This document shows, one piece after another, positions 1 through 64,000 of a stretch of 64,000 nt of DNA (the first letter of the stretch is position 1; each line of letters starts with the position of its first letter). The notes beneath the pieces were generated by a model. That model saw only the letters and a list, made by a program, of their open reading frames with translations, did no database searches and was not told where the DNA came from. Source of the stretch: Bradyrhizobium sp. 1(2017) (GTDB lineage: Bacteria; Pseudomonadota; Alphaproteobacteria; Rhizobiales; Xanthobacteraceae); the NCBI RefSeq assembly GCF_011602485.2, contig NZ_CP050022.2, positions 992,001-1,056,000 on the forward strand, written 5' to 3'. The translations under genes were made by a program, and so were the position numbers.

Positions 1-380
1 TCCGCGACATCGACGAAATGCAGGGTCAGCAGGCAGCTGGCGCCGTCGAACGGTCCGTCCGGCGTATCGTCGACGTAGCCCTGATGAAGATGCGCGCGCG
101 GAGCGAGCGAGCCCAGGGTCTGCCTTGCGAGACCCAGCATCGCCGCGGACGGGTCCACGCCGTCGAAGCTCCAGCCGGGCTGCGCCTGCGCAAACGTCTT
201 CAGCTCCAGGCCGCCGCCGGCGCCGAGAACGAGAATCCGTGCATCGTCACGCGCACGCTCGGCCAGCAGGATCGCCGCCATCGACAGCATGGCATTGTAG
301 CCGGGCACGAAGCGCGGCGGCCCTTCGGTGTATCTCGCCACGGCCTGCGGATCGGAGAACATGTCTTGAATGTTGGTCAT
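1..380 (-). CDS. Class I SAM-dependent methyltransferase, C-terminus cut by window edge
   Basis: This leftward gene starts at the ATG whose first base is 380, with an AAGGA-type ribosome site about 8 bases upstream, and runs off the left edge after about 126 codons. The visible part reads MTNIQDMFSDPQAVARYTEG and continues to a classical SAM motif I, VLGAGGGLELKTF, at about residues 50-62, followed by the acidic GVDPS loop that binds the SAM ribose and a LLTLHFVDV segment. The substrate cannot be told. It lies 26 bases downstream of the Rrf2-family regulator on the same strand, so the two are probably co-transcribed and the methyltransferase may be the regulated target. Confidence 0.82.
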   Translation of the reverse strand, partial: MTNIQDMFSDPQAVARYTEGPPRFVPGYNAMLSMAAILLAERARDDARILVLGAGGGLELKTFAQAQPGWSFDGVDPSAAMLGLARQTLGSLAPRAHLHQGYVDDTPDGPFDGASCLLTLHFVDVA

Positions 381-406
381 GGCGTCGTCCTTGCTGGAAA
401 TGCCGG

Positions 407-865
407 TCACGCACCATGGGCGCGCAGGCCCTGATGCTTCCGGGACCCGAGGCGCTTGCGAAAATCCTCGCTCAGCATCGCCAGCGTCACCTTGCCGAGG
501 CGCGACAGCAGCAGCGCCTCCGCATCATGAAAGGCCTGGTCGAGCGCGGCGTTGACGGCCTGCTCGACGAGGCAGCCGGGTGCCTCGGTCCGGTTGCCCA
601 TCGCCAGCAATGCCGGGCTGCCGAGCGCGGTGTAGACGTCGCGCAGCGTCACCTTCGAGAGGTCACACGCCAGCCGCCAGCCGCCGCCATGCCCCTTCTC
701 GGAGCGGACATATCCGAGCTCCCGCAGGCCGGCCATGATGCGCCGGATCACCACCGGGTTGGTGTCCATCGCCTTCGCCAGGGTCTCGGACGTGAACGGG
801 CCGGGCTGTTGCGCCATGTGCAGCAGCACGTGGAGCACGCCGGACAAACGGGAATCGCGTCTCAT
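407..865 (-). CDS. Rrf2 family transcriptional regulator
   Basis: A 152-residue protein with an N-terminal winged helix-turn-helix (about residues 8-70; recognition segment around [19 protein letters not shown], wing around [10 protein letters not shown]) and a short C-terminal helix region, which is the Rrf2 family architecture and usual length. It has only two cysteines (Cys67 and Cys98). The three clustered cysteines that hold the Fe-S cluster in IscR or NsrR are absent, so it belongs with the cluster-free, YwnA-like members. A short palindrome 9 bases upstream of the start codon could be its own operator. The next gene in the operon encodes a methyltransferase. Confidence 0.88.
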
Positions 866-1326
866 GTAACTTCATATGTTGCATATCTCGGCCTGAGTCA
901 ACGGCTGACCGTGCCCGCGTCAGAAAACACGGCGGGGCCTCAGCGCAGGGCGAGACGTGGTGAGATTGTCGGGATGGGCGGCGGTGCCAGAAAAGCGCCA
1001 AGTGGACGCAACGCATCTGCGCCCGATGATGCCATCATGCGCCTGTGTTGCCCGACGGTGCAACGGCTTTCTGCCCGACGGGTCAACGTCGGCGCGATCC
1101 GCCTAAGTCATTGATCCCACGAGTGCCGGCTACTGTGCATGGGGTTGTTTTCGCACTTTTTACTTAGGTTATTTAGGTCGGTCCAAAGCACCGAGCTCGC
1201 CATGCCGATTTGTCGCGGTGACGGCGCCGCACGCGAGGACAACAATCGGCCAGGCACTGCCCGACTTTTCGTCATTGGCCTCGCGCGGCGCTCGTTTTCA
1301 TCCATCCATTTTATCGGAGGCGCATC
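866..1326. other. Intergenic region, no gene recognised
   Basis: About 460 bases lie between the leftward Rrf2 gene and the rightward ABM-domain gene. Reading frames here run through into neighbouring genes in the wrong frame and show no recognisable protein. The stretch 1160-1180 is AT-rich, with two TTTAGGT/TTAGGT-like repeats, and may hold the promoter of the following gene. Confidence 0.5.
874..886 (-). promoter_or_regulatory. Candidate operator of the Rrf2 regulator
   Basis: The sequence ATATG-TTG-CATAT forms a perfect 5-bp inverted repeat with a 3-base centre, placed 9 bases before the start codon of the Rrf2-family gene. Rrf2 regulators commonly repress themselves from palindromes at their own promoters. 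The site is short, so this is only a candidate. Confidence 0.35.
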
Positions 1327-1620
1327 ATGCAGGTTTACAACGTGGTCAAGTTCAGGGTGAAGGCGGGAGAGGAAGCCGCCTTCCTCGACGCGCACCGGAA
1401 CGGCAAGGCCAAATGGCCGGGGCTGGAGCACGGCGTCATCATCAGGACCGGCGAGCAGACCTTCTGCCTGATCGGCACCTGGTCCAGCCAGGATGCGCTG
1501 GTCGCGGCACGGTCGGCGATGATCAAGACTCTCGACAGTTTCAGGTCGGTGCTCGAGGATCAGGGCAACGGGCGCGGCGTGACGGATGCCGTGTCGGGGG
1601 AGGTCGTGCTCGCGCTTTAG
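1327..1620 (+). CDS. Antibiotic biosynthesis monooxygenase (ABM) domain protein
   Basis: A 97-residue protein preceded by a clear GGAGG ribosome site six bases before the ATG. The N-terminal stretch VYNVVKFRVKAGEEAAFLDAH and the later IGTWSSQDALVAAR fit the small ferredoxin-like ABM fold, in which a beta strand of the pattern hVxFxVKPGxExxF is followed by helices and a second beta-alpha-beta unit. Family members are small dimeric monooxygenases or unassigned proteins (YgiN-like). No catalytic role can be deduced. It is a single gene, convergent with the YgiQ gene. Confidence 0.7.
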   Translation: MQVYNVVKFRVKAGEEAAFLDAHRNGKAKWPGLEHGVIIRTGEQTFCLIGTWSSQDALVAARSAMIKTLDSFRSVLEDQGNGRGVTDAVSGEVVLAL

Positions 1621-1637
1621 GGAACGCCGCGGCGCGT

Positions 1638-3659
<2,022 letters not shown>

Positions 3660-3754
3660 GGCGCCAAGGGATAGGACTCCGGCCGCCCGAATTCAACCGA
3701 CGGACGCGTGAAAGATTGAGGTTCCGCGCGCGCGATTCCAGGCTCGCGCTTCCG

Positions 3755-4621
3755 TTAACCCTGCGCAAGCGCCTGCCGGACCTCGGCCGTCGTGGCCGGC
3801 TCGCCGCCATGCTCGCGCACCCTGCGCACGGCGTCCTCGACCAGCCCGAGATTGGTTGCCGTCGAGCCCAGCAGGGCATCCTCGAGCCCGACGCGGATAT
3901 GTCCGCCGCGGGCGACAGCATCGGGTATCAAAGTCGTGATATCGACGCCGAGGCCGGAAACCATCCAGGGCGCGCCATGCGTTTCCTCCTCCGCCAGCGT
4001 CGCGAGCGCCGCGAGGCCATAGGGCTTTGGCGGAAAGCAGAACGCGAATTGCTGCGAGAACATGAAGCGGTAGATCGGCGTCTTCGCACCGCTCGCGCGC
4101 GCGAGCGCCGCGCCGGCGCGGATGAACCCCGGCTCGTAGATCGCGAAGGCGGGATGGATGCGGTGGCGCGCGGCGACGGCAAGCCCGTGCCGGATATGAG
4201 TCTCCGGGTTGAGATAGGTCTCGGCCGGCTTGGCCTCTGCCGTGGTGGAGGTCAGGGTGAAGTTGACGCTGCCGGGATCGACCACCGCGAATTCGAGCAG
4301 GCCGCGTTCGGCCAGCGCCTCGATATGGGCGAAGCGCGCCTTGGGGTCGGCAACATTGCCGCGTGCATCGAGGCCCGGGATCGAGGGATAAACGGGAACG
4401 TCGATCTTGGCACGAATACCTTCGATGATGCGGGCATAGACCTGCCAGTCGAAGGTCTGCGGTCCGCCGCCGTCATAGGCATGGGTGTGAACGATCGCAG
4501 CGCCGGCACGGGCGCAGGCAATTCCCTCGGCGATGATCGCGTCGACCGTGTCGGGGATGCCTGGCTGAAGTGCGCGGCTCCAGGGTCCGTTCAGTGCCGC
4601 CTCGATCCAGACCTTGTGCAT
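3755..4621 (-). CDS. Beta-keto acid cleavage enzyme family protein (BKACE, DUF849)
   Basis: The start was set at 4621 because GGAGGAGA lies just upstream; this gives 288 residues beginning MHKVWIEAALNGPWSR, the usual family opening. The protein is a TIM barrel in which the metal-binding His-x-His motif is visible (AIVHTHAYDGGG, about residues 41-52). BKACE enzymes use zinc to condense a beta-keto acid with acetyl-CoA, giving acetoacetate and a new CoA ester; the substrate differs between members and cannot be assigned here. A frame extending to 4675 exists but has no ribosome site and begins with an atypical sequence. There is no obvious operon partner. Confidence 0.85.
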   Translation of the reverse strand: MHKVWIEAALNGPWSRALQPGIPDTVDAIIAEGIACARAGAAIVHTHAYDGGGPQTFDWQVYARIIEGIRAKIDVPVYPSIPGLDARGNVADPKARFAHIEALAERGLLEFAVVDPGSVNFTLTSTTAEAKPAETYLNPETHIRHGLAVAARHRIHPAFAIYEPGFIRAGAALARASGAKTPIYRFMFSQQFAFCFPPKPYGLAALATLAEEETHGAPWMVSGLGVDITTLIPDAVARGGHIRVGLEDALLGSTATNLGLVEDAVRRVREHGGEPATTAEVRQALAQG

Positions 4622-4774
4622 GGCGCGTCTCCTCCGCTCGAACGAACCGGTGCTTGCTTTGCAGCACCGTACCACGCCAGCCGTGCGCGGTCAGCGGCGC
4701 CGGTGTGTGTGATGCCGTCCACATACCGGCGGGCTCCATCGCGTCATGCTCTCATTGTTTCGAGGGAGAGGTCG

Positions 4775-4960
4775 ATGTTCATGGTCGACACAGTGCTGAT
4801 CCTGACGATGTTGCTCTTCCTGTTCCTGCCGATCAGCGATCGCAGGACGGTGCGGATGCGGTACTGCATGCTGTGCGCGTTGCTGGCGGGATTGTCGGTC
4901 TCGGTCACCCGCGCCCATGTCGGGCCGGTGCAGGTTGCAGGTTTCGTTTCGACCCGTTGA
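4775..4960 (+). CDS. Possible small membrane protein
   Basis: A 61-codon frame beginning MFMVDTVLILTMLLFLFLPISDRR, with a GGGAGAG ribosome site about six bases before the ATG. The first 20 residues form one hydrophobic helix and a second hydrophobic run (MLCALLAGLSVSV) follows. It is unrelated to any family I recognise, and coding is supported only by the ribosome site and the membrane-like composition. It sits in the gap between the BKACE gene and the EamA exporter gene. Confidence 0.35.
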   Translation: MFMVDTVLILTMLLFLFLPISDRRTVRMRYCMLCALLAGLSVSVTRAHVGPVQVAGFVSTR

Positions 4961-5028
4961 GCGCTGCAATCGTCGCATGCGGCGATCCGGGTTCTCACCG
5001 CAGCGGCCATGGAGTATTCGGTCACTCC

Positions 5029-5973
5029 ATGGGCAAGGGAACATCGGACAGCGGCGGCGGCGCGGTCGCGGGCACTGCACTATCCGCAGGCGCCTGGCTC
5101 GGCGCGATTGCGCTGATCGGCTTCATTCTGGTGGCGACCGCGCAGGCCTCCAATCAGATTCTCGCGCGCGGGCTTGCGGGCTCGGTCCCGTCCTTCGCGC
5201 TCGCCTTCTTCCGTTGGAGCATTGTCGCCATCGGGCTCGCGCCGATCGCGCTCAAGGAGATCCGCGAAGGCCGCGTGTCGCTCGGCAAAAGCATCTGGCC
5301 GATCCTTGCCGCCGGCTTCATGGGCATGTTTCTGTGCGGCGGTCCGGTCTATGCCGCGGGCGTGTCGACGACGGCGATCCACATCGCGCTGATCATGGCG
5401 CTCTCGCCGATCACGGTGCTGATGATCTCTGCGGCGCTCAAAATCGAGCATGTCGGCCCGCTGCAATGGTTCGGTACGGCACTCGCGCTATCGGGCGCGC
5501 TCCTTATCATTTCCGGTGGCCATCCGGCGGCGTTGTTCGACCTGGAGACGGCGTCGGGCGACGGCCTGGTCGTGATCGCGATGCTGGGCTGGTCCGGCTA
5601 TACGCTGCTGCAATCGCGCGCCGCACCGAAGGCGTCGCTGCTTGCACGCATCAGCCTGTTCTCGGCCGCCGGCGCCTTGTTCTCGCTGCCGCTCGCGGCC
5701 TGGGAAATGTGGACCATGCCCGCCCAAATCTTCAGCACCAAGGCGCTATCGGCCTATGTCTTCGCCGGGATCGTTCCTGGCCTGCTTGCGTATGCCGGCT
5801 TTGCCTGGCTCGGTGCCAAGTTCGGTTCGGTGCGGACCTCGCTCGTCCTCTACCTCGGACCGGTTGCAAGCGCCCTGTTGTCTTTCGCGATCCTCGGCGA
5901 GCCGCCGAAGCCGATCCATCTCGTCGGTGGGCTGCTGATCCTCGGCGGCGTCTGGGCCAGCTTGCGCCGATAG
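5029..5973 (+). CDS. EamA/DMT family transporter
   Basis: The chosen start gives 314 residues with a ten-helix pattern made of two EamA repeats (about residues 20-150 and 165-305). Recognisable repeat features are the conserved glycine-rich ends of each half (LALSGALLIISGG; LLILGGVWASLRR) and LSPITVLMISAALKIEHVGPLQWFGTAL. Drug/metabolite transporters of this type export small metabolites or amino acids across the inner membrane; the substrate is unknown. The open frame extends upstream to 4570, but that sequence is not membrane-like and overlaps the divergent gene, so the ATG at 5029 is preferred. Confidence 0.85.
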   Translation: MGKGTSDSGGGAVAGTALSAGAWLGAIALIGFILVATAQASNQILARGLAGSVPSFALAFFRWSIVAIGLAPIALKEIREGRVSLGKSIWPILAAGFMGMFLCGGPVYAAGVSTTAIHIALIMALSPITVLMISAALKIEHVGPLQWFGTALALSGALLIISGGHPAALFDLETASGDGLVVIAMLGWSGYTLLQSRAAPKASLLARISLFSAAGALFSLPLAAWEMWTMPAQIFSTKALSAYVFAGIVPGLLAYAGFAWLGAKFGSVRTSLVLYLGPVASALLSFAILGEPPKPIHLVGGLLILGGVWASLRR

Positions 5974-6114
5974 TTCCATCTAAATGCATCGTGTTTCAGA
6001 TGTAGGAACCATCCGCGGCTGCGAACATTCTGATCAAGGGCCCCGTGCGGGCCCGGTTGCGCGCGCCTCCTTCGTTTCGGCGTTCGCGACGTCGCCTCTG
6101 GCGATGGGGGACCT

Positions 6115-6276
6115 GTGAGTACAGTCATTGAGAACTTGCTGATGCGGAAGCAGAAGCTCGTGGAACAGCTCGAGAGGGCGCCGTCGGTCGCAGACCGCGA
6201 CAAGATCGAGCACCAGCTCGAACAGATCAACACCGCGCTGGATTTCCTCGACAGGCCGGGATCGAAGGACGCGTAG
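6115..6276 (+). CDS. Small coiled-coil hypothetical protein
   Basis: A 53-codon frame with a GTG start and a GGGGGA ribosome site a few bases upstream. The product VSTVIENLLMRKQKLVEQLER continues into IEHQLEQINTALDFLDRPGSKDA; leucine, isoleucine and valine recur at heptad spacing, so a short coiled coil is likely. The frame ends just before the convergent GntR gene. It resembles the small unannotated helical proteins common in Bradyrhizobium. No function can be assigned. Confidence 0.5.
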   Translation: MSTVIENLLMRKQKLVEQLERAPSVADRDKIEHQLEQINTALDFLDRPGSKDA

Positions 6277-6285
6277 CAGGCGCCT

Positions 6286-6966
6286 TCAATCCGCGTCCAG
6301 CGTTTCCACCTTCAAGGCCTTGGCATAGACCACGCCCGAATTGGTGATGTGCGTCGTCATCGCCGCTTCGAAGGACGCGTGCTCGCCGCGCGCGAACAGA
6401 TCGAGCAGCTTGCGATGCTCGTCGAAGGACGTGCGGGTGCGCACGTCGATCGGCGAGGTCAGATTGGTGCGCAGCGCGGCGACGCGGCTCGATGCGAGCT
6501 GGTAGGATTCGGCGAGATAGCGGTTGCCGCAATGGGCGAACAGTGCCTCGTGGAAGGCGGCATCGGCGCGGCCATAGGCGATGTTGTCCTTTGCCGCGAC
6601 CGCCGGCTCCATCGCCGCGATCGCCGCGCTCATCGTCGCAACGGTGCCGTCGCGATCATGGCGAAAGGCGAACTGGGCAGCCTGGGGTTCGAGCGCGATC
6701 CGGAAGGTGCAGAGCGCCGTGATGTCCTCCGCACTCGGCGTAAAGACAAAACTGCCGACCTGCGGCCGGACCACCACCAGCCCCTGTGCCTGCAACAGGC
6801 CCATCGCCTCGCGCACCGGCGTGCGGCTGACGCCGAAGGAACTGGCCACCATCTCCTCGGAGATGGCGGCGCCGAGCGCGAACTCGCCGTCGATGATGGC
6901 CTGGCGCAGCCGCTGCATCACCCGCTGCGACAGCGATTTCGGCGTATCGAGCTTCAGCGACCTCAT
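6286..6966 (-). CDS. GntR family transcriptional regulator (FCD subfamily)
   Basis: A 226-residue protein starting at 6966, where GGAGGG lies seven bases upstream. The N-terminal winged helix (SLSQRVMQRLRQAIIDGEFALGAAISEEMVASSFGVSRTPVREAMGLLQAQGLV, about residues 10-65) is the standard GntR DNA-binding domain. Residues about 85-215 form the all-helical FCD effector domain, with the metal-site pattern built from AFHEAL and the later HRKLLDLF and THIT histidines. It is 11 bases downstream of the FAD-linked dehydrogenase gene and opposite a DapA-family lyase, so it probably controls both from the shared intergenic region. Confidence 0.9.
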   Translation of the reverse strand: MRSLKLDTPKSLSQRVMQRLRQAIIDGEFALGAAISEEMVASSFGVSRTPVREAMGLLQAQGLVVVRPQVGSFVFTPSAEDITALCTFRIALEPQAAQFAFRHDRDGTVATMSAAIAAMEPAVAAKDNIAYGRADAAFHEALFAHCGNRYLAESYQLASSRVAALRTNLTSPIDVRTRTSFDEHRKLLDLFARGEHASFEAAMTTHITNSGVVYAKALKVETLDAD

Positions 6967-6977
6967 GGACCCTCCGG

Positions 6978-8390
6978 TCAGATCACCTTGCCGGGATTGA
7001 GCAGATGATCGGGATCGAGGGCGGCCTTCAGCGTCCGCATCAGCGCGATCTCGGGCTCGCTGCGGGCGTGTCCCAGCCATTTCTTCTTCAGCGTGCCGAT
7101 GCCGTGCTCGGCGGAGACGCTGCCGCCGAGCTCGCGCACCAGACCATAGATGATCGCGTCCATCTCCTCCTTGGGCTGCTGCTCGACGGGAAGGCCGCTG
7201 ACCCAGGAGACCAGATGCAGATTGCCGTCGCCGATATGGCCGTAATAGACGCTCTCGCAGCCTTTGATGCCGTCCGCGAGCGCTGACTTGCAGCGCGTGG
7301 CGAACTCGTCCATCCGCTTGACCGCAAGGCCGATGTCGTAGGAGATGTGCGGGCCCAGCACCTGGCCGAATTCGGCGCAGATGTCGCGCACGCGCCAGAA
7401 CGCCTGCGTCTGCGCCAGCGACTGCGCCACCGCGGCGTCCGCCAGCAGCCCGCGCTCCATCAGCTCTTCGAGCCAGGTCTGGAAGCGCGGTGCGTCGATG
7501 CTTTCGTCGGTGCCCTGCGCCTCGACCAGCACGTAAAGGCCGTGGCTTGCAGCGACCGGCGGCCTCACGCCGGCGCGATTCGTGATGACGTCCCAATAGT
7601 CCGGCCACATCACCTCGAACGCCGACAGCAGCGGGCCGAGGCCGCTGCGCGCGGCGCCGAGCAGCGCGATCACCGCGGCGTAATCCTTCAGCGCGCATAG
7701 CGCGGCCATGGTCGAGCGCGGTTTCGGGAACAGCCGCAGCACCACGCGGGTGATGATGCCGAGCGTGCCTTCGGAGCCGATGAAGAGATGCTTCAGGTCG
7801 TAGCCGGCATTGTTCTTCATCAGCTTGTTGAGGCTGGTGATGATGGTGCCGTCAGGCAGCACGACCTCGAGACCGAGCACCAGCTCGCGGGTCATGCCGT
7901 AGCGGATCACGCGGTTGCCGCCGGCGTTGGTCGAGAGATTGCCGCCGATCGCGCAGGAGCCGCGCGAGCCGAGATCGAGCGGGAAGAAGAAGCCGGCCTC
8001 GTCCGCGGCCTTCTGGATCGTCTCCAGCGGCGTGCCGGCCTTCACCGTCATCGTCGCCGAGGCGGGATCGATCTCCTCGATCCCGGTCATGCGCTCCAGC
8101 GAGATCGCGACCCAGCCCGCTTCGGGCGAGGCGCCGCGGCACAGCCCGGTCAAGCCGCCCTGTGGCACGTACGGCAGCCGCGCCTGCCGGCAGGCCGCGA
8201 TGGCATCGGCGACGCCTTGCGCATCGAGCGGACGGATCACCGCCAGCGGCGTCTGCGGCAGGCTCGCGCTCCAGTCGTTGCAATTGCGTGCGGGCACGTC
8301 GCTGCCGGTCAGCACCGCAGCCGCGCCGAGCCTGTCGCGCAGTACGCCGAGCACTTGGTCGGCACGCCCAATGGGGGTCGCCATGTCCAT
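6978..8390 (-). CDS. FAD-linked 2-hydroxyacid dehydrogenase (GlcD/D2HGDH-like)
   Basis: A 470-residue protein with an AGGAGG site upstream of the start at 8390. The N-terminal PCMH-type FAD domain (about residues 30-215) shows PQGGLTGLCRGA and GSRGSCAIGGNLSTNAGGNRVIRYG. The C-terminal FAD-oxidase domain carries the metal-binding HIGDGNLH and the terminal SAEHGIGTLK motif typical of D-lactate and D-2-hydroxyglutarate dehydrogenases. It should oxidise a 2-hydroxyacid to the 2-keto acid. The gene is followed by its probable GntR regulator and is divergent from a DapA-family aldolase/lyase, so the three may serve one sugar-acid or hydroxyacid pathway. The exact substrate is open. Confidence 0.88.
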   Translation of the reverse strand: MDMATPIGRADQVLGVLRDRLGAAAVLTGSDVPARNCNDWSASLPQTPLAVIRPLDAQGVADAIAACRQARLPYVPQGGLTGLCRGASPEAGWVAISLERMTGIEEIDPASATMTVKAGTPLETIQKAADEAGFFFPLDLGSRGSCAIGGNLSTNAGGNRVIRYGMTRELVLGLEVVLPDGTIITSLNKLMKNNAGYDLKHLFIGSEGTLGIITRVVLRLFPKPRSTMAALCALKDYAAVIALLGAARSGLGPLLSAFEVMWPDYWDVITNRAGVRPPVAASHGLYVLVEAQGTDESIDAPRFQTWLEELMERGLLADAAVAQSLAQTQAFWRVRDICAEFGQVLGPHISYDIGLAVKRMDEFATRCKSALADGIKGCESVYYGHIGDGNLHLVSWVSGLPVEQQPKEEMDAIIYGLVRELGGSVSAEHGIGTLKKKWLGHARSEPEIALMRTLKAALDPDHLLNPGKVI

Positions 8391-8458
8391 GCGAGACCTC
8401 CTCTAAAATCGGCTGCGCCTCATGCGCGCCATGCGGGTGGAAAGGATTTGCATCAGTC

Positions 8459-8475
8459 TTGTATGTAAGGTACAA
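8459..8475. promoter_or_regulatory. Candidate GntR/FCD operator
   Basis: In the 167-base divergent gap between the dehydrogenase and lyase genes, TTGTA and TACAA form an inverted repeat around a 7-base spacer. FCD-type GntR proteins bind short palindromes of this general kind at the promoters of adjacent catabolic genes. The assignment rests on position and symmetry only. Confidence 0.4.
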
Positions 8476-8557
8476 CACAAAAAGTAAAGCAAAAACAAGG
8501 CTTGAAGGGTCCTTTGGGATCTGGCCAGTTCGAGGTTGCAGCAAAGGGGCGGCGGGA

Positions 8558-9442
8558 ATGACCGAGGCAATTCGCGGGTTCTGGGTGGCATCGGCGACGC
8601 CGCTGGCAACGGACGGCAGCGTCGACGCCGCCAAGCTCGCAGCGCATGCCGGGCAACTCTTCGGCAAGGGCGTCGATGGTGTCGTGTTGTTCGGCACCAC
8701 CGGCGAGGGCACCTCGTTCAATGTCGCCGAGCGCGTTGCGACCATCGAAGCCGTTCTCAAGGCCGGCGTTCCCGCAGAACGCATCGGCATCGGCGGCGGT
8801 TTCCCTGCCATCAGCGACAGCATCGCACTCTCGCGCGCCGTGCTCGGCCTCGGCCTGCGCCACGTACTGCTGCTGCCGCCCTACTTCGACCGCAGCGTCA
8901 CGCTCGACGGCATCGAGGACGCCTTTGCCGCGATCATCGATGGCGTTGCCGACGACCGCCTGCGCGCCTCGCTCTATCACATCCCACAGGTCTCGGGCGT
9001 TGCGATCCCGACCAGCGTGGCCGCTAACCTGCGCAAGCGCTACGGCAAGGTCGTCGCGGGCCTCAAGGACTCCAGCGGCGACTTCAAGCAGTTTCAGGCG
9101 TTCCGCGCGGCTGCGCCTGAGCTTGCCATCACCGTGGGCAACGAGGCCGATATCGCCCGTGCGGTCGCCGCCGGCGGCGCCGGCACCATCTGCGGCATGG
9201 CCAATGTCGTGCCCGAGCTGGTCAAGGGCATGCTCGACGGCAGGGATGTCGAGGTGCGCATGCAGGCCGCGGTCGACGTCGTGCTGAAGACGCCATCGTT
9301 CCTCGCGACGCTGAAGGCGATCCTGGCGGTACAGACCGGCGATGCCGGCTGGCTGCGCGTGCGTCCGCCGCTCCGTGCGTTGTCCGACGGCGCCGCGTTC
9401 AAGCGGAAGCTCGACGAGTTGATGGCGCCCGCGATCACGTGA
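8558..9442 (+). CDS. Dihydrodipicolinate synthase family lyase/aldolase
   Basis: The start at 8558 (GGCGGG just upstream) gives 294 residues and the family opening GFWVASATPLATDGSVD. DapA-family features are FGTTGEGTSF (substrate carboxylate loop), the catalytic tyrosine in SLYHIPQVSG and the Schiff-base lysine in AGLKDSSGD. The family includes dihydrodipicolinate synthase, N-acetylneuraminate lyase and several keto-deoxy sugar-acid aldolases. Because it is divergent from a hydroxyacid dehydrogenase with a GntR regulator, a catabolic aldolase is more likely than lysine biosynthesis. The open frame extends to 8162, but that overlaps the divergent gene and is not homologous-looking. Confidence 0.85.
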   Translation: MTEAIRGFWVASATPLATDGSVDAAKLAAHAGQLFGKGVDGVVLFGTTGEGTSFNVAERVATIEAVLKAGVPAERIGIGGGFPAISDSIALSRAVLGLGLRHVLLLPPYFDRSVTLDGIEDAFAAIIDGVADDRLRASLYHIPQVSGVAIPTSVAANLRKRYGKVVAGLKDSSGDFKQFQAFRAAAPELAITVGNEADIARAVAAGGAGTICGMANVVPELVKGMLDGRDVEVRMQAAVDVVLKTPSFLATLKAILAVQTGDAGWLRVRPPLRALSDGAAFKRKLDELMAPAIT

Positions 9443-9681
9443 GGTCGCGCGCGGGTTTGCGACCTGCAGCGGCCAATTCACGTGGCGTGCGCCGTATTCG
9501 CGCCATCGCAATTGCAGATTGCGGCGCGTCCTTGTCCTTAGAATGATTCAATACTAGAGCGATTCAAGTCCGGTTACGGTTCTCTTCATCCGACGCGACT
9601 GTTAGACGCGCCGGCTTCAATGCTGCGTCTGACCTGGAAGTGAATCGTGCGTGTTCATCTGGATGGCCATTGCGTCGTTGG

Positions 9682-9843
9682 CCGTCGACCTACGAGACCA
9701 GGTACGAGCAATTCCCGGTGATCTATCAATTCAACGTCAAAAATCTGTTCGACAAGGTCTATTATCCTTTGGCCGTCAACAATCTGAACGTCGCCGTCGG
9801 CGATGCGCGGCGCGTGTCGCTGTCGGCAACGGTGAAGTTTTAG
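9682..9843 (+). pseudogene. C-terminal remnant of a TonB-dependent (siderophore) receptor gene
   Basis: About the last 50 codons of a TonB-dependent outer-membrane receptor remain: FQFNVKNLFDK-type sequence (here IYQFNVKNLFDKVYYP), then VNNLNVAVGDARRVSLSATVKF, which is the last two beta strands ending in the characteristic terminal aromatic residue. Upstream, the frame gives no plug domain, TonB box or earlier strands, and the 240 bases before it hold no receptor-like reading frame. The real homology begins near 9682. The next gene is an intact FegB-like PepSY protein that normally accompanies such a receptor, so the receptor gene was probably lost by deletion. Confidence 0.75.
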
Positions 9844-9906
9844 CGATGAGCATGGCGCGCTGAGATGCCGGTTTGATGAGACCACCGACCGGAAAGACCG
9901 GCGTCG

Positions 9907-11100
9907 ATGCGTGAGGGCGGACGTGCGATCAAGGCTGCCCTGCTCCAGGTCCACTCCATCGCGGGCCTCGTGCTTGCGCTGCTGTTCGCCCTGATCGCGC
10001 TGACCGGCGCGATCATGAGCTTCGAGGACGAGATCTTCGACCATCTCAACGCCGGCATCATGCACGTCGCGCCGCAGGCCGCGCCGGCGCTGATGCCCGA
10101 CGAGCTGGTCGCGCGGCTCAAGGCGGCGCAGGACGTCGGTAAAGTCTCCGCCGTCATGCTGTCGAGCGATCCGTCGGCGGCCGTGCGGGTCCGCTTCGGC
10201 CGCGACGAACAGGGCGCAAGGCCGACGTCGCTCTATGTCGATCCCTATGACGCGCGCGTGCTGGGCTCGCCGCGCGGCGAGGAGTTCTTCGCGACCGTGC
10301 GCAGACTGCATCGCTGGCTGCTGATCCCCGGCGACGCCAAGGGGTGGGGGCGTCAGATCACCGGCGTCGCTGCGCTCGGCCTGATCGTGATGCTGGTCTC
10401 CGGCCTCGTGCTGCGCTGGCCGCGCCGCGCCGGCAGCGTGAAGACGTGGCTGAAGCCAAATCTCTCGCTCGGCGGCCGCGCGCTGCATCGCTCGCTGCAT
10501 GCCATCATCGGCACATGGGTCTTGCCGATCTATCTGGTGATGACGCTCACCGGGCTCTGGTACTCGTTCGACTGGTACAAGGATGGTGTCGTCTGGCTGC
10601 TGTCGCGGCCCGAGGTCGCGGCCACGAAGATGCAGCCCAAGATGCCAACAAAGTCGCCGCGCGCGGCCGGACGCTCCGAACCGGTTCAGCCGATCGGTTT
10701 CGACCAGGCGTGGACGACGTTCCAGCGCGAGGAGGGCGGCCACTTCGCGAAAGCCTTGCTGACGCTGCCGGCGGGTCCCGGCACGGTGATCCGGATCCGG
10801 TCGTGGGGGAAGGAGACGACGCTCGACACTACGCGCGACGAATTCCGCGTCGATGCACTCTCGGGGCAAGTGGTTTCCGCGGAGCGCTACGCCGACAAGA
10901 CTCTTGGCGAGAGGATCATCGCAAATGTGCTCGACATCCACCGCGGCGCCCTCCTGGGCTGGCCCGGCAAGCTCGCCTTCATGATCGCGGCGGCCCTGAT
11001 GCCGTTGTTCTCGGTCACCGGCATCCTGCTCTATCTGTCGCGCCGCAGGCTGCGGCGCCCGGCGCGGCCGCCGCTCGGGCGGCTCGTTCCGGGCGAGTGA
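9907..11100 (+). CDS. PepSY-associated transmembrane protein, FegB-like
   Basis: A 397-residue inner-membrane protein with the PepSY-TM plan: an N-terminal helix (LVLALLFALIALTGAIMSF, about residues 18-37), a periplasmic PepSY-like region, helices near residues 155-172 and 195-218 (IIGTWVLPIYLVMTLTGLWYSF), and a C-terminal helix (FMIAAALMPLFSVTGILLYLSRRRLRRP). Conserved histidines in QVHSIAGL, RRLHRWLL, HRSLHAIIG and DIHRG could bind heme or metal. Proteins of this family sit beside siderophore receptors; in Bradyrhizobium japonicum the fegA-fegB operon serves ferrichrome uptake, and iron release or reduction at the inner membrane is the likely role. Here only a receptor fragment remains upstream. 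Confidence 0.85.
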   Translation: MREGGRAIKAALLQVHSIAGLVLALLFALIALTGAIMSFEDEIFDHLNAGIMHVAPQAAPALMPDELVARLKAAQDVGKVSAVMLSSDPSAAVRVRFGRDEQGARPTSLYVDPYDARVLGSPRGEEFFATVRRLHRWLLIPGDAKGWGRQITGVAALGLIVMLVSGLVLRWPRRAGSVKTWLKPNLSLGGRALHRSLHAIIGTWVLPIYLVMTLTGLWYSFDWYKDGVVWLLSRPEVAATKMQPKMPTKSPRAAGRSEPVQPIGFDQAWTTFQREEGGHFAKALLTLPAGPGTVIRIRSWGKETTLDTTRDEFRVDALSGQVVSAERYADKTLGERIIANVLDIHRGALLGWPGKLAFMIAAALMPLFSVTGILLYLSRRRLRRPARPPLGRLVPGE

Positions 11101-11173
11101 GCGGCCGCGAGGCTAGCCAAGCGCGCGACAATCGTTCAAAAGCCCATGGCCTGCTCCTCTCAAGGTCCGCGCC

Positions 11174-12406
11174 ATGAAGCTTTCTTCCGTCACTCCCGCC
11201 GAGATCCGCCGCGCGCTGCTGTTGCGCGAGGAGGTCGCGCTGCTCGATCTCAGATACGAGGCGGCGTTCGCGACCGGACATCCGCTGTTCGCTGCCAACC
11301 TGGCTGCCGACCGGATCGCGGCCGAAGCCGAGGTCAGGCTGCCGCGCAAGGACGTGCCGATCGTGCTCTACGATGATGGCGAAGGCCTCGTCGCGGTCGG
11401 TGCGGAGCGGCTTGCCGCGCTGGGCTACACCAATGTCCGTGCCCTTGAAGGCGGGCTGAAGGCCTGGCGCGCGGCGGGCTATCAAATGTTCGAGGACGTC
11501 AACTCCTACTCAAAGGCCTTCGGCGAACTGGTCGAGTCACGCCGGCACACGCCCTCGTTCAGTGCCGACGAAGTGGCAAAGCTGATCGCGGACAAGGCTG
11601 ACATCGCCATCCTCGACGTCCGCCGGTTCGACGAATATGCGACCATGAACATTCCGGGTTCGGTCAGCGTGCCCGGTGCGGAACTGGTGCTGCGGACCGG
11701 GCAGGCTGCGCCCGATCCTGAAACCACCATCATCATCAATTGCGCCGGGCGCACGCGCTCGATCATCGGCACCCAGTCGCTGATCAATGCCGGCGTGCCG
11801 AACAAGGTGCGCGCGCTGCGCAACGGCACCATCGGCTGGACGCTGGCGCGGCACACGCTCGACCACGGCGCTGATCGGCGCGGCGCGATCGGCCCGTTCG
11901 AGGGCGGCCCGGCCAATGCCCGCGACGTCGCCTATCGCGCCGGTGTCCGTCGTATCGGCGCGAGCGAGATGACCGCGCTGCTCGCGCAGAACGATCGCAC
12001 GCTCTATCGCTTCGACGTGCGTGACGCCGAAGAATATGCCGCCGGCCATCTGCCGGGCTTTCGTCATTATCCCGGCGGCCAGCTCGTCCAGGAAACCGAC
12101 ATGGCGGCGCCGGTGCGCGGGGCGCGGATTCTGCTGACCGACGACAAGGGCGTGCGTGCCGACATGACCGCATCATGGCTCGCCCAGATGGGCTGGGAGG
12201 TCTATGTGCTGGAAGGCGGCTATGACGGCGCGCTCGAGATCGGCCCGCCGCGCACGCTGCCCAAGCCTGACCCGGCGCACCGCTACCGCCGCCCCTATGA
12301 AGGCACCGACGTCGCCGAAGCTGCGATGCAGGCATATCTCGATTGGGAGTATGGCCTGGTGGAGCAGCTCCGGCTCGACGGCACGCACGGGTTTTATGTG
12401 ATCTGA
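11174..12406 (+). CDS. Multidomain rhodanese-like protein
   Basis: A 410-residue protein with three rhodanese domains at about residues 5-110, 125-230 and 260-365, plus a C-terminal tail. The second domain contains the cysteine loop NCAGRTRS with the usual SIIGTQSLINAG continuation, so it can hold a persulfide. In the first domain the loop position reads YDDGEGL and in the third TDDKGVR; both lack the catalytic cysteine. Such tandem proteins transfer sulfane sulfur, or bind partners through the inactive copies. The gene starts 73 bases after the PepSY gene and may be separately expressed. Confidence 0.88.
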   Translation: MKLSSVTPAEIRRALLLREEVALLDLRYEAAFATGHPLFAANLAADRIAAEAEVRLPRKDVPIVLYDDGEGLVAVGAERLAALGYTNVRALEGGLKAWRAAGYQMFEDVNSYSKAFGELVESRRHTPSFSADEVAKLIADKADIAILDVRRFDEYATMNIPGSVSVPGAELVLRTGQAAPDPETTIIINCAGRTRSIIGTQSLINAGVPNKVRALRNGTIGWTLARHTLDHGADRRGAIGPFEGGPANARDVAYRAGVRRIGASEMTALLAQNDRTLYRFDVRDAEEYAAGHLPGFRHYPGGQLVQETDMAAPVRGARILLTDDKGVRADMTASWLAQMGWEVYVLEGGYDGALEIGPPRTLPKPDPAHRYRRPYEGTDVAEAAMQAYLDWEYGLVEQLRLDGTHGFYVI

Positions 12407-12422
12407 GGTCACCCCTCCCTCC

Positions 12423-12563
12423 GTCGTCCTGGACAAGCGAGCGGAGCCAGCGCTGATCCAGGACCCATGAACACCACTTTCCGTTGTCGAGGGAGATCGT
12501 GGCTCCAGATTCGTCCGACAGCAGGCGATGGGGGTAATGGGTCCTGGCTTTCGCCAGGACGAC
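12423..12563. repeat. Palindromic intergenic repeat, family A copy 1
   Basis: The outer ends GTCGTCCTGG and CCAGGACGAC are perfect 10-bp inverted repeats, and inner segments CCAGGACCCAT and ATGGGTCCTGG form a second nested pair, so the 141-base unit folds into a long hairpin. A related unit with the same organisation occurs at 26446-26609. It fills most of the gap between the rhodanese gene and serA and has no coding capacity. Confidence 0.8.
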
Positions 12564-12697
12564 ATCGAAGCTGGGCCAAAGACGCCGCCCCGCTTACCTA
12601 GCGCCCCGCCATCTTCTCCCCGTATCCAGGCCCTATTGTGCCGCGCACCGTCCGCGGTCTATGAGCTGCGGCAAAGTTTGCTTTTTACGGAGATATC

Positions 12698-13942
12698 ATG
12701 CCAGCCCCAGGCCAAAGCCCCGAGCGGAATGCGAAGGCGCTGCTGCTCGAAGGCGTCAATGATAGCGCTGTCGACCTGTTCAAGAGCGCGGGCTTCACCA
12801 ATCTCGAGCGGCTGACCAAGGCGCTGGACGGCGAGGATCTGCGGCGGGCGCTCAAGGGCGTGTCGCTGCTCGGCATCCGCTCGCGCACCCAGATCACCGA
12901 TGATGTGCTTGCGGCGGCCGATGGGCTGCTCGCGGTTGGTTGCTTCAGCGTCGGCACCAATCAGGTCGATCTTCTGGCGGCGCGCAAGCGTGGCATCCCC
13001 GTGTTCAACGCGCCGTTCTCCAACACGCGCAGCGTTGCCGAACTCGTGATCGGCGAGATCGTGATGCTGCTGCGGCGGATCTTTCCGCGCTCGGTGTCGG
13101 CGCATGATGGCGGCTGGGACAAGTCCGCGACCGGCAGCCGCGAAGTCCGCGGTCGCACGCTCGGCATCGTCGGCTACGGCAATATCGGCTCGCAGCTTTC
13201 GACGCTCGCCGAAGCCATGGGCATGCGCGTGATCTATTTCGACCGCACCGACAAGCTTCGCCACGGCAACACCGAGCCGGTCGAGCGGCTTGAGGAGCTG
13301 CTGGCGCAGAGCGACGTCGTCAGCCTGCACGTGCCGGAGACGCTGGAAACCGCCGGCATGATCGGCGAGAAGGAGCTGAGCGCGATGAAGCCGGGCTCGT
13401 TCCTGATCAACAACAGCCGCGGCACCGTGGTCGATCTCGATGCGCTCGCGCGCGCTTTACGCGACGGCCATCTCGCCGGTGCCGCCGTCGACGTGTTTCC
13501 GGTCGAGCCGTCCTCGAATGCGGATCGCTTCAATAGCCCGGTGCAGGGCCTCGAGAACGTCATTCTCACGCCGCATATCGGCGGCTCGACCGAGGAGGCG
13601 CAGGAGCGCATCGGCGGCGAGGTGGCGCGCAAGCTGGTCGATTATTTCATCACGGGATCGACCATGGGCGCGGTGAACTTCCCGGAGGTGCAGCTGCATC
13701 TGCGTCCCTCCGGCGCGCGCTTCAGCCATGTCCATCGCAACGTGCCGGGCATGCTGCGGCGCCTGAACGAGGTCTTCCTCCAGCGCGATATCAACATCGC
13801 CGCGCAATATCTGGAGACCGCCGGCGACCTCGGTTACGTCGTGCTCGACGCCGACCTCGCGGGCCAGGACTCAGCGGCGCTGCTCGAGCAGATCCGCAGC
13901 CTCGAAGGCACCGTCGGCGCACGGCTGGTATTCGAGCATTAG
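12698..13942 (+). CDS. serA: D-3-phosphoglycerate dehydrogenase
   Basis: A 414-residue enzyme, the length of the E. coli type. It has the split substrate domain, the NAD-binding motif GIVGYGNIGSQ (about residues 152-162), the D-isomer dehydrogenase signatures LHVPETLETAGMIGEKELSAMKPGSFLINNSRG and LTPHIGGSTEEAQ with the catalytic histidine, and a C-terminal ACT domain (about residues 340-414; NVPGMLRRLNEVFLQRDINIAAQYLET). It oxidises 3-phosphoglycerate in the first step of serine synthesis, and the ACT domain suggests allosteric feedback by serine. Transcribed alone. Confidence 0.95.
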   Translation: MPAPGQSPERNAKALLLEGVNDSAVDLFKSAGFTNLERLTKALDGEDLRRALKGVSLLGIRSRTQITDDVLAAADGLLAVGCFSVGTNQVDLLAARKRGIPVFNAPFSNTRSVAELVIGEIVMLLRRIFPRSVSAHDGGWDKSATGSREVRGRTLGIVGYGNIGSQLSTLAEAMGMRVIYFDRTDKLRHGNTEPVERLEELLAQSDVVSLHVPETLETAGMIGEKELSAMKPGSFLINNSRGTVVDLDALARALRDGHLAGAAVDVFPVEPSSNADRFNSPVQGLENVILTPHIGGSTEEAQERIGGEVARKLVDYFITGSTMGAVNFPEVQLHLRPSGARFSHVHRNVPGMLRRLNEVFLQRDINIAAQYLETAGDLGYVVLDADLAGQDSAALLEQIRSLEGTVGARLVFEH

Positions 13943-14054
13943 ACGGCGGGACGTCACGTTCCGGTTGCATTGGTCGTCCAGGGCTCTCTACACTGCTGTC
14001 ATCCTCGGCGTGATATGATTACGTCGAATTTGAGCTTCAGTTGCGGGAGTGCCG

Positions 14055-15074
14055 ATGGAACGGGACGCCGTGCTGATCGATCTCGCACTTCAGGGCGGCG
14101 GCTCGCACGGCGCCTTCAGCTGGGGCGTGATTGATCGTCTGCTCGAAGAGAAGTGGCTCACGATCGACGCGATCTCCGGAACCTCGGCCGGCGCGATGAA
14201 TGCGGCCGTGCTGGCGGATGGCTGGACCGCCGGCGGCGCCGAAGGCGCGCGCGACGCGCTCGAGCAATATTGGCGCCGCGTCTCCCGGGCGGCAGCGTTC
14301 AGCCCGATGCAGCGTTCGCCCCTCGACCGGCTGATGGGGCGCTGGACGCTCGACACCTCGCCCGCCTACGTCTTCACCGACCTGATGTCGCGCCTGCTCT
14401 CGCCTTACGATCTCAACCCGACCGGCTACAACCCACTGCGCGGGGTGCTGGCGGAGAGCATCGATTTCGAGCGACTTGCGAGCTCGTCGATCAAGCTTTT
14501 CATCACCGCGACGCGGGTTCGAACCGGGCGCGGCCGCATCTTCCGCAACGCGGAGATCACGGCCGACGTCCTGCTGGCGTCGGCTTGCCTGCCGACCATG
14601 TTCCGCGCGATCGAGATCGACGGCGAGCCCTATTGGGACGGCGGCTTTGCCGGCAACCCCACCATCACGCCGCTGGTCCGCGAGAGCGACGCCTACGACA
14701 CCATTCTGGTGCAGATCAACCCGACGGAGCGGCCGGAGGCGCCGCGGACGGCGGCGGAGATCCTCAACCGCCTCAACGAGATTTCCTTCAACTCACCGCT
14801 GATGAAGGAGCTGCGCATGATCGCGCTGCTGCGTCAGGCCGCCGATCCCGGCAGCGGCGAGGGCGCGCGCTGGGCGAAGATGCGGACGCACCGGATCAAG
14901 AGCGACATGCTGGCGAAGTTCGGCGCGTCCTCAAAGCTCAACGCGGAGTGGGAGTTCGTCTCGATGCTCCGCGCTGAGGGCCGGCTGGCCGCGCAGGCGT
15001 TCCTCGACGAGCACGGCGCCGATGTCGGCCGGCGCTCGACCGCGGATCTCGATGTCCTGTTGGCGGAGTGCTGA
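14055..15074 (+). CDS. Patatin-like phospholipase
   Basis: A 339-residue protein from the ATG at 14055, with GGGAG five bases upstream; a GTG at 14049 overlaps that ribosome site and is less likely. The patatin elements are all present: oxyanion-hole loop LQGGGSHGAF (residues 12-21), nucleophile elbow GTSAG with Ser44, and the dyad aspartate in DGGFAGNP (Asp195). The C-terminal part (residues 230-320) matches the bacterial patatin family. It should be a serine lipid acyl hydrolase. The GntP-type permease gene follows after three bases, so the two are one transcription unit. Confidence 0.9.
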   Translation: MERDAVLIDLALQGGGSHGAFSWGVIDRLLEEKWLTIDAISGTSAGAMNAAVLADGWTAGGAEGARDALEQYWRRVSRAAAFSPMQRSPLDRLMGRWTLDTSPAYVFTDLMSRLLSPYDLNPTGYNPLRGVLAESIDFERLASSSIKLFITATRVRTGRGRIFRNAEITADVLLASACLPTMFRAIEIDGEPYWDGGFAGNPTITPLVRESDAYDTILVQINPTERPEAPRTAAEILNRLNEISFNSPLMKELRMIALLRQAADPGSGEGARWAKMRTHRIKSDMLAKFGASSKLNAEWEFVSMLRAEGRLAAQAFLDEHGADVGRRSTADLDVLLAEC

Positions 15075-15077
15075 GGC

Positions 15078-16532
15078 ATGGGGCTTCTCGGCCTTCTGGT
15101 GGGGCTCGGCCTGCTGGTGGCATTTGCCTTTCGCGGCTGGAGCGTCCTGCTGCTGGCGCCGTTCGCCGCGCTGGTCGCTGCACTGTTCGGCGGCGAGCCG
15201 CTGCTGGCCAATCTCACTCAGGTTTTCATGGTCAGCGCGGCGGGATTCCTGGCGCAGTTCTTCCTGATCTTCCTGCTCGGCGCCGTCTTCGGCAAGCTGA
15301 TGGACGACAGCGGCGCCGTCACGGCCGCTGCCGCCTTCATGGCGGACCGTCTCGGCGAGCGTCGCGTGATGCTTGCGGTGGTGCTGGCCGGCGCGATGGT
15401 CACCTATGGTGGCGTCAGCCTGTTCGTCGCGTTCTTCGTGATCGTACCGATGGCCCGGTCGTTGTTTCGGGCCGCCGCGATTCCGCGCCGGTTGATCCCG
15501 GCCGCAATCGTGCTGGGCACGTCGACCTTCACCATGTCGGCCTTGCCGGGCACGCCGTCGATCCAGAATGCGATTCCGATGCCATTCTTCGGTACGACGC
15601 CGTTTGCCGCGCCGGGCCTTGGCATCGTCGCCTCGCTCGTGATGCTCGCGACCGGAATGTGGTGGCTGCGTCGCGCCGAAGCGTCCGCCCGCCGCGCCGG
15701 GGAAGGCTATGGCCAGGATACGGAGGACGCGACCGCGCGCGCTGCCGCTGACGAGTTCGTGCGGGAACGCGCGACGACGGCGCGCGAGTTCGACCCGGCA
15801 GAGCTGCAGCGCGGCCATCGCAGCAGCGCGCCATCGCCCGTCGTGAGCGCCATCGTGCCGCTGATCGTCGTCGTTGTCGTCAATCTCGCGATGTCGCTGG
15901 TGGTGCTGCCGAGGCTCGATGTCGCCTATCTCGCCGAGGCGCGCTTCGGCGGCACGTCGCTCGCCGCGGTCGCAGGCGTGTGGTCGGTTGCGGTTGCGCT
16001 GGCTGCCGCGATTGTCGCGACGATCGTGCTGAACTGGTCGCGGCTGCCGGCGCTGCGGCAGACCATGGATGCGGGCGCCAATGCATCGGTGCTGCCGGCG
16101 CTGAGCGTCGCCAGCCTGGTCGGGTTCGGCGCGGTCGTCGCCTCGCTGCCGGCCTTCACCGTGGTGCGCGATTGGGTGCTCGCGATCGAAGGCGGTCCGC
16201 TGGTCTCGCTCGCGGTCGCAACCAACATCCTGGCGGCGCTGACCGGCTCCGCCTCGGGGGGCCTGACCATCGCACTCGACGCGCTTGGCCAGACCTATGT
16301 CGATCTTGCCGGGCGAACCGGCATCGACCTCGGCTTGATGCATCGCGTGGCGGTGATTGGCTCCGGCACGCTGGATATCCTGCCGCACAACGGCGCCGTC
16401 GTCAGCCTGCTCGCGATCTGCGGCCTGACCCATCGCGACAGCTATTTCGACATCGTGATGGTGGGGATCGTGTCGTCGCTGCTGGCGCTGGTCGTGGTGA
16501 TCGCGCTGGGCAGCGCGCTCGGATCGTTCTGA
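15078..16532 (+). CDS. GntP family permease
   Basis: A 484-residue membrane protein with about a dozen hydrophobic helices and the GntP-family landmarks FGKLMDDSGA, MVTYGGVSLFVAFFVIVPMA, SALPGTPSIQNAIPMPFFGT, and in the C-terminal half TGSASGGLTIALDALGQTY and GSGTLDILPHNGAVVSLL. The family transports gluconate and related hydroxy or keto acids by proton symport; this member is of the subgroup often annotated for short keto or hydroxy acids. The gene is directly coupled to the patatin gene, but no catabolic enzyme lies in the same operon, so the substrate is uncertain. Confidence 0.88.
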   Translation: MGLLGLLVGLGLLVAFAFRGWSVLLLAPFAALVAALFGGEPLLANLTQVFMVSAAGFLAQFFLIFLLGAVFGKLMDDSGAVTAAAAFMADRLGERRVMLAVVLAGAMVTYGGVSLFVAFFVIVPMARSLFRAAAIPRRLIPAAIVLGTSTFTMSALPGTPSIQNAIPMPFFGTTPFAAPGLGIVASLVMLATGMWWLRRAEASARRAGEGYGQDTEDATARAAADEFVRERATTAREFDPAELQRGHRSSAPSPVVSAIVPLIVVVVVNLAMSLVVLPRLDVAYLAEARFGGTSLAAVAGVWSVAVALAAAIVATIVLNWSRLPALRQTMDAGANASVLPALSVASLVGFGAVVASLPAFTVVRDWVLAIEGGPLVSLAVATNILAALTGSASGGLTIALDALGQTYVDLAGRTGIDLGLMHRVAVIGSGTLDILPHNGAVVSLLAICGLTHRDSYFDIVMVGIVSSLLALVVVIALGSALGSF

Positions 16533-16631
16533 TCGGAATGGCGGCCGGAGCAATTGACGGGAAGGCCCAGGTTGCATTGAATGCGGGACACCTGTCGGAC
16601 GCAACAAGATAGAGAAAGCCGGGTGGAAACG

Positions 16632-18293
16632 ATGACGCGAAATAGAGCGATGCTGCATGCGCTGCTCGTGGGGATGGCGGCCGTGCTGGGCGCCAATGCC
16701 GCCTATGCGGCGACGCTTGCGGCGGATGCGGACAACGTCTGCAAGGGTCTCATTGGCGGCGCTGACGCCGTGAAGATCGATTCCGCGGCATTGCAGGCGC
16801 CGTCGCAGATTGCGGTCGCCGAGCGCGGGCCGACGCCGTCAGGGCGCGTCACGCCGGCCAATCCTGCCTTCTGCAAGGTGCTCGGACACATCGAGCCCAC
16901 CGATACAAAGGCGCCCCCGATCAAATTCCAGGTCAACCTTCCCGTCGAGTGGAACGGCCGCTCGCTGCAATATGGCGGCGGCGGTTTCAACGGCGTGCTG
17001 ATCACCGGCCTTGCGCTGCCGCCGGCCTATCCGTTCGACAAGCCGTCGCCGCTGGCGCGCGGCTTCGTCACCTATGGCACCGATTCCGGGCACGAGACCA
17101 AGCAGGGCGAGCCGCCGCAATTGTTCGCGCTCAACGACGAGGCGTTCGAGAACTTCGCCCATCGCGCCTACAAGAAGGTGCGCGATGCCGCCGTTGCGCT
17201 GATGGAGCGCGCCTACGGCAAGAAGCCGGAAAAGATGTACTTCATGGGCTCGTCCGAGGGGGGCCGCGAGGGCCTCACCATGGCGCAGCGCTATCCAGAC
17301 GATTTCGACGGCATCTTCGCCCGCGTGCCCGTGATCAACTGGGTCGGCTTGCAGCATGCCGGCACGCGCTCGGGCCTCGCGACCATGGGCGAGGGCTGGA
17401 TCAATCCGGCGCAGGTCAAGCTCGTGGGCGACGCGGTGCGCGCGGCCTGCGACAAGGCCGATGGCTCCGATGACGCGCTGGTGCAGGATCCCGTTTCCTG
17501 CAAGGCCGCGTTCAAGATTGAGACGCTGCGCTGCGAGGCCGGCAAGACGGGTGACCAGTGCCTCACCGAGGCCCAGATCAAGGCCGTCAACACGCTGCAC
17601 GGGACCTACAAATTCCCGTTCGCGCTCGCCAACGGCCTCGACGATTATCCGGGCTGGGGCATCTCGGGCGAGGACACGCCTTCCATCGGGCCGACCGGCG
17701 GCTGGGTTGCATGGTGGCTCGGCACCGCGCCACCCGCGCAGCCGCCTGCGCCCAACAACGGCATCGCCTGGATTTACGGCGCCGGCGGCATTCAATATGT
17801 GTTCGCGCGCGATCCCAAGCTCGATGTCACCACCTACAAGGTCGAGGAGCACAAGGCGCGGCTTCTCGAGGTCTCCAGGCTGATGGATTCGACCGATCCC
17901 GATCTCAGCCGCTTCCGCGCCCGCGGCGGCCGGCTGATCATGCTCGAGCACATGGCCGATTACGCGCAAAGCCCCTATGCCGGCATCCGCTACTTCGAGA
18001 GCGTCGAGCGCAAGCTCGGCAAGGCCGAGACCGCCGAGTTCGCGCGGCTATATACCGCGCCCGGCGTCGACCATGTCGGGTCCGGCGCGCCGGCCAATGT
18101 CGACATGCTCAGCGTGCTGGTCGATTGGGTCGAGAAGGGCAAGGCGCCCGGCGATCTCGAAGTCGCCGAGCAGAAGGTCGAGGCCCCATCCTTCGCGACG
18201 CTGCGCGCGCTGCCGCTGTGCCGCTGGCCTTCCTGGCCGCACTACAAGAGCGGTCCGGTGACGGAGGCCTCGAGCTTTACTTGCGCGCCGTAA
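16632..18293 (+). CDS. Secreted tannase/feruloyl esterase family hydrolase
   Basis: The start at 16632 gives 553 residues with a signal peptide (MTRNRAMLHALLVGMAAVLG, cleavage near ANAAYA). The tannase family features are LQYGGGGFNGV, YGTDSGHE, the nucleophile loop GSSEGGREGL (serine of the G-x-S-x-G elbow), a later aspartate region (LEHMADY) and the catalytic histidine in PGVDHVGSG; cysteines in the C-terminal half would form disulfides in the periplasm. Members cleave esters of aromatic acids such as gallate and ferulate or act on terephthalate esters (MHETase). The natural ester is unknown. The open frame upstream to 16581 lacks signal-peptide character. Confidence 0.87.
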   Translation: MTRNRAMLHALLVGMAAVLGANAAYAATLAADADNVCKGLIGGADAVKIDSAALQAPSQIAVAERGPTPSGRVTPANPAFCKVLGHIEPTDTKAPPIKFQVNLPVEWNGRSLQYGGGGFNGVLITGLALPPAYPFDKPSPLARGFVTYGTDSGHETKQGEPPQLFALNDEAFENFAHRAYKKVRDAAVALMERAYGKKPEKMYFMGSSEGGREGLTMAQRYPDDFDGIFARVPVINWVGLQHAGTRSGLATMGEGWINPAQVKLVGDAVRAACDKADGSDDALVQDPVSCKAAFKIETLRCEAGKTGDQCLTEAQIKAVNTLHGTYKFPFALANGLDDYPGWGISGEDTPSIGPTGGWVAWWLGTAPPAQPPAPNNGIAWIYGAGGIQYVFARDPKLDVTTYKVEEHKARLLEVSRLMDSTDPDLSRFRARGGRLIMLEHMADYAQSPYAGIRYFESVERKLGKAETAEFARLYTAPGVDHVGSGAPANVDMLSVLVDWVEKGKAPGDLEVAEQKVEAPSFATLRALPLCRWPSWPHYKSGPVTEASSFTCAP

Positions 18294-18314
18294 GCCACTG
18301 ATAATCCCTACAGC

Positions 18315-18352
18315 GTCATGGCCGGGCTCGTCCCGGGCATGACACCCTTTTT
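18315..18352. terminator. Bidirectional terminator between convergent genes
   Basis: GTCATGGCCGGG and CCCGGGCATGAC form a 12-bp stem with one mismatch and a 5-base loop, followed on the + strand by a run of five T. It separates the rightward tannase-family gene from the leftward efflux pump gene. The stem sequence is related to the ends of the repeat at 47439-47559, so this terminator belongs to a dispersed repeat family. Confidence 0.7.
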
Positions 18353-19957
18353 CTAATGCGCGCCACCCCCGCCCGCCGCCTTCACCCTTCGCGTCAGCAG
18401 CACCGCGATCGCGGCGAGCACCAGCACCACGCCGATCACGGCAAAGGTGTCGGAATATCCCATCACCAGCGCCTGGCGCTTGACTGTCTTGCCGAGTGCG
18501 ATGATGGCCTGCTCGCGTGCGGCGTTGGGATCGGGCACGCCGTGGGCCATGAAGTAATCGGTCATCTGCGCAATGCGGGCGCGGACCTCCTCGCGGCCGA
18601 GCGTGACGGAGTGGCCGATGATGTTGGAGTGGAATTGCTCGCGCTTGGTCACGATGGTCGCGAGCACCGCAGTGCCGATGGCGCCGCCGAGATTGCGCAT
18701 CATGTTGGAGATGCCGGAGGCGGCCGGCGCATCCTGCGGCGCGACGCTGCCGAGGCTGAGCGCTGACAGCGGCGCCAGCGTCAGTGCCTGGCCGACCGCG
18801 CGCACAACGTTCGGGATGAAGAACTGGTCGCCGGAATAGTCGAGCGACATCTCGACATTCATGAACGAGCTGGCGGCGAACAGCAGCAGGCCGATCGTCG
18901 CGATGTAGCGGGCATCGAACCGCTGCATCAGCTTCGGCACCAGCGGGATCAGCAGAAGCTGCGGCAGGCCGGTCCAGGCCAGCACATTGCCGATCTGCTC
19001 GGCATTGTAGCCCTGCACCTGGCCGAGATAGGCGGGCAGCAGATACACCGAGCCGAACAGTGCGAAGCCGAGGAAAACCGCAGCGATCGTGCCGATGCCG
19101 AAGTTCCACTGCGTCAGCAGTCGCAGGCGCAGCAGCGGCTTCTCGACCGTGAGCTCGATATAGATGAACAGCGACAGGCTGACCGCTGCGATGATCGCGA
19201 GCCGCACGATGAAGGGCGAGCCGAACCAGTCATCCTTGTTGCCTTCCTCGAGCACGGCCTGAAGCGAGGCGAGACCGATTGCCATGGTCGCAATGCCGAA
19301 CCAGTCGCCTTCGCGCAGCAGGGCGAGATTCATCGGCTGGCGCTCCAGGGTGAAGAAGAGGATGGTCACCATCACGACGGTGGGCAGCACGTTGACATAG
19401 AAGATGGTCTGCCAGCCGTAGTTCTCGGTGAGATAGCCGCCGATGGTCGGGCCGATCGCGGGTGCGAAGGTCACGGCAAGCGAGAACATCGCAAGGCCGA
19501 TCGGCTGCTGGCCCTTGGGCAGCTTGGTGAAGACCAGCGTGAAGGCCATCGGGATCAGCACGCCGCCGAAGAAGCCCTGAAAGCCGCGCATCGCGATCAT
19601 CGAGGGTAGATCGTGGGTGAAGGCACAGGCGACCGAGAAGGCCGCGAACAGCGACGCGAAGCTCAGCATGATGTTGCGGAACGAGAACACCCGCGACAAA
19701 TAGTCGGTCAGCGGGATCACGATGATCTCGCCGATCAGGTAGGAGGTCGAGATCCAGGATCCGTTGTCGGCGCCGGTTCCGATGCCGCCCTCGATGTTGA
19801 GCAGCGAGGCGTTGGTGATCTGGATGTTCAGGATGGCCATGAAGGCGCCGATCATCGCCGCAAACACGGCGATCCAGATCGTGGCGCTGGCGCGGACCGG
19901 ATCGGCTGCGGCGCGCTCAGGCGTCGCGGCCGTCGAAAGTGAGAGGCTGTTTGACAT
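18353..19957 (-). CDS. emrB: DHA2 family MFS drug efflux permease (EmrB/QacA type)
   Basis: The start at 19957 has GGAGGG upstream and gives 534 residues with 14 predicted helices. Family marks are FMAILNIQITNASLLNIEGG in the first helix, SWISTSYLIGEIIVIPLTDYLSRVF (motif A region), RGFQGFFGGVLIPMAF, and FAPAIGPTIGGYLTENYGWQTIFYVNV (motif C). It should export hydrophobic toxicants with the membrane fusion protein encoded upstream, whose reading frame overlaps this one by 41 bases. A TetR regulator is divergently encoded. The C-terminus ends in a glycine-rich, histidine-terminated tail. Confidence 0.93.
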   Translation of the reverse strand: MSNSLSLSTAATPERAAADPVRASATIWIAVFAAMIGAFMAILNIQITNASLLNIEGGIGTGADNGSWISTSYLIGEIIVIPLTDYLSRVFSFRNIMLSFASLFAAFSVACAFTHDLPSMIAMRGFQGFFGGVLIPMAFTLVFTKLPKGQQPIGLAMFSLAVTFAPAIGPTIGGYLTENYGWQTIFYVNVLPTVVMVTILFFTLERQPMNLALLREGDWFGIATMAIGLASLQAVLEEGNKDDWFGSPFIVRLAIIAAVSLSLFIYIELTVEKPLLRLRLLTQWNFGIGTIAAVFLGFALFGSVYLLPAYLGQVQGYNAEQIGNVLAWTGLPQLLLIPLVPKLMQRFDARYIATIGLLLFAASSFMNVEMSLDYSGDQFFIPNVVRAVGQALTLAPLSALSLGSVAPQDAPAASGISNMMRNLGGAIGTAVLATIVTKREQFHSNIIGHSVTLGREEVRARIAQMTDYFMAHGVPDPNAAREQAIIALGKTVKRQALVMGYSDTFAVIGVVLVLAAIAVLLTRRVKAAGGGGAH

Positions 19958-21161
19958 GGCACGACCCTCCGGAAACCAGCTTTGCCTTTGACGTTGCTTG
20001 GGGCGTCGTTGCCGCATGCGCGGTCGGCGCTGAACGGGTTGCGATCGTCGGGATCACCGACATGCCGGGCCGCAGCGCGATCGCAGGCGTGGTCTCGGCG
20101 TCCAGCGCGATCTTCACGGGGATGCGCTGCACGATCTTGGTGAAATTGCCGGTGGCATTGTCCGGGGGCAGCAGCGCGAACTCCTGGCCGCTGGCCGGCG
20201 CGATGGAATCGACGTGGCCGTGCACGACCTGCCCCGGGAAGGTGTCGACCTCGAGCTCGACATTTTGTCCGGCGCGCACATGGGTGAGCTGCGTCTCCTT
20301 GAAGTTGGCGACGACATAGGCGCCATCGGTCGGCACGATCGACATCAGCTGGGTGCCCGCCTGCACGTACTGGCCGACGCGCAACGTGCGATTGCCGACC
20401 ACGCCGTCGATCGGCGAGACGATCGTGGTGTAGCCGAGATTGAGCTCGGCCTGACGCTGGAGCGCGGTAGCGCGCGCGGCGGCGGCCTTGGCTTGCAATA
20501 TCTCGGCCTTCAGCAGATCGACCTGCTTCAGGGCGGAGGCGAGATTGGCGGTATCGCGTTGGATCGCGGCGTCGGCGCCGGCGTCGCGCGCCTGCGCCTG
20601 CTGCGCATTCTGCACGCTGCCATAGCCGGTCGCTGCGAGATCGGTATAGCGCTTGTTCTCCTGCTTGGCGAAAGCCTTGGCGGCATTGTCGACGTCGATG
20701 GTCGCTCGCGCCGCGGCGATCACGGCTTCCTGAACCTCGAGCTGTGCTTCCTTGCTCGTCACCGTCGCGTTCGCGGCGGCGACATCAGCTCTGGTCTGGT
20801 CCAGCGCGACGCGGAAGTCGCGATCGTCGATCCTGGCGAGGATCTGACCGGCCTTCACATGCTCGTTATCGCCGATCAGGACCCGGTCGAGGTAGCCGCT
20901 GACCTTCGGCGCGATGGTGGTGTTGTCGGCCTTCACATAGGCGTCATCGGTGGAGACGAGGAAGCGGCCGACGGTCCAGTAGTCGTAGCCGTACCAGCTC
21001 GCACCGGCCAGTGCCGCGATTGCGACGCCAACCAGCAGCAGCTTGCGGAAGCTGAGCTTTTTGGCGCGGGGGAGAGACGGCGGGGCGGGCAGAAAGCCCT
21101 CCAATGCATGGGGTGGAACCGCGATGGCTTCGGTCTTGGACGGGTCGGTGTGCACGGTCAT
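19917..21161 (-). CDS. emrA: HlyD/EmrA family efflux membrane fusion protein
   Basis: A 414-residue protein with one N-terminal membrane anchor (LLLVGVAIAALAGASWYGYDYW, about residues 42-63), the typical STDDAYVKADNTTIAPKVSGYLDRVLIGDNEHVKAGQILARID biotinyl-lipoyl half-motif, a coiled-coil hairpin (about residues 120-220) and the second lipoyl half SPIDGVVGNRTLRVGQYVQAGTQLMSIVP. It bridges the inner-membrane EmrB pump to an outer-membrane channel; no TolC homologue is in this operon. Translation is likely coupled to emrB through the 41-base overlap. The C-terminal extension after residue 385 is low complexity. Confidence 0.93.
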   Translation of the reverse strand: MTVHTDPSKTEAIAVPPHALEGFLPAPPSLPRAKKLSFRKLLLVGVAIAALAGASWYGYDYWTVGRFLVSTDDAYVKADNTTIAPKVSGYLDRVLIGDNEHVKAGQILARIDDRDFRVALDQTRADVAAANATVTSKEAQLEVQEAVIAAARATIDVDNAAKAFAKQENKRYTDLAATGYGSVQNAQQAQARDAGADAAIQRDTANLASALKQVDLLKAEILQAKAAAARATALQRQAELNLGYTTIVSPIDGVVGNRTLRVGQYVQAGTQLMSIVPTDGAYVVANFKETQLTHVRAGQNVELEVDTFPGQVVHGHVDSIAPASGQEFALLPPDNATGNFTKIVQRIPVKIALDAETTPAIALRPGMSVIPTIATRSAPTAHAATTPQATSKAKLVSGGSCHVKQPLTFDGRDA

Positions 21162-21185
21162 GGCCGGCTCCCTGAATTAGGAAAC

Positions 21186-21225
21186 TTGACGATTTCCAAA
21201 ATGAGATTAGCTTTGGAATTGTCAA
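21186..21225. promoter_or_regulatory. Operator/promoter region between emrA and tetR-type gene
   Basis: TTGACGATTTCCAAA (21186-21200) and TTTGGAATTGTCAA (21212-21225) are inverted copies differing by one substitution and one inserted base, separated by 11 bases. Each arm also begins, on its own strand, with a TTGACR hexamer resembling a -35 element. The pair lies in the 90-base gap between the divergent efflux operon and the TetR gene, which is where a TetR-type repressor would act on both. Confidence 0.6.
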
Positions 21226-21251
21226 TGGAATGACAGGCATCATTTAAAGAC

Positions 21252-21911
21252 ATGGCTCAGGCAAAACCATCAGGTGAAACCCGTCCGCGCGGCCGACCGC
21301 CAGTGCGCAGCGACGAGGAGACGAAGCGGGTCGTCTTCGACGCCGCGCGCCACGCCTTCGCAGTCGAGGGCTATGCCGCGACCAGCACGGAAGCGCTGGC
21401 GCGCAGCGCCGGCATCTCGACCAAGACGCTCTATCGTCTGTTTCCCGGCAAGGCGGCGCTGTTCGAGGCCATGTGCGTCGACAGGCTCGAACGGTTGCTC
21501 TCTGCCGTCGATCTTCAGGCAAGCGGCGATGCCGACATCGAAACGGGCCTCCGTGCCGCGCTGCTCGCCTGTGCCGAGCTCGCGCTCGATCCGGAGGTCG
21601 TGGCATTGCAACGCATGGTGCTCCAGGAATCGGCCGCGTTCCCTGATCTCGCTGCAAACTTCTACAAGAACGGCATCGCGCGCACCGCCAGCACGCTCGC
21701 GCGCTGGCTCCGGGTGCAGGTGAATAAGGAACTCATCGCGGTCGAGGACGCGGACGAGGCCGCCGGCATGCTGATCGGCATGGTCGCGTCGGCACCGCAG
21801 CGGGCCGCGATCTATGGGGGAATGCCGTTGCCGTCGCGGAAGCAGATCGAGCGCCGCGTGCAGACCTGCGCGGCGCTGTTCCTCGACGGCTGCCGCACAG
21901 CACGGGAGTAA
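21252..21911 (+). CDS. TetR/AcrR family transcriptional regulator
   Basis: A 219-residue regulator. Residues about 20-70 form the TetR helix-turn-helix (VVFDAARHAFAVEGYAATSTEALARSAGISTKTLYRLFPGKAALFEAM). The rest is a variable ligand domain of the AcrR C-terminal type (VALQRMVLQESAAFPDLAANFYKNG). It is divergent from the emrA-emrB pair, separated by 90 bases containing a good inverted repeat, so it is the probable repressor of that pump, released by a pump substrate. The N-terminus carries an RPRGRPP AT-hook-like stretch, common in this group. Confidence 0.9.
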   Translation: MAQAKPSGETRPRGRPPVRSDEETKRVVFDAARHAFAVEGYAATSTEALARSAGISTKTLYRLFPGKAALFEAMCVDRLERLLSAVDLQASGDADIETGLRAALLACAELALDPEVVALQRMVLQESAAFPDLAANFYKNGIARTASTLARWLRVQVNKELIAVEDADEAAGMLIGMVASAPQRAAIYGGMPLPSRKQIERRVQTCAALFLDGCRTARE

Positions 21912-21919
21912 TGGCCTTG

Positions 21920-21948
21920 TTGACAATGTTCGTCGCCTCAACTAGATG
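21920..21948 (+). promoter_or_regulatory. Possible promoter of the marR-type gene
   Basis: A perfect TTGACA lies at 21920-21925, and 17 bases later TAGATG stands in -10 position. Transcription would then start near 21955, where an ATG in the MarR frame begins, implying a leaderless message or nearly so. No ribosome site is visible before either candidate start, which agrees with this. Confidence 0.35.
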
Positions 21949-22404
21949 CTTCGCATGCGAAATAATGACGCTGCAGCGAGACATCATCGGCTGATCTACC
22001 TGCTGAGCGTCGCACACCGCCGCTTGCAGCGCTGGATGGCGGCGCGGCCCGAGAGCGAGGTGACGCCGGCGCAGGCCGGGCTGTTGTTCATCCTCGGCCG
22101 GCAGGACGGCGTGCTGATGGGCGAGGCGGGCGCGGCGCTCGATCTTGGCCCGGCAGGCATTTCCGGTCTCGTCGACCGCACCGCCGCCGCAAGGCTGATC
22201 GAGCGGCGGGCCGACCGCGAGGACGGGCGCGCCTGGCGGATCTGGTTGACGCCGAAGGGACGTACCGCGCTGGCGCAGGCGAAAGCAGGTGCGGCGGAAG
22301 TCAACGCGGCGCTGACGGAAGGTTTCACCAGTGCGGAGATCGACGTCGTCGCGCGCTGGCTGACGAGCATTCAGGACAAGTTTCCAAGAGGAGCAGACGA
22401 ATGA
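21946..22404 (+). CDS. MarR family transcriptional regulator
   Basis: A 152-residue protein with the MarR winged helix: YLLSVAHRRLQRWMAARPESEVTPAQAGLLFILGRQDGVLMGEAGAALDLGPAGISGLVDRTAAARLIERRADREDGRAWRIWLTPKGRTAL, where the wing contains the conserved DxR-x-R/W-x-I-x-LT pattern. The start could be 21946 or the ATG at 21955; the latter fits a leaderless message from the promoter just upstream. Its stop codon overlaps the start of the enoyl-CoA hydratase gene by four bases (ATGA), so the two are translationally coupled. The effector is likely a CoA thioester or aromatic acid. Confidence 0.88.
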   Translation: MLRMRNNDAAARHHRLIYLLSVAHRRLQRWMAARPESEVTPAQAGLLFILGRQDGVLMGEAGAALDLGPAGISGLVDRTAAARLIERRADREDGRAWRIWLTPKGRTALAQAKAGAAEVNAALTEGFTSAEIDVVARWLTSIQDKFPRGADE

Positions 22405-23171
22405 CCGAGCACGTCCGGATCGAAAGCAACAACGGAATTCTCACGCTGACACTGGCGCGCCCCGACAAGAAGAACGCGCTGACGGATGCGATGTACGGCA
22501 AGCTCGCCGACAGCATCGAATCCGCCGAGTTCGATCCGTCGGCCCGCGTGATCCTGATCCGCGGCGAGGGCGACATGTTCACCGCCGGCAACGACGTCGG
22601 TGAGTTCGCCGCCGTCGCCGCCGGCAAGTCGGAAGGCAGCCGCAACGTCGTGCGCTTCATCCAGTCGCTGGCGCGCTGCACCCGGCCGCTGGTTGCCGCC
22701 GTGCAGGGCCGCGCCGTCGGCGTCGGCACCACGATGCTGCTGCATTGCGATCTCGTCGTGCTCGCCGACAACGCGCAATTGTCGACGCCCTTCGTCAGCC
22801 TCGCGCTGGTGCCGGAAGCCGCCTCCAGCCTCTTGATGCCGGCGCGCATCGGTTATGCCCGCGCCTATGAGATGTTCGCGCTCGGCGAGACCGTTCCAGC
22901 CGAATCCGCACTGGAATGGGGCCTCGCCAATCGCGTGGTGCCGCTCGACAAGCTCGACGCCGAGGCGCTCGCGCTCGCCCAGCGGCTTGCCCGCCAGCCG
23001 ACGGGCGCGCTCACGGCCACCAAGAAGCTGATGCGCAACGGCGAGGCGCTGGTCCAGCAGATGCAGGCCGAAGGCGAGCAATTTGCCCAGCGCCTGCGCA
23101 CCGCGGAAGCGCGCGAGGCCTTCACCGCCTTCGCCGAGCGCCGGCCGCCTGATTTCACCAAGGTCGCTTGA
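22401..23171 (+). CDS. Enoyl-CoA hydratase/isomerase family protein
   Basis: A 256-residue crotonase-fold protein. Visible features are the opening IESNNGILTLTLARPDKKNALTDAMY, the first oxyanion-hole segment GEGDMFTAGNDVGEFA, the second VAAVQGRAVGVGTTMLLHCDLVVLADNAQLSTPFVSLALVPEAASSLLMPARIG, and the C-terminal helices. The two catalytic glutamates of classical hydratases are not both at the usual places (the Glu144/Glu164 region reads VGVGTT and LVPEAASS), as in many isomerase-like members; the single glutamate in VPEAAS fits a delta3,delta2-enoyl-CoA isomerase type. It is coupled to the upstream MarR regulator. Confidence 0.85.
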   Translation: MTEHVRIESNNGILTLTLARPDKKNALTDAMYGKLADSIESAEFDPSARVILIRGEGDMFTAGNDVGEFAAVAAGKSEGSRNVVRFIQSLARCTRPLVAAVQGRAVGVGTTMLLHCDLVVLADNAQLSTPFVSLALVPEAASSLLMPARIGYARAYEMFALGETVPAESALEWGLANRVVPLDKLDAEALALAQRLARQPTGALTATKKLMRNGEALVQQMQAEGEQFAQRLRTAEAREAFTAFAERRPPDFTKVA

Positions 23172-23290
23172 GGACGCACGCCACCACGGCGCGGCGGCAC
23201 CAACCGCGGGCATTTGATTAAAGTCTTAACCAAACATTGGCATGTCGCGATGCAAGGTGGCCTTCCTGTGACGAGTAGGCCGCCCCACCC

Positions 23291-25372
23291 ATGTCAATTT
23301 TTAAGAAATCGGTAAGCACGCTGCTTCTGGCGTTGATGGCCCTGCTGGCGGTCGGCGCGCTGACTAGCACGGCGATCCAGATGTTCGGGGCGTTCGGCCG
23401 CTACAGCGATAGTCTGGAAACCGAGCGGCTTGCGAATGCCGACAAGGCGATCTTCCAGGGCGTGCTGTCCTTGCGCAACAATCGCGGCGATGCCCAGAGC
23501 GCGCTGCTCGGCGAGGACGATCCGCGTGCCAAGCTCGGCGTCGCCGAGAAGGCGGAGCAGGCCGGCTTCGACGCCATCGTCGCCGCGCTCGCAACCATCG
23601 AATTCGCCCGGCGCGACGAACTCGCAAGCACGCTGAAGCAGCGCTGGAGCGAGGCCGCGCCGAAGTTCCAGCTGTTCTACGACGAGGCCAAGCTGCCGCG
23701 CGCCGAGCGCAAGGTGGAGCGCACCGCCCCCTGGTACGATGCCGTTACCAAGGTGATTGAGACCGCCAATCTCGCATCCACCGCGGTGTCGAACCGCGCC
23801 TGGATGAACGATCCCTACATCGCTCGCATGATCCAGGCCCGTCGCCTCGCCTGGCAGGTGCGTGACCGCTACGGAATCCAGTGCTCGACTCTGCGCTCGA
23901 ACGTCAACAGCTCAAAGCCGCTCGACGAAACCCAGAAGCAGACCGTGGCCGGATGGAACGGCATTGTCACCGCCGGCTGGACCGGGATGGAAGAGCTGCT
24001 GGCTGCGCCTGACGTGACGGCGGACCTCGTCAACACCGCCAGGGAAGCGCGCGCCAAGACCGACGGCGTCCTCAAGCAGATCGGCGATGTCACCAGGAAC
24101 CTCGACGGCAGCGGCCGTCCGGCGATGCCCGCGTCCGAATGGAACGCCCTGTGTCAATCGCCCTTCGCGTCCATCGTCGCGGTCGCACACAAGGCGCTCG
24201 ACCTGTCGATCGCGCGCGCGGAGGCGGTCCAGGCGAAAGCCCTCACCAATCTCATCGTGCAGTCGTTCGCGTTCCTGCTCGCGCTGGCCGTGACCCTCGC
24301 CGGCGTGTTCGTGGTGCGTCGTCGCCTCATGCGCCCGGTGCGCGCCATTCTCGACGCCATCGCCCGCATCAGTGCGCGCGACTATGCGACGCCGGTGCCG
24401 CAATCCCGGCATCCCGACGAGTTCGGTACCATGGCTGCAGCGCTCGAAAGCCTGCGCGAAAGCGCGGCGACCGCGGAACGGCTGGGCCAGGAGCGTGAAT
24501 CGCAGCAGGCGCTGCAGCTCGCCCGCTCCGGCACCGTCGATGCGGCGTGCCGCAGCTTCGACGATACCGTGCAGGCCGTCATTCACAGCGTGGCGGCATC
24601 GACGCGGGAGCTCGATGCCACCGCGACCGACGTGCGCTCGCTGGTCTCGGAGTCCAGCAGCCAGACCGCGGCGGTCTCCTCCGCGGCCGAGCAGGCCACC
24701 AACAATCTCGAGACCATCGCGGCCGCGACCGAGGAGCTTTCCGCATCGGTCGGCGAGATCTCCGCGCAGGTGCAGTCGAGCGCGCGCGAGGCCCGCGAGG
24801 CCGTTGCGCAGGCCGAGCAGACCAATGCGACGGTCGAAATTCTCGACCAGACCGCGAGCCGTATCGGCGAGGTCGTGAAGATGATCAACGCCATCGCCGC
24901 CCAGACCAACCTTCTGGCCTTGAACGCCACGATCGAAGCGGCGCGCGCGGGCGAGGCCGGCCGCGGCTTCGCCGTGGTCGCCGGCGAGGTCAAGAGCCTC
25001 GCGGCACAGACCGCGACCGCGACGGAAGAGATCTCACGCCAGGTCGAGGAAATCCAGGGCGCCACCGGCCAGGCCGTCGCCGCCATCCGCTTGATCGGCG
25101 GCGCCATCAGCGGCATCGACGAGAAGATGACGGCGATTGCCGCCGCCGTCGAAGAGCAGCGCGCGGCCACCACCGAGATTTCGCGCAACTTCCAGCAGGC
25201 AGCCCAGGGCACCCGCGAGGTCACCGACACCATCGGCAGCGTCGCCCGGCTCAACCAGGAGACCGGCAACGCCGGCACGGTGCTGTCGGACTCCGTCAAG
25301 AAGATGTCCGCCGACGCCGATCGTCTCCGCGTCGCCGTAGAGGGCTTCCTGGGCGCCGTGAAGACCGCGTAG
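23291..25372 (+). CDS. Methyl-accepting chemotaxis protein
   Basis: A 693-residue chemoreceptor. An N-terminal helix ([20 protein letters not shown]) is followed by a periplasmic helical ligand domain (about residues 35-315), a second membrane helix (about 318-342), a HAMP domain (about 343-395, [23 protein letters not shown]) and a long cytoplasmic coiled coil. The signalling hairpin tip reads [40 protein letters not shown] near residues 530-570, the highly conserved MCP signature. The C-terminus ends GFLGAVKTA without a CheR/CheB tethering pentapeptide. The ligand is unknown. No other chemotaxis genes are adjacent. Confidence 0.95.
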
Positions 25373-25496
25373 CCCCGATTGCACGTCCATCCCGACGTCA
25401 TGCGATCGGCATTGCCGCCGGTCGGCGTGGCGAGTACATCTGTCCCGCAGCGCGCGATCGCTTGCGACAGACGTAACATCAGGGATGGAGAGTTCG

Positions 25497-26438
25497 ATGC
25501 CGGTCACGCCACAACACAAGGCCCAGCGCCCCTATCGCGGTGTATTCCCGGTCGTGCCCACCATCTTCGACGAGCGCGGCGAGCTCGACCTCGAAGGCCA
25601 GCGCCGCTGTGTCGATTTCATGATCGATGCCGGCTCGAACGGCCTCTGCATCCTCGCCAATTTCTCCGAGCAGTTCGTGCTCACCGACGCCGAGCGTGAG
25701 ACCGTGATGCATGCGGTGCTGGAGCATGTGGCCGGCCGGGTTCCCGTGATCGTCACCACCACGCATTTCAGCTCCGCCGTCTGCGCCGCACGCAGCCAGC
25801 AGGCCGAGGCGGCGGGCGCCGCCATGGTGATGGTGATGCCGCCCTATCACGGCGCGACCTTCCGTGTGCCCGAGAAGGGCATCGTCGAGTTCTTCAAGGT
25901 GCTCTCCGGTGCGATCAACATCCCCATCATGATCCAGGATGCACCGGTCGCCGGCACGCCGCTCTCGGTGGAGCTGCTCGCACGGCTGGCGCGCGATTTC
26001 TCCAACGTCCGCTATTTCAAGATCGAGGTGGCAGGCGCGGCTTCGAAGCTGCGCAGCCTGATCGAGGCGGGCGGCAAGGATATCGAAGGGCCCTGGGACG
26101 GCGAGGAGGCGATCACGCTGCTGGCCGATCTCGATGCCGGCGCCACCGGCGCGATGACCGGCGGCGGCTATCCCGACGGCATCCGCCAGATCATCGATCC
26201 CTATTTCGCCGGTAAGCGTGAGGAGGCGAAGGCCGCCTATGAGCGCTGGCTGCCGCTGATCAATTACGAGAACCGCCAATGCGGCCTGAGCGCCTGCAAG
26301 GTGATGATGCAGGCCGGCGGCGTGATCAAATCGGACGCGGTTCGGCATCCGCTCCAGCCGCTGCATCCGGCAACGCGGGCGGGACTGTTGGAGCTCGCCA
26401 AGGAGCGCGACGCGCTGGCGCTGCGCTGGGGGAAGTAA
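25497..26438 (+). CDS. Probable L-2-keto-3-deoxyarabonate dehydratase (DapA family)
   Basis: The start at 25497 is chosen because GGAGAG precedes it; a further ATG at 25485 is in frame. The 313-residue protein begins with YRGVFPVVPTIFDERGELDLEGQRRCVDFMIDAGSNGLCILANFSEQFVL and has MVMPPYHGATFRVPE, IPIMIQDAPVAGT, the Schiff-base lysine in YFKIE, and IEGPWDGEEAITLLADLDAGATGAMTGGG. These match, from memory, the Azospirillum-type L-2-keto-3-deoxyarabonate dehydratase of the non-phosphorylative arabinose pathway rather than true dihydrodipicolinate synthase; the usual YNxP tyrosine is replaced by QDAP. No other arabinose genes are adjacent. Confidence 0.78.
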   Translation: MPVTPQHKAQRPYRGVFPVVPTIFDERGELDLEGQRRCVDFMIDAGSNGLCILANFSEQFVLTDAERETVMHAVLEHVAGRVPVIVTTTHFSSAVCAARSQQAEAAGAAMVMVMPPYHGATFRVPEKGIVEFFKVLSGAINIPIMIQDAPVAGTPLSVELLARLARDFSNVRYFKIEVAGAASKLRSLIEAGGKDIEGPWDGEEAITLLADLDAGATGAMTGGGYPDGIRQIIDPYFAGKREEAKAAYERWLPLINYENRQCGLSACKVMMQAGGVIKSDAVRHPLQPLHPATRAGLLELAKERDALALRWGK

Positions 26439-26445
26439 GCCCCAC

Positions 26446-26609
26446 TGTCGTCCCGGACAAGCGCGCCCTAAGCGCGCGCCGATCCGGGACCCATAACCAC
26501 CGGGAGAAGTGTGGCGAAGACTTGGAGTTGGCAGCTCACTCCATAACCTCTCCCTGAGGTTATGGGTCCCGGCCCCCCGTGCGCAATTGCGCACTAGGCC
26601 GGGACGACA
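26446..26609. repeat. Palindromic intergenic repeat, family A copy 2
   Basis: Outer ends TGTCGTCCCGG and CCGGGACGACA are perfect 11-bp inverted repeats. Nested inside, CCGGGACCCATAACC (26484-26498) and GGTTATGGGTCCCGG (26558-26572) pair over 15 bases. The unit shares the GTCGTCC/TGGACAAGCG-like ends and ACCCAT/ATGGGT inner arms with the copy at 12423-12563. It follows the dehydratase gene directly. The remaining bases to 26825 contain no recognisable gene and presumably hold the promoter of the SBP56-family gene. Confidence 0.82.
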
Positions 26610-26825
26610 CTGAGGGTGAGGTGCGCGCTCGTCTCATCTTATCGGCCTGTATCGCCCGAAGGCGTCGAATTGGCGCGATTCCGCCAGTTTCCCCCGGTGC
26701 GGCGATCAAGTATCGTAGGCTCGCCAACCAGGCCGCGGAGCATCTGAGGACATCGCGTAACACCTCTTCATTATGCCGTTATCCCGAGTCAGGTTGGCGA
26801 ACCGACAGAACAGGGAGGCAGTGCC

Positions 26826-28226
26826 ATGACGATGAGGCCGGATCCCACCTTTCACGCATCGCCCAGGCTCGCGATGGAAGCGCCTGCGGAGAACTTTGCC
26901 TACACGTTGCTGCTCAGTCCGGATTTCTCAAAGCCGGATGCCCTCGCGGTCATCGACGTCAAGCCGGGATCGCCGACCTACAGCCAGATCGTCCACACCG
27001 TGACGATGCCCAACAAGGGCGACGAGTTTCATCATTTCGGCTGGAATGCCTGCTCCTCCGCCCTGTCGCCGCTCGCCGGACACGCCTTCATCGAACGACG
27101 CTATCTCATCATCCCCGGGCTGCGCTCGTCGCGCATCTACATCATCGACACCAAGCCCGATCCGACCCAGGCCAAGATTCACAAAATCATCGAGCCGGAG
27201 GAAGTCTTCAGGAAGACCGGCTACTCGCGGCCGCACACGATCCATTGCGGGCCGGACGGCATTTATGTGAGCACGCTGGGCGGCGGCGGTAAGGACGGCA
27301 CCAACGGACCTCCAGGCGTCTTCATCATGGATTGCGAGACGTTCGAGGTCCTGGGACGCTGGGAGATCGACCGTGGTCCGCAGACGCGGCACTATGATTT
27401 CTGGTGGAACCTGCCGCGCGATTACATGGTGTCGAGCGAATGGGCGCTGCCGCCGCAGTTCGAGAACGGGATCGTCCCGGAAGATCTGCTGTCGAACAAA
27501 TATGGCCATTGTCTCCACTTCTGGGATCTCCGCGCCCGGCGCAATGTGCAAACCATCGACCTCGGCGCCAATCATCAGATGGCGCTGGAGGTGCGACCCG
27601 CACACGATCCGGTTCGCGAATACGGCTTCGTCGGCGTCGTGGTCGACACCACCAACCTCGAAGCATCGATCTGGACCTGGTGGCGCGAGGGCGGAAAATT
27701 CCATGCCGAGAAGACGGCAACGATCCCGCCCGAGCCCGCGCCAAAGGAGAAGCTCCCGCCGCTGCTGCAGGGATTTGGCGCGGTGCCGCCGCTGGTGACC
27801 GACATCGACCTGTCGATGGATGACCGGTTTCTCTATGTCTCGTGCTGGGGCACGGGGGAAATGCGCCAGTACGACGTCAGTGATCCGCGCAAGCCGAAGC
27901 TCGCGGGCTCGGTCCACATCGGCGGCATCGCGCGCCGCACTCCGCATCCAAATGGCAAGGCCTTTGCGGCAGGGCCGCAGATGGTCGAGATCAGCCGCGA
28001 CGGCCGGCGCGTGTACTGGACCAATTCGCTCTATTCCACCTGGGACGATCAGTTCTATCCCGACGGGGTTCCGGGCGCGAAGGTCATGGCCAATGCCGGT
28101 CGCGACGGCGGTCTCAAGCTCGACAAGGATTATTTCGTGAGCTTCCCCGACGGATATCGTGCGCACCAGATCAGGCTCGAGGGCGGCGATTGTTCGACGG
28201 ACTCTTTTTGCTACCCGTCGGTCTAG
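26826..28226 (+). CDS. Selenium-binding protein 56 / methanethiol oxidase family
   Basis: A 466-residue protein with GGGAGG upstream of the ATG. It carries the SBP56 landmarks HHFGWNACSS, RSSRIYIIDTKPDPTQAKIHKIIEPEEV, GYSRPHTIHCGPDGIYVS, HYDFWWNLPRDYMVSSEWALPPQFENG, HCLHFWDLRARR, and LVTDIDLSMDDRFLYVSCWGTGEMRQYDV, all parts of a beta-propeller. Bacterial members oxidise methanethiol to formaldehyde, sulfide and peroxide with copper bound by histidines. The usual CSSC pair near residue 72 reads CSSA here, so the second cysteine is lost. No signal peptide is evident. Its end overlaps the next, membrane-protein gene. Confidence 0.9.
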   Translation: MTMRPDPTFHASPRLAMEAPAENFAYTLLLSPDFSKPDALAVIDVKPGSPTYSQIVHTVTMPNKGDEFHHFGWNACSSALSPLAGHAFIERRYLIIPGLRSSRIYIIDTKPDPTQAKIHKIIEPEEVFRKTGYSRPHTIHCGPDGIYVSTLGGGGKDGTNGPPGVFIMDCETFEVLGRWEIDRGPQTRHYDFWWNLPRDYMVSSEWALPPQFENGIVPEDLLSNKYGHCLHFWDLRARRNVQTIDLGANHQMALEVRPAHDPVREYGFVGVVVDTTNLEASIWTWWREGGKFHAEKTATIPPEPAPKEKLPPLLQGFGAVPPLVTDIDLSMDDRFLYVSCWGTGEMRQYDVSDPRKPKLAGSVHIGGIARRTPHPNGKAFAAGPQMVEISRDGRRVYWTNSLYSTWDDQFYPDGVPGAKVMANAGRDGGLKLDKDYFVSFPDGYRAHQIRLEGGDCSTDSFCYPSV

Positions 28227-28897
28227 ATTGGGGGCAGGCGAGCGCGGCGATTGGCTGGCTCTGGCTCGCTCTCGTTGCGAGCGGTCTCTACCACGGGATC
28301 AATCCGGGGATGGGATGGCCGCTCGCCGTTTCGGCCGGGCTCATGGACAAGAGCCCACGCGCGCTCTTCCGCGCGTTGTGGGCCCTGTCGGCCGGCCATC
28401 TCCTGGCAACGCTTCTCGTGCTGCTGCCATTCGCATTTCTGCTCGTGCTGGTCGAATGGCAGCGCCCAATCCAGATCAGCGCAAGCCTTCTCGTCGTCGG
28501 CTTCGGCGTCTATCGGTTGATCGCGCGGCGTCATCCCCGCGCACTGGCACGAATTCCACCGACGCAATTGGCGCTCTGGTCGTTTGCCGTCGCCATTGCC
28601 CACGGCGCCGCCTTGATGCTCGTGCCGATCTATCTCGGGCTCTGCAAGGCCTTCGAGCTCGATGCCGGCCATGAGGCGGCGGGCGCGCTGATGAAGGCGA
28701 GTCTCGCCATGGCGGTGCTGGTGTCCGTGGTGCACGTGATCGCCATGGTGGGGGCCGGCGGATGTCTGGCGTGGCTGGTCTACCGCCATCTGGGATTGAA
28801 GTTCGTCGCGCGAAGCTGGTTCAATCTGGATGCAGTTTGGGCGACCAGCCTCATTGTGGTCGGCGCGGTCGCGCTCGCCTTCAATCTTGCGAGCTGA
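28190..28897 (+). CDS. Integral membrane protein linked to the SBP56-family gene
   Basis: A 235-residue protein with about six hydrophobic helices (for example AIGWLWLALVASGLYHGINPGMGWPLAVSAGLM, LLATLLVLLPFAFLLVLVEW, LWSFAVAIAHGAALMLVPIYLGLC, VLVSVVHVIAMVGAGGCLAWLVY, ATSLIVVGAVALAFNL). Histidines recur inside or beside helices (SGLYHGINP, AGHLLAT, IAHGAA, VVHVIAM). The frame begins at a TTG inside the end of the SBP56-family gene, overlapping it by 37 bases, so translation is coupled. I do not recognise a named family; metal transport or delivery for the SBP56-type enzyme is a guess from context. Confidence 0.75.
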   Translation: MFDGLFLLPVGLDWGQASAAIGWLWLALVASGLYHGINPGMGWPLAVSAGLMDKSPRALFRALWALSAGHLLATLLVLLPFAFLLVLVEWQRPIQISASLLVVGFGVYRLIARRHPRALARIPPTQLALWSFAVAIAHGAALMLVPIYLGLCKAFELDAGHEAAGALMKASLAMAVLVSVVHVIAMVGAGGCLAWLVYRHLGLKFVARSWFNLDAVWATSLIVVGAVALAFNLAS

Positions 28898-28906
28898 CGG
28901 CGAGGC

Positions 28907-29599
28907 CTACCGCGCCAACGCCCACTCACCGATGATGCGGAAGCGAGCCTTCGCGTCGTCCTGCCTGAACAGTGCGAGGCGGTCGATCGCCAGCGTGTCG
29001 ACACGAAGCGACGCAAACCGGGTCCGCAGCATCTGAAGGATGGGTCCGCGGCGCTCTGAATCCAGTCGGCCGGTGAGGGTCATGTGGAAGCGGAATTCTT
29101 CCATCACATAGGGATAGCCCCAGCGGTCGAGATGGCCGCGCTGCCGTTCGGTGAGCTTCTCGGGTCTGCGCCGTGCACGGTCTTCCGCCGTCAGTGCAGC
29201 ACGGAACGAGTCGAAATCGCGGACGCAATCGGCGGCGAGCCCCTGGAGCGCATCGACCGGCTCGGCCGGAATGACGGCGATGAAGCCGCTGATGGAATCG
29301 ACGACCGGACGGATGACCGGGATCGGTCGCGCCGTCCCGGCGAAAACCGCGCAGGCCGCCGTGAGCTCGGCTTCCGTTCTGCCGGACGCGAGCGCCATTG
29401 GCGCCTTCAGCGTGGCGTGAAAGCCGTATTTGCGGGGATCGGCGCTGATATCGCGCCAGTCCGGCGCGACTTCCAGTGCCTGGCGCGGAAACGGCAGCTC
29501 GTCGCCGCGATAGGCATCGTAGCCGAGCAACTCGGCGCCGAAGCGGGAGAGCACGCTGTCGCTGTCTGCTGCAAAATAGATCGCGTAGCGGGGAATCAT
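28907..29599 (-). CDS. DUF1045 phosphonate-operon protein, 2H phosphoesterase-like
   Basis: A 230-residue protein of the DUF1045 family found in phn operons. Two His-x-Thr motifs, H61-A-T63 in YGFHATLKAP and H172-M-T174 in FRFHMTLTGR, are the catalytic pair of 2H phosphoesterases, which open cyclic phosphates or 2-prime,5-prime linkages. It is the last gene of a leftward operon headed by a Pho box (transferase, PhnM paralogue, this protein). No phnP is present in the locus, so this protein is a candidate for hydrolysing 5-phosphoribosyl 1,2-cyclic phosphate, the product of C-P lyase, to ribose 1,5-bisphosphate for PhnN. That role is inference. Confidence 0.85.
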   Translation of the reverse strand: MIPRYAIYFAADSDSVLSRFGAELLGYDAYRGDELPFPRQALEVAPDWRDISADPRKYGFHATLKAPMALASGRTEAELTAACAVFAGTARPIPVIRPVVDSISGFIAVIPAEPVDALQGLAADCVRDFDSFRAALTAEDRARRRPEKLTERQRGHLDRWGYPYVMEEFRFHMTLTGRLDSERRGPILQMLRTRFASLRVDTLAIDRLALFRQDDAKARFRIIGEWALAR

Positions 29600-29617
29600 G
29601 GCCCGAGCATAACCGGT

Positions 29618-30811
29618 TTATGCCGCGACGACAGCCTCGCGCGGCGCTGCCGCCGCGCTGAGCAGCCGTGTCGCATCGGTGAGATGCACGAGCTTGCCGC
29701 CTGATATCACCGCGATGAGCCGCGGCCGCAGCGATACGCTGTCGTCGACCAGCAGGATGTCGGCACGGCGTCCCTCGGCGAGCACGCCGCGATCTGCGAG
29801 GCCGGTGGCACGCGCTGGACCGGCCGACACCAGGTTCCAGGCTTCCGTCAGCGGCAGCACATCGTCGGCGGCGAGGCGGAATGCGGCGAGCAGCTGTGCA
29901 GGATAGTAATAGTCCGACGCCAGCACCGAGCAGAGGCCCTTGGCGATCATGTCCGCCGCCCTGGTCCAGCCGGTGTGGCTGCCGCCGCGCACGACGTTGG
30001 GCGCGCCGTAGACGATGGCGTCGCCATGACTTGCCGCCGCGCGCGCCGTCTCCTCGTTGATCGGAAACTCCGCGATCAATGCGCCGAGCTCGCGAAACTC
30101 CTGGCGCATCGCCGGCGTCGCATCGTCGTGCGAAAGCATCCGCACCTCGGCCGTGCGCGCCGCCGCGGCCAGCCGCGACACGGAAGCGGTTACCTCGTCA
30201 GCGCGCGAGACCACGCGGTCGACCAGCCGATCGAAATCCTCGCTCGAAAGGCCGGTGCGCTCGACCATGCGGTTGCGCTTGCGGGGCTTGGCCATGTCGG
30301 CAACGGTACCGTCCATGTGGTCGTTGAAGGCGAACAGGTCGACACGGCCGTCGGAGAGCCACTGGCTGATGTCGCTCTCGGCGTCGAGATTGTAGGTCTC
30401 GTGGCGCAGGTGGAAGCGGGTGTCGGCGGCGAATTGCGGGCGCTGCCGCTCGATCGCCTCCATCAGGCCGCGCGCATTGTCGGCGCTGCGCAGGCCCGGC
30501 TCCCAAGAGCAGGTCGTGGCATGGAAGACGGTGGTGATGCCGTTGCTGATGGCCTGACGGTCACTGTCGGCGAGCGCGACGTCGATCGGAAAGTCGACGC
30601 CGGCGCGCGGCATCATTTGCCGCTCGAAGGCATCGCCATGCAGATCGACGATACCGGGCAGCACGAGCAGGTTGCGCGCATCGATCGCGAGCCGCGTGCG
30701 GCCGCGAGAGGCATCGACCTGCGCGATGTCCGTTCCGGACACGAGCAGCGAGGTTTCGACGAGCTCGGTGCCGATCAGGGTCCGGCCGCCTTCGAGGAAT
30801 ATGTCTGTCAC
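29618..30811 (-). CDS. phnM: PhnM-like amidohydrolase, second paralogue
   Basis: A 397-residue amidohydrolase-fold protein of the PhnM family (ribosyl-phosphonate triphosphate diphosphatase). The metal motif reads LHGD (H58, D60), followed by [33 protein letters not shown], the metal ligands SHDDATP and [12 protein letters not shown], and [10 protein letters not shown]. It is clearly diverged from the PhnM encoded at 40815-41972 (LHTD, SLRVWRED, IPSSLL). Its start overlaps the upstream transferase gene by four bases. It may handle a different ribosyl or nucleotide derivative than the main PhnM. Confidence 0.88.
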
Positions 30812-31467
30812 GCGACCGCGTTTCGTTTGCTGGTTGTGGAGCTCGCCCGTGCTTCGTATGTCGCCAGGAAATCTTCAATCCCGAGCTTGCGGAAATCGGG
30901 CAGCGCCTCGCGCAATTTGTCGTGATCCCAATCCCACCAGGCAAGCTTCGCGAGCCGTCCGGAGATCTCCTCGGAGAACCGCCGCCGCACGATGCGGGCC
31001 GGATTGCCGGCGACGATGGTGTAGGCCGGCACGTCCTTGGTGACGATGGCGCCGGCCGCGATCACCGCGCCGGTGCCGATGCTGCGGCCCGGCAGCACGA
31101 TCGCGCCATGACCGATCCAGACGTCGTGCCCGATATGGACGTGATGCTGGCGCCGCCAGTCGAAGAATTCAGCGTCGTCGCTCTCGCCTTCGAAATAGGC
31201 GCTGGAGCGGTAGGTGAAATGCGCCTGGGTCGCGCGATGCATCGGATGATTGCCCGGATTGATGCGCGTCATCGCCGCGATCGAGCAGAATTTTCCGATG
31301 GTGGTGTAGGTGATCTGCGCATCATTCACGACATAGGAGTAGTCGCCCATCGTGACTTCGTTCAGGATGGTGCGCGCGCCGACCTCGGTGTAGGCGCCGA
31401 GCTTGATATCGTGCAGCTTCGCTGTGGGATCGATGGTCGGTTGCACCGAGAGCGTCTTGCCGGCCAT
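30808..31467 (-). CDS. Phosphonate-associated hexapeptide-repeat transferase
   Basis: A 219-residue left-handed beta-helix protein of the group annotated as phosphonate metabolism transferase, close to the chloramphenicol/xenobiotic acetyltransferases. Hexapeptide repeats run through residues 10-160 ([53 protein letters not shown], then [54 protein letters not shown]). The GHDVWIG and catalytic-type histidine (NHPMH) are conserved. It likely acetylates an aminoalkylphosphonate or a sugar intermediate, a part played by the unrelated PhnO elsewhere. First gene of the leftward operon, 41 bases downstream of a Pho box. Confidence 0.85.
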
Positions 31468-31508
31468 GTTGCATCCGTAATCAAGGGCGGGCGTTTCTCT
31501 TCGAGCGG

Positions 31509-31541
31509 CTTGATGACGATGTCATGACAAGATGATGACAG
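31509..31541 (-). promoter_or_regulatory. Pho box for the leftward transferase-phnM-DUF1045 operon
   Basis: Read on the minus strand, three heptamers CTGTCAT, TTGTCAT and TCGTCAT recur at exact 11-base spacing. The PhoB-binding consensus is two CTGTCAT-type heptamers separated by four bases; the first two units here match in 13 of 14 heptamer positions. The array is upstream of the transferase gene start at 31467, so this operon should be induced by phosphate starvation. Confidence 0.85.
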
Positions 31542-31578
31542 TGGAGGAGGTGTGCAGGATCGCCGCACCGCAATCGCC

Positions 31579-31596
31579 GTGTCACACAAGTGTCAA
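31579..31596 (+). promoter_or_regulatory. Pho box for phnC operon
   Basis: On the plus strand GTGTCAC and GTGTCAA are separated by four bases, giving TGTCA cores 11 bases apart as in PhoB-binding sites. It ends 44 bases before the phnC start and points toward phnC. Together with the leftward array 38 bases away it makes a divergent phosphate-controlled promoter region. Confidence 0.75.
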
Positions 31597-31639
31597 GCGC
31601 CGGCGTTAGCTGGTGGGCCCAGCTATTCTGGAGCTCTGC

Positions 31640-32449
31640 ATGCTGGTGGTGGAAGGTCTGACGTGCCGCTTTGGCGCAAAAGCCGCGGTGGACGACGCTT
31701 CGTTTCAAATCTCTCCCGGCGGCTTCGTCGGTGTCATCGGCCGTTCCGGAGCCGGCAAATCGACGCTGCTCCGGACCATCAACCGCCTGGTGACGCCGAC
31801 CCAGGGCAAGATCCTGTTCGACGGCCTCGACGTCACCGCGCTGCGCGGCAAGGAGCTGCGCCAGTGGCGGGCGCGCTCGGCGATGATCTTCCAGCAGTTC
31901 AACCTGGTCGGCCGGCTCGATGTTCTCACCAACGTCCTGATGGGGCGGCTCGCCACGATGCCGGCCTGGCGCTCGCTGTCGCAGATCTGGCCCGAGCAGG
32001 ACAAGGCGCTGGCAATGTCGGCGCTGGAGCAGTTCGACATCGCCTCGCTCGCCGCTCAGCGCGCCGACCAGCTCTCGGGCGGTCAGCAGCAGCGCGTCGC
32101 GATCGCGCGCGCCCTGGTGCAGCAGCCCGACATCATCCTCGCCGACGAGCCGATCGCCTCGCTCGATCCGCGCAACACCAAGATCGTGATGGATGCGCTG
32201 CTGCGGATCAACAAGCATTTCGGCATCACCGTGCTCTGCAATCTGCATTCGCTGGATCTGGCGCGCACTTATTGCGACCGCCTGATCGGCATGGCCGCGG
32301 GCCGCGTGGTGTTCGACGGAGCGCCGTCCGCGCTGACCGACCGCGTGGCGCGCGATCTCTACGATCTCGAAGCCGCCGACGTCGTGGGCGGTGGGCCTGT
32401 CCCGGCGCCCGAGGGCGTTCCGGCACTTGGAACGGCGGCGGCCGCCTGA
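31640..32449 (+). CDS. phnC: Phosphonate ABC transporter, ATP-binding protein
   Basis: The start at 31640 has GGAG upstream and yields 269 residues. The ABC elements are Walker [10 protein letters not shown] (about residues 34-42), Q-loop [21 protein letters not shown] (a PhnC-specific segment), signature LSGGQQQR, Walker B IILADEP and the switch histidine in CNLHSLDLA. It powers import of alkylphosphonates across the inner membrane with PhnD and the two PhnE permeases encoded next. First gene of a Pho-box-controlled operon. The alanine- and proline-rich last 25 residues are an extension relative to the E. coli protein. Confidence 0.96.
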
Positions 32450-32512
32450 GCCGCGCCTGTTGAGTTGCAAGTTTTTGCGTCACCGACCCCAACTGATGAG
32501 GAAGAGGGTATC

Positions 32513-33448
32513 ATGATCACTCGCAGACTAGTCCTCGCCGGCGCCGCTGCGCTCGCTTTCACCGCCTCCGCCTCGGCAAACGACTGGAAGGCCAAATATC
32601 CCGAGCTGACCTTCGCGGTCGTCCCCGCCGAGAACGCATCCGGCGTCACCGAGCGCTGGGCGCCGTTTGTGAGCTATCTCTCCAAGGAACTGGGCGTGAA
32701 GGTCACGCTGCGCATCGCCAACGACTACGCCGCCGTCATCGAAGGCCAGCGCGCCGGCAACATCCAGATCGCGAGCTATGGCTCGGCCTCGTTCGCCCGC
32801 GCCCGCCTGACCGGCGTCAAGACCGACGCCTTCGCCAACGACATCAACGCCGACGGCTCGACCGGCTATTACTCGGTGTTCTTCGTCAAGGCGAGCAGCG
32901 CCTACAAGAAGGTCGACGACCTCAAGGGCAAGAACCTCGGCCTCGTCGACCCGAACTCGACCTCCGGCAACAACGTGCCGCGCTTCGAGCTCGACAAGAT
33001 GGGCATCCACGACGCCGACACCTATTTCAGCAAGGTCGTCTTCACCGGCAGCCATGAGAACGCGATGCTCGCGCTCTCGCAGGGCACGGTCGACGTCGCC
33101 GCCAACCAGTGGACCAGCGACGACGATTCCACGCTGGCGCAGATGCTGACCAAGGGCATGCTGAAGAATGCCGACGGATCGGCGATGAAGAAGGACGATT
33201 TCCGCATCATCCACAAGTCGGCGCCGATCATCAACGGCCCCTATGCCTACAACTCCGACCTGCCGGAAGACGCCAAGGCCGCCATCGCGAAGGCGTTCTT
33301 CGACGCGCCGGCCAAGGACAAGGCGGCGTTCGACCGTCTCTCCGACGGCCAGAAGAAGGGCTTCCATGCCGCGACCACCAAGGACTGGGACGGCACGATC
33401 GAGCTGATCAAGTTCGTCGACGCGCTCCGCAAGAAGAAGGCGTCCTGA
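32513..33448 (+). CDS. phnD: Phosphonate ABC transporter, substrate-binding protein
   Basis: The start at 32513 has GAGGG five bases upstream and gives 311 residues beginning with a signal peptide (MITRRLVLAGAAALAFTASASA). The mature protein shows the PhnD/PBP-like pattern: LTFAVVPAENASGVTERWAPFVSYLSKELGVKVTLRIANDYAAVIEGQRAGNIQIASYG, then KGKNLGLVDPNSTSGNNVPRFELDKMGI with the phosphonate-binding S-T-S-G-N loop, and FTGSHENAMLALSQGTVDVAANQW. It binds phosphonates in the periplasm and delivers them to PhnCE. A strong stem-loop follows the gene and probably sets a higher yield of PhnD than of the permeases. Confidence 0.96.
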   Translation: MITRRLVLAGAAALAFTASASANDWKAKYPELTFAVVPAENASGVTERWAPFVSYLSKELGVKVTLRIANDYAAVIEGQRAGNIQIASYGSASFARARLTGVKTDAFANDINADGSTGYYSVFFVKASSAYKKVDDLKGKNLGLVDPNSTSGNNVPRFELDKMGIHDADTYFSKVVFTGSHENAMLALSQGTVDVAANQWTSDDDSTLAQMLTKGMLKNADGSAMKKDDFRIIHKSAPIINGPYAYNSDLPEDAKAAIAKAFFDAPAKDKAAFDRLSDGQKKGFHAATTKDWDGTIELIKFVDALRKKKAS

Positions 33449-33466
33449 TCTCAGGGCGAGGCAACT

Positions 33467-33502
33467 GGAGCCGGGTCGATGGACCCGGCTCCTTCTCTTT
33501 TC
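33467..33502 (+). terminator. Intra-operon stem-loop between phnD and phnE
   Basis: GGAGCCGGGTC and GACCCGGCTCC are perfect 11-bp inverted arms around a 4-base loop, followed by the pyrimidine tract TTCTCTTTTC. This is a rho-independent terminator placed between the binding-protein gene and the first permease gene. A leaky terminator here would let most transcripts end after phnD, the usual stoichiometry of ABC importers. It could instead protect the phnD 3-prime end. Confidence 0.75.
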
Positions 33503-33523
33503 TACGGGCCAATTCCTGACAAG

Positions 33524-34408
33524 ATGACCGTCGCGGTTTCGATTCTTCCCGAGCAGCAGCTTGCCGCGCTCAACGCCGCCTATCGCCAGGCGGTCGCACG
33601 CAGGCGATGGCGCCTCCTGCTGGGAGCCGTAATCTTTGCCGCCGCGCTGGCTCTCGCCGCGGTCGGCGCCGAGGTGAACCTGCGCACGCTGTTCACCTAT
33701 TTCGGCAATTTCGTCAGCTATTTCGATCGCATCCTCACGCTCGACAGCGGCCAACGGGTCTGGACCGATGTCGGCGAATGGCTGTGGGGCTGGCGCAAAT
33801 GGCTGAAGATGCTGGGCGAGACGCTGCTGATCTCCTATGTCGGCACGCTGATCGGCGCAACCCTTGCCTTTATCCTCAACTTCTTCGCGGCCGACAACAC
33901 CTCACCCGCGCCCTGGTTGCGCTTCGTCGTGCGGCGCCTGCTCGAATTCGCCCGCACCGTTCCCGGCATCGTCTTCGCGCTGGTCTTCGTCATCGCCTTC
34001 GGGCTCGGTCCGATGGCGGGCGTGCTGGCGATCGCGATCCATTCCACCGGTGCGCTCGGCAAGCTGTTCTCGGAGATCGTCGAGAATGCCGACATGAAGC
34101 CGGTCGAGGGCATCCGCTCTACCGGCGCGAGCTGGCTATCCTGCATGCGATTCGCCGTGGTGCCGCAGGTGACCGCGGGTTATGCCAGCTACGCGCTGCT
34201 GCGCTTTGAGATCAATGTCCGGGAGGCCTCCGTGATGGGCTTCGTCGGTGCCGGCGGCATCGGCCAGGAGCTCGTCGTCGCCATCCGCAAGTTCTATTAC
34301 TCCGACGTCAGCGCGATCCTGCTCACCATCATCGTCACGGTCTTCATCATCGATATCACCACCGGCTGGCTGCGCGGCCGCCTGTTCGGCATGGAGGCGC
34401 GGACGTGA
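33524..34408 (+). CDS. phnE: Phosphonate ABC transporter permease, first PhnE
   Basis: The start at 33524 (MTVAVSILPEQQLAAL) gives 294 residues; a longer frame from 33479 would begin inside the terminator stem and is unlikely. After an N-terminal helix (about residues 25-47) it has the BPD-type permease core: LGETLLISYVGTLIGATLAFILNFFAA, RTVPGIVFALVFVIAFGLGPMAGVLAIAIHSTGALGKLFSEIVENAD and the cytoplasmic coupling EAA-like loop, then EINVREASVMGFVGAGGIGQEL, the PhnE signature. It forms a heterodimer with the next gene product. The stop overlaps the start of the second phnE by four bases. Confidence 0.95.
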   Translation: MTVAVSILPEQQLAALNAAYRQAVARRRWRLLLGAVIFAAALALAAVGAEVNLRTLFTYFGNFVSYFDRILTLDSGQRVWTDVGEWLWGWRKWLKMLGETLLISYVGTLIGATLAFILNFFAADNTSPAPWLRFVVRRLLEFARTVPGIVFALVFVIAFGLGPMAGVLAIAIHSTGALGKLFSEIVENADMKPVEGIRSTGASWLSCMRFAVVPQVTAGYASYALLRFEINVREASVMGFVGAGGIGQELVVAIRKFYYSDVSAILLTIIVTVFIIDITTGWLRGRLFGMEART

Positions 34409-35250
34409 CGCCGCAAGACGTCGACACGCGCGAGATCCGCGCGCGCTACCCCGATGTGTTCGACCGGCCGGCCTCGGCGCGGCTGGCAATGCCGGCGATG
34501 ATCGTCGCGGCGTTCGCGATCCTGATCTATGGCCTGGTCGATCTCGACTTCTCGCCGTCGCGCTTCTTCGCCGGCCTGAGCCAGCTCGGCTGGATCAGCC
34601 TGATGATGATCCCGCCCGATCCCGGCTCCTCGCTGCCGGTCTATCTGAAGGCTCTGGGCGAGACGTTGTCGATCGCGCTGCTCGGCACGACGGTGGCGGC
34701 GCTGTTTGCGCTGCCGGTCAGCTTGCTCGCCGCGCGCAACATCGTGCCGTCGAACATCCTGCGCTTCCCGGTGCGCCGGTTCCTCGATTCGATCCGCGGC
34801 GTCGATACGCTGATCTGGGCGCTGGTGTGGATCAACGTGGTCGGGCTCGGCCCCTTCGCCGGCGTGCTCGCCATCGCGGTGTCGGATTTCGGCGCCTTCG
34901 GAAAACTGTTCTCGGAGGCGATCGAGAGCGCCGACCAGAAGCAGGTCGAAGGCATCCGCGCCTCGGGCGGCAGCGCGTTGCACGAGATCCGCTTCGGCCT
35001 GTTGCCGCAGGTCCTGCCTGTCATCGCCGGCCAGGTGCTTTACTTCATCGAATCCAACACCCGCTCGGCCACCATCATCGGCATCGTCGGTGCCGGCGGC
35101 ATCGGCCTCCAGCTCGCCGAGCAGATCCGCGTGCTGGAATGGCAGAAAGTGTCGTTCCTGATCCTGATGATCCTGGTCGCGGTCGCCGCGATCGATTTCA
35201 TCTCGGGCAAGCTGCGCTTTGCCATCATTGGGCGAAGGGCTGTGGCCTAA
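34405..35250 (+). CDS. phnE: Phosphonate ABC transporter permease, second PhnE
   Basis: A 281-residue permease paralogous to the one before it, with which it is translationally coupled. Core segments are LGETLSIALLGTTVAALFALPVSLLAARNI, SIRGVDTLIWALVWINVVGLGPFAGVLAIAVSDFGAFGKLFSEAIESADQKQVEGIRASGGS (the EAA loop) and YFIESNTRSATIIGIVGAGGIGLQLAEQIR. Duplicated phnE genes are common in alphaproteobacteria and replace the PhnE homodimer of E. coli. It is the last gene of the transporter operon; a palindromic repeat follows. Confidence 0.95.
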   Translation: MTPQDVDTREIRARYPDVFDRPASARLAMPAMIVAAFAILIYGLVDLDFSPSRFFAGLSQLGWISLMMIPPDPGSSLPVYLKALGETLSIALLGTTVAALFALPVSLLAARNIVPSNILRFPVRRFLDSIRGVDTLIWALVWINVVGLGPFAGVLAIAVSDFGAFGKLFSEAIESADQKQVEGIRASGGSALHEIRFGLLPQVLPVIAGQVLYFIESNTRSATIIGIVGAGGIGLQLAEQIRVLEWQKVSFLILMILVAVAAIDFISGKLRFAIIGRRAVA

Positions 35251-35261
35251 TCACAGCTGCT

Positions 35262-35355
35262 GTAGGGTGGGCAAAGCGAAGCGTGCCCACCACGTTTGCT
35301 TAGAAGCCGGGAAGATATGGTGGGCACGGCGCAAGTGCGCCTTTGCCCACCCTAC
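35262..35355. repeat. Palindromic intergenic repeat, family B
   Basis: GTAGGGTGGGCAAAG and CTTTGCCCACCCTAC are perfect 15-bp inverted ends of a 94-base unit; inside, GCGTGCCCACCA and TGGTGGGCACGGC also pair. It lies between the convergent phnE and phnF genes and could end transcription of both. Units of this GTAGGGTGGGCAAAG type are widespread in Bradyrhizobium-like genomes. Confidence 0.8.
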
Positions 35356-35375
35356 GTTCCTCCGTTGCGGTTGGC

Positions 35376-36107
35376 TCACCCGTTCTCCACCAGAAACTCC
35401 ACGCGCTCAGCCGCGAACCGCGAATGCTTGGTCACGAGCGGCTTGCCGTCGAGATCGTGGTCGGTCGCGTCGACCACCAGGACCGGGCGCCCCAGCGCGA
35501 GATCGAGCCGTGCGGCGTCGGTCGCGTCGACGATGCCGGCCGTGATCCGTGTCGCGCCGCGGCGATAGTCGCGGACGCCAAAATGCTCGAGCAACTTCGT
35601 CATCGAGCGTGTCGTGGCGAACACCTCACCTGCGTCTGGAAACAGCTCCGCCGATAGCCAGGTGGTCGAAACGCAGATCGGCGTGCGGTCGGCGAGCCGG
35701 ATCGCCTCGATCCGCACCAAGGGCGCGCCGGCCTTCAGTCCGAGTTCTCGCGCCAGCTCGCGGGTCGCGGCGTCATTGGTCGCCTCAATCAGCCGACCAT
35801 GCGGCTCGCGGCCGTCGGCGCCGACGATCTCGGAGAAGCGCGTGCGCGAGCGCAGCGGATAGGCCAGCTTCTGCGCCTCGACATAGGTTCCGCTGCCGCG
35901 CTCGGCGCGCACGAGGCCACGCTCGGCAAGGGCGGCCAGCGCGCGCCGCACGGTGTGGCGGTTCACGCGATACGTCTCGGCGATCTCCATCTCGCCCGGC
36001 AGCTTGTCGCCCGCGGCAAAGCGGCCGTCGGCAATGCCGCGCTCGATACCGTCGGCAACGAGGCGCCACAAGGCGACGCCCGAAGAGGCTGTGTCCTGCA
36101 TGCTCAT
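35376..36107 (-). CDS. phnF: Phosphonate operon regulator, GntR/HutC family
   Basis: A 243-residue regulator with an N-terminal GntR winged helix (WRLVADGIERGIADGRFAAGDKLPGEMEIAETYRVNRHTVRRALAALAERGLVRAERGSGTYVE, about residues 10-75) and a UTRA ligand domain of the HutC subgroup (residues about 95-240, RTRFSEIVGADGREPHGRLIEA and PICVSTTWLSAELFPD). PhnF proteins repress phosphonate genes until a phosphonate or phosphate-stress ligand is present. It is divergent from phnG and a perfect inverted repeat lies in the shared 127-base gap, so it most likely controls phnG-phnN and itself. Confidence 0.93.
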   Translation of the reverse strand: MSMQDTASSGVALWRLVADGIERGIADGRFAAGDKLPGEMEIAETYRVNRHTVRRALAALAERGLVRAERGSGTYVEAQKLAYPLRSRTRFSEIVGADGREPHGRLIEATNDAATRELARELGLKAGAPLVRIEAIRLADRTPICVSTTWLSAELFPDAGEVFATTRSMTKLLEHFGVRDYRRGATRITAGIVDATDAARLDLALGRPVLVVDATDHDLDGKPLVTKHSRFAAERVEFLVENG

Positions 36108-36138
36108 CGTCGGTCAGCCTAGCCCGAAAATCACATCT

Positions 36139-36156
36139 TTGTCACGAAACAGTCAT
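36139..36156 (+). promoter_or_regulatory. Pho box upstream of phnG
   Basis: TTGTCAC and CAGTCAT are separated by four bases, so the two GTCA cores lie 11 bases apart as in a PhoB site, oriented toward phnG. The match is weaker than that of the leftward array at 31509-31541. It is followed by the inverted repeat at 36171-36196, suggesting activation by PhoB and repression by PhnF. Confidence 0.65.
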
Positions 36157-36170
36157 GGCGCGTCCGTATG

Positions 36171-36196
36171 AAGTTGTCTAGTATCATAGACAACTT
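36171..36196. promoter_or_regulatory. Probable PhnF operator
   Basis: AAGTTGTCTA and TAGACAACTT are perfect 10-bp inverted arms around GTATCA. The site is centred in the phnF-phnG gap, between the Pho box and the phnG start, where a GntR-type repressor would block transcription. HutC/UTRA regulators typically bind palindromes with GTCTA-like half-sites. Confidence 0.75.
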
Positions 36197-36234
36197 GGAT
36201 TCGGCAAGTTCGGCAGAAAAGTTTGGTGGATCAG

Positions 36235-36690
36235 GTGACGCAGCACGACAACCAGCAAGCCCAGCGCAAGGCCGCGATGGCCGTGCTGGCGCACGCGGAG
36301 ACGGGCGAGATCGCCGCTCGCCTCCGCACAATTCCCTTGCCCGGACACCAGGATTTGCGCGAGCCGGAAAACGGTCTCGTCATGCTGCGCGGCCGGGTCG
36401 GCGGCGACGGCGCGCCGTTCAACCTCGGAGAGGCCACGGTGTCGCGCGCCGCGGTGCGGCTTGTCAGCGGCGAGGTCGGCTTCGGCTACACGCTCGGCCG
36501 CGACACCGGAAAGGCGCGGCTGATCGCGCTGTGCGACGCGCTGGTGCAATCCGGTGATTTCAGCGCAGCCATCGAGCGGGACGTTATCGCGCCGTTGCGC
36601 GAGCAGCTTATGAACAGGCGCCAGCAGGCGGCGGCCGAGACCGCCGCGACGAAGGTTGATTTCTACACCATGGTGCGCGGTGAGGGATGA
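36235..36690 (+). CDS. phnG: C-P lyase subunit PhnG
   Basis: A protein of about 151 residues starting at a GTG at 36235 (GGTGGA just upstream); in-frame GTG 36226 and TTG 36223 are alternatives. It has the PhnG family sequence RKAAMAVLAHAETGEIAARL, LREPENGLVMLRGRVGGDGAPFNLGEATVSRAAVRL and GFGYTLGRDTGKARLIALCDALVQ. PhnG is part of the PhnGHIJ core complex; with PhnI it displaces the base of ATP by methylphosphonate to give ribosyl phosphonate triphosphate. First gene of the catalytic operon phnGHIJKLMN. Confidence 0.94.
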   Translation: MTQHDNQQAQRKAAMAVLAHAETGEIAARLRTIPLPGHQDLREPENGLVMLRGRVGGDGAPFNLGEATVSRAAVRLVSGEVGFGYTLGRDTGKARLIALCDALVQSGDFSAAIERDVIAPLREQLMNRRQQAAAETAATKVDFYTMVRGEG

Positions 36691-36694
36691 GATC

Positions 36695-37303
36695 ATGACC
36701 ACGATTGCGGAACTGCCGCCGGGTTTCGCCGACAAGGTCTTGTCGGCGCAATCGACCTTTCGCTCGGTGATGGACGCGATGGCACGACCGGGCTCGGTCC
36801 AGCGCATCGTACCGATGGCGGGAGCACCTGATGCGATGATGCGCGGAACGGCAGCGATCGCGCTGACGCTGTTCGATCACGATACGCCGCTCTGGCTCGA
36901 TGCGCGCATGGCGGAAAGCTCCGACGTGGTGAAATGGCTCAAGTTCCACACCGGCGCGCCGGTGGTGCAGGATACGTCGATTGCGAGCTTTGCGCTGATC
37001 GGCGACGGCGCGGTGCTGCCCGCGCTCGAACGTTTCGCGCTCGGCACGAACGAATATCCCGACCGCTCGACCACATTGATCGTCCAGGTCGATCATCTGG
37101 GCTCGGGCCGCAGCTTCGAACTGCGCGGCCCCGGCATCGATGGCGTGGCGATGCTGCAGGCGTCGATCAAGCCTTTCGACCTGTTCGAGCGCTTGCGGTT
37201 CAATGAGCCGCTGTTTCCGCGCGGCATCGACGTAGTCCTGGTCGCCGATGATGCCGTGGTCGCGATCCCCCGCACCACGCGCGTCGTGAACAAGGGAAGC
37301 TGA
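36695..37303 (+). CDS. phnH: C-P lyase subunit PhnH
   Basis: The start at 36695, with GAGGGATGAGA upstream, lies four bases after phnG and gives 202 residues. The PhnH hallmarks are FADKVLSAQSTFRSVMDAMARPGSVQRI near the N-terminus, ALTLFDHDTPLWLD, and the C-terminal RSFELRGPGIDG and FPRGIDVVLVADDAVVAIPRTTRV. PhnH is a structural subunit of the PhnGHIJ complex, required in vivo for C-P bond cleavage, with a PLP-transferase-like fold but no known activity of its own. Confidence 0.95.
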   Translation: MTTIAELPPGFADKVLSAQSTFRSVMDAMARPGSVQRIVPMAGAPDAMMRGTAAIALTLFDHDTPLWLDARMAESSDVVKWLKFHTGAPVVQDTSIASFALIGDGAVLPALERFALGTNEYPDRSTTLIVQVDHLGSGRSFELRGPGIDGVAMLQASIKPFDLFERLRFNEPLFPRGIDVVLVADDAVVAIPRTTRVVNKGS

Positions 37304-37306
37304 ACC

Positions 37307-38410
37307 ATGTATGTCGCAGTCAAAGGCGGCGAGCGTGCCATCGAGAACGCCCATCGCCTGCTCGCTCATGCGCGGCGCGGCGACCAAAGCGTTCCGGAAA
37401 TCACGCTCGACCAGATCTCGGAGCAGCTTGGCCTCGCCGTCGACCGCGTCATGAGCGAAGGCTCGCTCTATGATCGCGAGCTCGCGGCGCTCGCGATCAA
37501 GCAGGCGCGCGGCGACCTGATCGAGGCGATCTTCTTGGTTCGCGCCTTCCGCGCCACGCTGCCGCGCCTCGGTGCGAGCGAGCCGGTCAATACGGGGGCC
37601 ATGCGCGTGCAACGGCGGGTGTCGTCGACCTTCAAGGACATTCCCGGCGGCCAGATCCTCGGGCCGACCTTCGACTATACCCATCGCCTGCTCGATCCCT
37701 CGCTCGCTGAGGGCTTTGTGCCGGAAGCTCCGGCGACGGCCGAAGCCTCGACCACGGCGACACCGCGCGTGACGGACATTCTGGGCCGCGACGGGCTGAT
37801 CGAGTCCTCGCCGCAGGCCGAGGAGGGGGCCAGCGTTGGTGACCTCACCCGCGAACCGCTGAACTTTCCGGCGGACCGCGACCTGCGCCTGCAGAACCTC
37901 GCGCGCGGCGATGAGGGTTTTCTGCTGGCGATGGGTTATTCCACCCAGCGCGGCTATGGCCGCAACCATCCCTTCGCCGGCGAGATCCGCTTCGGCGAGG
38001 TCGAGGTCGAGTTCTTCGCCGAGGACGTCGGCTTCGCCGTGCCGCTCGGCTCCGTCGCGCTGACCGAGTGCCAGATGGTCAACCAGTTCAAGGGGTCGAC
38101 GACGGAAGCGCCGTGCTTCACCCGCGGCTATGGCCTTGCCTTCGGCCAGAGCGAGCGTAAGACGATGTCGATGGCGCTGGTCGACCGTGCGCTTCGTGCC
38201 CGCGAGCTCGGTGAGGAGGCGCTCGCCCCCGCGCAAGATGAAGAATTCGTGATGTCGCATTCGGACAACGTGCAGGCAACCGGCTTCGTCGAGCATCTGA
38301 AGCTGCCGCACTATGTCGACTTTCAGTCCGAGCTCGGCCTGCTGCGCAAACTGCGTCAGGAGTTCACTGAAGCCAATGCGCCTGATGCCCTGAAGGAGGC
38401 CGCGGAATGA
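37307..38410 (+). CDS. phnI: C-P lyase subunit PhnI
   Basis: A 367-residue protein starting MYVAVKGGERAIENAHRLLAHARRGD, the invariant PhnI opening. Further family blocks are LDQISEQLGLAVDRVMSEGSLYDRELAALAIKQARGD, RRVSSTFKDIPGGQILGPTFDYTHRLLD, LLAMGYSTQRGYGRNHPFAGEIR and SHSDNVQATGFVEHLKLPHYVDFQSEL. PhnI is the nucleosidase-type catalytic subunit that joins phosphonate to the ribose of ATP together with PhnG, PhnH and PhnL. The length is close to the E. coli subunit. It overlaps phnJ by four bases. Confidence 0.96.
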   Translation: MYVAVKGGERAIENAHRLLAHARRGDQSVPEITLDQISEQLGLAVDRVMSEGSLYDRELAALAIKQARGDLIEAIFLVRAFRATLPRLGASEPVNTGAMRVQRRVSSTFKDIPGGQILGPTFDYTHRLLDPSLAEGFVPEAPATAEASTTATPRVTDILGRDGLIESSPQAEEGASVGDLTREPLNFPADRDLRLQNLARGDEGFLLAMGYSTQRGYGRNHPFAGEIRFGEVEVEFFAEDVGFAVPLGSVALTECQMVNQFKGSTTEAPCFTRGYGLAFGQSERKTMSMALVDRALRARELGEEALAPAQDEEFVMSHSDNVQATGFVEHLKLPHYVDFQSELGLLRKLRQEFTEANAPDALKEAAE

Positions 38411-39297
38411 ACGCGCCCGCCTACAATTTCGCTTATCTCGACGAGCAGACCAAGCGGATGATCCGCCGCGCGATTCTCAAGGCGATTGCGATCCCCGGCT
38501 ATCAGGTGCCGTTCGCCAGCCGCGAAATGCCGATGCCCTATGGCTGGGGCACCGGCGGCGTGCAGGTCACGGCCGCGATCCTCGGCCCCGCCGACGTGCT
38601 GAAGGTGATCGATCAGGGCTCCGACGACACCACCAACGCGATCTCGATTCGGAAGTTCTTTGCGAAGACCGCCGGCGTTGCCACGACCACGTCGACCGAC
38701 GAGGCAACCGTAATCCAGACCCGTCACCGCATTCCCGAGGCGGCGCTGAACGAGAATCAGGTGCTGGTCTATCAGGTACCGATCCCCGAGCCGCTGCGTT
38801 TCCTCGAGCCGCGCGAGACCGAGACGCGGCGCATGCACGCGCTCGCCGAATACGGCCTCATGCACGTCAAGCTCTATGAGGACATCGCCCGCTTCGGCCA
38901 CATCGCGACCGCCTACGCGTATCCCGTCAAGGTGAACGCGCGTTATGTGATGGATCCGTCGCCGACGCCGAAATTCGACAATCCCAAGATGGACAATTGC
39001 CCGGCGCTGCAACTCTTCGGCGCCGGCCGCGAGAAGCGAATCTACGCGATCCCGCCCTATACGCAGGTGGTGTCGCTCGATTTCGAGGACCATCCGTTCG
39101 AGCCCTACCGCTTCAACGCGCCCTGCGCGCTGTGTGGCGCGGAAAACTCCTATCTCGACGAAATCGTCACCGACGACAGGGGCGGGCGCATGTTCGTGTG
39201 CTCCGACACCGATTATTGCGAGGGCCGCCAGGCCGCCGGCCATCACGGCAGCCTCAGCGCCGCGCCGTACAAGGAGAAGGCGGGCTCACATGGCTGA
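38407..39297 (+). CDS. phnJ: C-P lyase radical SAM subunit PhnJ
   Basis: A 296-residue protein that splits the carbon-phosphorus bond with a SAM-derived radical. The unusual Fe-S cluster motif C-x2-C-x21-C-x5-C is intact: Cys240, Cys243, Cys265 and Cys271 (CALC, then CSDTDYC). Other PhnJ blocks are NFAYLDEQTKRMIRRAILKAIAIPGYQVPFASREMPMPYGWGTGG, TTTSTDEATVIQTRHRIPE and NCPALQLFGAGREKRIYAIPPYT. The product is methane (from methylphosphonate) and 5-phosphoribosyl 1,2-cyclic phosphate. Its 3-prime end overlaps phnK by eight bases. Confidence 0.97.
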   Translation: MNAPAYNFAYLDEQTKRMIRRAILKAIAIPGYQVPFASREMPMPYGWGTGGVQVTAAILGPADVLKVIDQGSDDTTNAISIRKFFAKTAGVATTTSTDEATVIQTRHRIPEAALNENQVLVYQVPIPEPLRFLEPRETETRRMHALAEYGLMHVKLYEDIARFGHIATAYAYPVKVNARYVMDPSPTPKFDNPKMDNCPALQLFGAGREKRIYAIPPYTQVVSLDFEDHPFEPYRFNAPCALCGAENSYLDEIVTDDRGGRMFVCSDTDYCEGRQAAGHHGSLSAAPYKEKAGSHG

Positions 39298-40081
39298 TAC
39301 GCTCGACAATGACCAGCCGCTGCTGATCGCGAAATCGCTCAGCAAGTCTTTCGGCCGCATCGCCGCTTGCCGCGATGTGTCCTTTTCGCTGTATCCGGGC
39401 GAGGTGCTGGCGATCGTCGGCGAATCGGGCTCTGGCAAGTCGACGCTGCTGCAGATGCTGTCGGGCCAGCTCGCGCCGAGCGCCGGTCATGTGTCGTATC
39501 GCATGCGCGACGGAATCACCCGCGATCTGACGACGCTGGGCGAGGCCGAGCGCCGCTTTCTGTTTCGCACCGATTGGGGCTATGTGCACCAGGATCCCGC
39601 GCAGGGCCTGCGCATGGCGGTCTCGGCCGGCGCCAATGTCGGCGAGCGGCTGATGGCGGTGGGGTGGAACCACTATGGCCGCATCCGCGACACTGCGTCG
39701 GACTGGCTCACCCGCGTCGAGATCGACATCGCGCGCATCGACGATGCGCCGCGGACCTATTCCGGCGGCATGCGCCAGCGGCTTCAGATCGCGCGCAACC
39801 TCGTCACCGAGCCGCGGCTGGTGTTCATGGACGAGCCGACCGGCGGGCTCGACGTCTCGGTGCAGGCGCGCCTGCTCGATCTCCTGCGCAGTCTCGTCGC
39901 CGAGCTGCACCTCGCCGTCATCATCGTCACCCACGACCTCGCGGTGGCGCGGCTGTTGTCGCACCGCGTGATGGTGATGAAGGGCGGCCGCGTCATCGAG
40001 ACCGGCCTGACCGACCAGGTGCTCGACGACCCCCGCGAGCCCTATACGCAACTCCTCGTCTCCTCGATCCTGCCGCCATGA
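39290..40081 (+). CDS. phnK: C-P lyase ABC-type protein PhnK
   Basis: The ATG at 39290, inside the end of phnJ, gives 263 residues. ABC motifs are Walker A GESGSGKST, Q-loop YVHQDPAQGLRMAVSAGANVGERLMAVGWNHYG (PhnK-specific), signature YSGGMRQRLQIARNL, Walker B LVFMDEP and switch histidine IVTHDLAVARLLSHRVMVMKGGRVIETGLTDQVLDDP. PhnK is not a transporter: it docks on the PhnGHIJ core and binds ATP during the lyase cycle. The longer open frame to 39134 is the overlap with phnJ. Confidence 0.96.
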   Translation: MADTLDNDQPLLIAKSLSKSFGRIAACRDVSFSLYPGEVLAIVGESGSGKSTLLQMLSGQLAPSAGHVSYRMRDGITRDLTTLGEAERRFLFRTDWGYVHQDPAQGLRMAVSAGANVGERLMAVGWNHYGRIRDTASDWLTRVEIDIARIDDAPRTYSGGMRQRLQIARNLVTEPRLVFMDEPTGGLDVSVQARLLDLLRSLVAELHLAVIIVTHDLAVARLLSHRVMVMKGGRVIETGLTDQVLDDPREPYTQLLVSSILPP

Positions 40082-40091
40082 ATCTTCCAAG

Positions 40092-40802
40092 ATGAGTGTT
40101 CCGATGACCGCGATGATCGACGTCACCGATGCGAAGAAGACCTTTACGATGCACCTGCAGGGCGGCATCGCATTGCCTGTCGTGAGCGGGGTGACCTTCC
40201 ACGTCGATCCCGGCGAATGCGTCGTGCTCTCGGGACCGTCAGGCGCCGGAAAATCGTCGATCCTGAAGATGATTTTCGGCAATTACCGCTGCGATTCCGG
40301 CCGCATCGGCATCCGCCATCGCGGCGCGGTCATCGATCTCGCCTGCGCCGAGCCGCGGCAGGTGCTCAATGTCCGCCGCTCCACGATCGGCTATGTCAGT
40401 CAGTTCCTGCGGGCGGTGCCGCGGGTTGCCACGATCGACGTCGTGGCCGAGCCGCTGATCGTGAACGGGATGGGTCGGGCCGATGCGCAGGCCCGCGCCG
40501 GCGAGCTGCTGCATCGTCTCAACATTCCCGAGCGCCTCTGGCAACTCCCGCCCGCGACCTTCTCCGGCGGCGAGCAGCAGCGCGTCAACATCGCGCGCGG
40601 ATTCATCTCGGAGCTCCCGATCCTGCTGCTGGACGAGCCCACCGCGTCGCTGGACGCCGCCAACCGCGCCGTCGTGGTCGAGCTGGTCGCTGAAAAGAAA
40701 CGCCGGGGCGTCGCCATGGTCGCCATTGTCCATGACGACGAAATCCGGCATCTGATCGCCGACCGCATCGTCGACGTCACCAGCTTCGCCGCCGCGGCCT
40801 GA
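40092..40802 (+). CDS. phnL: C-P lyase ABC-type protein PhnL
   Basis: A 236-residue ABC protein with Walker A GPSGAGKSS, Q-loop GYVSQFLRAVPRVATIDVVAEPL, signature FSGGEQQRVNIARGF, Walker B ILLLDEP and IVHDDEIRHLIADRIVDV. The segment KKTFTMHLQGGIALPVVSGVTFHVDPGECVVLSGPSG is typical of PhnL. PhnL cooperates with PhnG, PhnH and PhnI in forming ribosyl phosphonate triphosphate, and caps PhnK in the assembled complex. It starts ten bases after phnK. Confidence 0.95.
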   Translation: MSVPMTAMIDVTDAKKTFTMHLQGGIALPVVSGVTFHVDPGECVVLSGPSGAGKSSILKMIFGNYRCDSGRIGIRHRGAVIDLACAEPRQVLNVRRSTIGYVSQFLRAVPRVATIDVVAEPLIVNGMGRADAQARAGELLHRLNIPERLWQLPPATFSGGEQQRVNIARGFISELPILLLDEPTASLDAANRAVVVELVAEKKRRGVAMVAIVHDDEIRHLIADRIVDVTSFAAAA

Positions 40803-40814
40803 AGGAGGAGGGAC

Positions 40815-41972
40815 ATGAACGCCAAGCCGAAAGACACTGTGATCGCCAACGCCAGGATCGTGCTGGCCGACCGGGTGATCGAGCAGGGCTGGCTCGCCCT
40901 TGCCGATGGACGCATTGCCGAGATCGGCGAGGGCCGGGCGCCCGCGGGCGCGGAGGATGCCGGCGGCGATCTGATCATGCCCGGCCTGATCGAGCTCCAC
41001 ACCGATCATCTCGAAGCGCATTACGTGCCGCGGCCGAAGGTGTTCTGGAATCCGGTGGCCGCCGTCATCTCCTATGACGGCCAGCTCGCGACCTCGGGCA
41101 TCACCACGGTGTTCGATTCGCTCCGGGTCTGGCGCGAGGACGGCGCCGAGGAAGTCGACGGCCGTTCCGGCGTGCTCGCCGCCGCGATCACGACGGCGCG
41201 CGACGCCAGCCTGCTGCGTGCCGACCACTTCCTGCATCTGCGCTGCGAGATCCCGATGCCGAGCGTGGTCGAGGAGGCCAAGGAGCTGATCGACCGCCCC
41301 GACGTCAAGCTGATGTCGCTGATGGATCACACCCCCGGCCAGCGCCAGTTCCGCGACGAGGTGAAGCTGCGCGACTATTACCGCGGCAAGGGCGGCGGCA
41401 AGACCGACGCCGAACTCGACGAGCTGTTCGCCAAGCGCTTCGAATATCAGAAACAATATGCCGCGACCAACATGCGCGAGATCGTGGCGCTGGCGCAGGC
41501 GTACAAGATCCCGCTTGCCAGCCATGACGACACCACCGAGGAGAATGTCGCGGATGCCGTGCGCGACGGCGTTGCGGTCGCGGAATTCCCCACCACGCTG
41601 GAAGCCGCGCGCGGCCTGCATCAGGCCGGCATCGACATCCTCATGGGCGCGCCCAACGTCGTGCGCGGCGGCTCGCACTCCGGCAACATCGCCGCCGTCG
41701 ATCTCGCCCGCGAAGGCCTGCTCGACATCCTGTCGTCCGACTACATCCCGTCGAGCCTGCTGATGGGGGCGCTGCAGCTGCCCGAGCATGTGCCCGCGAT
41801 CAGCCTTCCCGCCGCGATCCGCACCGTGACGAAGGCGCCTGCCGATGCGGTCGGGCTCACCGACCGCGGCGAGATCGCGATGGGCAAGCGCGCCGATCTG
41901 ATCCGCGTGCATGTCGCCGGAAGCGTTCCCGTGGTCCGCAGCGTCTGGCGGGAAGGAAGCCGCGTCGCATGA
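40815..41972 (+). CDS. phnM: Ribosyl-phosphonate triphosphate diphosphatase PhnM
   Basis: A 385-residue amidohydrolase preceded by AAGGAGGAGG. Metal-site elements are LHTDHLE (H62, D64), LRCEIP, MDHTPGQRQFRD, SHDDTTEENV and [13 protein letters not shown]. Family-specific text includes RPKVFWNPVAAVISYDGQLATSGITTVFDSLRVW and LSSDYIPSSLLMGALQLPE. PhnM removes diphosphate from the ribosyl phosphonate triphosphate before PhnJ acts. This copy is in the main catalytic operon and resembles characterised PhnM more closely than the paralogue at 29618-30811. It overlaps phnN by four bases. Confidence 0.95.
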   Translation: MNAKPKDTVIANARIVLADRVIEQGWLALADGRIAEIGEGRAPAGAEDAGGDLIMPGLIELHTDHLEAHYVPRPKVFWNPVAAVISYDGQLATSGITTVFDSLRVWREDGAEEVDGRSGVLAAAITTARDASLLRADHFLHLRCEIPMPSVVEEAKELIDRPDVKLMSLMDHTPGQRQFRDEVKLRDYYRGKGGGKTDAELDELFAKRFEYQKQYAATNMREIVALAQAYKIPLASHDDTTEENVADAVRDGVAVAEFPTTLEAARGLHQAGIDILMGAPNVVRGGSHSGNIAAVDLAREGLLDILSSDYIPSSLLMGALQLPEHVPAISLPAAIRTVTKAPADAVGLTDRGEIAMGKRADLIRVHVAGSVPVVRSVWREGSRVA

Positions 41973-42565
41973 GCGAGACTGGCGCCATCGCGCAGGAGGC
42001 GGCAGGCGGGATTGGCCCCGGGCGGCTCGTGCTCGTGGTCGGCCCCAGCGGCGCGGGCAAGGACACGCTGCTGCGACTGGCGCGGGCGGCGTGTGTCGAT
42101 GACCACAGCGTCGTCTTTCCGCGCCGTGTCGTGACGCGCGAATCCTCCGCCGACGAGGACAACATCGCGGTCACACCCGACGAATTCCGCCGCGCGCGCG
42201 ACAACGGCGATTTCGCCGTGCACTGGGATGCGCACGGACATTCCTACGCCTTGTCGACCGAGATCGACGACGATATCCGCGCCGGACGCACGGTCGTGGT
42301 CAACGTCTCGCGCACCGTGCTCGGTGCACTGCGCCAGACCTATGCCGACGTCGTGGTGGTGGCGATCACGGCGCCGCCGGATGTGCTGGCGACGCGGCTT
42401 GCGGCACGGGCGCGTCACAGTGACGGCAACATCGACGAACGCCTCGCGCGCAGCGTCGATGGCACATCGGCCGTTGCCGATGTCACCATCCTCAATGCGG
42501 GCAGCGCCGAATATCACGGCCGCCAGCTCCTGCGCGTGATCAGGAACGAAGGTTGGCAGGAATAG
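41969..42565 (+). CDS. phnN: Ribose 1,5-bisphosphate phosphokinase PhnN
   Basis: A 198-residue P-loop kinase, coupled to phnM by a four-base overlap. It has Walker A GPSGAGKDTLLRLAR (about residues 24-38), the guanylate-kinase-like RRVVTRESSADEDNIAVTPDEFRRARDNGDFAVHWDAHGHSYALSTEIDDDIRAGRTVVVNVSRTVL and a C-terminal ARHSDGNIDERLAR lid. It converts ribose 1,5-bisphosphate to PRPP, returning the ribose of the C-P lyase product to metabolism. Its substrate requires a cyclic-phosphate hydrolase (PhnP), which is not encoded in this window. Confidence 0.95.
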   Translation: MSETGAIAQEAAGGIGPGRLVLVVGPSGAGKDTLLRLARAACVDDHSVVFPRRVVTRESSADEDNIAVTPDEFRRARDNGDFAVHWDAHGHSYALSTEIDDDIRAGRTVVVNVSRTVLGALRQTYADVVVVAITAPPDVLATRLAARARHSDGNIDERLARSVDGTSAVADVTILNAGSAEYHGRQLLRVIRNEGWQE

Positions 42566-42587
42566 CCGGGGCAGCAAGGAGAACGGA

Positions 42588-43199
42588 ATGTCGGTGATCG
42601 AAACGGTCGAGCAGCTGGAAGCCATCTACGGCGCCACCAATGACGCCTCGACCGTGAAAGTCGCCGACCATGTCACGCCGCTCTACCGCGTCTTCATCGA
42701 GAAGGCGCCGTTTGCTGCGCTCGCGACCATCGGGCCCGAAGGCATCGACTGCTCGCCGCGCGGCGACCTGCCTGGCTTCGTCCGCATCCACGATCCCAAG
42801 ACCTTGATGCTGCCGGACCGCCGCGGCAACAACCGGGTCGATTCCCTGCGCAACATCGTGCGTGATCCCAGGGTGTCGCTGATGTTCCTGATTCCCGGCT
42901 CCGGCAATGCGGTCCGGGCCAACGGCCGCGCGCATCTTTCGGTCGATGCCGATCTGCTGGCCTCGTTCAAGGTCGAGGGCAAGGCGCCGCGCAGCGTCAT
43001 GGTGATGAATGTGGACGAAATCTATTTCCAGTGCGCCCGCGCCATCGTCCGCTCCGATCTCTGGAATCCCGACAAGCGCGTCGATCCGAAGACGCTGCCG
43101 ACGCCCGGCCAGATTCTTGCGGAGATGAGTCAGAACAAGGTCGGCGGCGTGGAGTATGATCGGATTTGGCCCGAGCGCGCGGCTGCGACGATGTGGTGA
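42588..43199 (+). CDS. PPOX-class FMN-dependent flavoprotein at end of phn operon
   Basis: A 203-residue split-barrel protein of the pyridoxamine 5-prime-phosphate oxidase family (MSMEG_1061/DR_2398-like subgroup). Typical segments are FIEKAPFAALATIGPEGIDCSPRGDLPGFVRIHDPKTLMLPDRRGNNRVDSLRNIVRDPRVSLMFLIPGSGNAVRANGRAHLS, where FMN phosphate and ring contacts are expected, and the C-terminal VDEIYFQCARAIVRSDLWNPDKR. It begins 22 bases after phnN on the same strand and is probably co-transcribed. Its substrate is unknown, and PPOX-class genes are not a regular part of C-P lyase loci. Confidence 0.85.
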   Translation: MSVIETVEQLEAIYGATNDASTVKVADHVTPLYRVFIEKAPFAALATIGPEGIDCSPRGDLPGFVRIHDPKTLMLPDRRGNNRVDSLRNIVRDPRVSLMFLIPGSGNAVRANGRAHLSVDADLLASFKVEGKAPRSVMVMNVDEIYFQCARAIVRSDLWNPDKRVDPKTLPTPGQILAEMSQNKVGGVEYDRIWPERAAATMW

Positions 43200-43263
43200 T
43201 CTCTCTTACCTTCTCCGGCAAAGGCAGAAGGAAGACGGCGCCCGCGGCGCACGGCAGTGCCCC

Positions 43264-43995
43264 TCAATTAAACGCCATCCCGCCGCTGAGTGCGATCGTC
43301 TGCCCGGTCATGTAGGCATTGTCGACCAGCAGCATCACGGCTTTCGCCACCTCGTCGGCCGTGCCGAACCGGCCGAGCGGGATGCGGCTGACGAGCTGCG
43401 GCTGTCCGCTCATCATGTCGGTCTCGATCAGGGACGGCGCCACCGCGTTGACCGTTATGCCGTCCTTGACCAGCCGCGCCGCATAGCCCCGCGTCAGGCC
43501 TTCCATGCCGGCCTTTGATGCATTGTAGTGAGGGCCGATCGAGCCGGCGCCGCGCGCGGCCCCGGAGGAGATGTTGACGATGCGGCCCCATTTCCTGGCG
43601 CGCATCGACGGCAGCACCGCCTGGGTGCACAGGAACGCGGATTTCAGATTGACCAGGATGGTGCGGTCGAAATCGTCCTCGGTGAGGTCGTCGATTCCGC
43701 GCGTGATGGCAATGCCGGCATTGTTGACGAGGATATCGATAGGGCCGAGTCCAGCTGTAACGCGTTCGACCATGCCGGCCACGGCCTCGCGTTGAGACAC
43801 ATCGGCGGCGACGATGATGGCGCGGCCGCCCTGCTTGCCGATCTCGCCTGCCAACTGCTCGGCCTGTCCGATCTGCTCACGGCAATTGATCGCCACGGCC
43901 GCGCCGGCGTTGGCCAGTGCACGACAGACGGCCGCGCCGATTCCGCGCGAGCCGCCGGTGACGAGGGCCGTGCGCCCCTTCAGATCGTTCACCAT
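43264..43995 (-). CDS. SDR family oxidoreductase (FabG-like)
   Basis: A 243-residue classical short-chain dehydrogenase. It has the NADP-binding TGGSRGIGAAV motif (about residues 14-24), NNAG at about residues 89-92, the catalytic serine in NISSGAARGAG, and the Y-x-x-x-K pair in HYNASKAG, followed by INVNAVAP-type sequence (ITVNAVAPSLIETDM) and GQTIALSGGM at the C-terminus. It is close to 3-oxoacyl-ACP reductases but isolated from fatty acid genes, so a general carbonyl or alcohol substrate is possible. It converges with the phn operon. Confidence 0.9.
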   Translation of the reverse strand: MVNDLKGRTALVTGGSRGIGAAVCRALANAGAAVAINCREQIGQAEQLAGEIGKQGGRAIIVAADVSQREAVAGMVERVTAGLGPIDILVNNAGIAITRGIDDLTEDDFDRTILVNLKSAFLCTQAVLPSMRARKWGRIVNISSGAARGAGSIGPHYNASKAGMEGLTRGYAARLVKDGITVNAVAPSLIETDMMSGQPQLVSRIPLGRFGTADEVAKAVMLLVDNAYMTGQTIALSGGMAFN

Positions 43996-44390
43996 GCCTG
44001 GAACTCCGAATTCGTCTGCTGTGTTTCTGCAAGAAGCCTATCATGCCGGCCGCGCAGGAGTGTTGAACTCATCGCGAGATGAATCCGCCTGCCGGTGCTT
44101 CCTGCGGGAGAAGTGCTCGAGCGCGCTCTCGGCAAATATGGATAGCCATTTCATTGACCAGGGGCCCCAATCGCTGGATATTCGCAAGACACCAAACTGC
44201 TCCTCGAGCGTGATGCCGCGATATGAGATTCGATCACCAGCGCAATCCGAACGGCATGCATGCGTGCATGACGCGGCGCTGTTTCTCGGCGGCAACGGGC
44301 GCCTGTTGTTGTTGCTGACCGCCTCCTAGCAGCCCCCAACATCGCACAGGCCTAGTCAGGAACGCCGAGAATTTCGGCGCATGAGCAGCC
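43996..44390. other. Intergenic region with one doubtful small frame
   Basis: About 395 bases between the divergent SDR gene and the 73-codon gene. A minus-strand frame at 44041-44295 (84 codons, containing DRISYRGITLEEQFGVLRISSDWGPWSM) is open but has no ribosome site or recognisable family. The promoters of both flanking genes should lie here; no clear operator is seen. Confidence 0.4.
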
Positions 44391-44612
44391 ATGTCCCAAG
44401 CACGATCGAACGCTTACATCATCGAAATCCACGACCGCGCCGCCGGTATCGTCACGCGAGATGCGCGCGGTTTCCGCTTCTTCTCCTCCGAGCGCCTGTT
44501 CGACAGCCTCGAGGGCCGCCAGTTCCGCTCGGCGCGTGAGGCCGAGCGGGCCGCCCGGGCCGTGTTCTCCGAGCGGAGCCGCCGCGCGAACGCCTCACTC
44601 TTCGCCAACTGA
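44391..44612 (+). CDS. Small hypothetical protein
   Basis: A 73-residue protein MSQARSNAYIIEIHDRAAGIVTRDARGFRFFSSERLFDSLEGRQFRSAREAERAARAVFSERSRR. The first half (YIIEIHDRAAGIVTRDARGFRFFSSERLFDSLEG) looks like a small beta hairpin and the second half is a charged helix. Proteins of this size and sequence type are frequent in Bradyrhizobium and its relatives, usually annotated as hypothetical. The predicted structure is regular and codon use agrees with the neighbours. No function is known to me. Confidence 0.6.
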   Translation: MSQARSNAYIIEIHDRAAGIVTRDARGFRFFSSERLFDSLEGRQFRSAREAERAARAVFSERSRRANASLFAN

Positions 44613-44663
44613 ACCGAGACGCAAAGATCGTCTGGAAGTGGACGCCTGGCTCCTACGATCGTC

Positions 44664-44710
44664 CAAGTCTTAGGGCTGCAAGTCTTAGCGCTTGCAAGTC
44701 CTAACGCTTG
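44664..44710. repeat. Tandem 15-16 bp repeats
   Basis: Three head-to-tail units, CAAGTCTTAGGGCTG, CAAGTCTTAGCGCTTG and CAAGTCCTAACGCTTG, end at the stop codon of the leftward lysine/alanine-rich protein gene. Slippage of such repeats may have moved the stop codon, since TTAG/CTAA in each unit encodes a minus-strand stop or near-stop. Confidence 0.7.
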
Positions 44711-45204
44711 CGGCGCGCCCTCGTGCGCGCCGCCTTCTTGGCGGCGGCGGCGCGAACCTTGGCGCCCTTGGTATGGCTCGCCTTTCGCGCAGCGGCCGAT
44801 CGCGATGCGGCGGATCGGCGGCTTGCGGCGCTCCTGGCCTGCTTCGACAATGCGCTATGCGATGCCGTCGAGCGCGGCTCCTTCTTCAGGACGTTCTCGA
44901 CGGCACGCGATACGCGCGGCCGCCGTTTGGGCATGCGTTTGCCCTGGCCGACCTCATAGGCATATTTGGCGCTGCGGCGCGTCGACTTTTTGGTTCGACC
45001 TTTGCGCGGCGGCGGCAGATCGACGCCGGCCCGGCGCGCCTCGGAAAGGCCGATGGCAATGGCCTGCTTCGTCGAGCGTGCGCCGTGCCTGCCCTTCCTG
45101 ATCTTGTCGATCTGGTCCTTGACGAATTCGCCGGCCTGCGTGCTCGCCGATTTTCCGGCGCGCTTGTCCTGCTTGGCTTTGCGGATGATGTCCTGTCTTG
45201 GCAT
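44701..45204 (-). CDS. DUF6496-domain protein with basic histone-like tail
   Basis: A 167-residue, strongly basic protein. Residues about 20-75 (AGEFVKDQIDKIRKGRHGARSTKQAIAIGLSEARRAGVDLPPPRKG) match the short DUF6496 domain found in many alpha- and betaproteobacteria. The C-terminal 90 residues are rich in Arg, Lys, Ala and Ser (KQARSAASRRSAASRSAAARKASHTKGAKVRAAAAKKAARTRARRKR), resembling histone H1-like or nucleoid-associated tails. DNA or RNA binding is likely from composition; the exact role is unknown. Transcribed alone; tandem repeats overlap its 3-prime end. Confidence 0.75.
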   Translation of the reverse strand: MPRQDIIRKAKQDKRAGKSASTQAGEFVKDQIDKIRKGRHGARSTKQAIAIGLSEARRAGVDLPPPRKGRTKKSTRRSAKYAYEVGQGKRMPKRRPRVSRAVENVLKKEPRSTASHSALSKQARSAASRRSAASRSAAARKASHTKGAKVRAAAAKKAARTRARRKR

Positions 45205-45271
45205 GGGTCGAGTTCCCTTGGAATTGCAGGGATGTCCGACCGCAACGCGCTGGCGCGAAGATTGATCCTTC

Positions 45272-46054
45272 TCAGGTCCTCAGCGCCGCCAGCAGCTCGT
45301 CAGGCCGCTCGGCCATGATCATGTGACCGGCGCCCGGCACGACGACGGTCCTGGCATGCGGAATGGCCGCCGCAAGCGCCTTGCCGGCCTTGGCCGGCGT
45401 CATCATGTCCCGTTCGCCAAGAATGAGCGTGGTCGGCACCTTCACGCTCGCGGCGGCGGCAAGCGCGTTCGCGTAGGAATTGCAGGCCGACAGATCCCTG
45501 AACAGCACCCCCGGCTCGCAAGCCTTCAGCACCGCCTGAGCGCCGCCATGCATCCACAGGCCCGGCGCGAGGCTGCCGCCGAGCTCCGCGTTGAAGCCGA
45601 GACCCCAGATCGAAACCATGTCGTTTGCGTCCTGCGAATTGGCTTCGGCCGCCTTCAAGAGATCCGGACCGACCGTCATGGTCGCAGCGGTGCCGATCAG
45701 GCTCAGCGCGGAGACCTTGCTCGGGTGGCGTGCCGCCGTCTCCAGCGAGATCAGCGACCCCATGGAATGGCCGATCAGATGCGCCTTCGCCGCGCCCGCC
45801 GCGTCAAGAAGCGCCGCGGTCCAGTCGGCCATCTCGGCGATGTCAGACAGCGAGGGGCCGGCCGAGCGGCCGTGGCCGGGCAGATCAGGCGCCAGCACGC
45901 CAAAGCCGTGATGGGCGAACCAGCGCGTGTGCAGCGCCCAGGTGGAATGATCGAAGCCGGCGCCGTGGATGAAGACGACCGCGGGCAGGGACTTGTCGAA
46001 TTCGCGGCCGCCGGTTGCGACAAATACCTCGGTGCCGTTGACGGAGAGATTCAT
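45272..46054 (-). CDS. Alpha/beta hydrolase
   Basis: A 260-residue hydrolase with the oxyanion segment VVFIHGAGFDHSTWALH, the nucleophile elbow GHSMGS (serine near residue 96), the acid in LILGERDMMTP and the catalytic histidine in GAGHMIMAERPDE. The fold and length match the haloperoxidase/esterase and enol-lactone hydrolase branch. It starts three bases after the metY stop, so it is in an operon with that gene. The substrate is unknown; there is no homoserine acetyltransferase signature. Confidence 0.87.
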   Translation of the reverse strand: MNLSVNGTEVFVATGGREFDKSLPAVVFIHGAGFDHSTWALHTRWFAHHGFGVLAPDLPGHGRSAGPSLSDIAEMADWTAALLDAAGAAKAHLIGHSMGSLISLETAARHPSKVSALSLIGTAATMTVGPDLLKAAEANSQDANDMVSIWGLGFNAELGGSLAPGLWMHGGAQAVLKACEPGVLFRDLSACNSYANALAAAASVKVPTTLILGERDMMTPAKAGKALAAAIPHARTVVVPGAGHMIMAERPDELLAALRT

Positions 46055-46057
46055 GGC

Positions 46058-47353
46058 TCAAACCTTTTGCGAGATGCGCAGCGCCTGGGCGAGATCGTCG
46101 ATGATGTCGCTTGCCGTCTCGATCCCGACCGAGAGCCGCACCAGTTCCTCGCCGATGCCGGCGGCCTTGAGCTGTTCGGCATCCATCTGCTGGTGCGTGG
46201 TCGAGGCGGGGTGGATCACCAGCGTCTTGGCGTCGCCGACATTGGCGAGATGGCTGATCATGCGCAGCGATTCGATGAACTTGCGGCCGGCGGTTCGCCC
46301 ACCCTTGATGCCGAAGGAGATGATGGAGCCGGCACCTCGCGGCAACAGCTGCTTTGCCAGTTGATAGTCCGTGTGATTCTCCAGCGAGGGATGCAGCACC
46401 CAGTCCACGGCCTTGTTGGCGCTCAAAGCGTCCAGCACGAGGTGCGTGTTCTGCATATGCCGGTCCATGCGCACGCCGAGCGTCTCCACGCCCTGCAGCA
46501 GCTGGAACGCATTGGTCGGCGACAGGCAGGCCCCGAAATCGCGCAGGCCCTCGGTTCGGGCGCGCATGATGAAGGCGGCGGTGCCGAACTGCTCGTCGAA
46601 GACGATGCCGTGATAGCCGCCATAGGGCTCGGTCAGCACGCCGAATTTGCCGGATCCGCGCCAGTCGAACCGGCCGCCGTCGACGATGGCGCCGCCGATC
46701 GCGATACCGTGGCCGCCGATCCATTTGGTCGCCGAATGCATCACGATGTCGGCCCCGAGCTCGATCGGCCGGCTGAGATAGGGCGTGGCAAAGGTGTTGT
46801 CGATCAGCAGCGGAATCTTCGCCTCATGCGCGATCGCCGCGACCTTGGGAATGTCGAGCACTTCAAGTCCGGGATTGCCGATGGTCTCGCCGATCACGAG
46901 CTTCGTAATCGGCTTGATCGCCGCGCGGAACGCGTCGAGATCGCGCGGCTTGACGAAGGTCGTGGTGATGCCGAAGCGCGGCAGCGTGTGCGCCAGCAGG
47001 TTGATGGTGCCGCCATAGAGCGAGCTCGACGCTACGATGTGGTCGCCGGCGCTGAGCAGCGTCGCGATCGCCAGATGCAGCGCCGCCATGCCGCTGGCGG
47101 TGCAGATCGCGCCGACGCCGCCCTCCAGCGCCGCAAGCCGCTCCTCCAGCACGCCGGTGGTTGGATTGGAGATGCGCGTATAGATGTGGCCGGCGCGCTC
47201 CAAGTTGAACAGCGCGGCGGCGTGGTCGGAATCCTGGAACACATAAGATGTGGTCTGGTAGATCGGCACCGCGCGGGCGCCGGTCGCGGGATCTGGGTGC
47301 TGGCCCGCATGCAGGCTCAGGGTCTCGAAGGCGGGCGGTTTGGGTGCGGGCAT
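46058..47353 (-). CDS. metY: O-acetylhomoserine aminocarboxypropyltransferase (sulfhydrylase)
   Basis: The start at 47353 has GAGG six bases upstream and gives 431 residues beginning PAPKPPAFETLSLHAGQHPDPATGARAVPIYQTTSYVF. It is a Cys/Met metabolism PLP enzyme: the Schiff-base lysine is Lys210 in MHSATKWIGGHG, with SGMAAL and YGGT contacting PLP phosphate. The length (about 430, against about 390 for cystathionine enzymes) and the block FDEQFGTAAFIMRARTEGLRDFGACLSPTNAFQLLQGVETLGVRMDRH identify the MetY group, which makes homocysteine from O-acetylhomoserine and sulfide. Confidence 0.94.
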   Translation of the reverse strand: MPAPKPPAFETLSLHAGQHPDPATGARAVPIYQTTSYVFQDSDHAAALFNLERAGHIYTRISNPTTGVLEERLAALEGGVGAICTASGMAALHLAIATLLSAGDHIVASSSLYGGTINLLAHTLPRFGITTTFVKPRDLDAFRAAIKPITKLVIGETIGNPGLEVLDIPKVAAIAHEAKIPLLIDNTFATPYLSRPIELGADIVMHSATKWIGGHGIAIGGAIVDGGRFDWRGSGKFGVLTEPYGGYHGIVFDEQFGTAAFIMRARTEGLRDFGACLSPTNAFQLLQGVETLGVRMDRHMQNTHLVLDALSANKAVDWVLHPSLENHTDYQLAKQLLPRGAGSIISFGIKGGRTAGRKFIESLRMISHLANVGDAKTLVIHPASTTHQQMDAEQLKAAGIGEELVRLSVGIETASDIIDDLAQALRISQKV

Positions 47354-47438
47354 GCGTGACCTCGTTGGTCGATCGGCGATGGGGCGTTGTGCCACAAAAG
47401 CACGCACGAAGTCAGCCCATTGACTCTTCTCGAGCGGT

Positions 47439-47559
47439 CGTCATGCCCGGGCATCGCCGTCCGAAGGACGGCGGCGCTTCCGCTCGCCAGGTCCCGTGCA
47501 TTCACGGTCTTCGTGCGGTTGAAAAGGCGTGGATGGCCGGGTCAAGCCCGGCCATGACG
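47439..47559. repeat. Palindromic intergenic repeat, family C
   Basis: CGTCATGCCCGGGC and GCCCGGCCATGACG are inverted ends with one mismatch. At the right end ATGGCCGGG and CCCGGCCAT (47533-47541 and 47547-47555) also form a compact hairpin. The core sequence is the same type as the terminator at 18315-18352. It lies between the metY and IclR genes and contains no coding frame. Confidence 0.75.
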
Positions 47560-47578
47560 CTGCGGTAGGGGCCGCGTC

Positions 47579-48379
47579 CTAATCGAGAGTCCCCCGGATC
47601 GCCTGCTCGATGCTGCGCGCCTCGCGCAGCAGGATCTCCGCGACCTCCTGCTCGCGGCGCGGGCCGAGCCTCGTCCGAACGGCGGAGACTGTCATCGCGG
47701 CAGCCGGCTGCCCGTCCGGCGTCTTGATCCAGGTCGAGATCGATTTCGTGCCCTGCACGAGGCCGATCTCCCGCAGGCCATAGCCGAGCCGTCTTGCCGC
47801 GGTCACCTCGCCCATCACCGTCGCCACATCGGTCCGGTAGGCTTCGAACCGCTTCTCGTTCGCCGCGACGATTTTACGGGCGTCCTGCGCCGGCATCGCG
47901 GCGAGGATGGCGACGCCGGCGCTGGAGACGCCGAGCGGCCGGCGCGCGCCGACCTCGATCGACAGCACCTGGATCGGATAGACGCCGATCCTGCGATCGA
48001 CGCACAGCGTGTCGTTGCCGGTGCGCACCGTCAGGAACAGCGTGTCGCCGATCTCGCTGGAAGTGCGCCGCAGGGATGGATTGGCGGCGACCAGCAGCCG
48101 CGACGGCCGGGGGCGCGCGAGTGCCAGCTCCGGCACCTGGTTGCCGATCGCATAGCGGCCAGTCCGCTCGTGCCGCTCGACGATGCCTTCCTCGATCAGC
48201 ACATGGACGATGCGATGCACGGTCGGGCGGGTGAGGCCGGTGGCCCGCACCACCTCGGCCAGCGGCACACCGTCTTCGCGACCTGCGGCAAGAATGCGCA
48301 GCACCGCGAGCGCGCGGCGGATTGCCTGCGCGCCCTGGCGCGGCTCCATCGCATTGCGGGCGAATCTCGTTCTGTCCAT
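47579..48379 (-). CDS. IclR family transcriptional regulator
   Basis: The start at 48379 gives 266 residues (an internal Met at 48349 is possible). The N-terminal winged helix (ALAVLRILAAGREDGVPLAEVVRATGLTRPTVHRIVHVLIEEGIVERHERTGRYAIG) and the C-terminal GAF-like effector domain (about residues 85-260, GDTLFLTVRTGNDTLCVDRRIGVYPIQVLSIEVGARRPLGVSSAGVAILAAM) define IclR. It is divergent from a catabolic cluster (48510-53129) and most likely regulates it in response to an aromatic-derived acid. A perfect palindrome overlaps its start codon. Confidence 0.9.
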   Translation of the reverse strand: MDRTRFARNAMEPRQGAQAIRRALAVLRILAAGREDGVPLAEVVRATGLTRPTVHRIVHVLIEEGIVERHERTGRYAIGNQVPELALARPRPSRLLVAANPSLRRTSSEIGDTLFLTVRTGNDTLCVDRRIGVYPIQVLSIEVGARRPLGVSSAGVAILAAMPAQDARKIVAANEKRFEAYRTDVATVMGEVTAARRLGYGLREIGLVQGTKSISTWIKTPDGQPAAAMTVSAVRTRLGPRREQEVAEILLREARSIEQAIRGTLD

Positions 48380-48389
48380 AATATGGACA
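48373..48389. promoter_or_regulatory. Candidate IclR operator
   Basis: TGTCCAT and ATGGACA are perfect inverted 7-mers around AAT, placed over the IclR gene start and about 120 bases before the first gene of the divergent catabolic cluster. IclR proteins bind palindromes of this size and often repress themselves. If the palindrome is the operator, the internal start at 48349 becomes more plausible. Confidence 0.55.
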
Positions 48390-48509
48390 AGAACGCCACA
48401 ATTCCCTCGACAGGACAAGCGCCCATCTGAAGATGCGCCCCGATCGGGATGCCATGCGCGACGTCATCGGCACCCGATATGGAATTGGAAGCGCCGTCGG
48501 GAGGTTGAG

Positions 48510-49475
48510 ATGCGATTGATCTGGATTGCCATGGCCGCCGCTGCCGCGATGCTGGCAGGGCCTGCGTCGGGCCAGCAATGGCCGGCGCGCAACGTCAAGC
48601 TGATCGTGCCCTATCCGGCCGGCGGCAATGTCGACAGCGCGGCGCGCATCATCGCCGACAAGCTCCAGGAAAAGCTCGGCCAGCCCTTCGTCATCGAGAA
48701 CAAGGCCGGCGCCGGCGGCATGATCGCGGGCGAAGCCTTCGCGAAATCGGCGCCCGACGGCTACACGCTGTTCGTCGGCGCCAACGGCCCGGTGCTGTTC
48801 GCGACCGAGATCAACAAACGCGACGCCTATAGCTGGAAGAAGGATTTTCTGCCGATCTCGACGATCTCGATGACGCCGCTGGTGCTCGAGGTGCATCCGT
48901 CGGTGCAGGCGACGAACTTCAAGGCGTTCATCGATCTCGCCAAGCGCGAGCCCGGCAAGCTGACCATGGCCTCGCCGGGTCCCGGCACCACCAACCATCT
49001 CCTCAGCGAGCTGATGCAGTCGAACCTCGACCTGCAATGGGTCACCGCGCATTACCGCGGCAACGCGCCCGCGATCAACGACCTGCTCGGCGGCCAGGTG
49101 CAGTTCGCGTTCGACCAGCTCACGGTCAGCCTCCAGCACATCAAGGCCGGCCTGTTCCGCCCGCTGGCCGTCACCAGTCCGCACCGCCTGAAATCGTTGC
49201 CTGACGTGCCGACCTTCGCCGAGCTCGGCTACAAGGACTTCGACGGCCAGACCTTCACCGGCCTGTTCGCGCCCGCGGGCACGCCGGCGCCGATCGTGGA
49301 GAAGCTGCACGAGACGCTGGTTGCGATCCTGAAGGACTCGGCCATTGCCGACAAGTTCGAGAAGCTCGGCGGCGAGGCGACACCAATGACGCCCGACGAG
49401 TTCAAGGCCTATCTCGCGCGCGAGGACGCCAAGTGGATCCCGGTCGTGCGCAAGGCCAACATCAAGGCTGACTGA
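48510..49475 (+). CDS. TctC/Bug family tricarboxylate-type substrate-binding protein
   Basis: The start at 48510, with GGGAGG upstream, gives 321 residues beginning with a signal peptide (MRLIWIAMAAAAAMLAGPASG). The mature part shows the Bug pattern: WPARNVKLIVPYPAGGNVDSAARIIADKLQEKLGQPFVIENKAGAGGMIAGEAFAKSAPDGYTLFVG, MASPGPGTTNHLLSELM, VTAHYRGNAPAINDLLGGQVQFAFD and LKSLPDVPTFAELGY. Such proteins bind organic acids in the periplasm and usually act with TctAB permeases, none of which is nearby. First gene of the IclR-linked catabolic cluster; its cargo is probably the growth substrate of that pathway. Confidence 0.92.
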   Translation: MRLIWIAMAAAAAMLAGPASGQQWPARNVKLIVPYPAGGNVDSAARIIADKLQEKLGQPFVIENKAGAGGMIAGEAFAKSAPDGYTLFVGANGPVLFATEINKRDAYSWKKDFLPISTISMTPLVLEVHPSVQATNFKAFIDLAKREPGKLTMASPGPGTTNHLLSELMQSNLDLQWVTAHYRGNAPAINDLLGGQVQFAFDQLTVSLQHIKAGLFRPLAVTSPHRLKSLPDVPTFAELGYKDFDGQTFTGLFAPAGTPAPIVEKLHETLVAILKDSAIADKFEKLGGEATPMTPDEFKAYLAREDAKWIPVVRKANIKAD

Positions 49476-49478
49476 TCG

Positions 49479-50096
49479 ATGCGGATCGATCCCACCGAGC
49501 TCGGCGCGGAGCGCATCTACCGGCTGATGACCGGCATCGTGGTGCCGCGCCCGATCGCGTGGGTCACCAGCCTGTCGCGCAGCGGCGTGCTCAATCTCGC
49601 GCCGTTCAGCGCCTTCACGTTCGTCTCGCAGAAGCCGCCAATGCTCGCCATCAGCGTCGGCCGCAAGGGCGCCGACTACAAGGACACCGCGCACAACATC
49701 CTCGATACCGAGGAATATGTCATCCACATCGCCGATACCCCGCTGATGACCGCGCTGCATGACAGCTCGGTCGAGCATCCGCCTGAGATCAGCGAGGTCG
49801 AGCATCTCGGGCTGGAAACGCTGTCCTGCGAGCTCATCAAGGTGCGCCGGCTCGCTGCGGCGCCCGTCGCCATGGAATGCCGCTTCCGGCAGTGCCTGGA
49901 ATTCGGCGAGGCGCGCAGCCGGTTGATCGTCGGCGAGGTCGTGATGTTCCACATCCGCGACGGGCTCGTGAATGACGGCAAGGTCGAGACCGGGGCGCTC
50001 GACCCGATCGCGCGCATCGGCGGTCCACGTTATGCCCGGCTCGGCGAGATCGTGACGCTGAACACCGTGTTCCAGACGCCCAAATCGAAAGACTGA
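49479..50096 (+). CDS. Flavin reductase family protein
   Basis: A 205-residue FMN-binding split barrel starting three bases after the binding-protein gene. Typical segments are YRLMTGIVVPRPIAWVTSLSRSGVLNLAPFSAFTFVSQKPPMLAISVGRKGADYKDTAHNILDTEEYVIHIADTPL and LIVGEVVMFHIRDGL, as in the PF01613 subgroup of about 200 residues. Such proteins reduce flavin for a partner oxygenase, or are flavoenzymes in their own right. No flavin-dependent oxygenase lies in the same operon; an LLM-class flavoprotein is encoded on the opposite strand 3 kb downstream. Confidence 0.87.
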   Translation: MRIDPTELGAERIYRLMTGIVVPRPIAWVTSLSRSGVLNLAPFSAFTFVSQKPPMLAISVGRKGADYKDTAHNILDTEEYVIHIADTPLMTALHDSSVEHPPEISEVEHLGLETLSCELIKVRRLAAAPVAMECRFRQCLEFGEARSRLIVGEVVMFHIRDGLVNDGKVETGALDPIARIGGPRYARLGEIVTLNTVFQTPKSKD

Positions 50097-50145
50097 GCGC
50101 GCGGGCCGGTCATCCCGCCCAGCCGCCTCGAGATCATCGGAGGAC

Positions 50146-51012
50146 ATGACAATGCGACTGCTGAGCTATCTCCTCGACGGGGAGCCGCGCTATGGCGCGG
50201 CCGTCGAAGGCGGGGTGGTCGATCTGACCAGGCGCATCGGCCGCGATTATTCGGACGTGAAAGCGCTGATCGCCGCCAACGCACTCGCCGATGCGCAGGA
50301 AGCAGTCGCCGGACAACGACCGGACTACGCGCTGGACAAGCTCGTGCTGCTGCCGCCGGTGCTGGCACCGGAAAAGCTCTGGTGCATCGGCGTCAACTAC
50401 GCCGAGCGCAACGCCGAGTACAAGGACAATTCGGAGCTGCCCAAATATCCGAGCCTGTTCGTGCGCAGCATGTCCTCCATGGCCGGCTCCGGCCAGCCGC
50501 TCGAGAAGCCGAAGGTTTCCGATCAGCTCGACTATGAAGGCGAGCTCGTTGTGGTGGTCGGGCAGGGCGGCCGTCACATTTCGCGCGACAAGGCGTGGTC
50601 GCACATCTTCGGCATGACGCTGTGCAACGAGGGCACGATCCGCGACTGGCTGCGTCATGGCAAGTTCAACGTCACGCAAGGCAAGAACTTCGACCGCTCC
50701 GGCAGCATCGGCCCGTGGATCGTCACGTCGGACGAGCTCGACCCGCGCGGGCCGCACGATATCGTCACCCGCGTCAACGGCGAGGTGCGGCAGCAGGACA
50801 CGACCGAGCGGCTGATGTTCCCGTTCGATGTCCTGATCTCCTATCTCTCCACCTTCGCGACCCTCAAACCCGGCGACATGATCGTGACGGGCACGCCGAC
50901 GGGGGCCGGCGCGCGCTTCGATCCGCCGCGCTGGCTCAAGGTGGGCGACGTCGTCGAGGTCGAATCCAGCCGCATCGGCGTGCTGCACAACACCGTCGCC
51001 GCGGAGCAGTAG
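50146..51012 (+). CDS. Fumarylacetoacetate hydrolase family protein
   Basis: A 288-residue FAH-fold enzyme. After an N-terminal beta region (LLSYLLDGEPRYGAAVEGGVVDL) it has the catalytic domain KLWCIGVNYAERNAEYKD, SLFVRSMSSMAGSGQPLEKP, the metal-ligand glutamates and aspartate in QLDYEGELVVVVGQGGRHIS, GMTLCNEGTIRDW, KNFDRSGSIGPWIVTSDEL and TGTPTGAGARFDPPRWLKVGD. The family covers C-C hydrolases, isomerases and decarboxylases that act on ring-cleavage products such as 2-oxohept-3-enedioate and oxaloacetate. With the HpaH-like hydratase three bases downstream, a decarboxylase or hydrolase step of a meta-type pathway is likely. Confidence 0.9.
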   Translation: MTMRLLSYLLDGEPRYGAAVEGGVVDLTRRIGRDYSDVKALIAANALADAQEAVAGQRPDYALDKLVLLPPVLAPEKLWCIGVNYAERNAEYKDNSELPKYPSLFVRSMSSMAGSGQPLEKPKVSDQLDYEGELVVVVGQGGRHISRDKAWSHIFGMTLCNEGTIRDWLRHGKFNVTQGKNFDRSGSIGPWIVTSDELDPRGPHDIVTRVNGEVRQQDTTERLMFPFDVLISYLSTFATLKPGDMIVTGTPTGAGARFDPPRWLKVGDVVEVESSRIGVLHNTVAAEQ

Positions 51013-51015
51013 ACG

Positions 51016-51819
51016 ATGCTGGACGCCGCCACGATCGAACGGCTCGCCGCGCGCCTTGACGAGGCCGAGCGCACGAAATCGCTGATCCCGATGCTCACGA
51101 AGGAATATCCCGACTTCAGCATCGAGGACGCCTATGCCGTCCAGCGCGCCTGGACCAGGCTTCAGCTCGGCCGTGGCCGCGTCATCAAGGGACACAAGAT
51201 CGGCCTGACCTCCAAGGCGATGCAGAACGCGGTCGGTATCAACGAGCCCGATTACGGCGTGCTGTTCGCCGACATGTTCTATGCCGACGCGACGCCGATC
51301 CCGTTCGACCGCTTCCATGCGCCCCGCATCGAGGTCGAGCTCGCCTTCGTACTGAAGGCGCCGCTGCGGGGACCCGACTGCACCATCTTCGACGTGCTCA
51401 ACGCCACCGACTACGTCACGCCCGCGCTGGAAATCCTGGAGACGCGCATGCATCGCGTGGACCCCGAGACGGGCAAGACCCGCAAGGTGATGGACACGAT
51501 CTCGGACAACGCCGCAAACGCCGCGCTGGTCCTTGGTGGCCGGCCGTTCCGCCCCCTGGATGCGGATCTGCGCTGGATCGGCGCGCTCTTGTTCCGCAAC
51601 GGCGAGGTCGAGGAGACCGGTCTTGCCGCCGGCGTGCTGAACCACCCCGCCAACGGCATCGCCTGGCTCGCCAACCGCCTCGCGCCACACGACGAGCATC
51701 TCGCCGCCGGCGAGGTGGTGCTGGCGGGATCGTTCACGCGGCCGGTCGACATTCGCCGCGGCGACACCTTCCACGCCGACTACGGCGCGTTCGGCTCGGT
51801 GTCGTGCCAGTTCGTCTGA
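51016..51819 (+). CDS. hpaH: 2-oxohept-3-enedioate hydratase-like enzyme (HpaH family)
   Basis: A 267-residue protein of the hydratase/decarboxylase family. It contains [54 protein letters not shown], the metal-binding [20 protein letters not shown] (E-x-E), and [67 protein letters not shown]. These match HpaH (homoprotocatechuate pathway) better than shorter 2-oxopent-4-enoate hydratases. It adds water to a 2-oxo-alkenoic diacid. Its neighbours are an FAH enzyme and a RidA deaminase-like protein; no aldolase (HpaI) is present. Confidence 0.88.
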
Positions 51820-51844
51820 ACCAACTGGAAACAGGGAGCGCATC

Positions 51845-52240
51845 ATGACGGGTCAATCGCGGCGCAGGAGCATCCACATCGGCGGCTTCAAGCACGTCAA
51901 TCCGATTCCGAATGCTTGCCGCATCGGCAATCTCGTGATGTCGGGCGTCATCCTCGGCCGCGATCCCGCGACCAATGCGATGCCCGAGAGCCTCGACGCG
52001 CAATGCGCCAACATGTTCGCGCACATGAAGGCGACGGTGGAAGCCGCCGGCGGCACCACCGACGACATCATCAAGATGACGGTATGGCTGAAGGACCGCA
52101 CGCAGCGCGGCCCCGTCAATGTCGAGTGGCTGAAGATGTTTCCGGACGAGCATTCTCGGCCCGCGCGCCACGCGCTGCCGATGGACAACATGGACGGCGG
52201 CGCGCTGGTGAGTTGCGACTTCACCGCCGTGATCGACTGA
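51845..52240 (+). CDS. RidA family protein
   Basis: A 131-residue YjgF/YER057c/UK114-family protein with GGSxRGA-type sequence replaced at the start by RSIHIGGFKHVNPIPNACRIGNLVMSGVILGRDPATNAMPESLDAQCANMFAHMKATVEAAGGTTDDIIKMTVWLKDRTQR and ending with DEHSRPARHALPMDNMDGGALVSCDFTAVI. RidA proteins hydrolyse enamine/imine intermediates; 2-aminomuconate deaminases of aminoaromatic pathways belong to the same superfamily. The arginine conserved in active deaminases falls in RPARHALP. In this operon it could deaminate a ring-cleavage enamine. Confidence 0.87.
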   Translation: MTGQSRRRSIHIGGFKHVNPIPNACRIGNLVMSGVILGRDPATNAMPESLDAQCANMFAHMKATVEAAGGTTDDIIKMTVWLKDRTQRGPVNVEWLKMFPDEHSRPARHALPMDNMDGGALVSCDFTAVID

Positions 52241-52253
52241 AGGAGCTTCGCGC

Positions 52254-53129
52254 ATGCCGACCTATCTGCCGTTCGATCCCAATCCGCGCCGCCCGGTCAA
52301 GGCACCGCCGCCGAAGACCGTGGACAGCCAGTTTCACGTGCTGGGGCCGATCGACAAATATCCGGAGCGGCCCGGCGCGGCCTATCGGATGCCGACCGCG
52401 ACCTGGGAAGCGGCGCTGCGCATGCACAAGACGCTCGGCATCGAGCGCGGCATCATCGTGCAGACCACCACTTACGGCGCCGACCATGCCGTCGTGCTCG
52501 ACGGCCTCGCCGCGATGGGCCCGAACTATCGCGGCTGCGCCAACGCGCTGGTGTTTGCGGAGGCGAACGATTCCTATCTCGCCAGGCTGCATGACGCCGG
52601 CGTGCGCGGGGCCCGCTTCAGCTTCCGCCAGGAGCTCGGCGCGGTGCTGTCGGATGCCGATTTCGCCCGCGCCATCGCCCGCATCCGCGAGCTCGGCTGG
52701 TACGTCAAGATCCAGCCGGAGAAGGACGGCATCGTCTCCAGCGTCGCCAAATACGAGAACCTCGACGTGCCCGTGCTGATCGACCACATGGCGCGCCCCG
52801 ATCCGGAGGCCGGCAGGAACGATCCGAATCTGCGCAAGATGCTGGAGCTGCTCACGAAGGGCAATTTCTGGGTCATGCTGTCGCTCGGCGAGAAGACATC
52901 GAAGGCCGGCGCCCCCTACGACGACGTGATTCCGATCGCGCGGACCTATATCGAGGCTGCACCCGACCGCTGCGTCTGGGCCAGCGACTGGCCGCATCCG
53001 GTCTCGGTGAAGCAGCCGCCGAACGATGCCGATCTGCTCAAGCTGATGTACCGCTACGCGCCCGACCAGGCGGAGCTGGAGAAGATCCTCGTCCACAATC
53101 CGGCAAAGCTGTTCGGCTTTCCGGATTAG
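52254..53129 (+). CDS. LigI-like amidohydrolase
   Basis: A 291-residue TIM-barrel protein of the amidohydrolase_2 family, closest in pattern to 2-pyrone-4,6-dicarboxylate lactonase. Matching positions are VDSQFHVLGP near the N-terminus, VLIDHMARPD (His178) and WASDWPHP (Asp245). In the first motif the His-x-His pair is Gln26-x-His28, so one metal-type histidine is missing; LigI itself does not need metal. It probably hydrolyses a lactone or ester intermediate in the pathway served by this cluster. It starts 13 bases after the RidA gene and closes the operon. Confidence 0.87.
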   Translation: MPTYLPFDPNPRRPVKAPPPKTVDSQFHVLGPIDKYPERPGAAYRMPTATWEAALRMHKTLGIERGIIVQTTTYGADHAVVLDGLAAMGPNYRGCANALVFAEANDSYLARLHDAGVRGARFSFRQELGAVLSDADFARAIARIRELGWYVKIQPEKDGIVSSVAKYENLDVPVLIDHMARPDPEAGRNDPNLRKMLELLTKGNFWVMLSLGEKTSKAGAPYDDVIPIARTYIEAAPDRCVWASDWPHPVSVKQPPNDADLLKLMYRYAPDQAELEKILVHNPAKLFGFPD

Positions 53130-53140
53130 ACGGGGCCGCC

Positions 53141-53260
53141 GTCATTGCGAGGAGCGAAGCGACGAAGCAATCTAGACTGTTTCCGCGAAGGCAGCCTGGA
53201 TTGCTTCGCGGAGCCTGTCATCGGGCCGCGCTTCGCGCGGACCCGGTGGCTCGCAATGAC
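53141..53260. repeat. Palindromic intergenic repeat, family D
   Basis: GTCATTGCGAG and CTCGCAATGAC are perfect inverted ends of a 120-base unit; the inner part AGCGAAGCGACGAAGCAAT and TGGATTGCTTCGCGGAG pairs in turn. It separates the convergent amidohydrolase and LLM flavoprotein genes. The GTCATTGCGAGGAGCGAAGCG core is a common dispersed repeat in this bacterial group. Confidence 0.82.
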
Positions 53261-53274
53261 GAGCGCGATCCCGC

Positions 53275-54312
<1,038 letters not shown>

Positions 54313-54333
54313 CACATGTAGTGTCACGGCGCA

Positions 54334-54362
54334 GGATGGGTAGAGCACTTGAGAACCCATCC
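54334..54362. repeat. Short inverted repeat
   Basis: GGATGGGT and ACCCATCC are perfect 8-bp arms around 13 bases, located 22 bases upstream of the LLM gene start. It could be an operator for that gene or a fragment of a dispersed GATGGGT-type repeat. Confidence 0.45.
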
Positions 54363-54548
54363 TCTTCGCCGCCGAACGAGCGGAGGGTTTCACTCCGTTC
54401 GACCATCCCACGAAGCTATTCGGGCAGCCCGCATCCTCGTTCACAACACTGTTATTGCGGCCCTTGGCGCCCTTCGTCGCAACTGGGCGTTTTGCGCCTG
54501 TTGTTGTAGCCTGCAGGAGCAACCGAAGGGTTGCCAGGAGGAACCGAC

Positions 54549-55052
54549 ATGACCACGGTCGTATTCAACCGCCGAAGCCTGCTCGTCGCGGGCGGCTCCG
54601 TCCTCGCAACCGGGGTCTTGGCATCAGGCGTTTCCGGATTGCTGTTGCCGGCCCGCGCGGCGGGCCTCGCGCCGACCGAAACGATGTCGGGCGGGGCGAA
54701 TAATTACCGCAAGGGCGCGGCGGTCGTGGAGCGGATCGGCAAGGGCGGCTTCTGGATGAGCGGCACCGTCCGCCGCGCCGGCGACGGCACGCCGCTCGCG
54801 GGGCAGCGCATTCAGATCTGGGCGCACACGGTCGAAGGGCAGGAGCACGAGCCGCAAAGCCACGGCGCCACGCTCACCGACAAGGACGGCAAGTTCCGGC
54901 TGGAGATGCCGCAGATCATTCCCATCTTCGGCCAGCCGCATGGCCACCTCGCCTATGACAGCGGTGACTTCAAGACCGTGTTCCTGCGGCCGGTGATGCG
55001 CAGCGCAAAGGAAACCAGCCTCGAGGCGCACTTCGTGCTTCAGCCGGCCTGA
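54549..55052 (+). CDS. Tat-exported intradiol-dioxygenase-fold protein
   Basis: A 167-residue protein with GGAGGA upstream of the ATG and a small GCAACC/GGTTGC hairpin just before that site. It opens with a twin-arginine signal ([25 protein letters not shown]; Arg8-Arg9). The mature domain, [37 protein letters not shown] and [18 protein letters not shown] and PHGHLAYD, follows the protocatechuate 3,4-dioxygenase fold. The His-x-His iron-ligand pair is present (H131, H133), but the two tyrosine ligands expected in the GRY and PGPYP-like positions read GQEH and PQIIP. It is therefore not a normal catechol dioxygenase. The next gene encodes a heme-type membrane protein. Confidence 0.82.
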
Positions 55053-55064
55053 GCCGACTTGCCG

Positions 55065-55709
55065 ATGAAAGGATGGAGATCGGCAAGGGCGCCCCTGATC
55101 TGGGTCGCCCTTGCCTTGGCCATCGGCGTGCCGGTCGCGCTCGCCGCGACAAGCGAGCAGCTCGCATGGCGCGGTCCGGTCTACATCCTCGCCGGATTCA
55201 CGGGGATCATCGCCCTCGGCCTCGTGCTCGTTCAGCCCCTGCTGATCGGCGGCTATCTGCCGGGCCTGTCGGCCTATCGCGGCCGGCGTGCCCATCACTG
55301 GATCGGCGGCGCGCTGGTCGTCGCGGTGGTGATCCACGTCGCCGGCCTCTGGATCACCAGCCCGCCCGACATGATCGACGCGCTGACCTATGCGTCGCCG
55401 ACGCCGTTCTCCCCCTTCGGCGTGACCGCCATGTGGGCCATCTTCATCGTCGCGCTCCTGGCTCTGCTGCGCCGGCGGTTGGGACTGCGGCTGCGAACCT
55501 GGCGCGTCATCCATATCCCCCTCGCGATCGTCATCGTCGCAGGCAGCGTGGTCCATTGCCTGCTGATCGAGGGGACGATGGAGGCGATCTCGAAGGCGGC
55601 GCTGTGTGCGTTGATCCTGCTGGCGGCCGCAAAGGTGATGGCTGACCTTTGGCGGAGGCGGGCGCTGCGCGGCGAGAGTGTCGCACGGGAACAGGCCAAG
55701 GCGGATTAG
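55065..55709 (+). CDS. Ferric-reductase-like transmembrane protein
   Basis: A membrane protein of 214 residues from the ATG at 55065 (a TTG at 55059 is possible). Six hydrophobic helices are visible, and two of them carry His-x13-His pairs on the pattern of heme b ligands: the H of HWIGG with the H of VVIHVAG, and HIPLAIVIVAGSVVH. This fits the ferric-reductase/NOX/MsrQ transmembrane domain without the cytoplasmic FAD-NAD part. It starts 12 bases after the Tat-exported intradiol-fold protein, so the pair probably forms a two-component system that moves electrons across the membrane to the exported protein. Confidence 0.85.
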   Translation: MKGWRSARAPLIWVALALAIGVPVALAATSEQLAWRGPVYILAGFTGIIALGLVLVQPLLIGGYLPGLSAYRGRRAHHWIGGALVVAVVIHVAGLWITSPPDMIDALTYASPTPFSPFGVTAMWAIFIVALLALLRRRLGLRLRTWRVIHIPLAIVIVAGSVVHCLLIEGTMEAISKAALCALILLAAAKVMADLWRRRALRGESVAREQAKAD

Positions 55710-55795
55710 CTTCCACCCGACACTTTCCCCATCCCAACCTTTGTGCGCAGAATGACACGCGCCAAGGATCGTCATCGGGCCGGGAGGATCTCGGA

Positions 55796-56584
55796 ATGGC
55801 AGAGCAGACAATTCGCTTCGACGACGGTGCCGCCTACGAGCAGATGATGGGAATCTGGAGCCGGTCCGCCGGCGAGATATTCCTCGATTGGCTGGCGCCT
55901 CCCGCAGGCTTGCGATGGATCGACATCGGTTGCGGCAACGGGGCCTTCACCGAACTGTTGGTCGAGCGATGCGCCCCCGTCGAGGTCCAGGGCATCGATC
56001 CCTCGGCCGAGCAACTCGCCTTTGCGCGGACGCGACCTGCCGCGCGCCTGGCGAAGTTTCGCCAGGGTGATGCCATGGCGCTTCCTTTCGCCGACCGCAG
56101 CTTCGATGCGGCTGTGATGGCACTGGTTCTCGTGTTCCTTCCGGACCCCGTCAAGGGCATCAGTGAAATGGTTCGGGTCGTTGTCCCCGGTGGTTCCGTT
56201 GTGACGTATATGTGGGACATGCTGGGTGGCGGCTTTCCGCTCGATCCGATCTACGACGAGATCAAGGCCATGGGCATTCCGGCAAACCGGCCGCCGCGAA
56301 TGGACGCGTCTCGCATGGACGCGTTGCGCGAGCTGTGGCTCGGGGCAGGTCTTGCGGACGTGCAAACGCGGGAGATTACGGTGCAGCGGACGTTTTCTGG
56401 CTTCGACGATTTCTGGGCCACGAGCCTGAAGTCTCCCGCGCTTCGGCCGTCGGTTGCCGCGATGAAGCCCGCGGACGTCGAGGCGCTCATCGCGCAGGTC
56501 CGTGCGCGCATGCCGACCGATACCGATGGCCGCATCACCTGCAATGCGCGCGCACACGCGATCAAGGGACGCCGGCCCGGATAG
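55796..56584 (+). CDS. Class I SAM-dependent methyltransferase
   Basis: The start at 55796 has GGGAGG upstream and gives 262 residues. Motif I is WIDIGCGNGAFTELL, followed by the acidic loop EVQGIDPSAEQLAFAR, motif II DAMALPFADRSFDAAVMALVLVFLPDP and motif III MVRVVVPGGSVVTYMWDM, as in UbiE/COQ5-like enzymes. The C-terminal 100 residues include TFSGFDDFWATSLKSPALRPSVAAM. The substrate is unknown. It is not clearly in an operon with the flanking genes; 21 bases separate it from the next gene. Confidence 0.88.
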   Translation: MAEQTIRFDDGAAYEQMMGIWSRSAGEIFLDWLAPPAGLRWIDIGCGNGAFTELLVERCAPVEVQGIDPSAEQLAFARTRPAARLAKFRQGDAMALPFADRSFDAAVMALVLVFLPDPVKGISEMVRVVVPGGSVVTYMWDMLGGGFPLDPIYDEIKAMGIPANRPPRMDASRMDALRELWLGAGLADVQTREITVQRTFSGFDDFWATSLKSPALRPSVAAMKPADVEALIAQVRARMPTDTDGRITCNARAHAIKGRRPG

Positions 56585-56605
56585 CTCGAGTTTGAGGAAG
56601 GGGCG

Positions 56606-57130
56606 ATGCCTGCTCTGCTTGCCGCAGATAGCGGCGGGGCGTATCTTAGCGCGATGGTTGTCGCTGTCCCCGACCTGAAAGCGTTCCTGCTCGCGACGCC
56701 GTTCTTCGGTGGTCTTCCGGACGCAGGCCTCGACCTCCTGATGTCGATGCTGGTCGAACGCCACTTCGATGCCGGTGCGATCGTGGTGGCGGAAGGCGAG
56801 CCGGGACGCTCGATGTTCATCGTCAAATCCGGCCTGCTGGCGGTGAGCAAGCGGGCGAATGCGGGGCGTGTCGTACAGATTTCCCGTTTGAAGCCCGGCG
56901 ATTTCTTTGGTGAGATGACGCTGATCGAAATGCAAAACCGCTCCGCCACGGTGGTCGCTGAGAGTGCGACGGTGCTGTACGAGCTGACGGCCCAAAATCT
57001 CTATGCCTGCTACAAGGCCGATATCCACGCCTACGTGATCGTCCTGCAGAACATCAATCGCGAGCTATGCCGGCGCCTGCGCCGCGCCGACGACCGCCTC
57101 ACCCGACAGCAGCTGGGTGGCGACAATTGA
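56606..57130 (+). CDS. Cyclic nucleotide-binding domain protein without DNA-binding domain
   Basis: A 174-residue protein with GAGGAAGGGG before the ATG; a second Met at 56654 is possible. Residues about 25-140 form a cNMP-binding domain: LKAFLLATPFFGGLPDAGLDLLMSMLVERHFDAGAIVVAEGEPGRSMFIVKSGLLAVS and the phosphate-cassette region PGDFFGEMTLIEMQNRSATVVAESATVLYELT. The consensus Arg of the cassette is present in QNRSATV. The C-terminus is a charged helix (REL CRRLRRADDRLTRQQ) and lacks the Crp/Fnr helix-turn-helix. It may act by protein contact. Convergent with the PilZ gene. Confidence 0.85.
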   Translation: MPALLAADSGGAYLSAMVVAVPDLKAFLLATPFFGGLPDAGLDLLMSMLVERHFDAGAIVVAEGEPGRSMFIVKSGLLAVSKRANAGRVVQISRLKPGDFFGEMTLIEMQNRSATVVAESATVLYELTAQNLYACYKADIHAYVIVLQNINRELCRRLRRADDRLTRQQLGGDN

Positions 57131-57259
57131 TCGTGCCGGATAGGTAGAGCGTAGCGAAACGCCGCCAGCCGCCTCGACAAGGGCCAGGCGAGGACATTCC
57201 AGGGAGGCTGTTCGATCGCCTCGTCGCCGCGCACAAGAAAGCACGTCGGCACTTTCGAG

Positions 57260-57598
57260 CTAGCAGCGCCCACGGCGACCCGCGATCGGGCGGCCAAGTC
57301 GCACCACGTTCGTCGTGCCGCTGGAATCATTCGCAGGTCTCGGCGAGCGGCGACGCATAAAGAAGGATACGCCGCAAAGTGTCTGCTTCCTCCACACGAC
57401 GCGACAGAAGAACATCCCGGAATGGCCGTCGAATGACAGCTTAAATTCGTGGGCAAATATGTAGTACGGCGTGGAGACGCAGGCCCCGAGGGCGCTGATG
57501 TCGCGTACCACGCACGGATACGTTCCGCTCATTTCGCCAAATGACAGCCGGGCCGCCCGGTTGATCGGTATCCGCTTCATGACACGACGTTCGATCAT
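57260..57598 (-). CDS. PilZ domain protein
   Basis: The start at 57598, with GGAGACA upstream, gives 112 residues: MIERRVMKRIPINRAARLSFGEMSGTYPCVVRDISALGACV and so on. It is a single PilZ domain: the R-x3-R motif at the N-terminus (ERRVMKR) and the later D-x-S-x2-G motif (DISALGA) are the cyclic-di-GMP contacts. Small stand-alone PilZ proteins of this type are numerous in Bradyrhizobium. The tail after residue 90 (RPANDSSGTTNVVRLGRPIAGRRGRC) is disordered and basic. The frame is open to 57733, but that part overlaps AT-rich non-coding sequence. Confidence 0.82.
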   Translation of the reverse strand: MIERRVMKRIPINRAARLSFGEMSGTYPCVVRDISALGACVSTPYYIFAHEFKLSFDGHSGMFFCRVVWRKQTLCGVSFFMRRRSPRPANDSSGTTNVVRLGRPIAGRRGRC

Positions 57599-57956
57599 GG
57601 CGAGTGTCTCCGAACCAAGAGGTCCGATCGAACGATCTCGATGGCACTCTTCGAGAGATCGGTTTTCCGCGCCCGCCGATGCGCGGAAAATAGCAATGGT
57701 CGGCACGTTGATCTGCGCGGCGCGCGCTAACAAGCAGGATTATTGTCTCATTAAAATTGGATCGAGATAAATGGTTAATTGGAACGCCAGACACGAAATT
57801 TTGAAGGCTGGCGAAGCTGTTCAGGGATGCATTTTTTACGCGCTTTGTGCGGTGTTTCACAGCTTTTTCATGCGCCTGCCCTACGATTAAATTCGCAGCT
57901 TGGGTTGTTTTATTTTCCCGATAACAATTATTTGGCAGTCACAGTAGGGGGCGCTG
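57599..57956. other. AT-richer intergenic region
   Basis: About 360 bases without a convincing gene. From 57730 to 57930 the sequence is notably AT-rich for this genome (for example around TTTTATTTTCCCGATAACAA), and may contain promoters for the PilZ gene and the small gene starting at 57957. No symmetrical operator stands out. Confidence 0.4.
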
Positions 57957-58142
57957 ATGTGTAATCGTGGTCTGGTGCGCGACCGCATCGTGGTTCTGCG
58001 CGAACGCATCGGGTTGCTGAGCTCTCAATTGGCCGAGCTTCAAAGCCTTCGCGGCCGGGTGGAACAGGCCGAGAAACGAAGGGCCGAAAGGCGTCCAAAG
58101 CTTGCGGATATCTCTGCGATGCGCCGCCGATTGCAGCGATAG
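57957..58142 (+). CDS. Possible small coiled-coil protein
   Basis: A 61-codon frame with AGGGGGCG about five bases before the ATG. The product (MCNRGLVRDRIVVLRERIGL, then LSSQLAELQSLRGRVEQAEKRRAERRPKLADISAMRRRLQR) is one long charged helix with leucines at heptad spacing. No family is recognised. Support is the ribosome site and the regular helix pattern only. Confidence 0.4.
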   Translation: MCNRGLVRDRIVVLRERIGLLSSQLAELQSLRGRVEQAEKRRAERRPKLADISAMRRRLQR

Positions 58143-58326
58143 CGACAGTTGCGGAGTGTTCATGACCGCAAACCGTGACGCGCCAGAGGGGCATGCAGGC
58201 TCGAGCCTTCGTTGAACATCGCTTCGGGCACAAAACAGCTCCCGGGTTGCTTTGGTCGTGAGCGGATGTCGGTCGACCCGTCGGGCAAAACACACTCTCC
58301 CGCGCAAGACGAGCGGAGGAACGGCA

Positions 58327-58459
58327 CCAACATCCGGTGAAGCCTCTTGGCGGAGCCGGAAGCTGCGTACGGCGAAAACGCGTGGTCCTTCGTCGTTGCT
58401 ACGGTCAAGCCTTGCGGAGATGCTTTGAGGCTCGACCGGGCCGAAAGGCATCGCCAATT
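58327..58459. repeat. Dispersed direct repeat, family E copy 1
   Basis: This 133-base segment is nearly identical to 62788-62922 in the same orientation, starting CCAACATCCGG and ending GCATCGCCAATT, with scattered substitutions and small indels. A second shared block, GTCGACCCGTCGGGCAAAACAC, lies at 58272-58293 and 62539-62560. The rest of 58143-58562 holds no gene. The pair brackets the low-GC gene block 58563-62383. Confidence 0.9.
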
Positions 58460-58562
58460 GCTAATATGCCGAGGTGATCCAGGTGGCAAAAATTGCGATC
58501 AAATGATTGATTGCTTCCGCTTTGGGGCCACAACCGGACTGATGAGTTGCGGAGAATGGAAG

Positions 58563-59534
58563 CTACTCAATCACCTCGTCGGCGCTGGCGAGCAATGCTG
58601 GCGGCACGGTGAGACCTAGCGCTTTGGCTGTTTTCATATTGATCACTAGTTCGTATTTGGTCGGCTGCTCGACGGGCAGGCCGGAAGGCGCCGTACCTTT
58701 GAGGATTTTATCGACGTAGCCACCCGCACGAAGCCACATATCAGGAAAATCAGGACCGTACGAAATCAGTCCGCCATCAACAGCATAGTTGCGGCCGAGA
58801 TATATTGCGGGAATCCGATGCTTGGCCGCCAGCGTGGTTATGCGGGTCGAGTTGCGAAGGGTGGTAAAATCGGCAAAAACAACGATTGCTTCGGCATGCT
58901 GAGCTGCGGCCGAGACAAACGCTGCATCGTACTCCTCAGCTACCGTCGCTTCTACTACGGGGAACGTGACCCCCAGTTGCCGAGACGTTTGTGGCAGTTC
59001 CTCGGCTATCACCCTCCTATGGATCAGGTTGCCAGGATTGCTCAGGATCATGATTCTCGTGGCGTTGGGAACCAGCTCTCGAACGAACTGGACTTGCTTA
59101 CTGATGAACTGTCCGGGGACAAAGGTCGCAAGCCCCGTTATGTTGCCGCCGGGCCGCGATAGGCTTTGGACAAAGCCGATCCCGACAGGGTCCGCCGTCC
59201 CCACGAATACAATTGGTATACTGGACGTGGCCGACTTCAAGGCTGCGGCTGATGCAGGGTTGCCAGCCATAATCAATTCCGGGTTGAGCGCGATCAGTTC
59301 AGCGGCCAGAGCAGGCAAACGATCCGCTGATCGAGCAAAGCGATATTCGATGGTCAAGTTGCTTCCATCGACCCAGCCATGATTTCGTAGGCCGCCAAGC
59401 CAAGCGCTCTGCCAACTCGGCATGAGCTCATTGACAGCAAGAAAGCCAATGCGCCGACGTGCCTGTTGCGCCAGCGAACGTCGCGAGGAAACAATCAGCG
59501 CGGCAGCAGCCGCAACGAATTCTCTTCGCCTCAT
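58563..59534 (-). CDS. ABC transporter substrate-binding protein (PF04392 family)
   Basis: A 323-residue protein with an N-terminal signal (MRRREFVAAAAALIVSSRRSLAQQ, a twin-arginine-like start). The mature protein matches the PF04392/YtjA-type periplasmic binding family: RRIGFLAVNE, AWLGGLRNHGWVDGSNLTIEYRFARSADRLPALAAELIALNPELIMA, IPIVFVGTADPVGIGFVQSLSRPGGNITGLA and RADQVIE-like ending. Such proteins are present in many copies in Bradyrhizobium without adjacent permeases, as here. Base composition is clearly lower in GC than that of the phn region (31 of 60 bases are G or C at 58861-58920). Confidence 0.9.
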   Translation of the reverse strand: MRRREFVAAAAALIVSSRRSLAQQARRRIGFLAVNELMPSWQSAWLGGLRNHGWVDGSNLTIEYRFARSADRLPALAAELIALNPELIMAGNPASAAALKSATSSIPIVFVGTADPVGIGFVQSLSRPGGNITGLATFVPGQFISKQVQFVRELVPNATRIMILSNPGNLIHRRVIAEELPQTSRQLGVTFPVVEATVAEEYDAAFVSAAAQHAEAIVVFADFTTLRNSTRITTLAAKHRIPAIYLGRNYAVDGGLISYGPDFPDMWLRAGGYVDKILKGTAPSGLPVEQPTKYELVINMKTAKALGLTVPPALLASADEVIE

Positions 59535-59680
59535 CTGCTCCTCCCCTGAATGACTGGATCAAGCGTAGTTGCGCTTCGCCGCCAGTCCATGCGGTTGAAT
59601 GTCCGTTTTGGGGGCACAAGCAGAAATCATCCACCGGTCAATAAACCAATGGCGTCGAGCGCAGGAGCTTCTACAGCCAT

Positions 59681-60727
59681 TTAATCAGTTGTTGCCGTGC
59701 CTGCACCAGAACGTAGTTCGGTAGGAGCGATTCCATACCACCGCTTGAACGCGTGCGTAAACGTGCTCACTTCTCGATAACCCAGCAGCCAAGCAATTTG
59801 GGATATTGAGAGATCGCCATGTGTCAAATAAGACTTCGCAAGATCGGCCTTGCTTTGATCCAGTATCCCGGAATAGGTGAGTCCTTCCGCTGCCAATAAG
59901 CGCGCAAGGGTGCGATGGCTTACGCCAAGCTCCTTTGCGACGATTGTGGCCTTTGCCTTTCCGTGCGGAAGCAGGTGACCAATCGCATGCTCTACTCTTG
60001 AGCGAAGGCTGGCTCGTTCCGGTGTCCGCTCCGTTAAGGCTTCATCTGCGTACCGCACCAGCATCTCGTGCAAGTAGGGGTCGGCGCCGACAATCGGAAG
60101 CGCGTTCACCTGCGCTGGAAGAACAATTTCGTCAACATCCGCTCCGTATGTCACATCACATCCCAGAAACGTGCGACACTCCGGTGGCGTTGCCTCGCGC
60201 GAATGCCTGAAGCTAAACCGTTTCGGCGCAAGTCGCGTCCCGGTGATTTGTCGGCACAAACGCACTATCGAAAATAGCCAAAACTCAAACTGATGCCGGT
60301 CAGATAGGCGTTCCACGCCGACGCAGTCGATTGTAATGACTGCGCGGTTGGCCTCAAAATTTATCTTAATGCTGTCATTGACGATACTCGTGTAGCGCTC
60401 GCTGTTGCTCATGGCATCCACGAAGCTGCCCGACGACGACAGAATATAGTAGAGCAGCCCGATTTCACGCATCTCAAAAGCCTGAGATAGTCGGAATCCA
60501 AGAAGATCATCTTGCAGCGCATCGGCTGCAACCTTCAAAAACTTCACCTGGGCCGCAACTTCAAGCCGACGGCTGGGGTCTTCAACTTCGTCGACCGTCA
60601 GACCTGCCCTTTCCAACAAGGGCGGCAGCGGCACTCCGATGGCGTGCAGCTTTGCACATGCCATTCGTGCGGCAGCACCGGCCGCACTTGGGACTGCATA
60701 TAGCGGTGACTTCGCGGGAATACCCAT
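59681..60727 (-). CDS. AraC family transcriptional regulator
   Basis: From the ATG at 60727 the protein has 348 residues (TTG 60769 would add 14). The N-terminal two thirds match the arabinose-binding-like domain PF12625 of the OruR/ArgR group (PSRRLEVAAQVKFLKVAADALQDDLLGFRLSQAFEMREIGLLYYILSSSGSFVDAM). The C-terminal AraC double helix-turn-helix (about residues 245-340) reads KATIVAKELGVSHRTLARLLAAEGLTYSGILDQSKADLAKSYLTHGDLSISQIAWLLGYREVSTFTHAFKRWYGIAPTELR. The regulated target is unknown; the PF04392 binding-protein gene is next downstream. Lower GC than the left part of the window. Confidence 0.9.
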   Translation of the reverse strand: MGIPAKSPLYAVPSAAGAAARMACAKLHAIGVPLPPLLERAGLTVDEVEDPSRRLEVAAQVKFLKVAADALQDDLLGFRLSQAFEMREIGLLYYILSSSGSFVDAMSNSERYTSIVNDSIKINFEANRAVITIDCVGVERLSDRHQFEFWLFSIVRLCRQITGTRLAPKRFSFRHSREATPPECRTFLGCDVTYGADVDEIVLPAQVNALPIVGADPYLHEMLVRYADEALTERTPERASLRSRVEHAIGHLLPHGKAKATIVAKELGVSHRTLARLLAAEGLTYSGILDQSKADLAKSYLTHGDLSISQIAWLLGYREVSTFTHAFKRWYGIAPTELRSGAGTATTD

Positions 60728-60875
60728 GCCAGTTACCGTCCTGTCGCAGCTTTGCGACGTAGGCACCAAACATCAAACAATTGGCTCAAGATGACAACAT
60801 GCGACACGGCTTATTCCAAAAATTGCCATCGACGCATCCAATTTGATCAGCTTAAGAAATTTGAAGAGGAAGTAA

Positions 60876-61436
60876 ATGGTATTTCAGCCATCGTCCAAGA
60901 TCGGCCTCTTTATCGATGGCCCCAATCTTCATGCAGCGTCCAAAGCGCTCGGTTTCGACATCGACTTCATACGCCTTCTTCGGGAATTCCAGTATTTCGG
61001 ATCAACATTGCGCGCGTTCTACTACACGACCATTTCCGAGGAGGCGAACCGTTCGATCGGTCCACTAGTCGAGTGGCTCAACTACAACGGCTACACGGTA
61101 GTCACCAAGACAGCCAAAGAGTTCGTCGACGCAAATGGCCGGCGCAGGATAAAGGGCGATATGAATGTCGAGCTCACGGTGGATGCGATGGCGCTCGCAA
61201 AACAATTTGACGAGATGGTGTTGTTCTCTGGCGACGGCGGCTTCCGCTCGCTAGTGGAAGCTGTTCAGCGTCTGGGCATTCGTGTCTCCGTGGTGTCGAC
61301 GATCTCAACCCAACCAGCAATGATTGCCGATGAGCTCAGGCGTCAGGCTGACGAATTTATCGATCTTGCCGCGCTGCGGCACAAACTTGACCGCAATACG
61401 TCCGAACGTTCGGCTGCGGGCGGGCGGGAGGTTTGA
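60876..61436 (+). CDS. NYN domain (LabA/DUF88-like) protein
   Basis: A 186-residue protein of the NYN family, PIN-like predicted RNases. The acidic residues of the fold are visible: IGLFIDGPNLH at residues 9-19 (Asp14, Asn17), KGDMNVELTVDAMAL (Asp-x3-Glu-x3-Asp) and LFSGDGGFRSLVEAVQRLGIRVSVVS. The N-terminal GLFIDGPNLHAASKALGFDIDFIRLLREF is the alphaproteobacterial LabA-like form. It probably cleaves or binds RNA. An AGAGGAAGTAA site precedes the ATG. Divergent from the AraC gene. Confidence 0.9.
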   Translation: MVFQPSSKIGLFIDGPNLHAASKALGFDIDFIRLLREFQYFGSTLRAFYYTTISEEANRSIGPLVEWLNYNGYTVVTKTAKEFVDANGRRRIKGDMNVELTVDAMALAKQFDEMVLFSGDGGFRSLVEAVQRLGIRVSVVSTISTQPAMIADELRRQADEFIDLAALRHKLDRNTSERSAAGGREV

Positions 61437-61684
61437 TCAGGTTCCCGCATAAAATCAGCACGCCCTGAGGAGCAACATCCGAAGGAATCAACCTGAGCAA
61501 ATCGGGCCCGCAATGCCTCAAGGAGCGGACCTCATTGGGACGTGCCGCCACTTCGCTCATGGGCCAATTCCGGACGTAACGTAAACCGCCCGTTTCATGC
61601 CGACGCCCATCGGACTGACCGTCGTCGGCGGGTGATGAAGTTGGCGCAGAACATCAAACTGTCGATCTCTGCGAACACGTTGCC
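61437..61684. other. Intergenic remnant region
   Basis: About 250 bases between the convergent NYN and DUF899 genes. The segments near 61495-61580 (GCCTCAAGGAGCGGACCTC and TTCGCTCATGGGCCAATTC) look like pieces of intergenic repeats frequent in Bradyrhizobium, but no intact gene or symmetrical element was found. Confidence 0.35.
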
Positions 61685-62383
61685 TTAATAGGTTAGCTTG
61701 GGATACCAGTCGGTGCCTCGCCCGCCCGGCGTCAGGTCGAGGATTGACCATAGCGAAGCAACGTCGGGCGCGTCGCGTGGGTCTTGGTCCGGGTCCGCCA
61801 TTTCTTGCGTCATCTCGCTCGCCCAAAACAACCGCACCTTGTCGCCGTCACGTTTGAACACAACCAGCGCAGGATTTTCCGAGCCGTTGGCGTTGAGCAG
61901 GCCGAGGTCGTTGGCATAGTCGTCCCCGACCGTCTGCACGAAGTCGAGATGCCGCCAGGTCCGCTCGCTTGCAAAGGCCAACTGCCGCTCGACACTGCTG
62001 CGGCCGAGGATCTTGAGCGCGACCCTCTGTTTAATGTCTGCGGCATTGCCATTCACTGCCCCGAGCCAATTGGTGCACATCGGGCAGGGACGCTCACGTT
62101 GCGGGCCATACATCCAGAAATAAGTGACAAGCGCGTCATTTTTGCCGAACAAGTCGATCAGGCCCACATCGCTGCCATTCGCGTCTTTGAAACGATAATC
62201 CTTCATAATGAGCGGCCCGGGCGGCAACGCGCGGCGTTCGTCGGCAAGTCGCGTCATATGGCGCCTGAATTCGATCTCGTCCGCGAGCAAAGTCTCGCGC
62301 GCCTTGCGATAGGCGTCGCTTTCGCCAGGGAACGGCGTCTTCCCTTTTTTTGCGAGTGTAGCAGCTGGTGTCAGCGTGTTCAT
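61685..62383 (-). CDS. DUF899 thioredoxin-like protein
   Basis: The start at 62383 has AGGAG upstream and gives 232 residues (the open frame continues to 62416). It begins with a lysine-rich segment, then FPGESDAYRKARETLLADEIEFRRHMTRLADERRALPPG, the opening of the DUF899 family. The thioredoxin-like redox site is CPMC in QRERPCPMCTNWLG (about residues 104-117). DUF899 proteins have a thioredoxin fold and unknown substrates. The C-terminus RGTDWYPKLTY is the usual family ending. It lies beside the second copy of repeat family E. Confidence 0.88.
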   Translation of the reverse strand: MNTLTPAATLAKKGKTPFPGESDAYRKARETLLADEIEFRRHMTRLADERRALPPGPLIMKDYRFKDANGSDVGLIDLFGKNDALVTYFWMYGPQRERPCPMCTNWLGAVNGNAADIKQRVALKILGRSSVERQLAFASERTWRHLDFVQTVGDDYANDLGLLNANGSENPALVVFKRDGDKVRLFWASEMTQEMADPDQDPRDAPDVASLWSILDLTPGGRGTDWYPKLTY

Positions 62384-62787
62384 GGGTTTCTCCTGGATCA
62401 TCCATAATTCTGACAACGGCCGACAGAAAATTAGGTTGCGGCGGGACCGAGGGTGCCAGGGCCGAACTCCTACCGGTGTTCATGGTGATCTCGTTCAAGC
62501 GGCGGAATGTCTCCTAAGGGTGGTCGTAAACGGTCATCGTCGACCCGTCGGGCAAAACACCCTCTTTTGCGCAAAACCGGTCAACCCCCGCTCGCAAAAA
62601 GATTCCACTTTACCGAAATTCGGATTTGCGGCACCATCGTGCCATCCCGGCCCTCGGAGAGGGGCGATCGTACGTCGTAACGAAACGTGGGCGGGGGTGC
62701 GGTGGACGCGGCTGCGTCGGGCACGCGAAGGTGAGGCCAGGGCGAGATGAACCTCGTGAGGCTCTCACTGCGTGCGGACGGACGGCG

Positions 62788-62922
62788 CCAACATCCGGCG
62801 AAGCCTTTTGGCGGAGCCGGAAGCTGCGTACGGCGAAAACGCGTGGTCCTGACCGTCGTTGCTACGGTCAAGCCTTGCGGAGATGCTTTTGGGCTCGACC
62901 GGGTCTGGATGCATCGCCAATT
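62788..62922. repeat. Dispersed direct repeat, family E copy 2
   Basis: A 135-base segment nearly identical to 58327-58459 and in the same orientation. Differences include GCGAAGCC for GTGAAGCC, CTTTTGGCGG for CTCTTGGCGG, and a few substitutions in the last third. Both copies contain GGCGGAGCCGGAAGCTGCG and CGTTGCTACGGTCAAGCC, so the unit itself, not a gene, is conserved. Confidence 0.9.
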
Positions 62923-62988
62923 CGCGAGGTGACGGAGGCCAGAAGGAACTCGGCTCCGGGGAGAGCGCGCATAAGCCGTCAACCCATC

Positions 62989-63105
62989 GCGCAGGGAAGG
63001 CCGGGTGTTTTCCGGCCCACCTGTTGTCCGCCTGTGCATTTGCGTGCGCAAATTCTTCGCACAGCGGATCGTGGGTGCCAGCCGGCACCCGGCCTTCCCT
63101 GCGCC
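62989..63105. repeat. Long-armed inverted repeat near tRNA-Thr
   Basis: GCGCAGGGAAGGCCGGGTG (62989-63007) and CACCCGGCCTTCCCTGCGC (63087-63105) are perfect 19-bp inverted arms around 79 bases, about 90 bases from the 3-prime end of the tRNA-Thr gene. The inner part contains smaller complementary segments (GGTGCCAGCCGGCACC). It may be a MITE-like element or a strong terminator structure. Confidence 0.85.
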
Positions 63106-63197
63106 CTCTTCACTTCAAGAGGGCGAAAGAGAAGAGCAAAACTCGGGCGCCTTGAGCCGCGAGAACGCCGATCTGTGCGTGATTGAACGGAAGAAAA

Positions 63198-63272
63198 TGG
63201 TGCTGCCAGACAGGATTGAACTGTCGACCTCTCCATTACCAATGGAGTGCTCTACCACTGAGCTACGGCAGC
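63198..63272 (-). tRNA. tRNA-Thr (anticodon GGU)
   Basis: The minus strand folds into a complete cloverleaf: acceptor GCTGCCG/TGGCAGC, D arm with AGCTCAGTGGTAGAGC, anticodon stem CTCCA/TGGAG around the loop TTGGTAA (anticodon GGT), and T arm GACAGTTCAATCCTGTC. The CCA end is encoded (63198-63200). It reads threonine codons ACC and ACU. The accessory, lower-GC block lies on the side of its 3-prime end, the side at which tRNA-targeting elements integrate. Confidence 0.96.
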
Positions 63273-63585
63273 ATGTGCTGGTGAAGAATCGGGCGCCCGA
63301 GGGGCCTACCAAGCGGGCCGATATCTGCCACAAGCCCCCCTCCTGTGCAAGCTTGCAGGTCCCGTCAGAATGAGAAAAACGGGGCGATATCGGGGTCAAA
63401 ATGGCGATTTTGGCCGGAAAGCATCGACTCTCCGCTGTTCCAGGGGCCATATCCCCGGCCAAGTGGCCAGTTGCCCAAGGGCGGGATTCGATCCATTTCG
63501 CGTTTCGCACGAATGGATGGTGTAGGCCTCTTGAGCTGTCGCCATTCGGTGGCATCCTGCCGCCGACCATTGTGATGGACCTGTC
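63273..63585. other. Intergenic region, tRNA promoter side
   Basis: About 310 bases between the tRNA-Thr gene and the small basic-protein gene. It should contain the tRNA promoter on the minus strand and the promoter of the rightward genes. No repeat or reading frame of interest was recognised. Confidence 0.4.
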
Positions 63586-63774
63586 ATGGCTGACGAGACC
63601 GACAAGAGCGCGCGACCGGCGAGGGCGTCCCGCGACGACCGCTTGAAATCGGCGCTGCGCGAAAACCTGAAGCGGCGGAAGCTGCAGGCGCGTGAGCGCG
63701 CCGCAACGGCCGCCCCCTCGCAGAACGACGATGGTTCCCTAAATGAGGGGACCGCCGGCAAGTCTGGCGGTTGA
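63586..63774 (+). CDS. Small basic hypothetical protein
   Basis: A 62-codon gene, MADETDKSARPARASRDDRLKSALRENLKRRKLQARERAATAAPSQNDDGSLNEGTAGKSGG. The central DRLKSALRENLKRRKLQARER is a charged helix conserved, as far as I recall, in many short proteins of Rhizobiales; the ends are disordered. No function is known. It precedes the cNMP-domain flavoprotein gene by about 50 bases and could be co-transcribed. Confidence 0.6.
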   Translation: MADETDKSARPARASRDDRLKSALRENLKRRKLQARERAATAAPSQNDDGSLNEGTAGKSGG

Positions 63775-63821
63775 AGTCTGGCAGTTGAAGAACTGCGGCT
63801 GAATATTTGGAGTGCGTGACA

Positions 63822-64000
63822 GTGGCCATGGGGCAGGACGGACAGCAGCAAGCCGAACGCGACGCGCTGATGGCGCGCTTCACCCGTCCCGAGCAGACCT
63901 TCCCGACGCTGACGCCCGCCGAAATCGAGCGGGTCAGGCATTTCGGCGAGGTCCGCAATTACGCCGATGGCGCGTTCCTGTTCGAGACCGGCAAGCCCGG
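63822..64000 (+). CDS. Cyclic nucleotide-binding thioredoxin reductase-like flavoprotein, 5-prime part
   Basis: A rightward gene enters at a GTG (63822, GGAG nine bases upstream; ATG 63828 is an alternative) and leaves the window after about 59 codons. The visible sequence MGQDGQQQAERDALMARFTRPEQTFPTLTPAEIERVRHFGEVRNYADGAFLFETGKPG is the start of a cNMP-binding domain. From memory it matches the roughly 550-residue alphaproteobacterial proteins that fuse such a domain to a thioredoxin-reductase-like FAD/NAD module; that part lies outside the window. Confidence 0.65.
   Translation, partial: MAMGQDGQQQAERDALMARFTRPEQTFPTLTPAEIERVRHFGEVRNYADGAFLFETGKP

Follow-up and report, generated by a model that had tools for sequence, protein, structure and literature searches.

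A DUF1045 protein of the 2H type as the predicted replacement for PhnP in a Bradyrhizobium C-P lyase locus

Introduction

C-P lyase is one route by which phosphorus is obtained from phosphonates and glyphosate, and it is a source of methane in oxic water. The enzyme yields 5-phosphoribosyl 1,2-cyclic phosphate (PRcP), which PhnP opens for PhnN. Which protein, then, opens PRcP where a C-P lyase locus carries no phnP? The question is raised by a 64,000-nucleotide stretch of Bradyrhizobium sp. 1(2017), here called the window, from a genome assembled as one contig of 7.86 Mb. A first-pass annotation of the window had put forward a DUF1045 protein as the replacement for PhnP.

The idea of a PhnP analogue is already in print, and the novelty of the proposal is therefore low. 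In passages of PMC3840354, RcsF, a 2H protein of phnP-less phn clusters, is proposed for the role of PhnP, and the second phnM and the hexapeptide transferase are already remarked upon. The same paper describes growth on methylphosphonate of E. coli delta-phnHIJKLMNOP supplied with a marine phn cluster that has rcsF but lacks phnP, on a Rhodobacteraceae fosmid that bears other genes besides. A SEED survey of 54 operons counts 27 with phnP and places rcsF in 16 without it (PMC10574752, in extract). The rcsF reading is repeated in portions of PMC5649143 and PMC6981132, while an excerpt of PMC8235418 makes the same proposal for DUF1045 under that name; the RcsF of these reports would be DUF1045. 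Neither a purified-enzyme assay of DUF1045 nor complementation by the single gene was found in the literature searched, a search whose reach left out most subscription journals. What is new here is a whole-genome check, a fold match to a 1'',2''-cyclic phosphodiesterase, a table of 108 genomes with its phylogenetic caveat, a pair of Pho boxes and a PhnP that lacks its metal site.

Results

The gene for DUF1045 (230 residues; 28907-29599, minus strand) is the last of a minus-strand trio. The trio begins with a phn-associated hexapeptide-repeat transferase (TIGR03308; 30808-31467), which overlaps by 4 bases the gene for a second PhnM (PhnM2; 29618-30811, NF011985 at 741 bits) directly upstream of DUF1045. 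Divergent from the trio, on the plus strand, run phnC (31613-32449, TIGR02315), phnD (32465-33448, TIGR03431), phnE1 (33479-34408) and phnE2 (34405-35250; both TIGR01097), followed by the regulator gene phnF on the minus strand (35376-36107, TIGR02325). Then come, again on the plus strand, phnG (36223-36690, TIGR03293), phnH (36656-37303, TIGR03292), phnI (37307-38410, PF05861), phnJ for the C-P lyase (38407-39297, PF06007), phnK (39284-40081, start approximate, TIGR02323), phnL (40092-40802, TIGR02324), phnM1 (40815-41972, TIGR02318 and NF011983) and phnN (41969-42565, TIGR02322 at 228 bits). The last encodes ribose 1,5-bisphosphokinase, which would consume the proposed product of DUF1045. 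PhnI and PhnJ pass their Pfam cut-offs and PhnC, D, E1, E2, F, G, H, K, L, M and N those of NCBIfam, so that the set from PhnG to PhnN is complete, as had been claimed. One locus thus holds two types of PhnM, NF011985 (29618-30811) and NF011983 (40815-41972). Sequence inspection also picked out an inverted repeat-like stretch, GTAGGGTGGGCA...TGCCCACCCTAC, at 35260-35355 between phnE2 and phnF.

The first-pass annotation mentioned neither phnM2 nor the TIGR03308 transferase, nor a pair of Pho-box-like sites in the promoter region between the divergent units. Two TGTCA-N6-TGTCA cores, against 0.09 expected in 64 kb from shuffles, both fall within this 145-bp intergenic stretch, one per direction, and none occurs elsewhere in the window. 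The core facing phnC lies at 31580-31595 (plus strand), and the site facing the DUF1045 trio (31524-31541, minus strand) has one mismatch to CTGTCATNNNNCTGTCAT, a sequence that, with its core, we take to be the Pho-box consensus. Both divergent transcription units are probably under Pho regulation, judging by these sites. A phosphorus-stress table for Phaeobacter MED193 marks a DUF1045 protein, A3X3K7, as up along with PhnI, J, L and M (PMC10132767).

The DUF1045 reading frame matches TIGR03223, "putative phosphonate metabolism protein", over its full length (296 bits; cut-off 249) and PF06299, DUF1045, at 206 bits (cut-off 24.3). Its score with the LigT-like phosphoesterase model PF02834, 20.5 bits, lies under the gathering cut-off of 23.3, which makes it a relative within the superfamily and not a member of the LigT family. 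The two His-x-Thr motifs reported at first pass are there, as H61-A-T63 and H172-M-T174. Of 33 diverse homologues, every one keeps both histidines, 32 keep T63 and 31 keep T174; in a nearer set of 46, all four residues are kept throughout. R4 and R133 are invariant in DUF1045 homologues. An AlphaFold model (pLDDT 96) matches 2H enzymes, including Arabidopsis CPDase, LigT and Usb1, and as modelled the protein has the 2H fold by which the superfamily is recognised. It contains no TIGR03307 (PhnP) match down to E 0.001 and no metal motif; judged by sequence, it is analogous and not homologous to PhnP. Its close homologues are Bradyrhizobium proteins, those with names being up to 96% identical. 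Two weak DUF1045-like matches in genomes without PhnJ (G210:C7:94841-95224, 37.8 bits; G288:C6:355664-355960, 30.1 bits) possibly represent another 2H subfamily.

The search for phnP was extended from the window to the full genome, as the first-pass annotation had advised, using profiles and the curated 272-bit cut-off of the PhnP model TIGR03307. No protein of the window or of the 7.86 Mb genome reached it. Five matches below the cut-off occur genome-wide, the best at 35.7 bits, and none inside the window, which bears out the earlier view that the window holds no PhnP-like metallo-hydrolase. One of the matches is PqqB and another RNase Z, both over their own NCBIfam cut-offs. A third, L005, encoded after metG and tatD, scores 41 bits to PhnP against the required 272 and carries HEHADQ in place of PhnP's HxHxDH; with NF038231 it reaches 231 bits (cut-off 360). 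The other two matches stay unassigned. Three metallo-beta-lactamase (MBL) proteins of the genome (L002, L003 and L005) have no NCBIfam match over its cut-off. A stand-alone PHP protein was also sought, and the only two PHP-domain matches lie in open reading frames of 1,193 and 1,166 residues, the size of DnaE. The genome therefore encodes no recognised PhnP or stand-alone PHP protein, but it does encode unassigned MBL proteins.

Across genomes the two proteins occur one or the other. A single draw of 398 Pseudomonadota genomes, used alike for all three proteins, contained PhnJ over cut-off in 83, DUF1045 in 71 (69 strong) and PhnP in 19. The 83 genomes with PhnJ comprise 62 with DUF1045, 19 with PhnP, none with both and two with neither. 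Two further draws, of 369 and 220 genomes, added 25 PhnJ genomes: 17 with DUF1045 (6 of 9 and 11 of 16), six with PhnP, none with both over cut-offs and two with neither. The pooled 108 are thus divided into 79 with DUF1045, 25 with PhnP and four with neither. The suspected mutual exclusivity is seen throughout, in that none of the 108 has both over cut-offs, with labels that are clustered on the PhnJ tree. Two changes of the DUF1045/PhnP label suffice on that tree, which spans all 108 genomes; the sample thus holds few independent replacements and does not warrant a p-value. In the window's class, each of the 58 PhnJ genomes of the first draw carries DUF1045 and lacks a PhnP over cut-off, as is also the case for the 10 PhnJ genomes of the window's genus (10/10 and 0/10). 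Contrary to the pattern, phnP is listed in Bradyrhizobium strain S12-14-2 (PMC10708946, in extract). DUF1045 is also found in 7 of the 315 PhnJ-less genomes; since 7 of the 69 strong-DUF1045 genomes lack PhnJ, its use extends beyond C-P lyase. In two of these seven (L007 and L013), DUF1045 still adjoins phnM or phnMN.

Among the four genomes with neither protein, two have a contig end near the place that DUF1045 occupies in relatives. The other two (G374 and G377; loci L027 and L028) have real phnF-N clusters and are nested among PhnP genomes; another route may exist there, and on sequence either a third solution or a recent loss is possible. These two lend something to the reading in which the opening of PRcP falls to a chromosomal MBL protein acting in trans, such as the metG-tatD-linked PhnP relative (G000:C1:4154004). 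DUF1045 would then do another job, for example opening cyclic phosphates on modified sugars that the hexapeptide transferase helps to make. L002, L003 and L005 are MBL proteins without an assigned function, and many genomes of the window's class hold end-to-end PhnP alignments of roughly 44-102 bits. Against it stand the score of L005, its greater closeness to NF038231, its place after metG and tatD and its altered motif. Weak TIGR03307 matches, moreover, are spread over genomes regardless of PhnJ: some match is present in 312 of the 398 and one over cut-off in only 19, while 83 have PhnJ. Opening in trans is unlikely.

DUF1045 lies mostly among phn genes. In 47 of the 62 genomes having both, DUF1045 lies within 10 kb of phnJ; of the other 15, two have the genes far apart and 13 on different contigs of draft assemblies, where in at least three (G091, G167 and G289) DUF1045 still stands beside other phn genes. 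A scan of named genomes, with neighbours scored at a display threshold, gave 80 loci. The order DUF1045-PhnM-PhnN is found in 32 of them, and in four (L078, L079, L082 and L084) any other phn gene is absent at that threshold; the trio of hexapeptide transferase, PhnM2 and DUF1045 is present in all 23 Bradyrhizobium-titled loci. On plasmid 1 of Paracoccus denitrificans PD1222, DUF1045 sits between phnM and phnN, and none of the 22 annotated features of this 18.7-kb stretch is phnP. Orphan copies account for 6 changes on the DUF1045 tree and are interleaved with phn-linked copies, not gathered in one subfamily. Only the extra copies L016-L019, which lie outside phn loci, form a tight clade of their own, and in L017 and L019 the motifs are changed (HGVLK; HMPLT or HMPVT). 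A gene resembling a PuuE-type polysaccharide deacetylase, named by eye, lies in the neighbourhood of this clade.

Two genomes of one Thioalbus-type genus (G476 and G594) have a phn operon that ends phnM-DUF1045-phnN-PhnP-like, in which a PhnP homologue without HxHxDH (L268:8202-9005 and L269:4876-5679, both minus strand) accompanies an intact DUF1045. The DUF1045 protein has both motifs in the two genomes and is over the family cut-off in G476. The PhnP-like protein can be aligned over almost its whole length with E. coli PhnP (3g1p; E 9e-31) and scores 143 and 119 bits with TIGR03307, below the cut-off of 272. Its metal motif is lost, E. coli LLTHYHMDH reading LLPDWRPGR, with the His of LTH kept; LPLNHS has become LPLTGS and WLSDT WLPGA, and the PRNH region is absent. 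A metagenomic relative, P0123, is likewise without HxHxDH and has lost the His of LTH as well, and six further relatives among the matches listed keep HxHxDH. All nine aligned rows (six intact, three altered) retain CxCxxC and the following His of VGH or VSH, a set that we take to be the structural zinc ligands of PhnP. The reading frame has stayed open, with a dN/dS of 0.49 when G476 is set against G594, at the top of seven genes compared (PhnN 0.44, PhnL 0.38, DUF1045 0.32, PhnK 0.22, PhnM 0.18, PhnJ 0.12). Being below 1 yet the highest of the seven, this value suggests that constraint is partly relaxed. In one source the G476 protein is annotated "hypothetical protein [Thioalbus denitrificans]" and in another as a 5-phospho-ribosyl 1,2-cyclic phosphate enzyme.

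Loss of the metal site beside an intact DUF1045 is what lost selection on PhnP catalysis would lead one to expect if DUF1045 does the step. On balance we lean towards a replacement caught midway in the Thioalbus type: DUF1045 would have taken over the PRcP step, and PhnP would have been kept without its dinuclear catalytic site but with CxCxxC...H, under a degree of purifying selection for some role other than catalysis. A keyword search of the literature found no published report of a metal-site-less PhnP beside DUF1045. The metal-less PhnP offers a sharp and inexpensive way to test the replacement.

Discussion

Fold, active-site conservation, neighbourhood, one-or-other distribution and a metal-less PhnP beside an intact DUF1045 all support the replacement first proposed for the window, and it is very probable that DUF1045 performs the PhnP step, opening PRcP by a non-homologous 2H fold. 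The protein would need no metal. By analogy with solved 2H enzymes, one motif histidine would activate water and the other protonate the leaving 2-oxygen, the oxygens of the phosphate would be held by the two threonines (T63 and T174), and the 5-phosphate may be bound by the invariant R4, which falls close to Arg6 of LigT. The product, ribose 1,5-bisphosphate, would pass to PhnN, and DUF1045 would stand in for the unrelated PhnP of metallo-beta-lactamase fold.

Opening of PRcP with another outcome is highly improbable, whether to ribose 2,5-bisphosphate or by a cut of both esters to ribose 5-phosphate and phosphate, as presumably occurs with the PHP enzyme Elen0235/PhnPP. According to parts of PMC5283653, a 2',3'-cyclic phosphate opened by a 2H enzyme ends up as the 2'-phosphate, but on a ribose 1'',2''-cyclic phosphate the sole 2H activity reported in them makes the 1''-phosphate. 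The window moreover encodes PhnN, for which ribose 1,5-bisphosphate is required, and the order DUF1045-PhnM-PhnN is recurrent. It is also highly improbable that DUF1045 is a 2',3'-cyclic phosphodiesterase of RNA or nucleotides present in phn loci by chance. In favour of this, LigT and Usb1, its relatives by fold, have RNA as substrate (function from titles and PMC5283653), and orphan copies lie away from phn genes. Against it, DUF1045 is found in 62 of the 83 genomes with PhnJ and in 7 of the 315 that lack it (raw counts, kinship ignored), it adjoins phnM and phnN across families, and the one extra-copy clade off phn loci has altered motifs in at least L017 and L019.

If DUF1045 opens PRcP, the step after C-P cleavage would fall, in the 58 of 58 genomes of the class that have DUF1045 and no PhnP, to a protein filed as a domain of unknown function, and annotation that looks for PhnP only misreads such pathways as incomplete.

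Comparison with known systems

E. coli PhnP (TIGR03307, 3g1p) has the same place in the pathway and carries out the reaction proposed for DUF1045, the conversion of PRcP to ribose 1,5-bisphosphate for PhnN. It is a metal enzyme of the metallo-beta-lactamase type, whereas DUF1045 is of the 2H type and lacks the metal motif. PhnPP (Elen0235) is presumably another non-PhnP enzyme that acts on the cyclic phosphate; it differs in having the PHP fold, for which the only matches here are in the 1,193- and 1,166-residue frames. E. coli LigT/ThpR and B. subtilis YjcG were also compared, LigT acting on RNA and nucleotide 2',3'-cyclic phosphates. Although E. coli possesses thpR, ribose 1,2-cyclic phosphate builds up in its phnP strains (PMC3463581, in extract); a 2H enzyme of the general kind therefore does not suffice. 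Arabidopsis CPDase shares the 2H fold with DUF1045 and opens ribose 1'',2''-cyclic phosphate, but the two are only 14% identical and the CPDase substrate bears ADP in place of the 5-phosphate. The nearest counterpart is RcsF/DUF1045 of phn operons (TIGR03223), for which the proposal is the same and whose family cut-off the window protein exceeds; there is no difference in kind, the window member standing in a trio with a hexapeptide transferase and a second PhnM.
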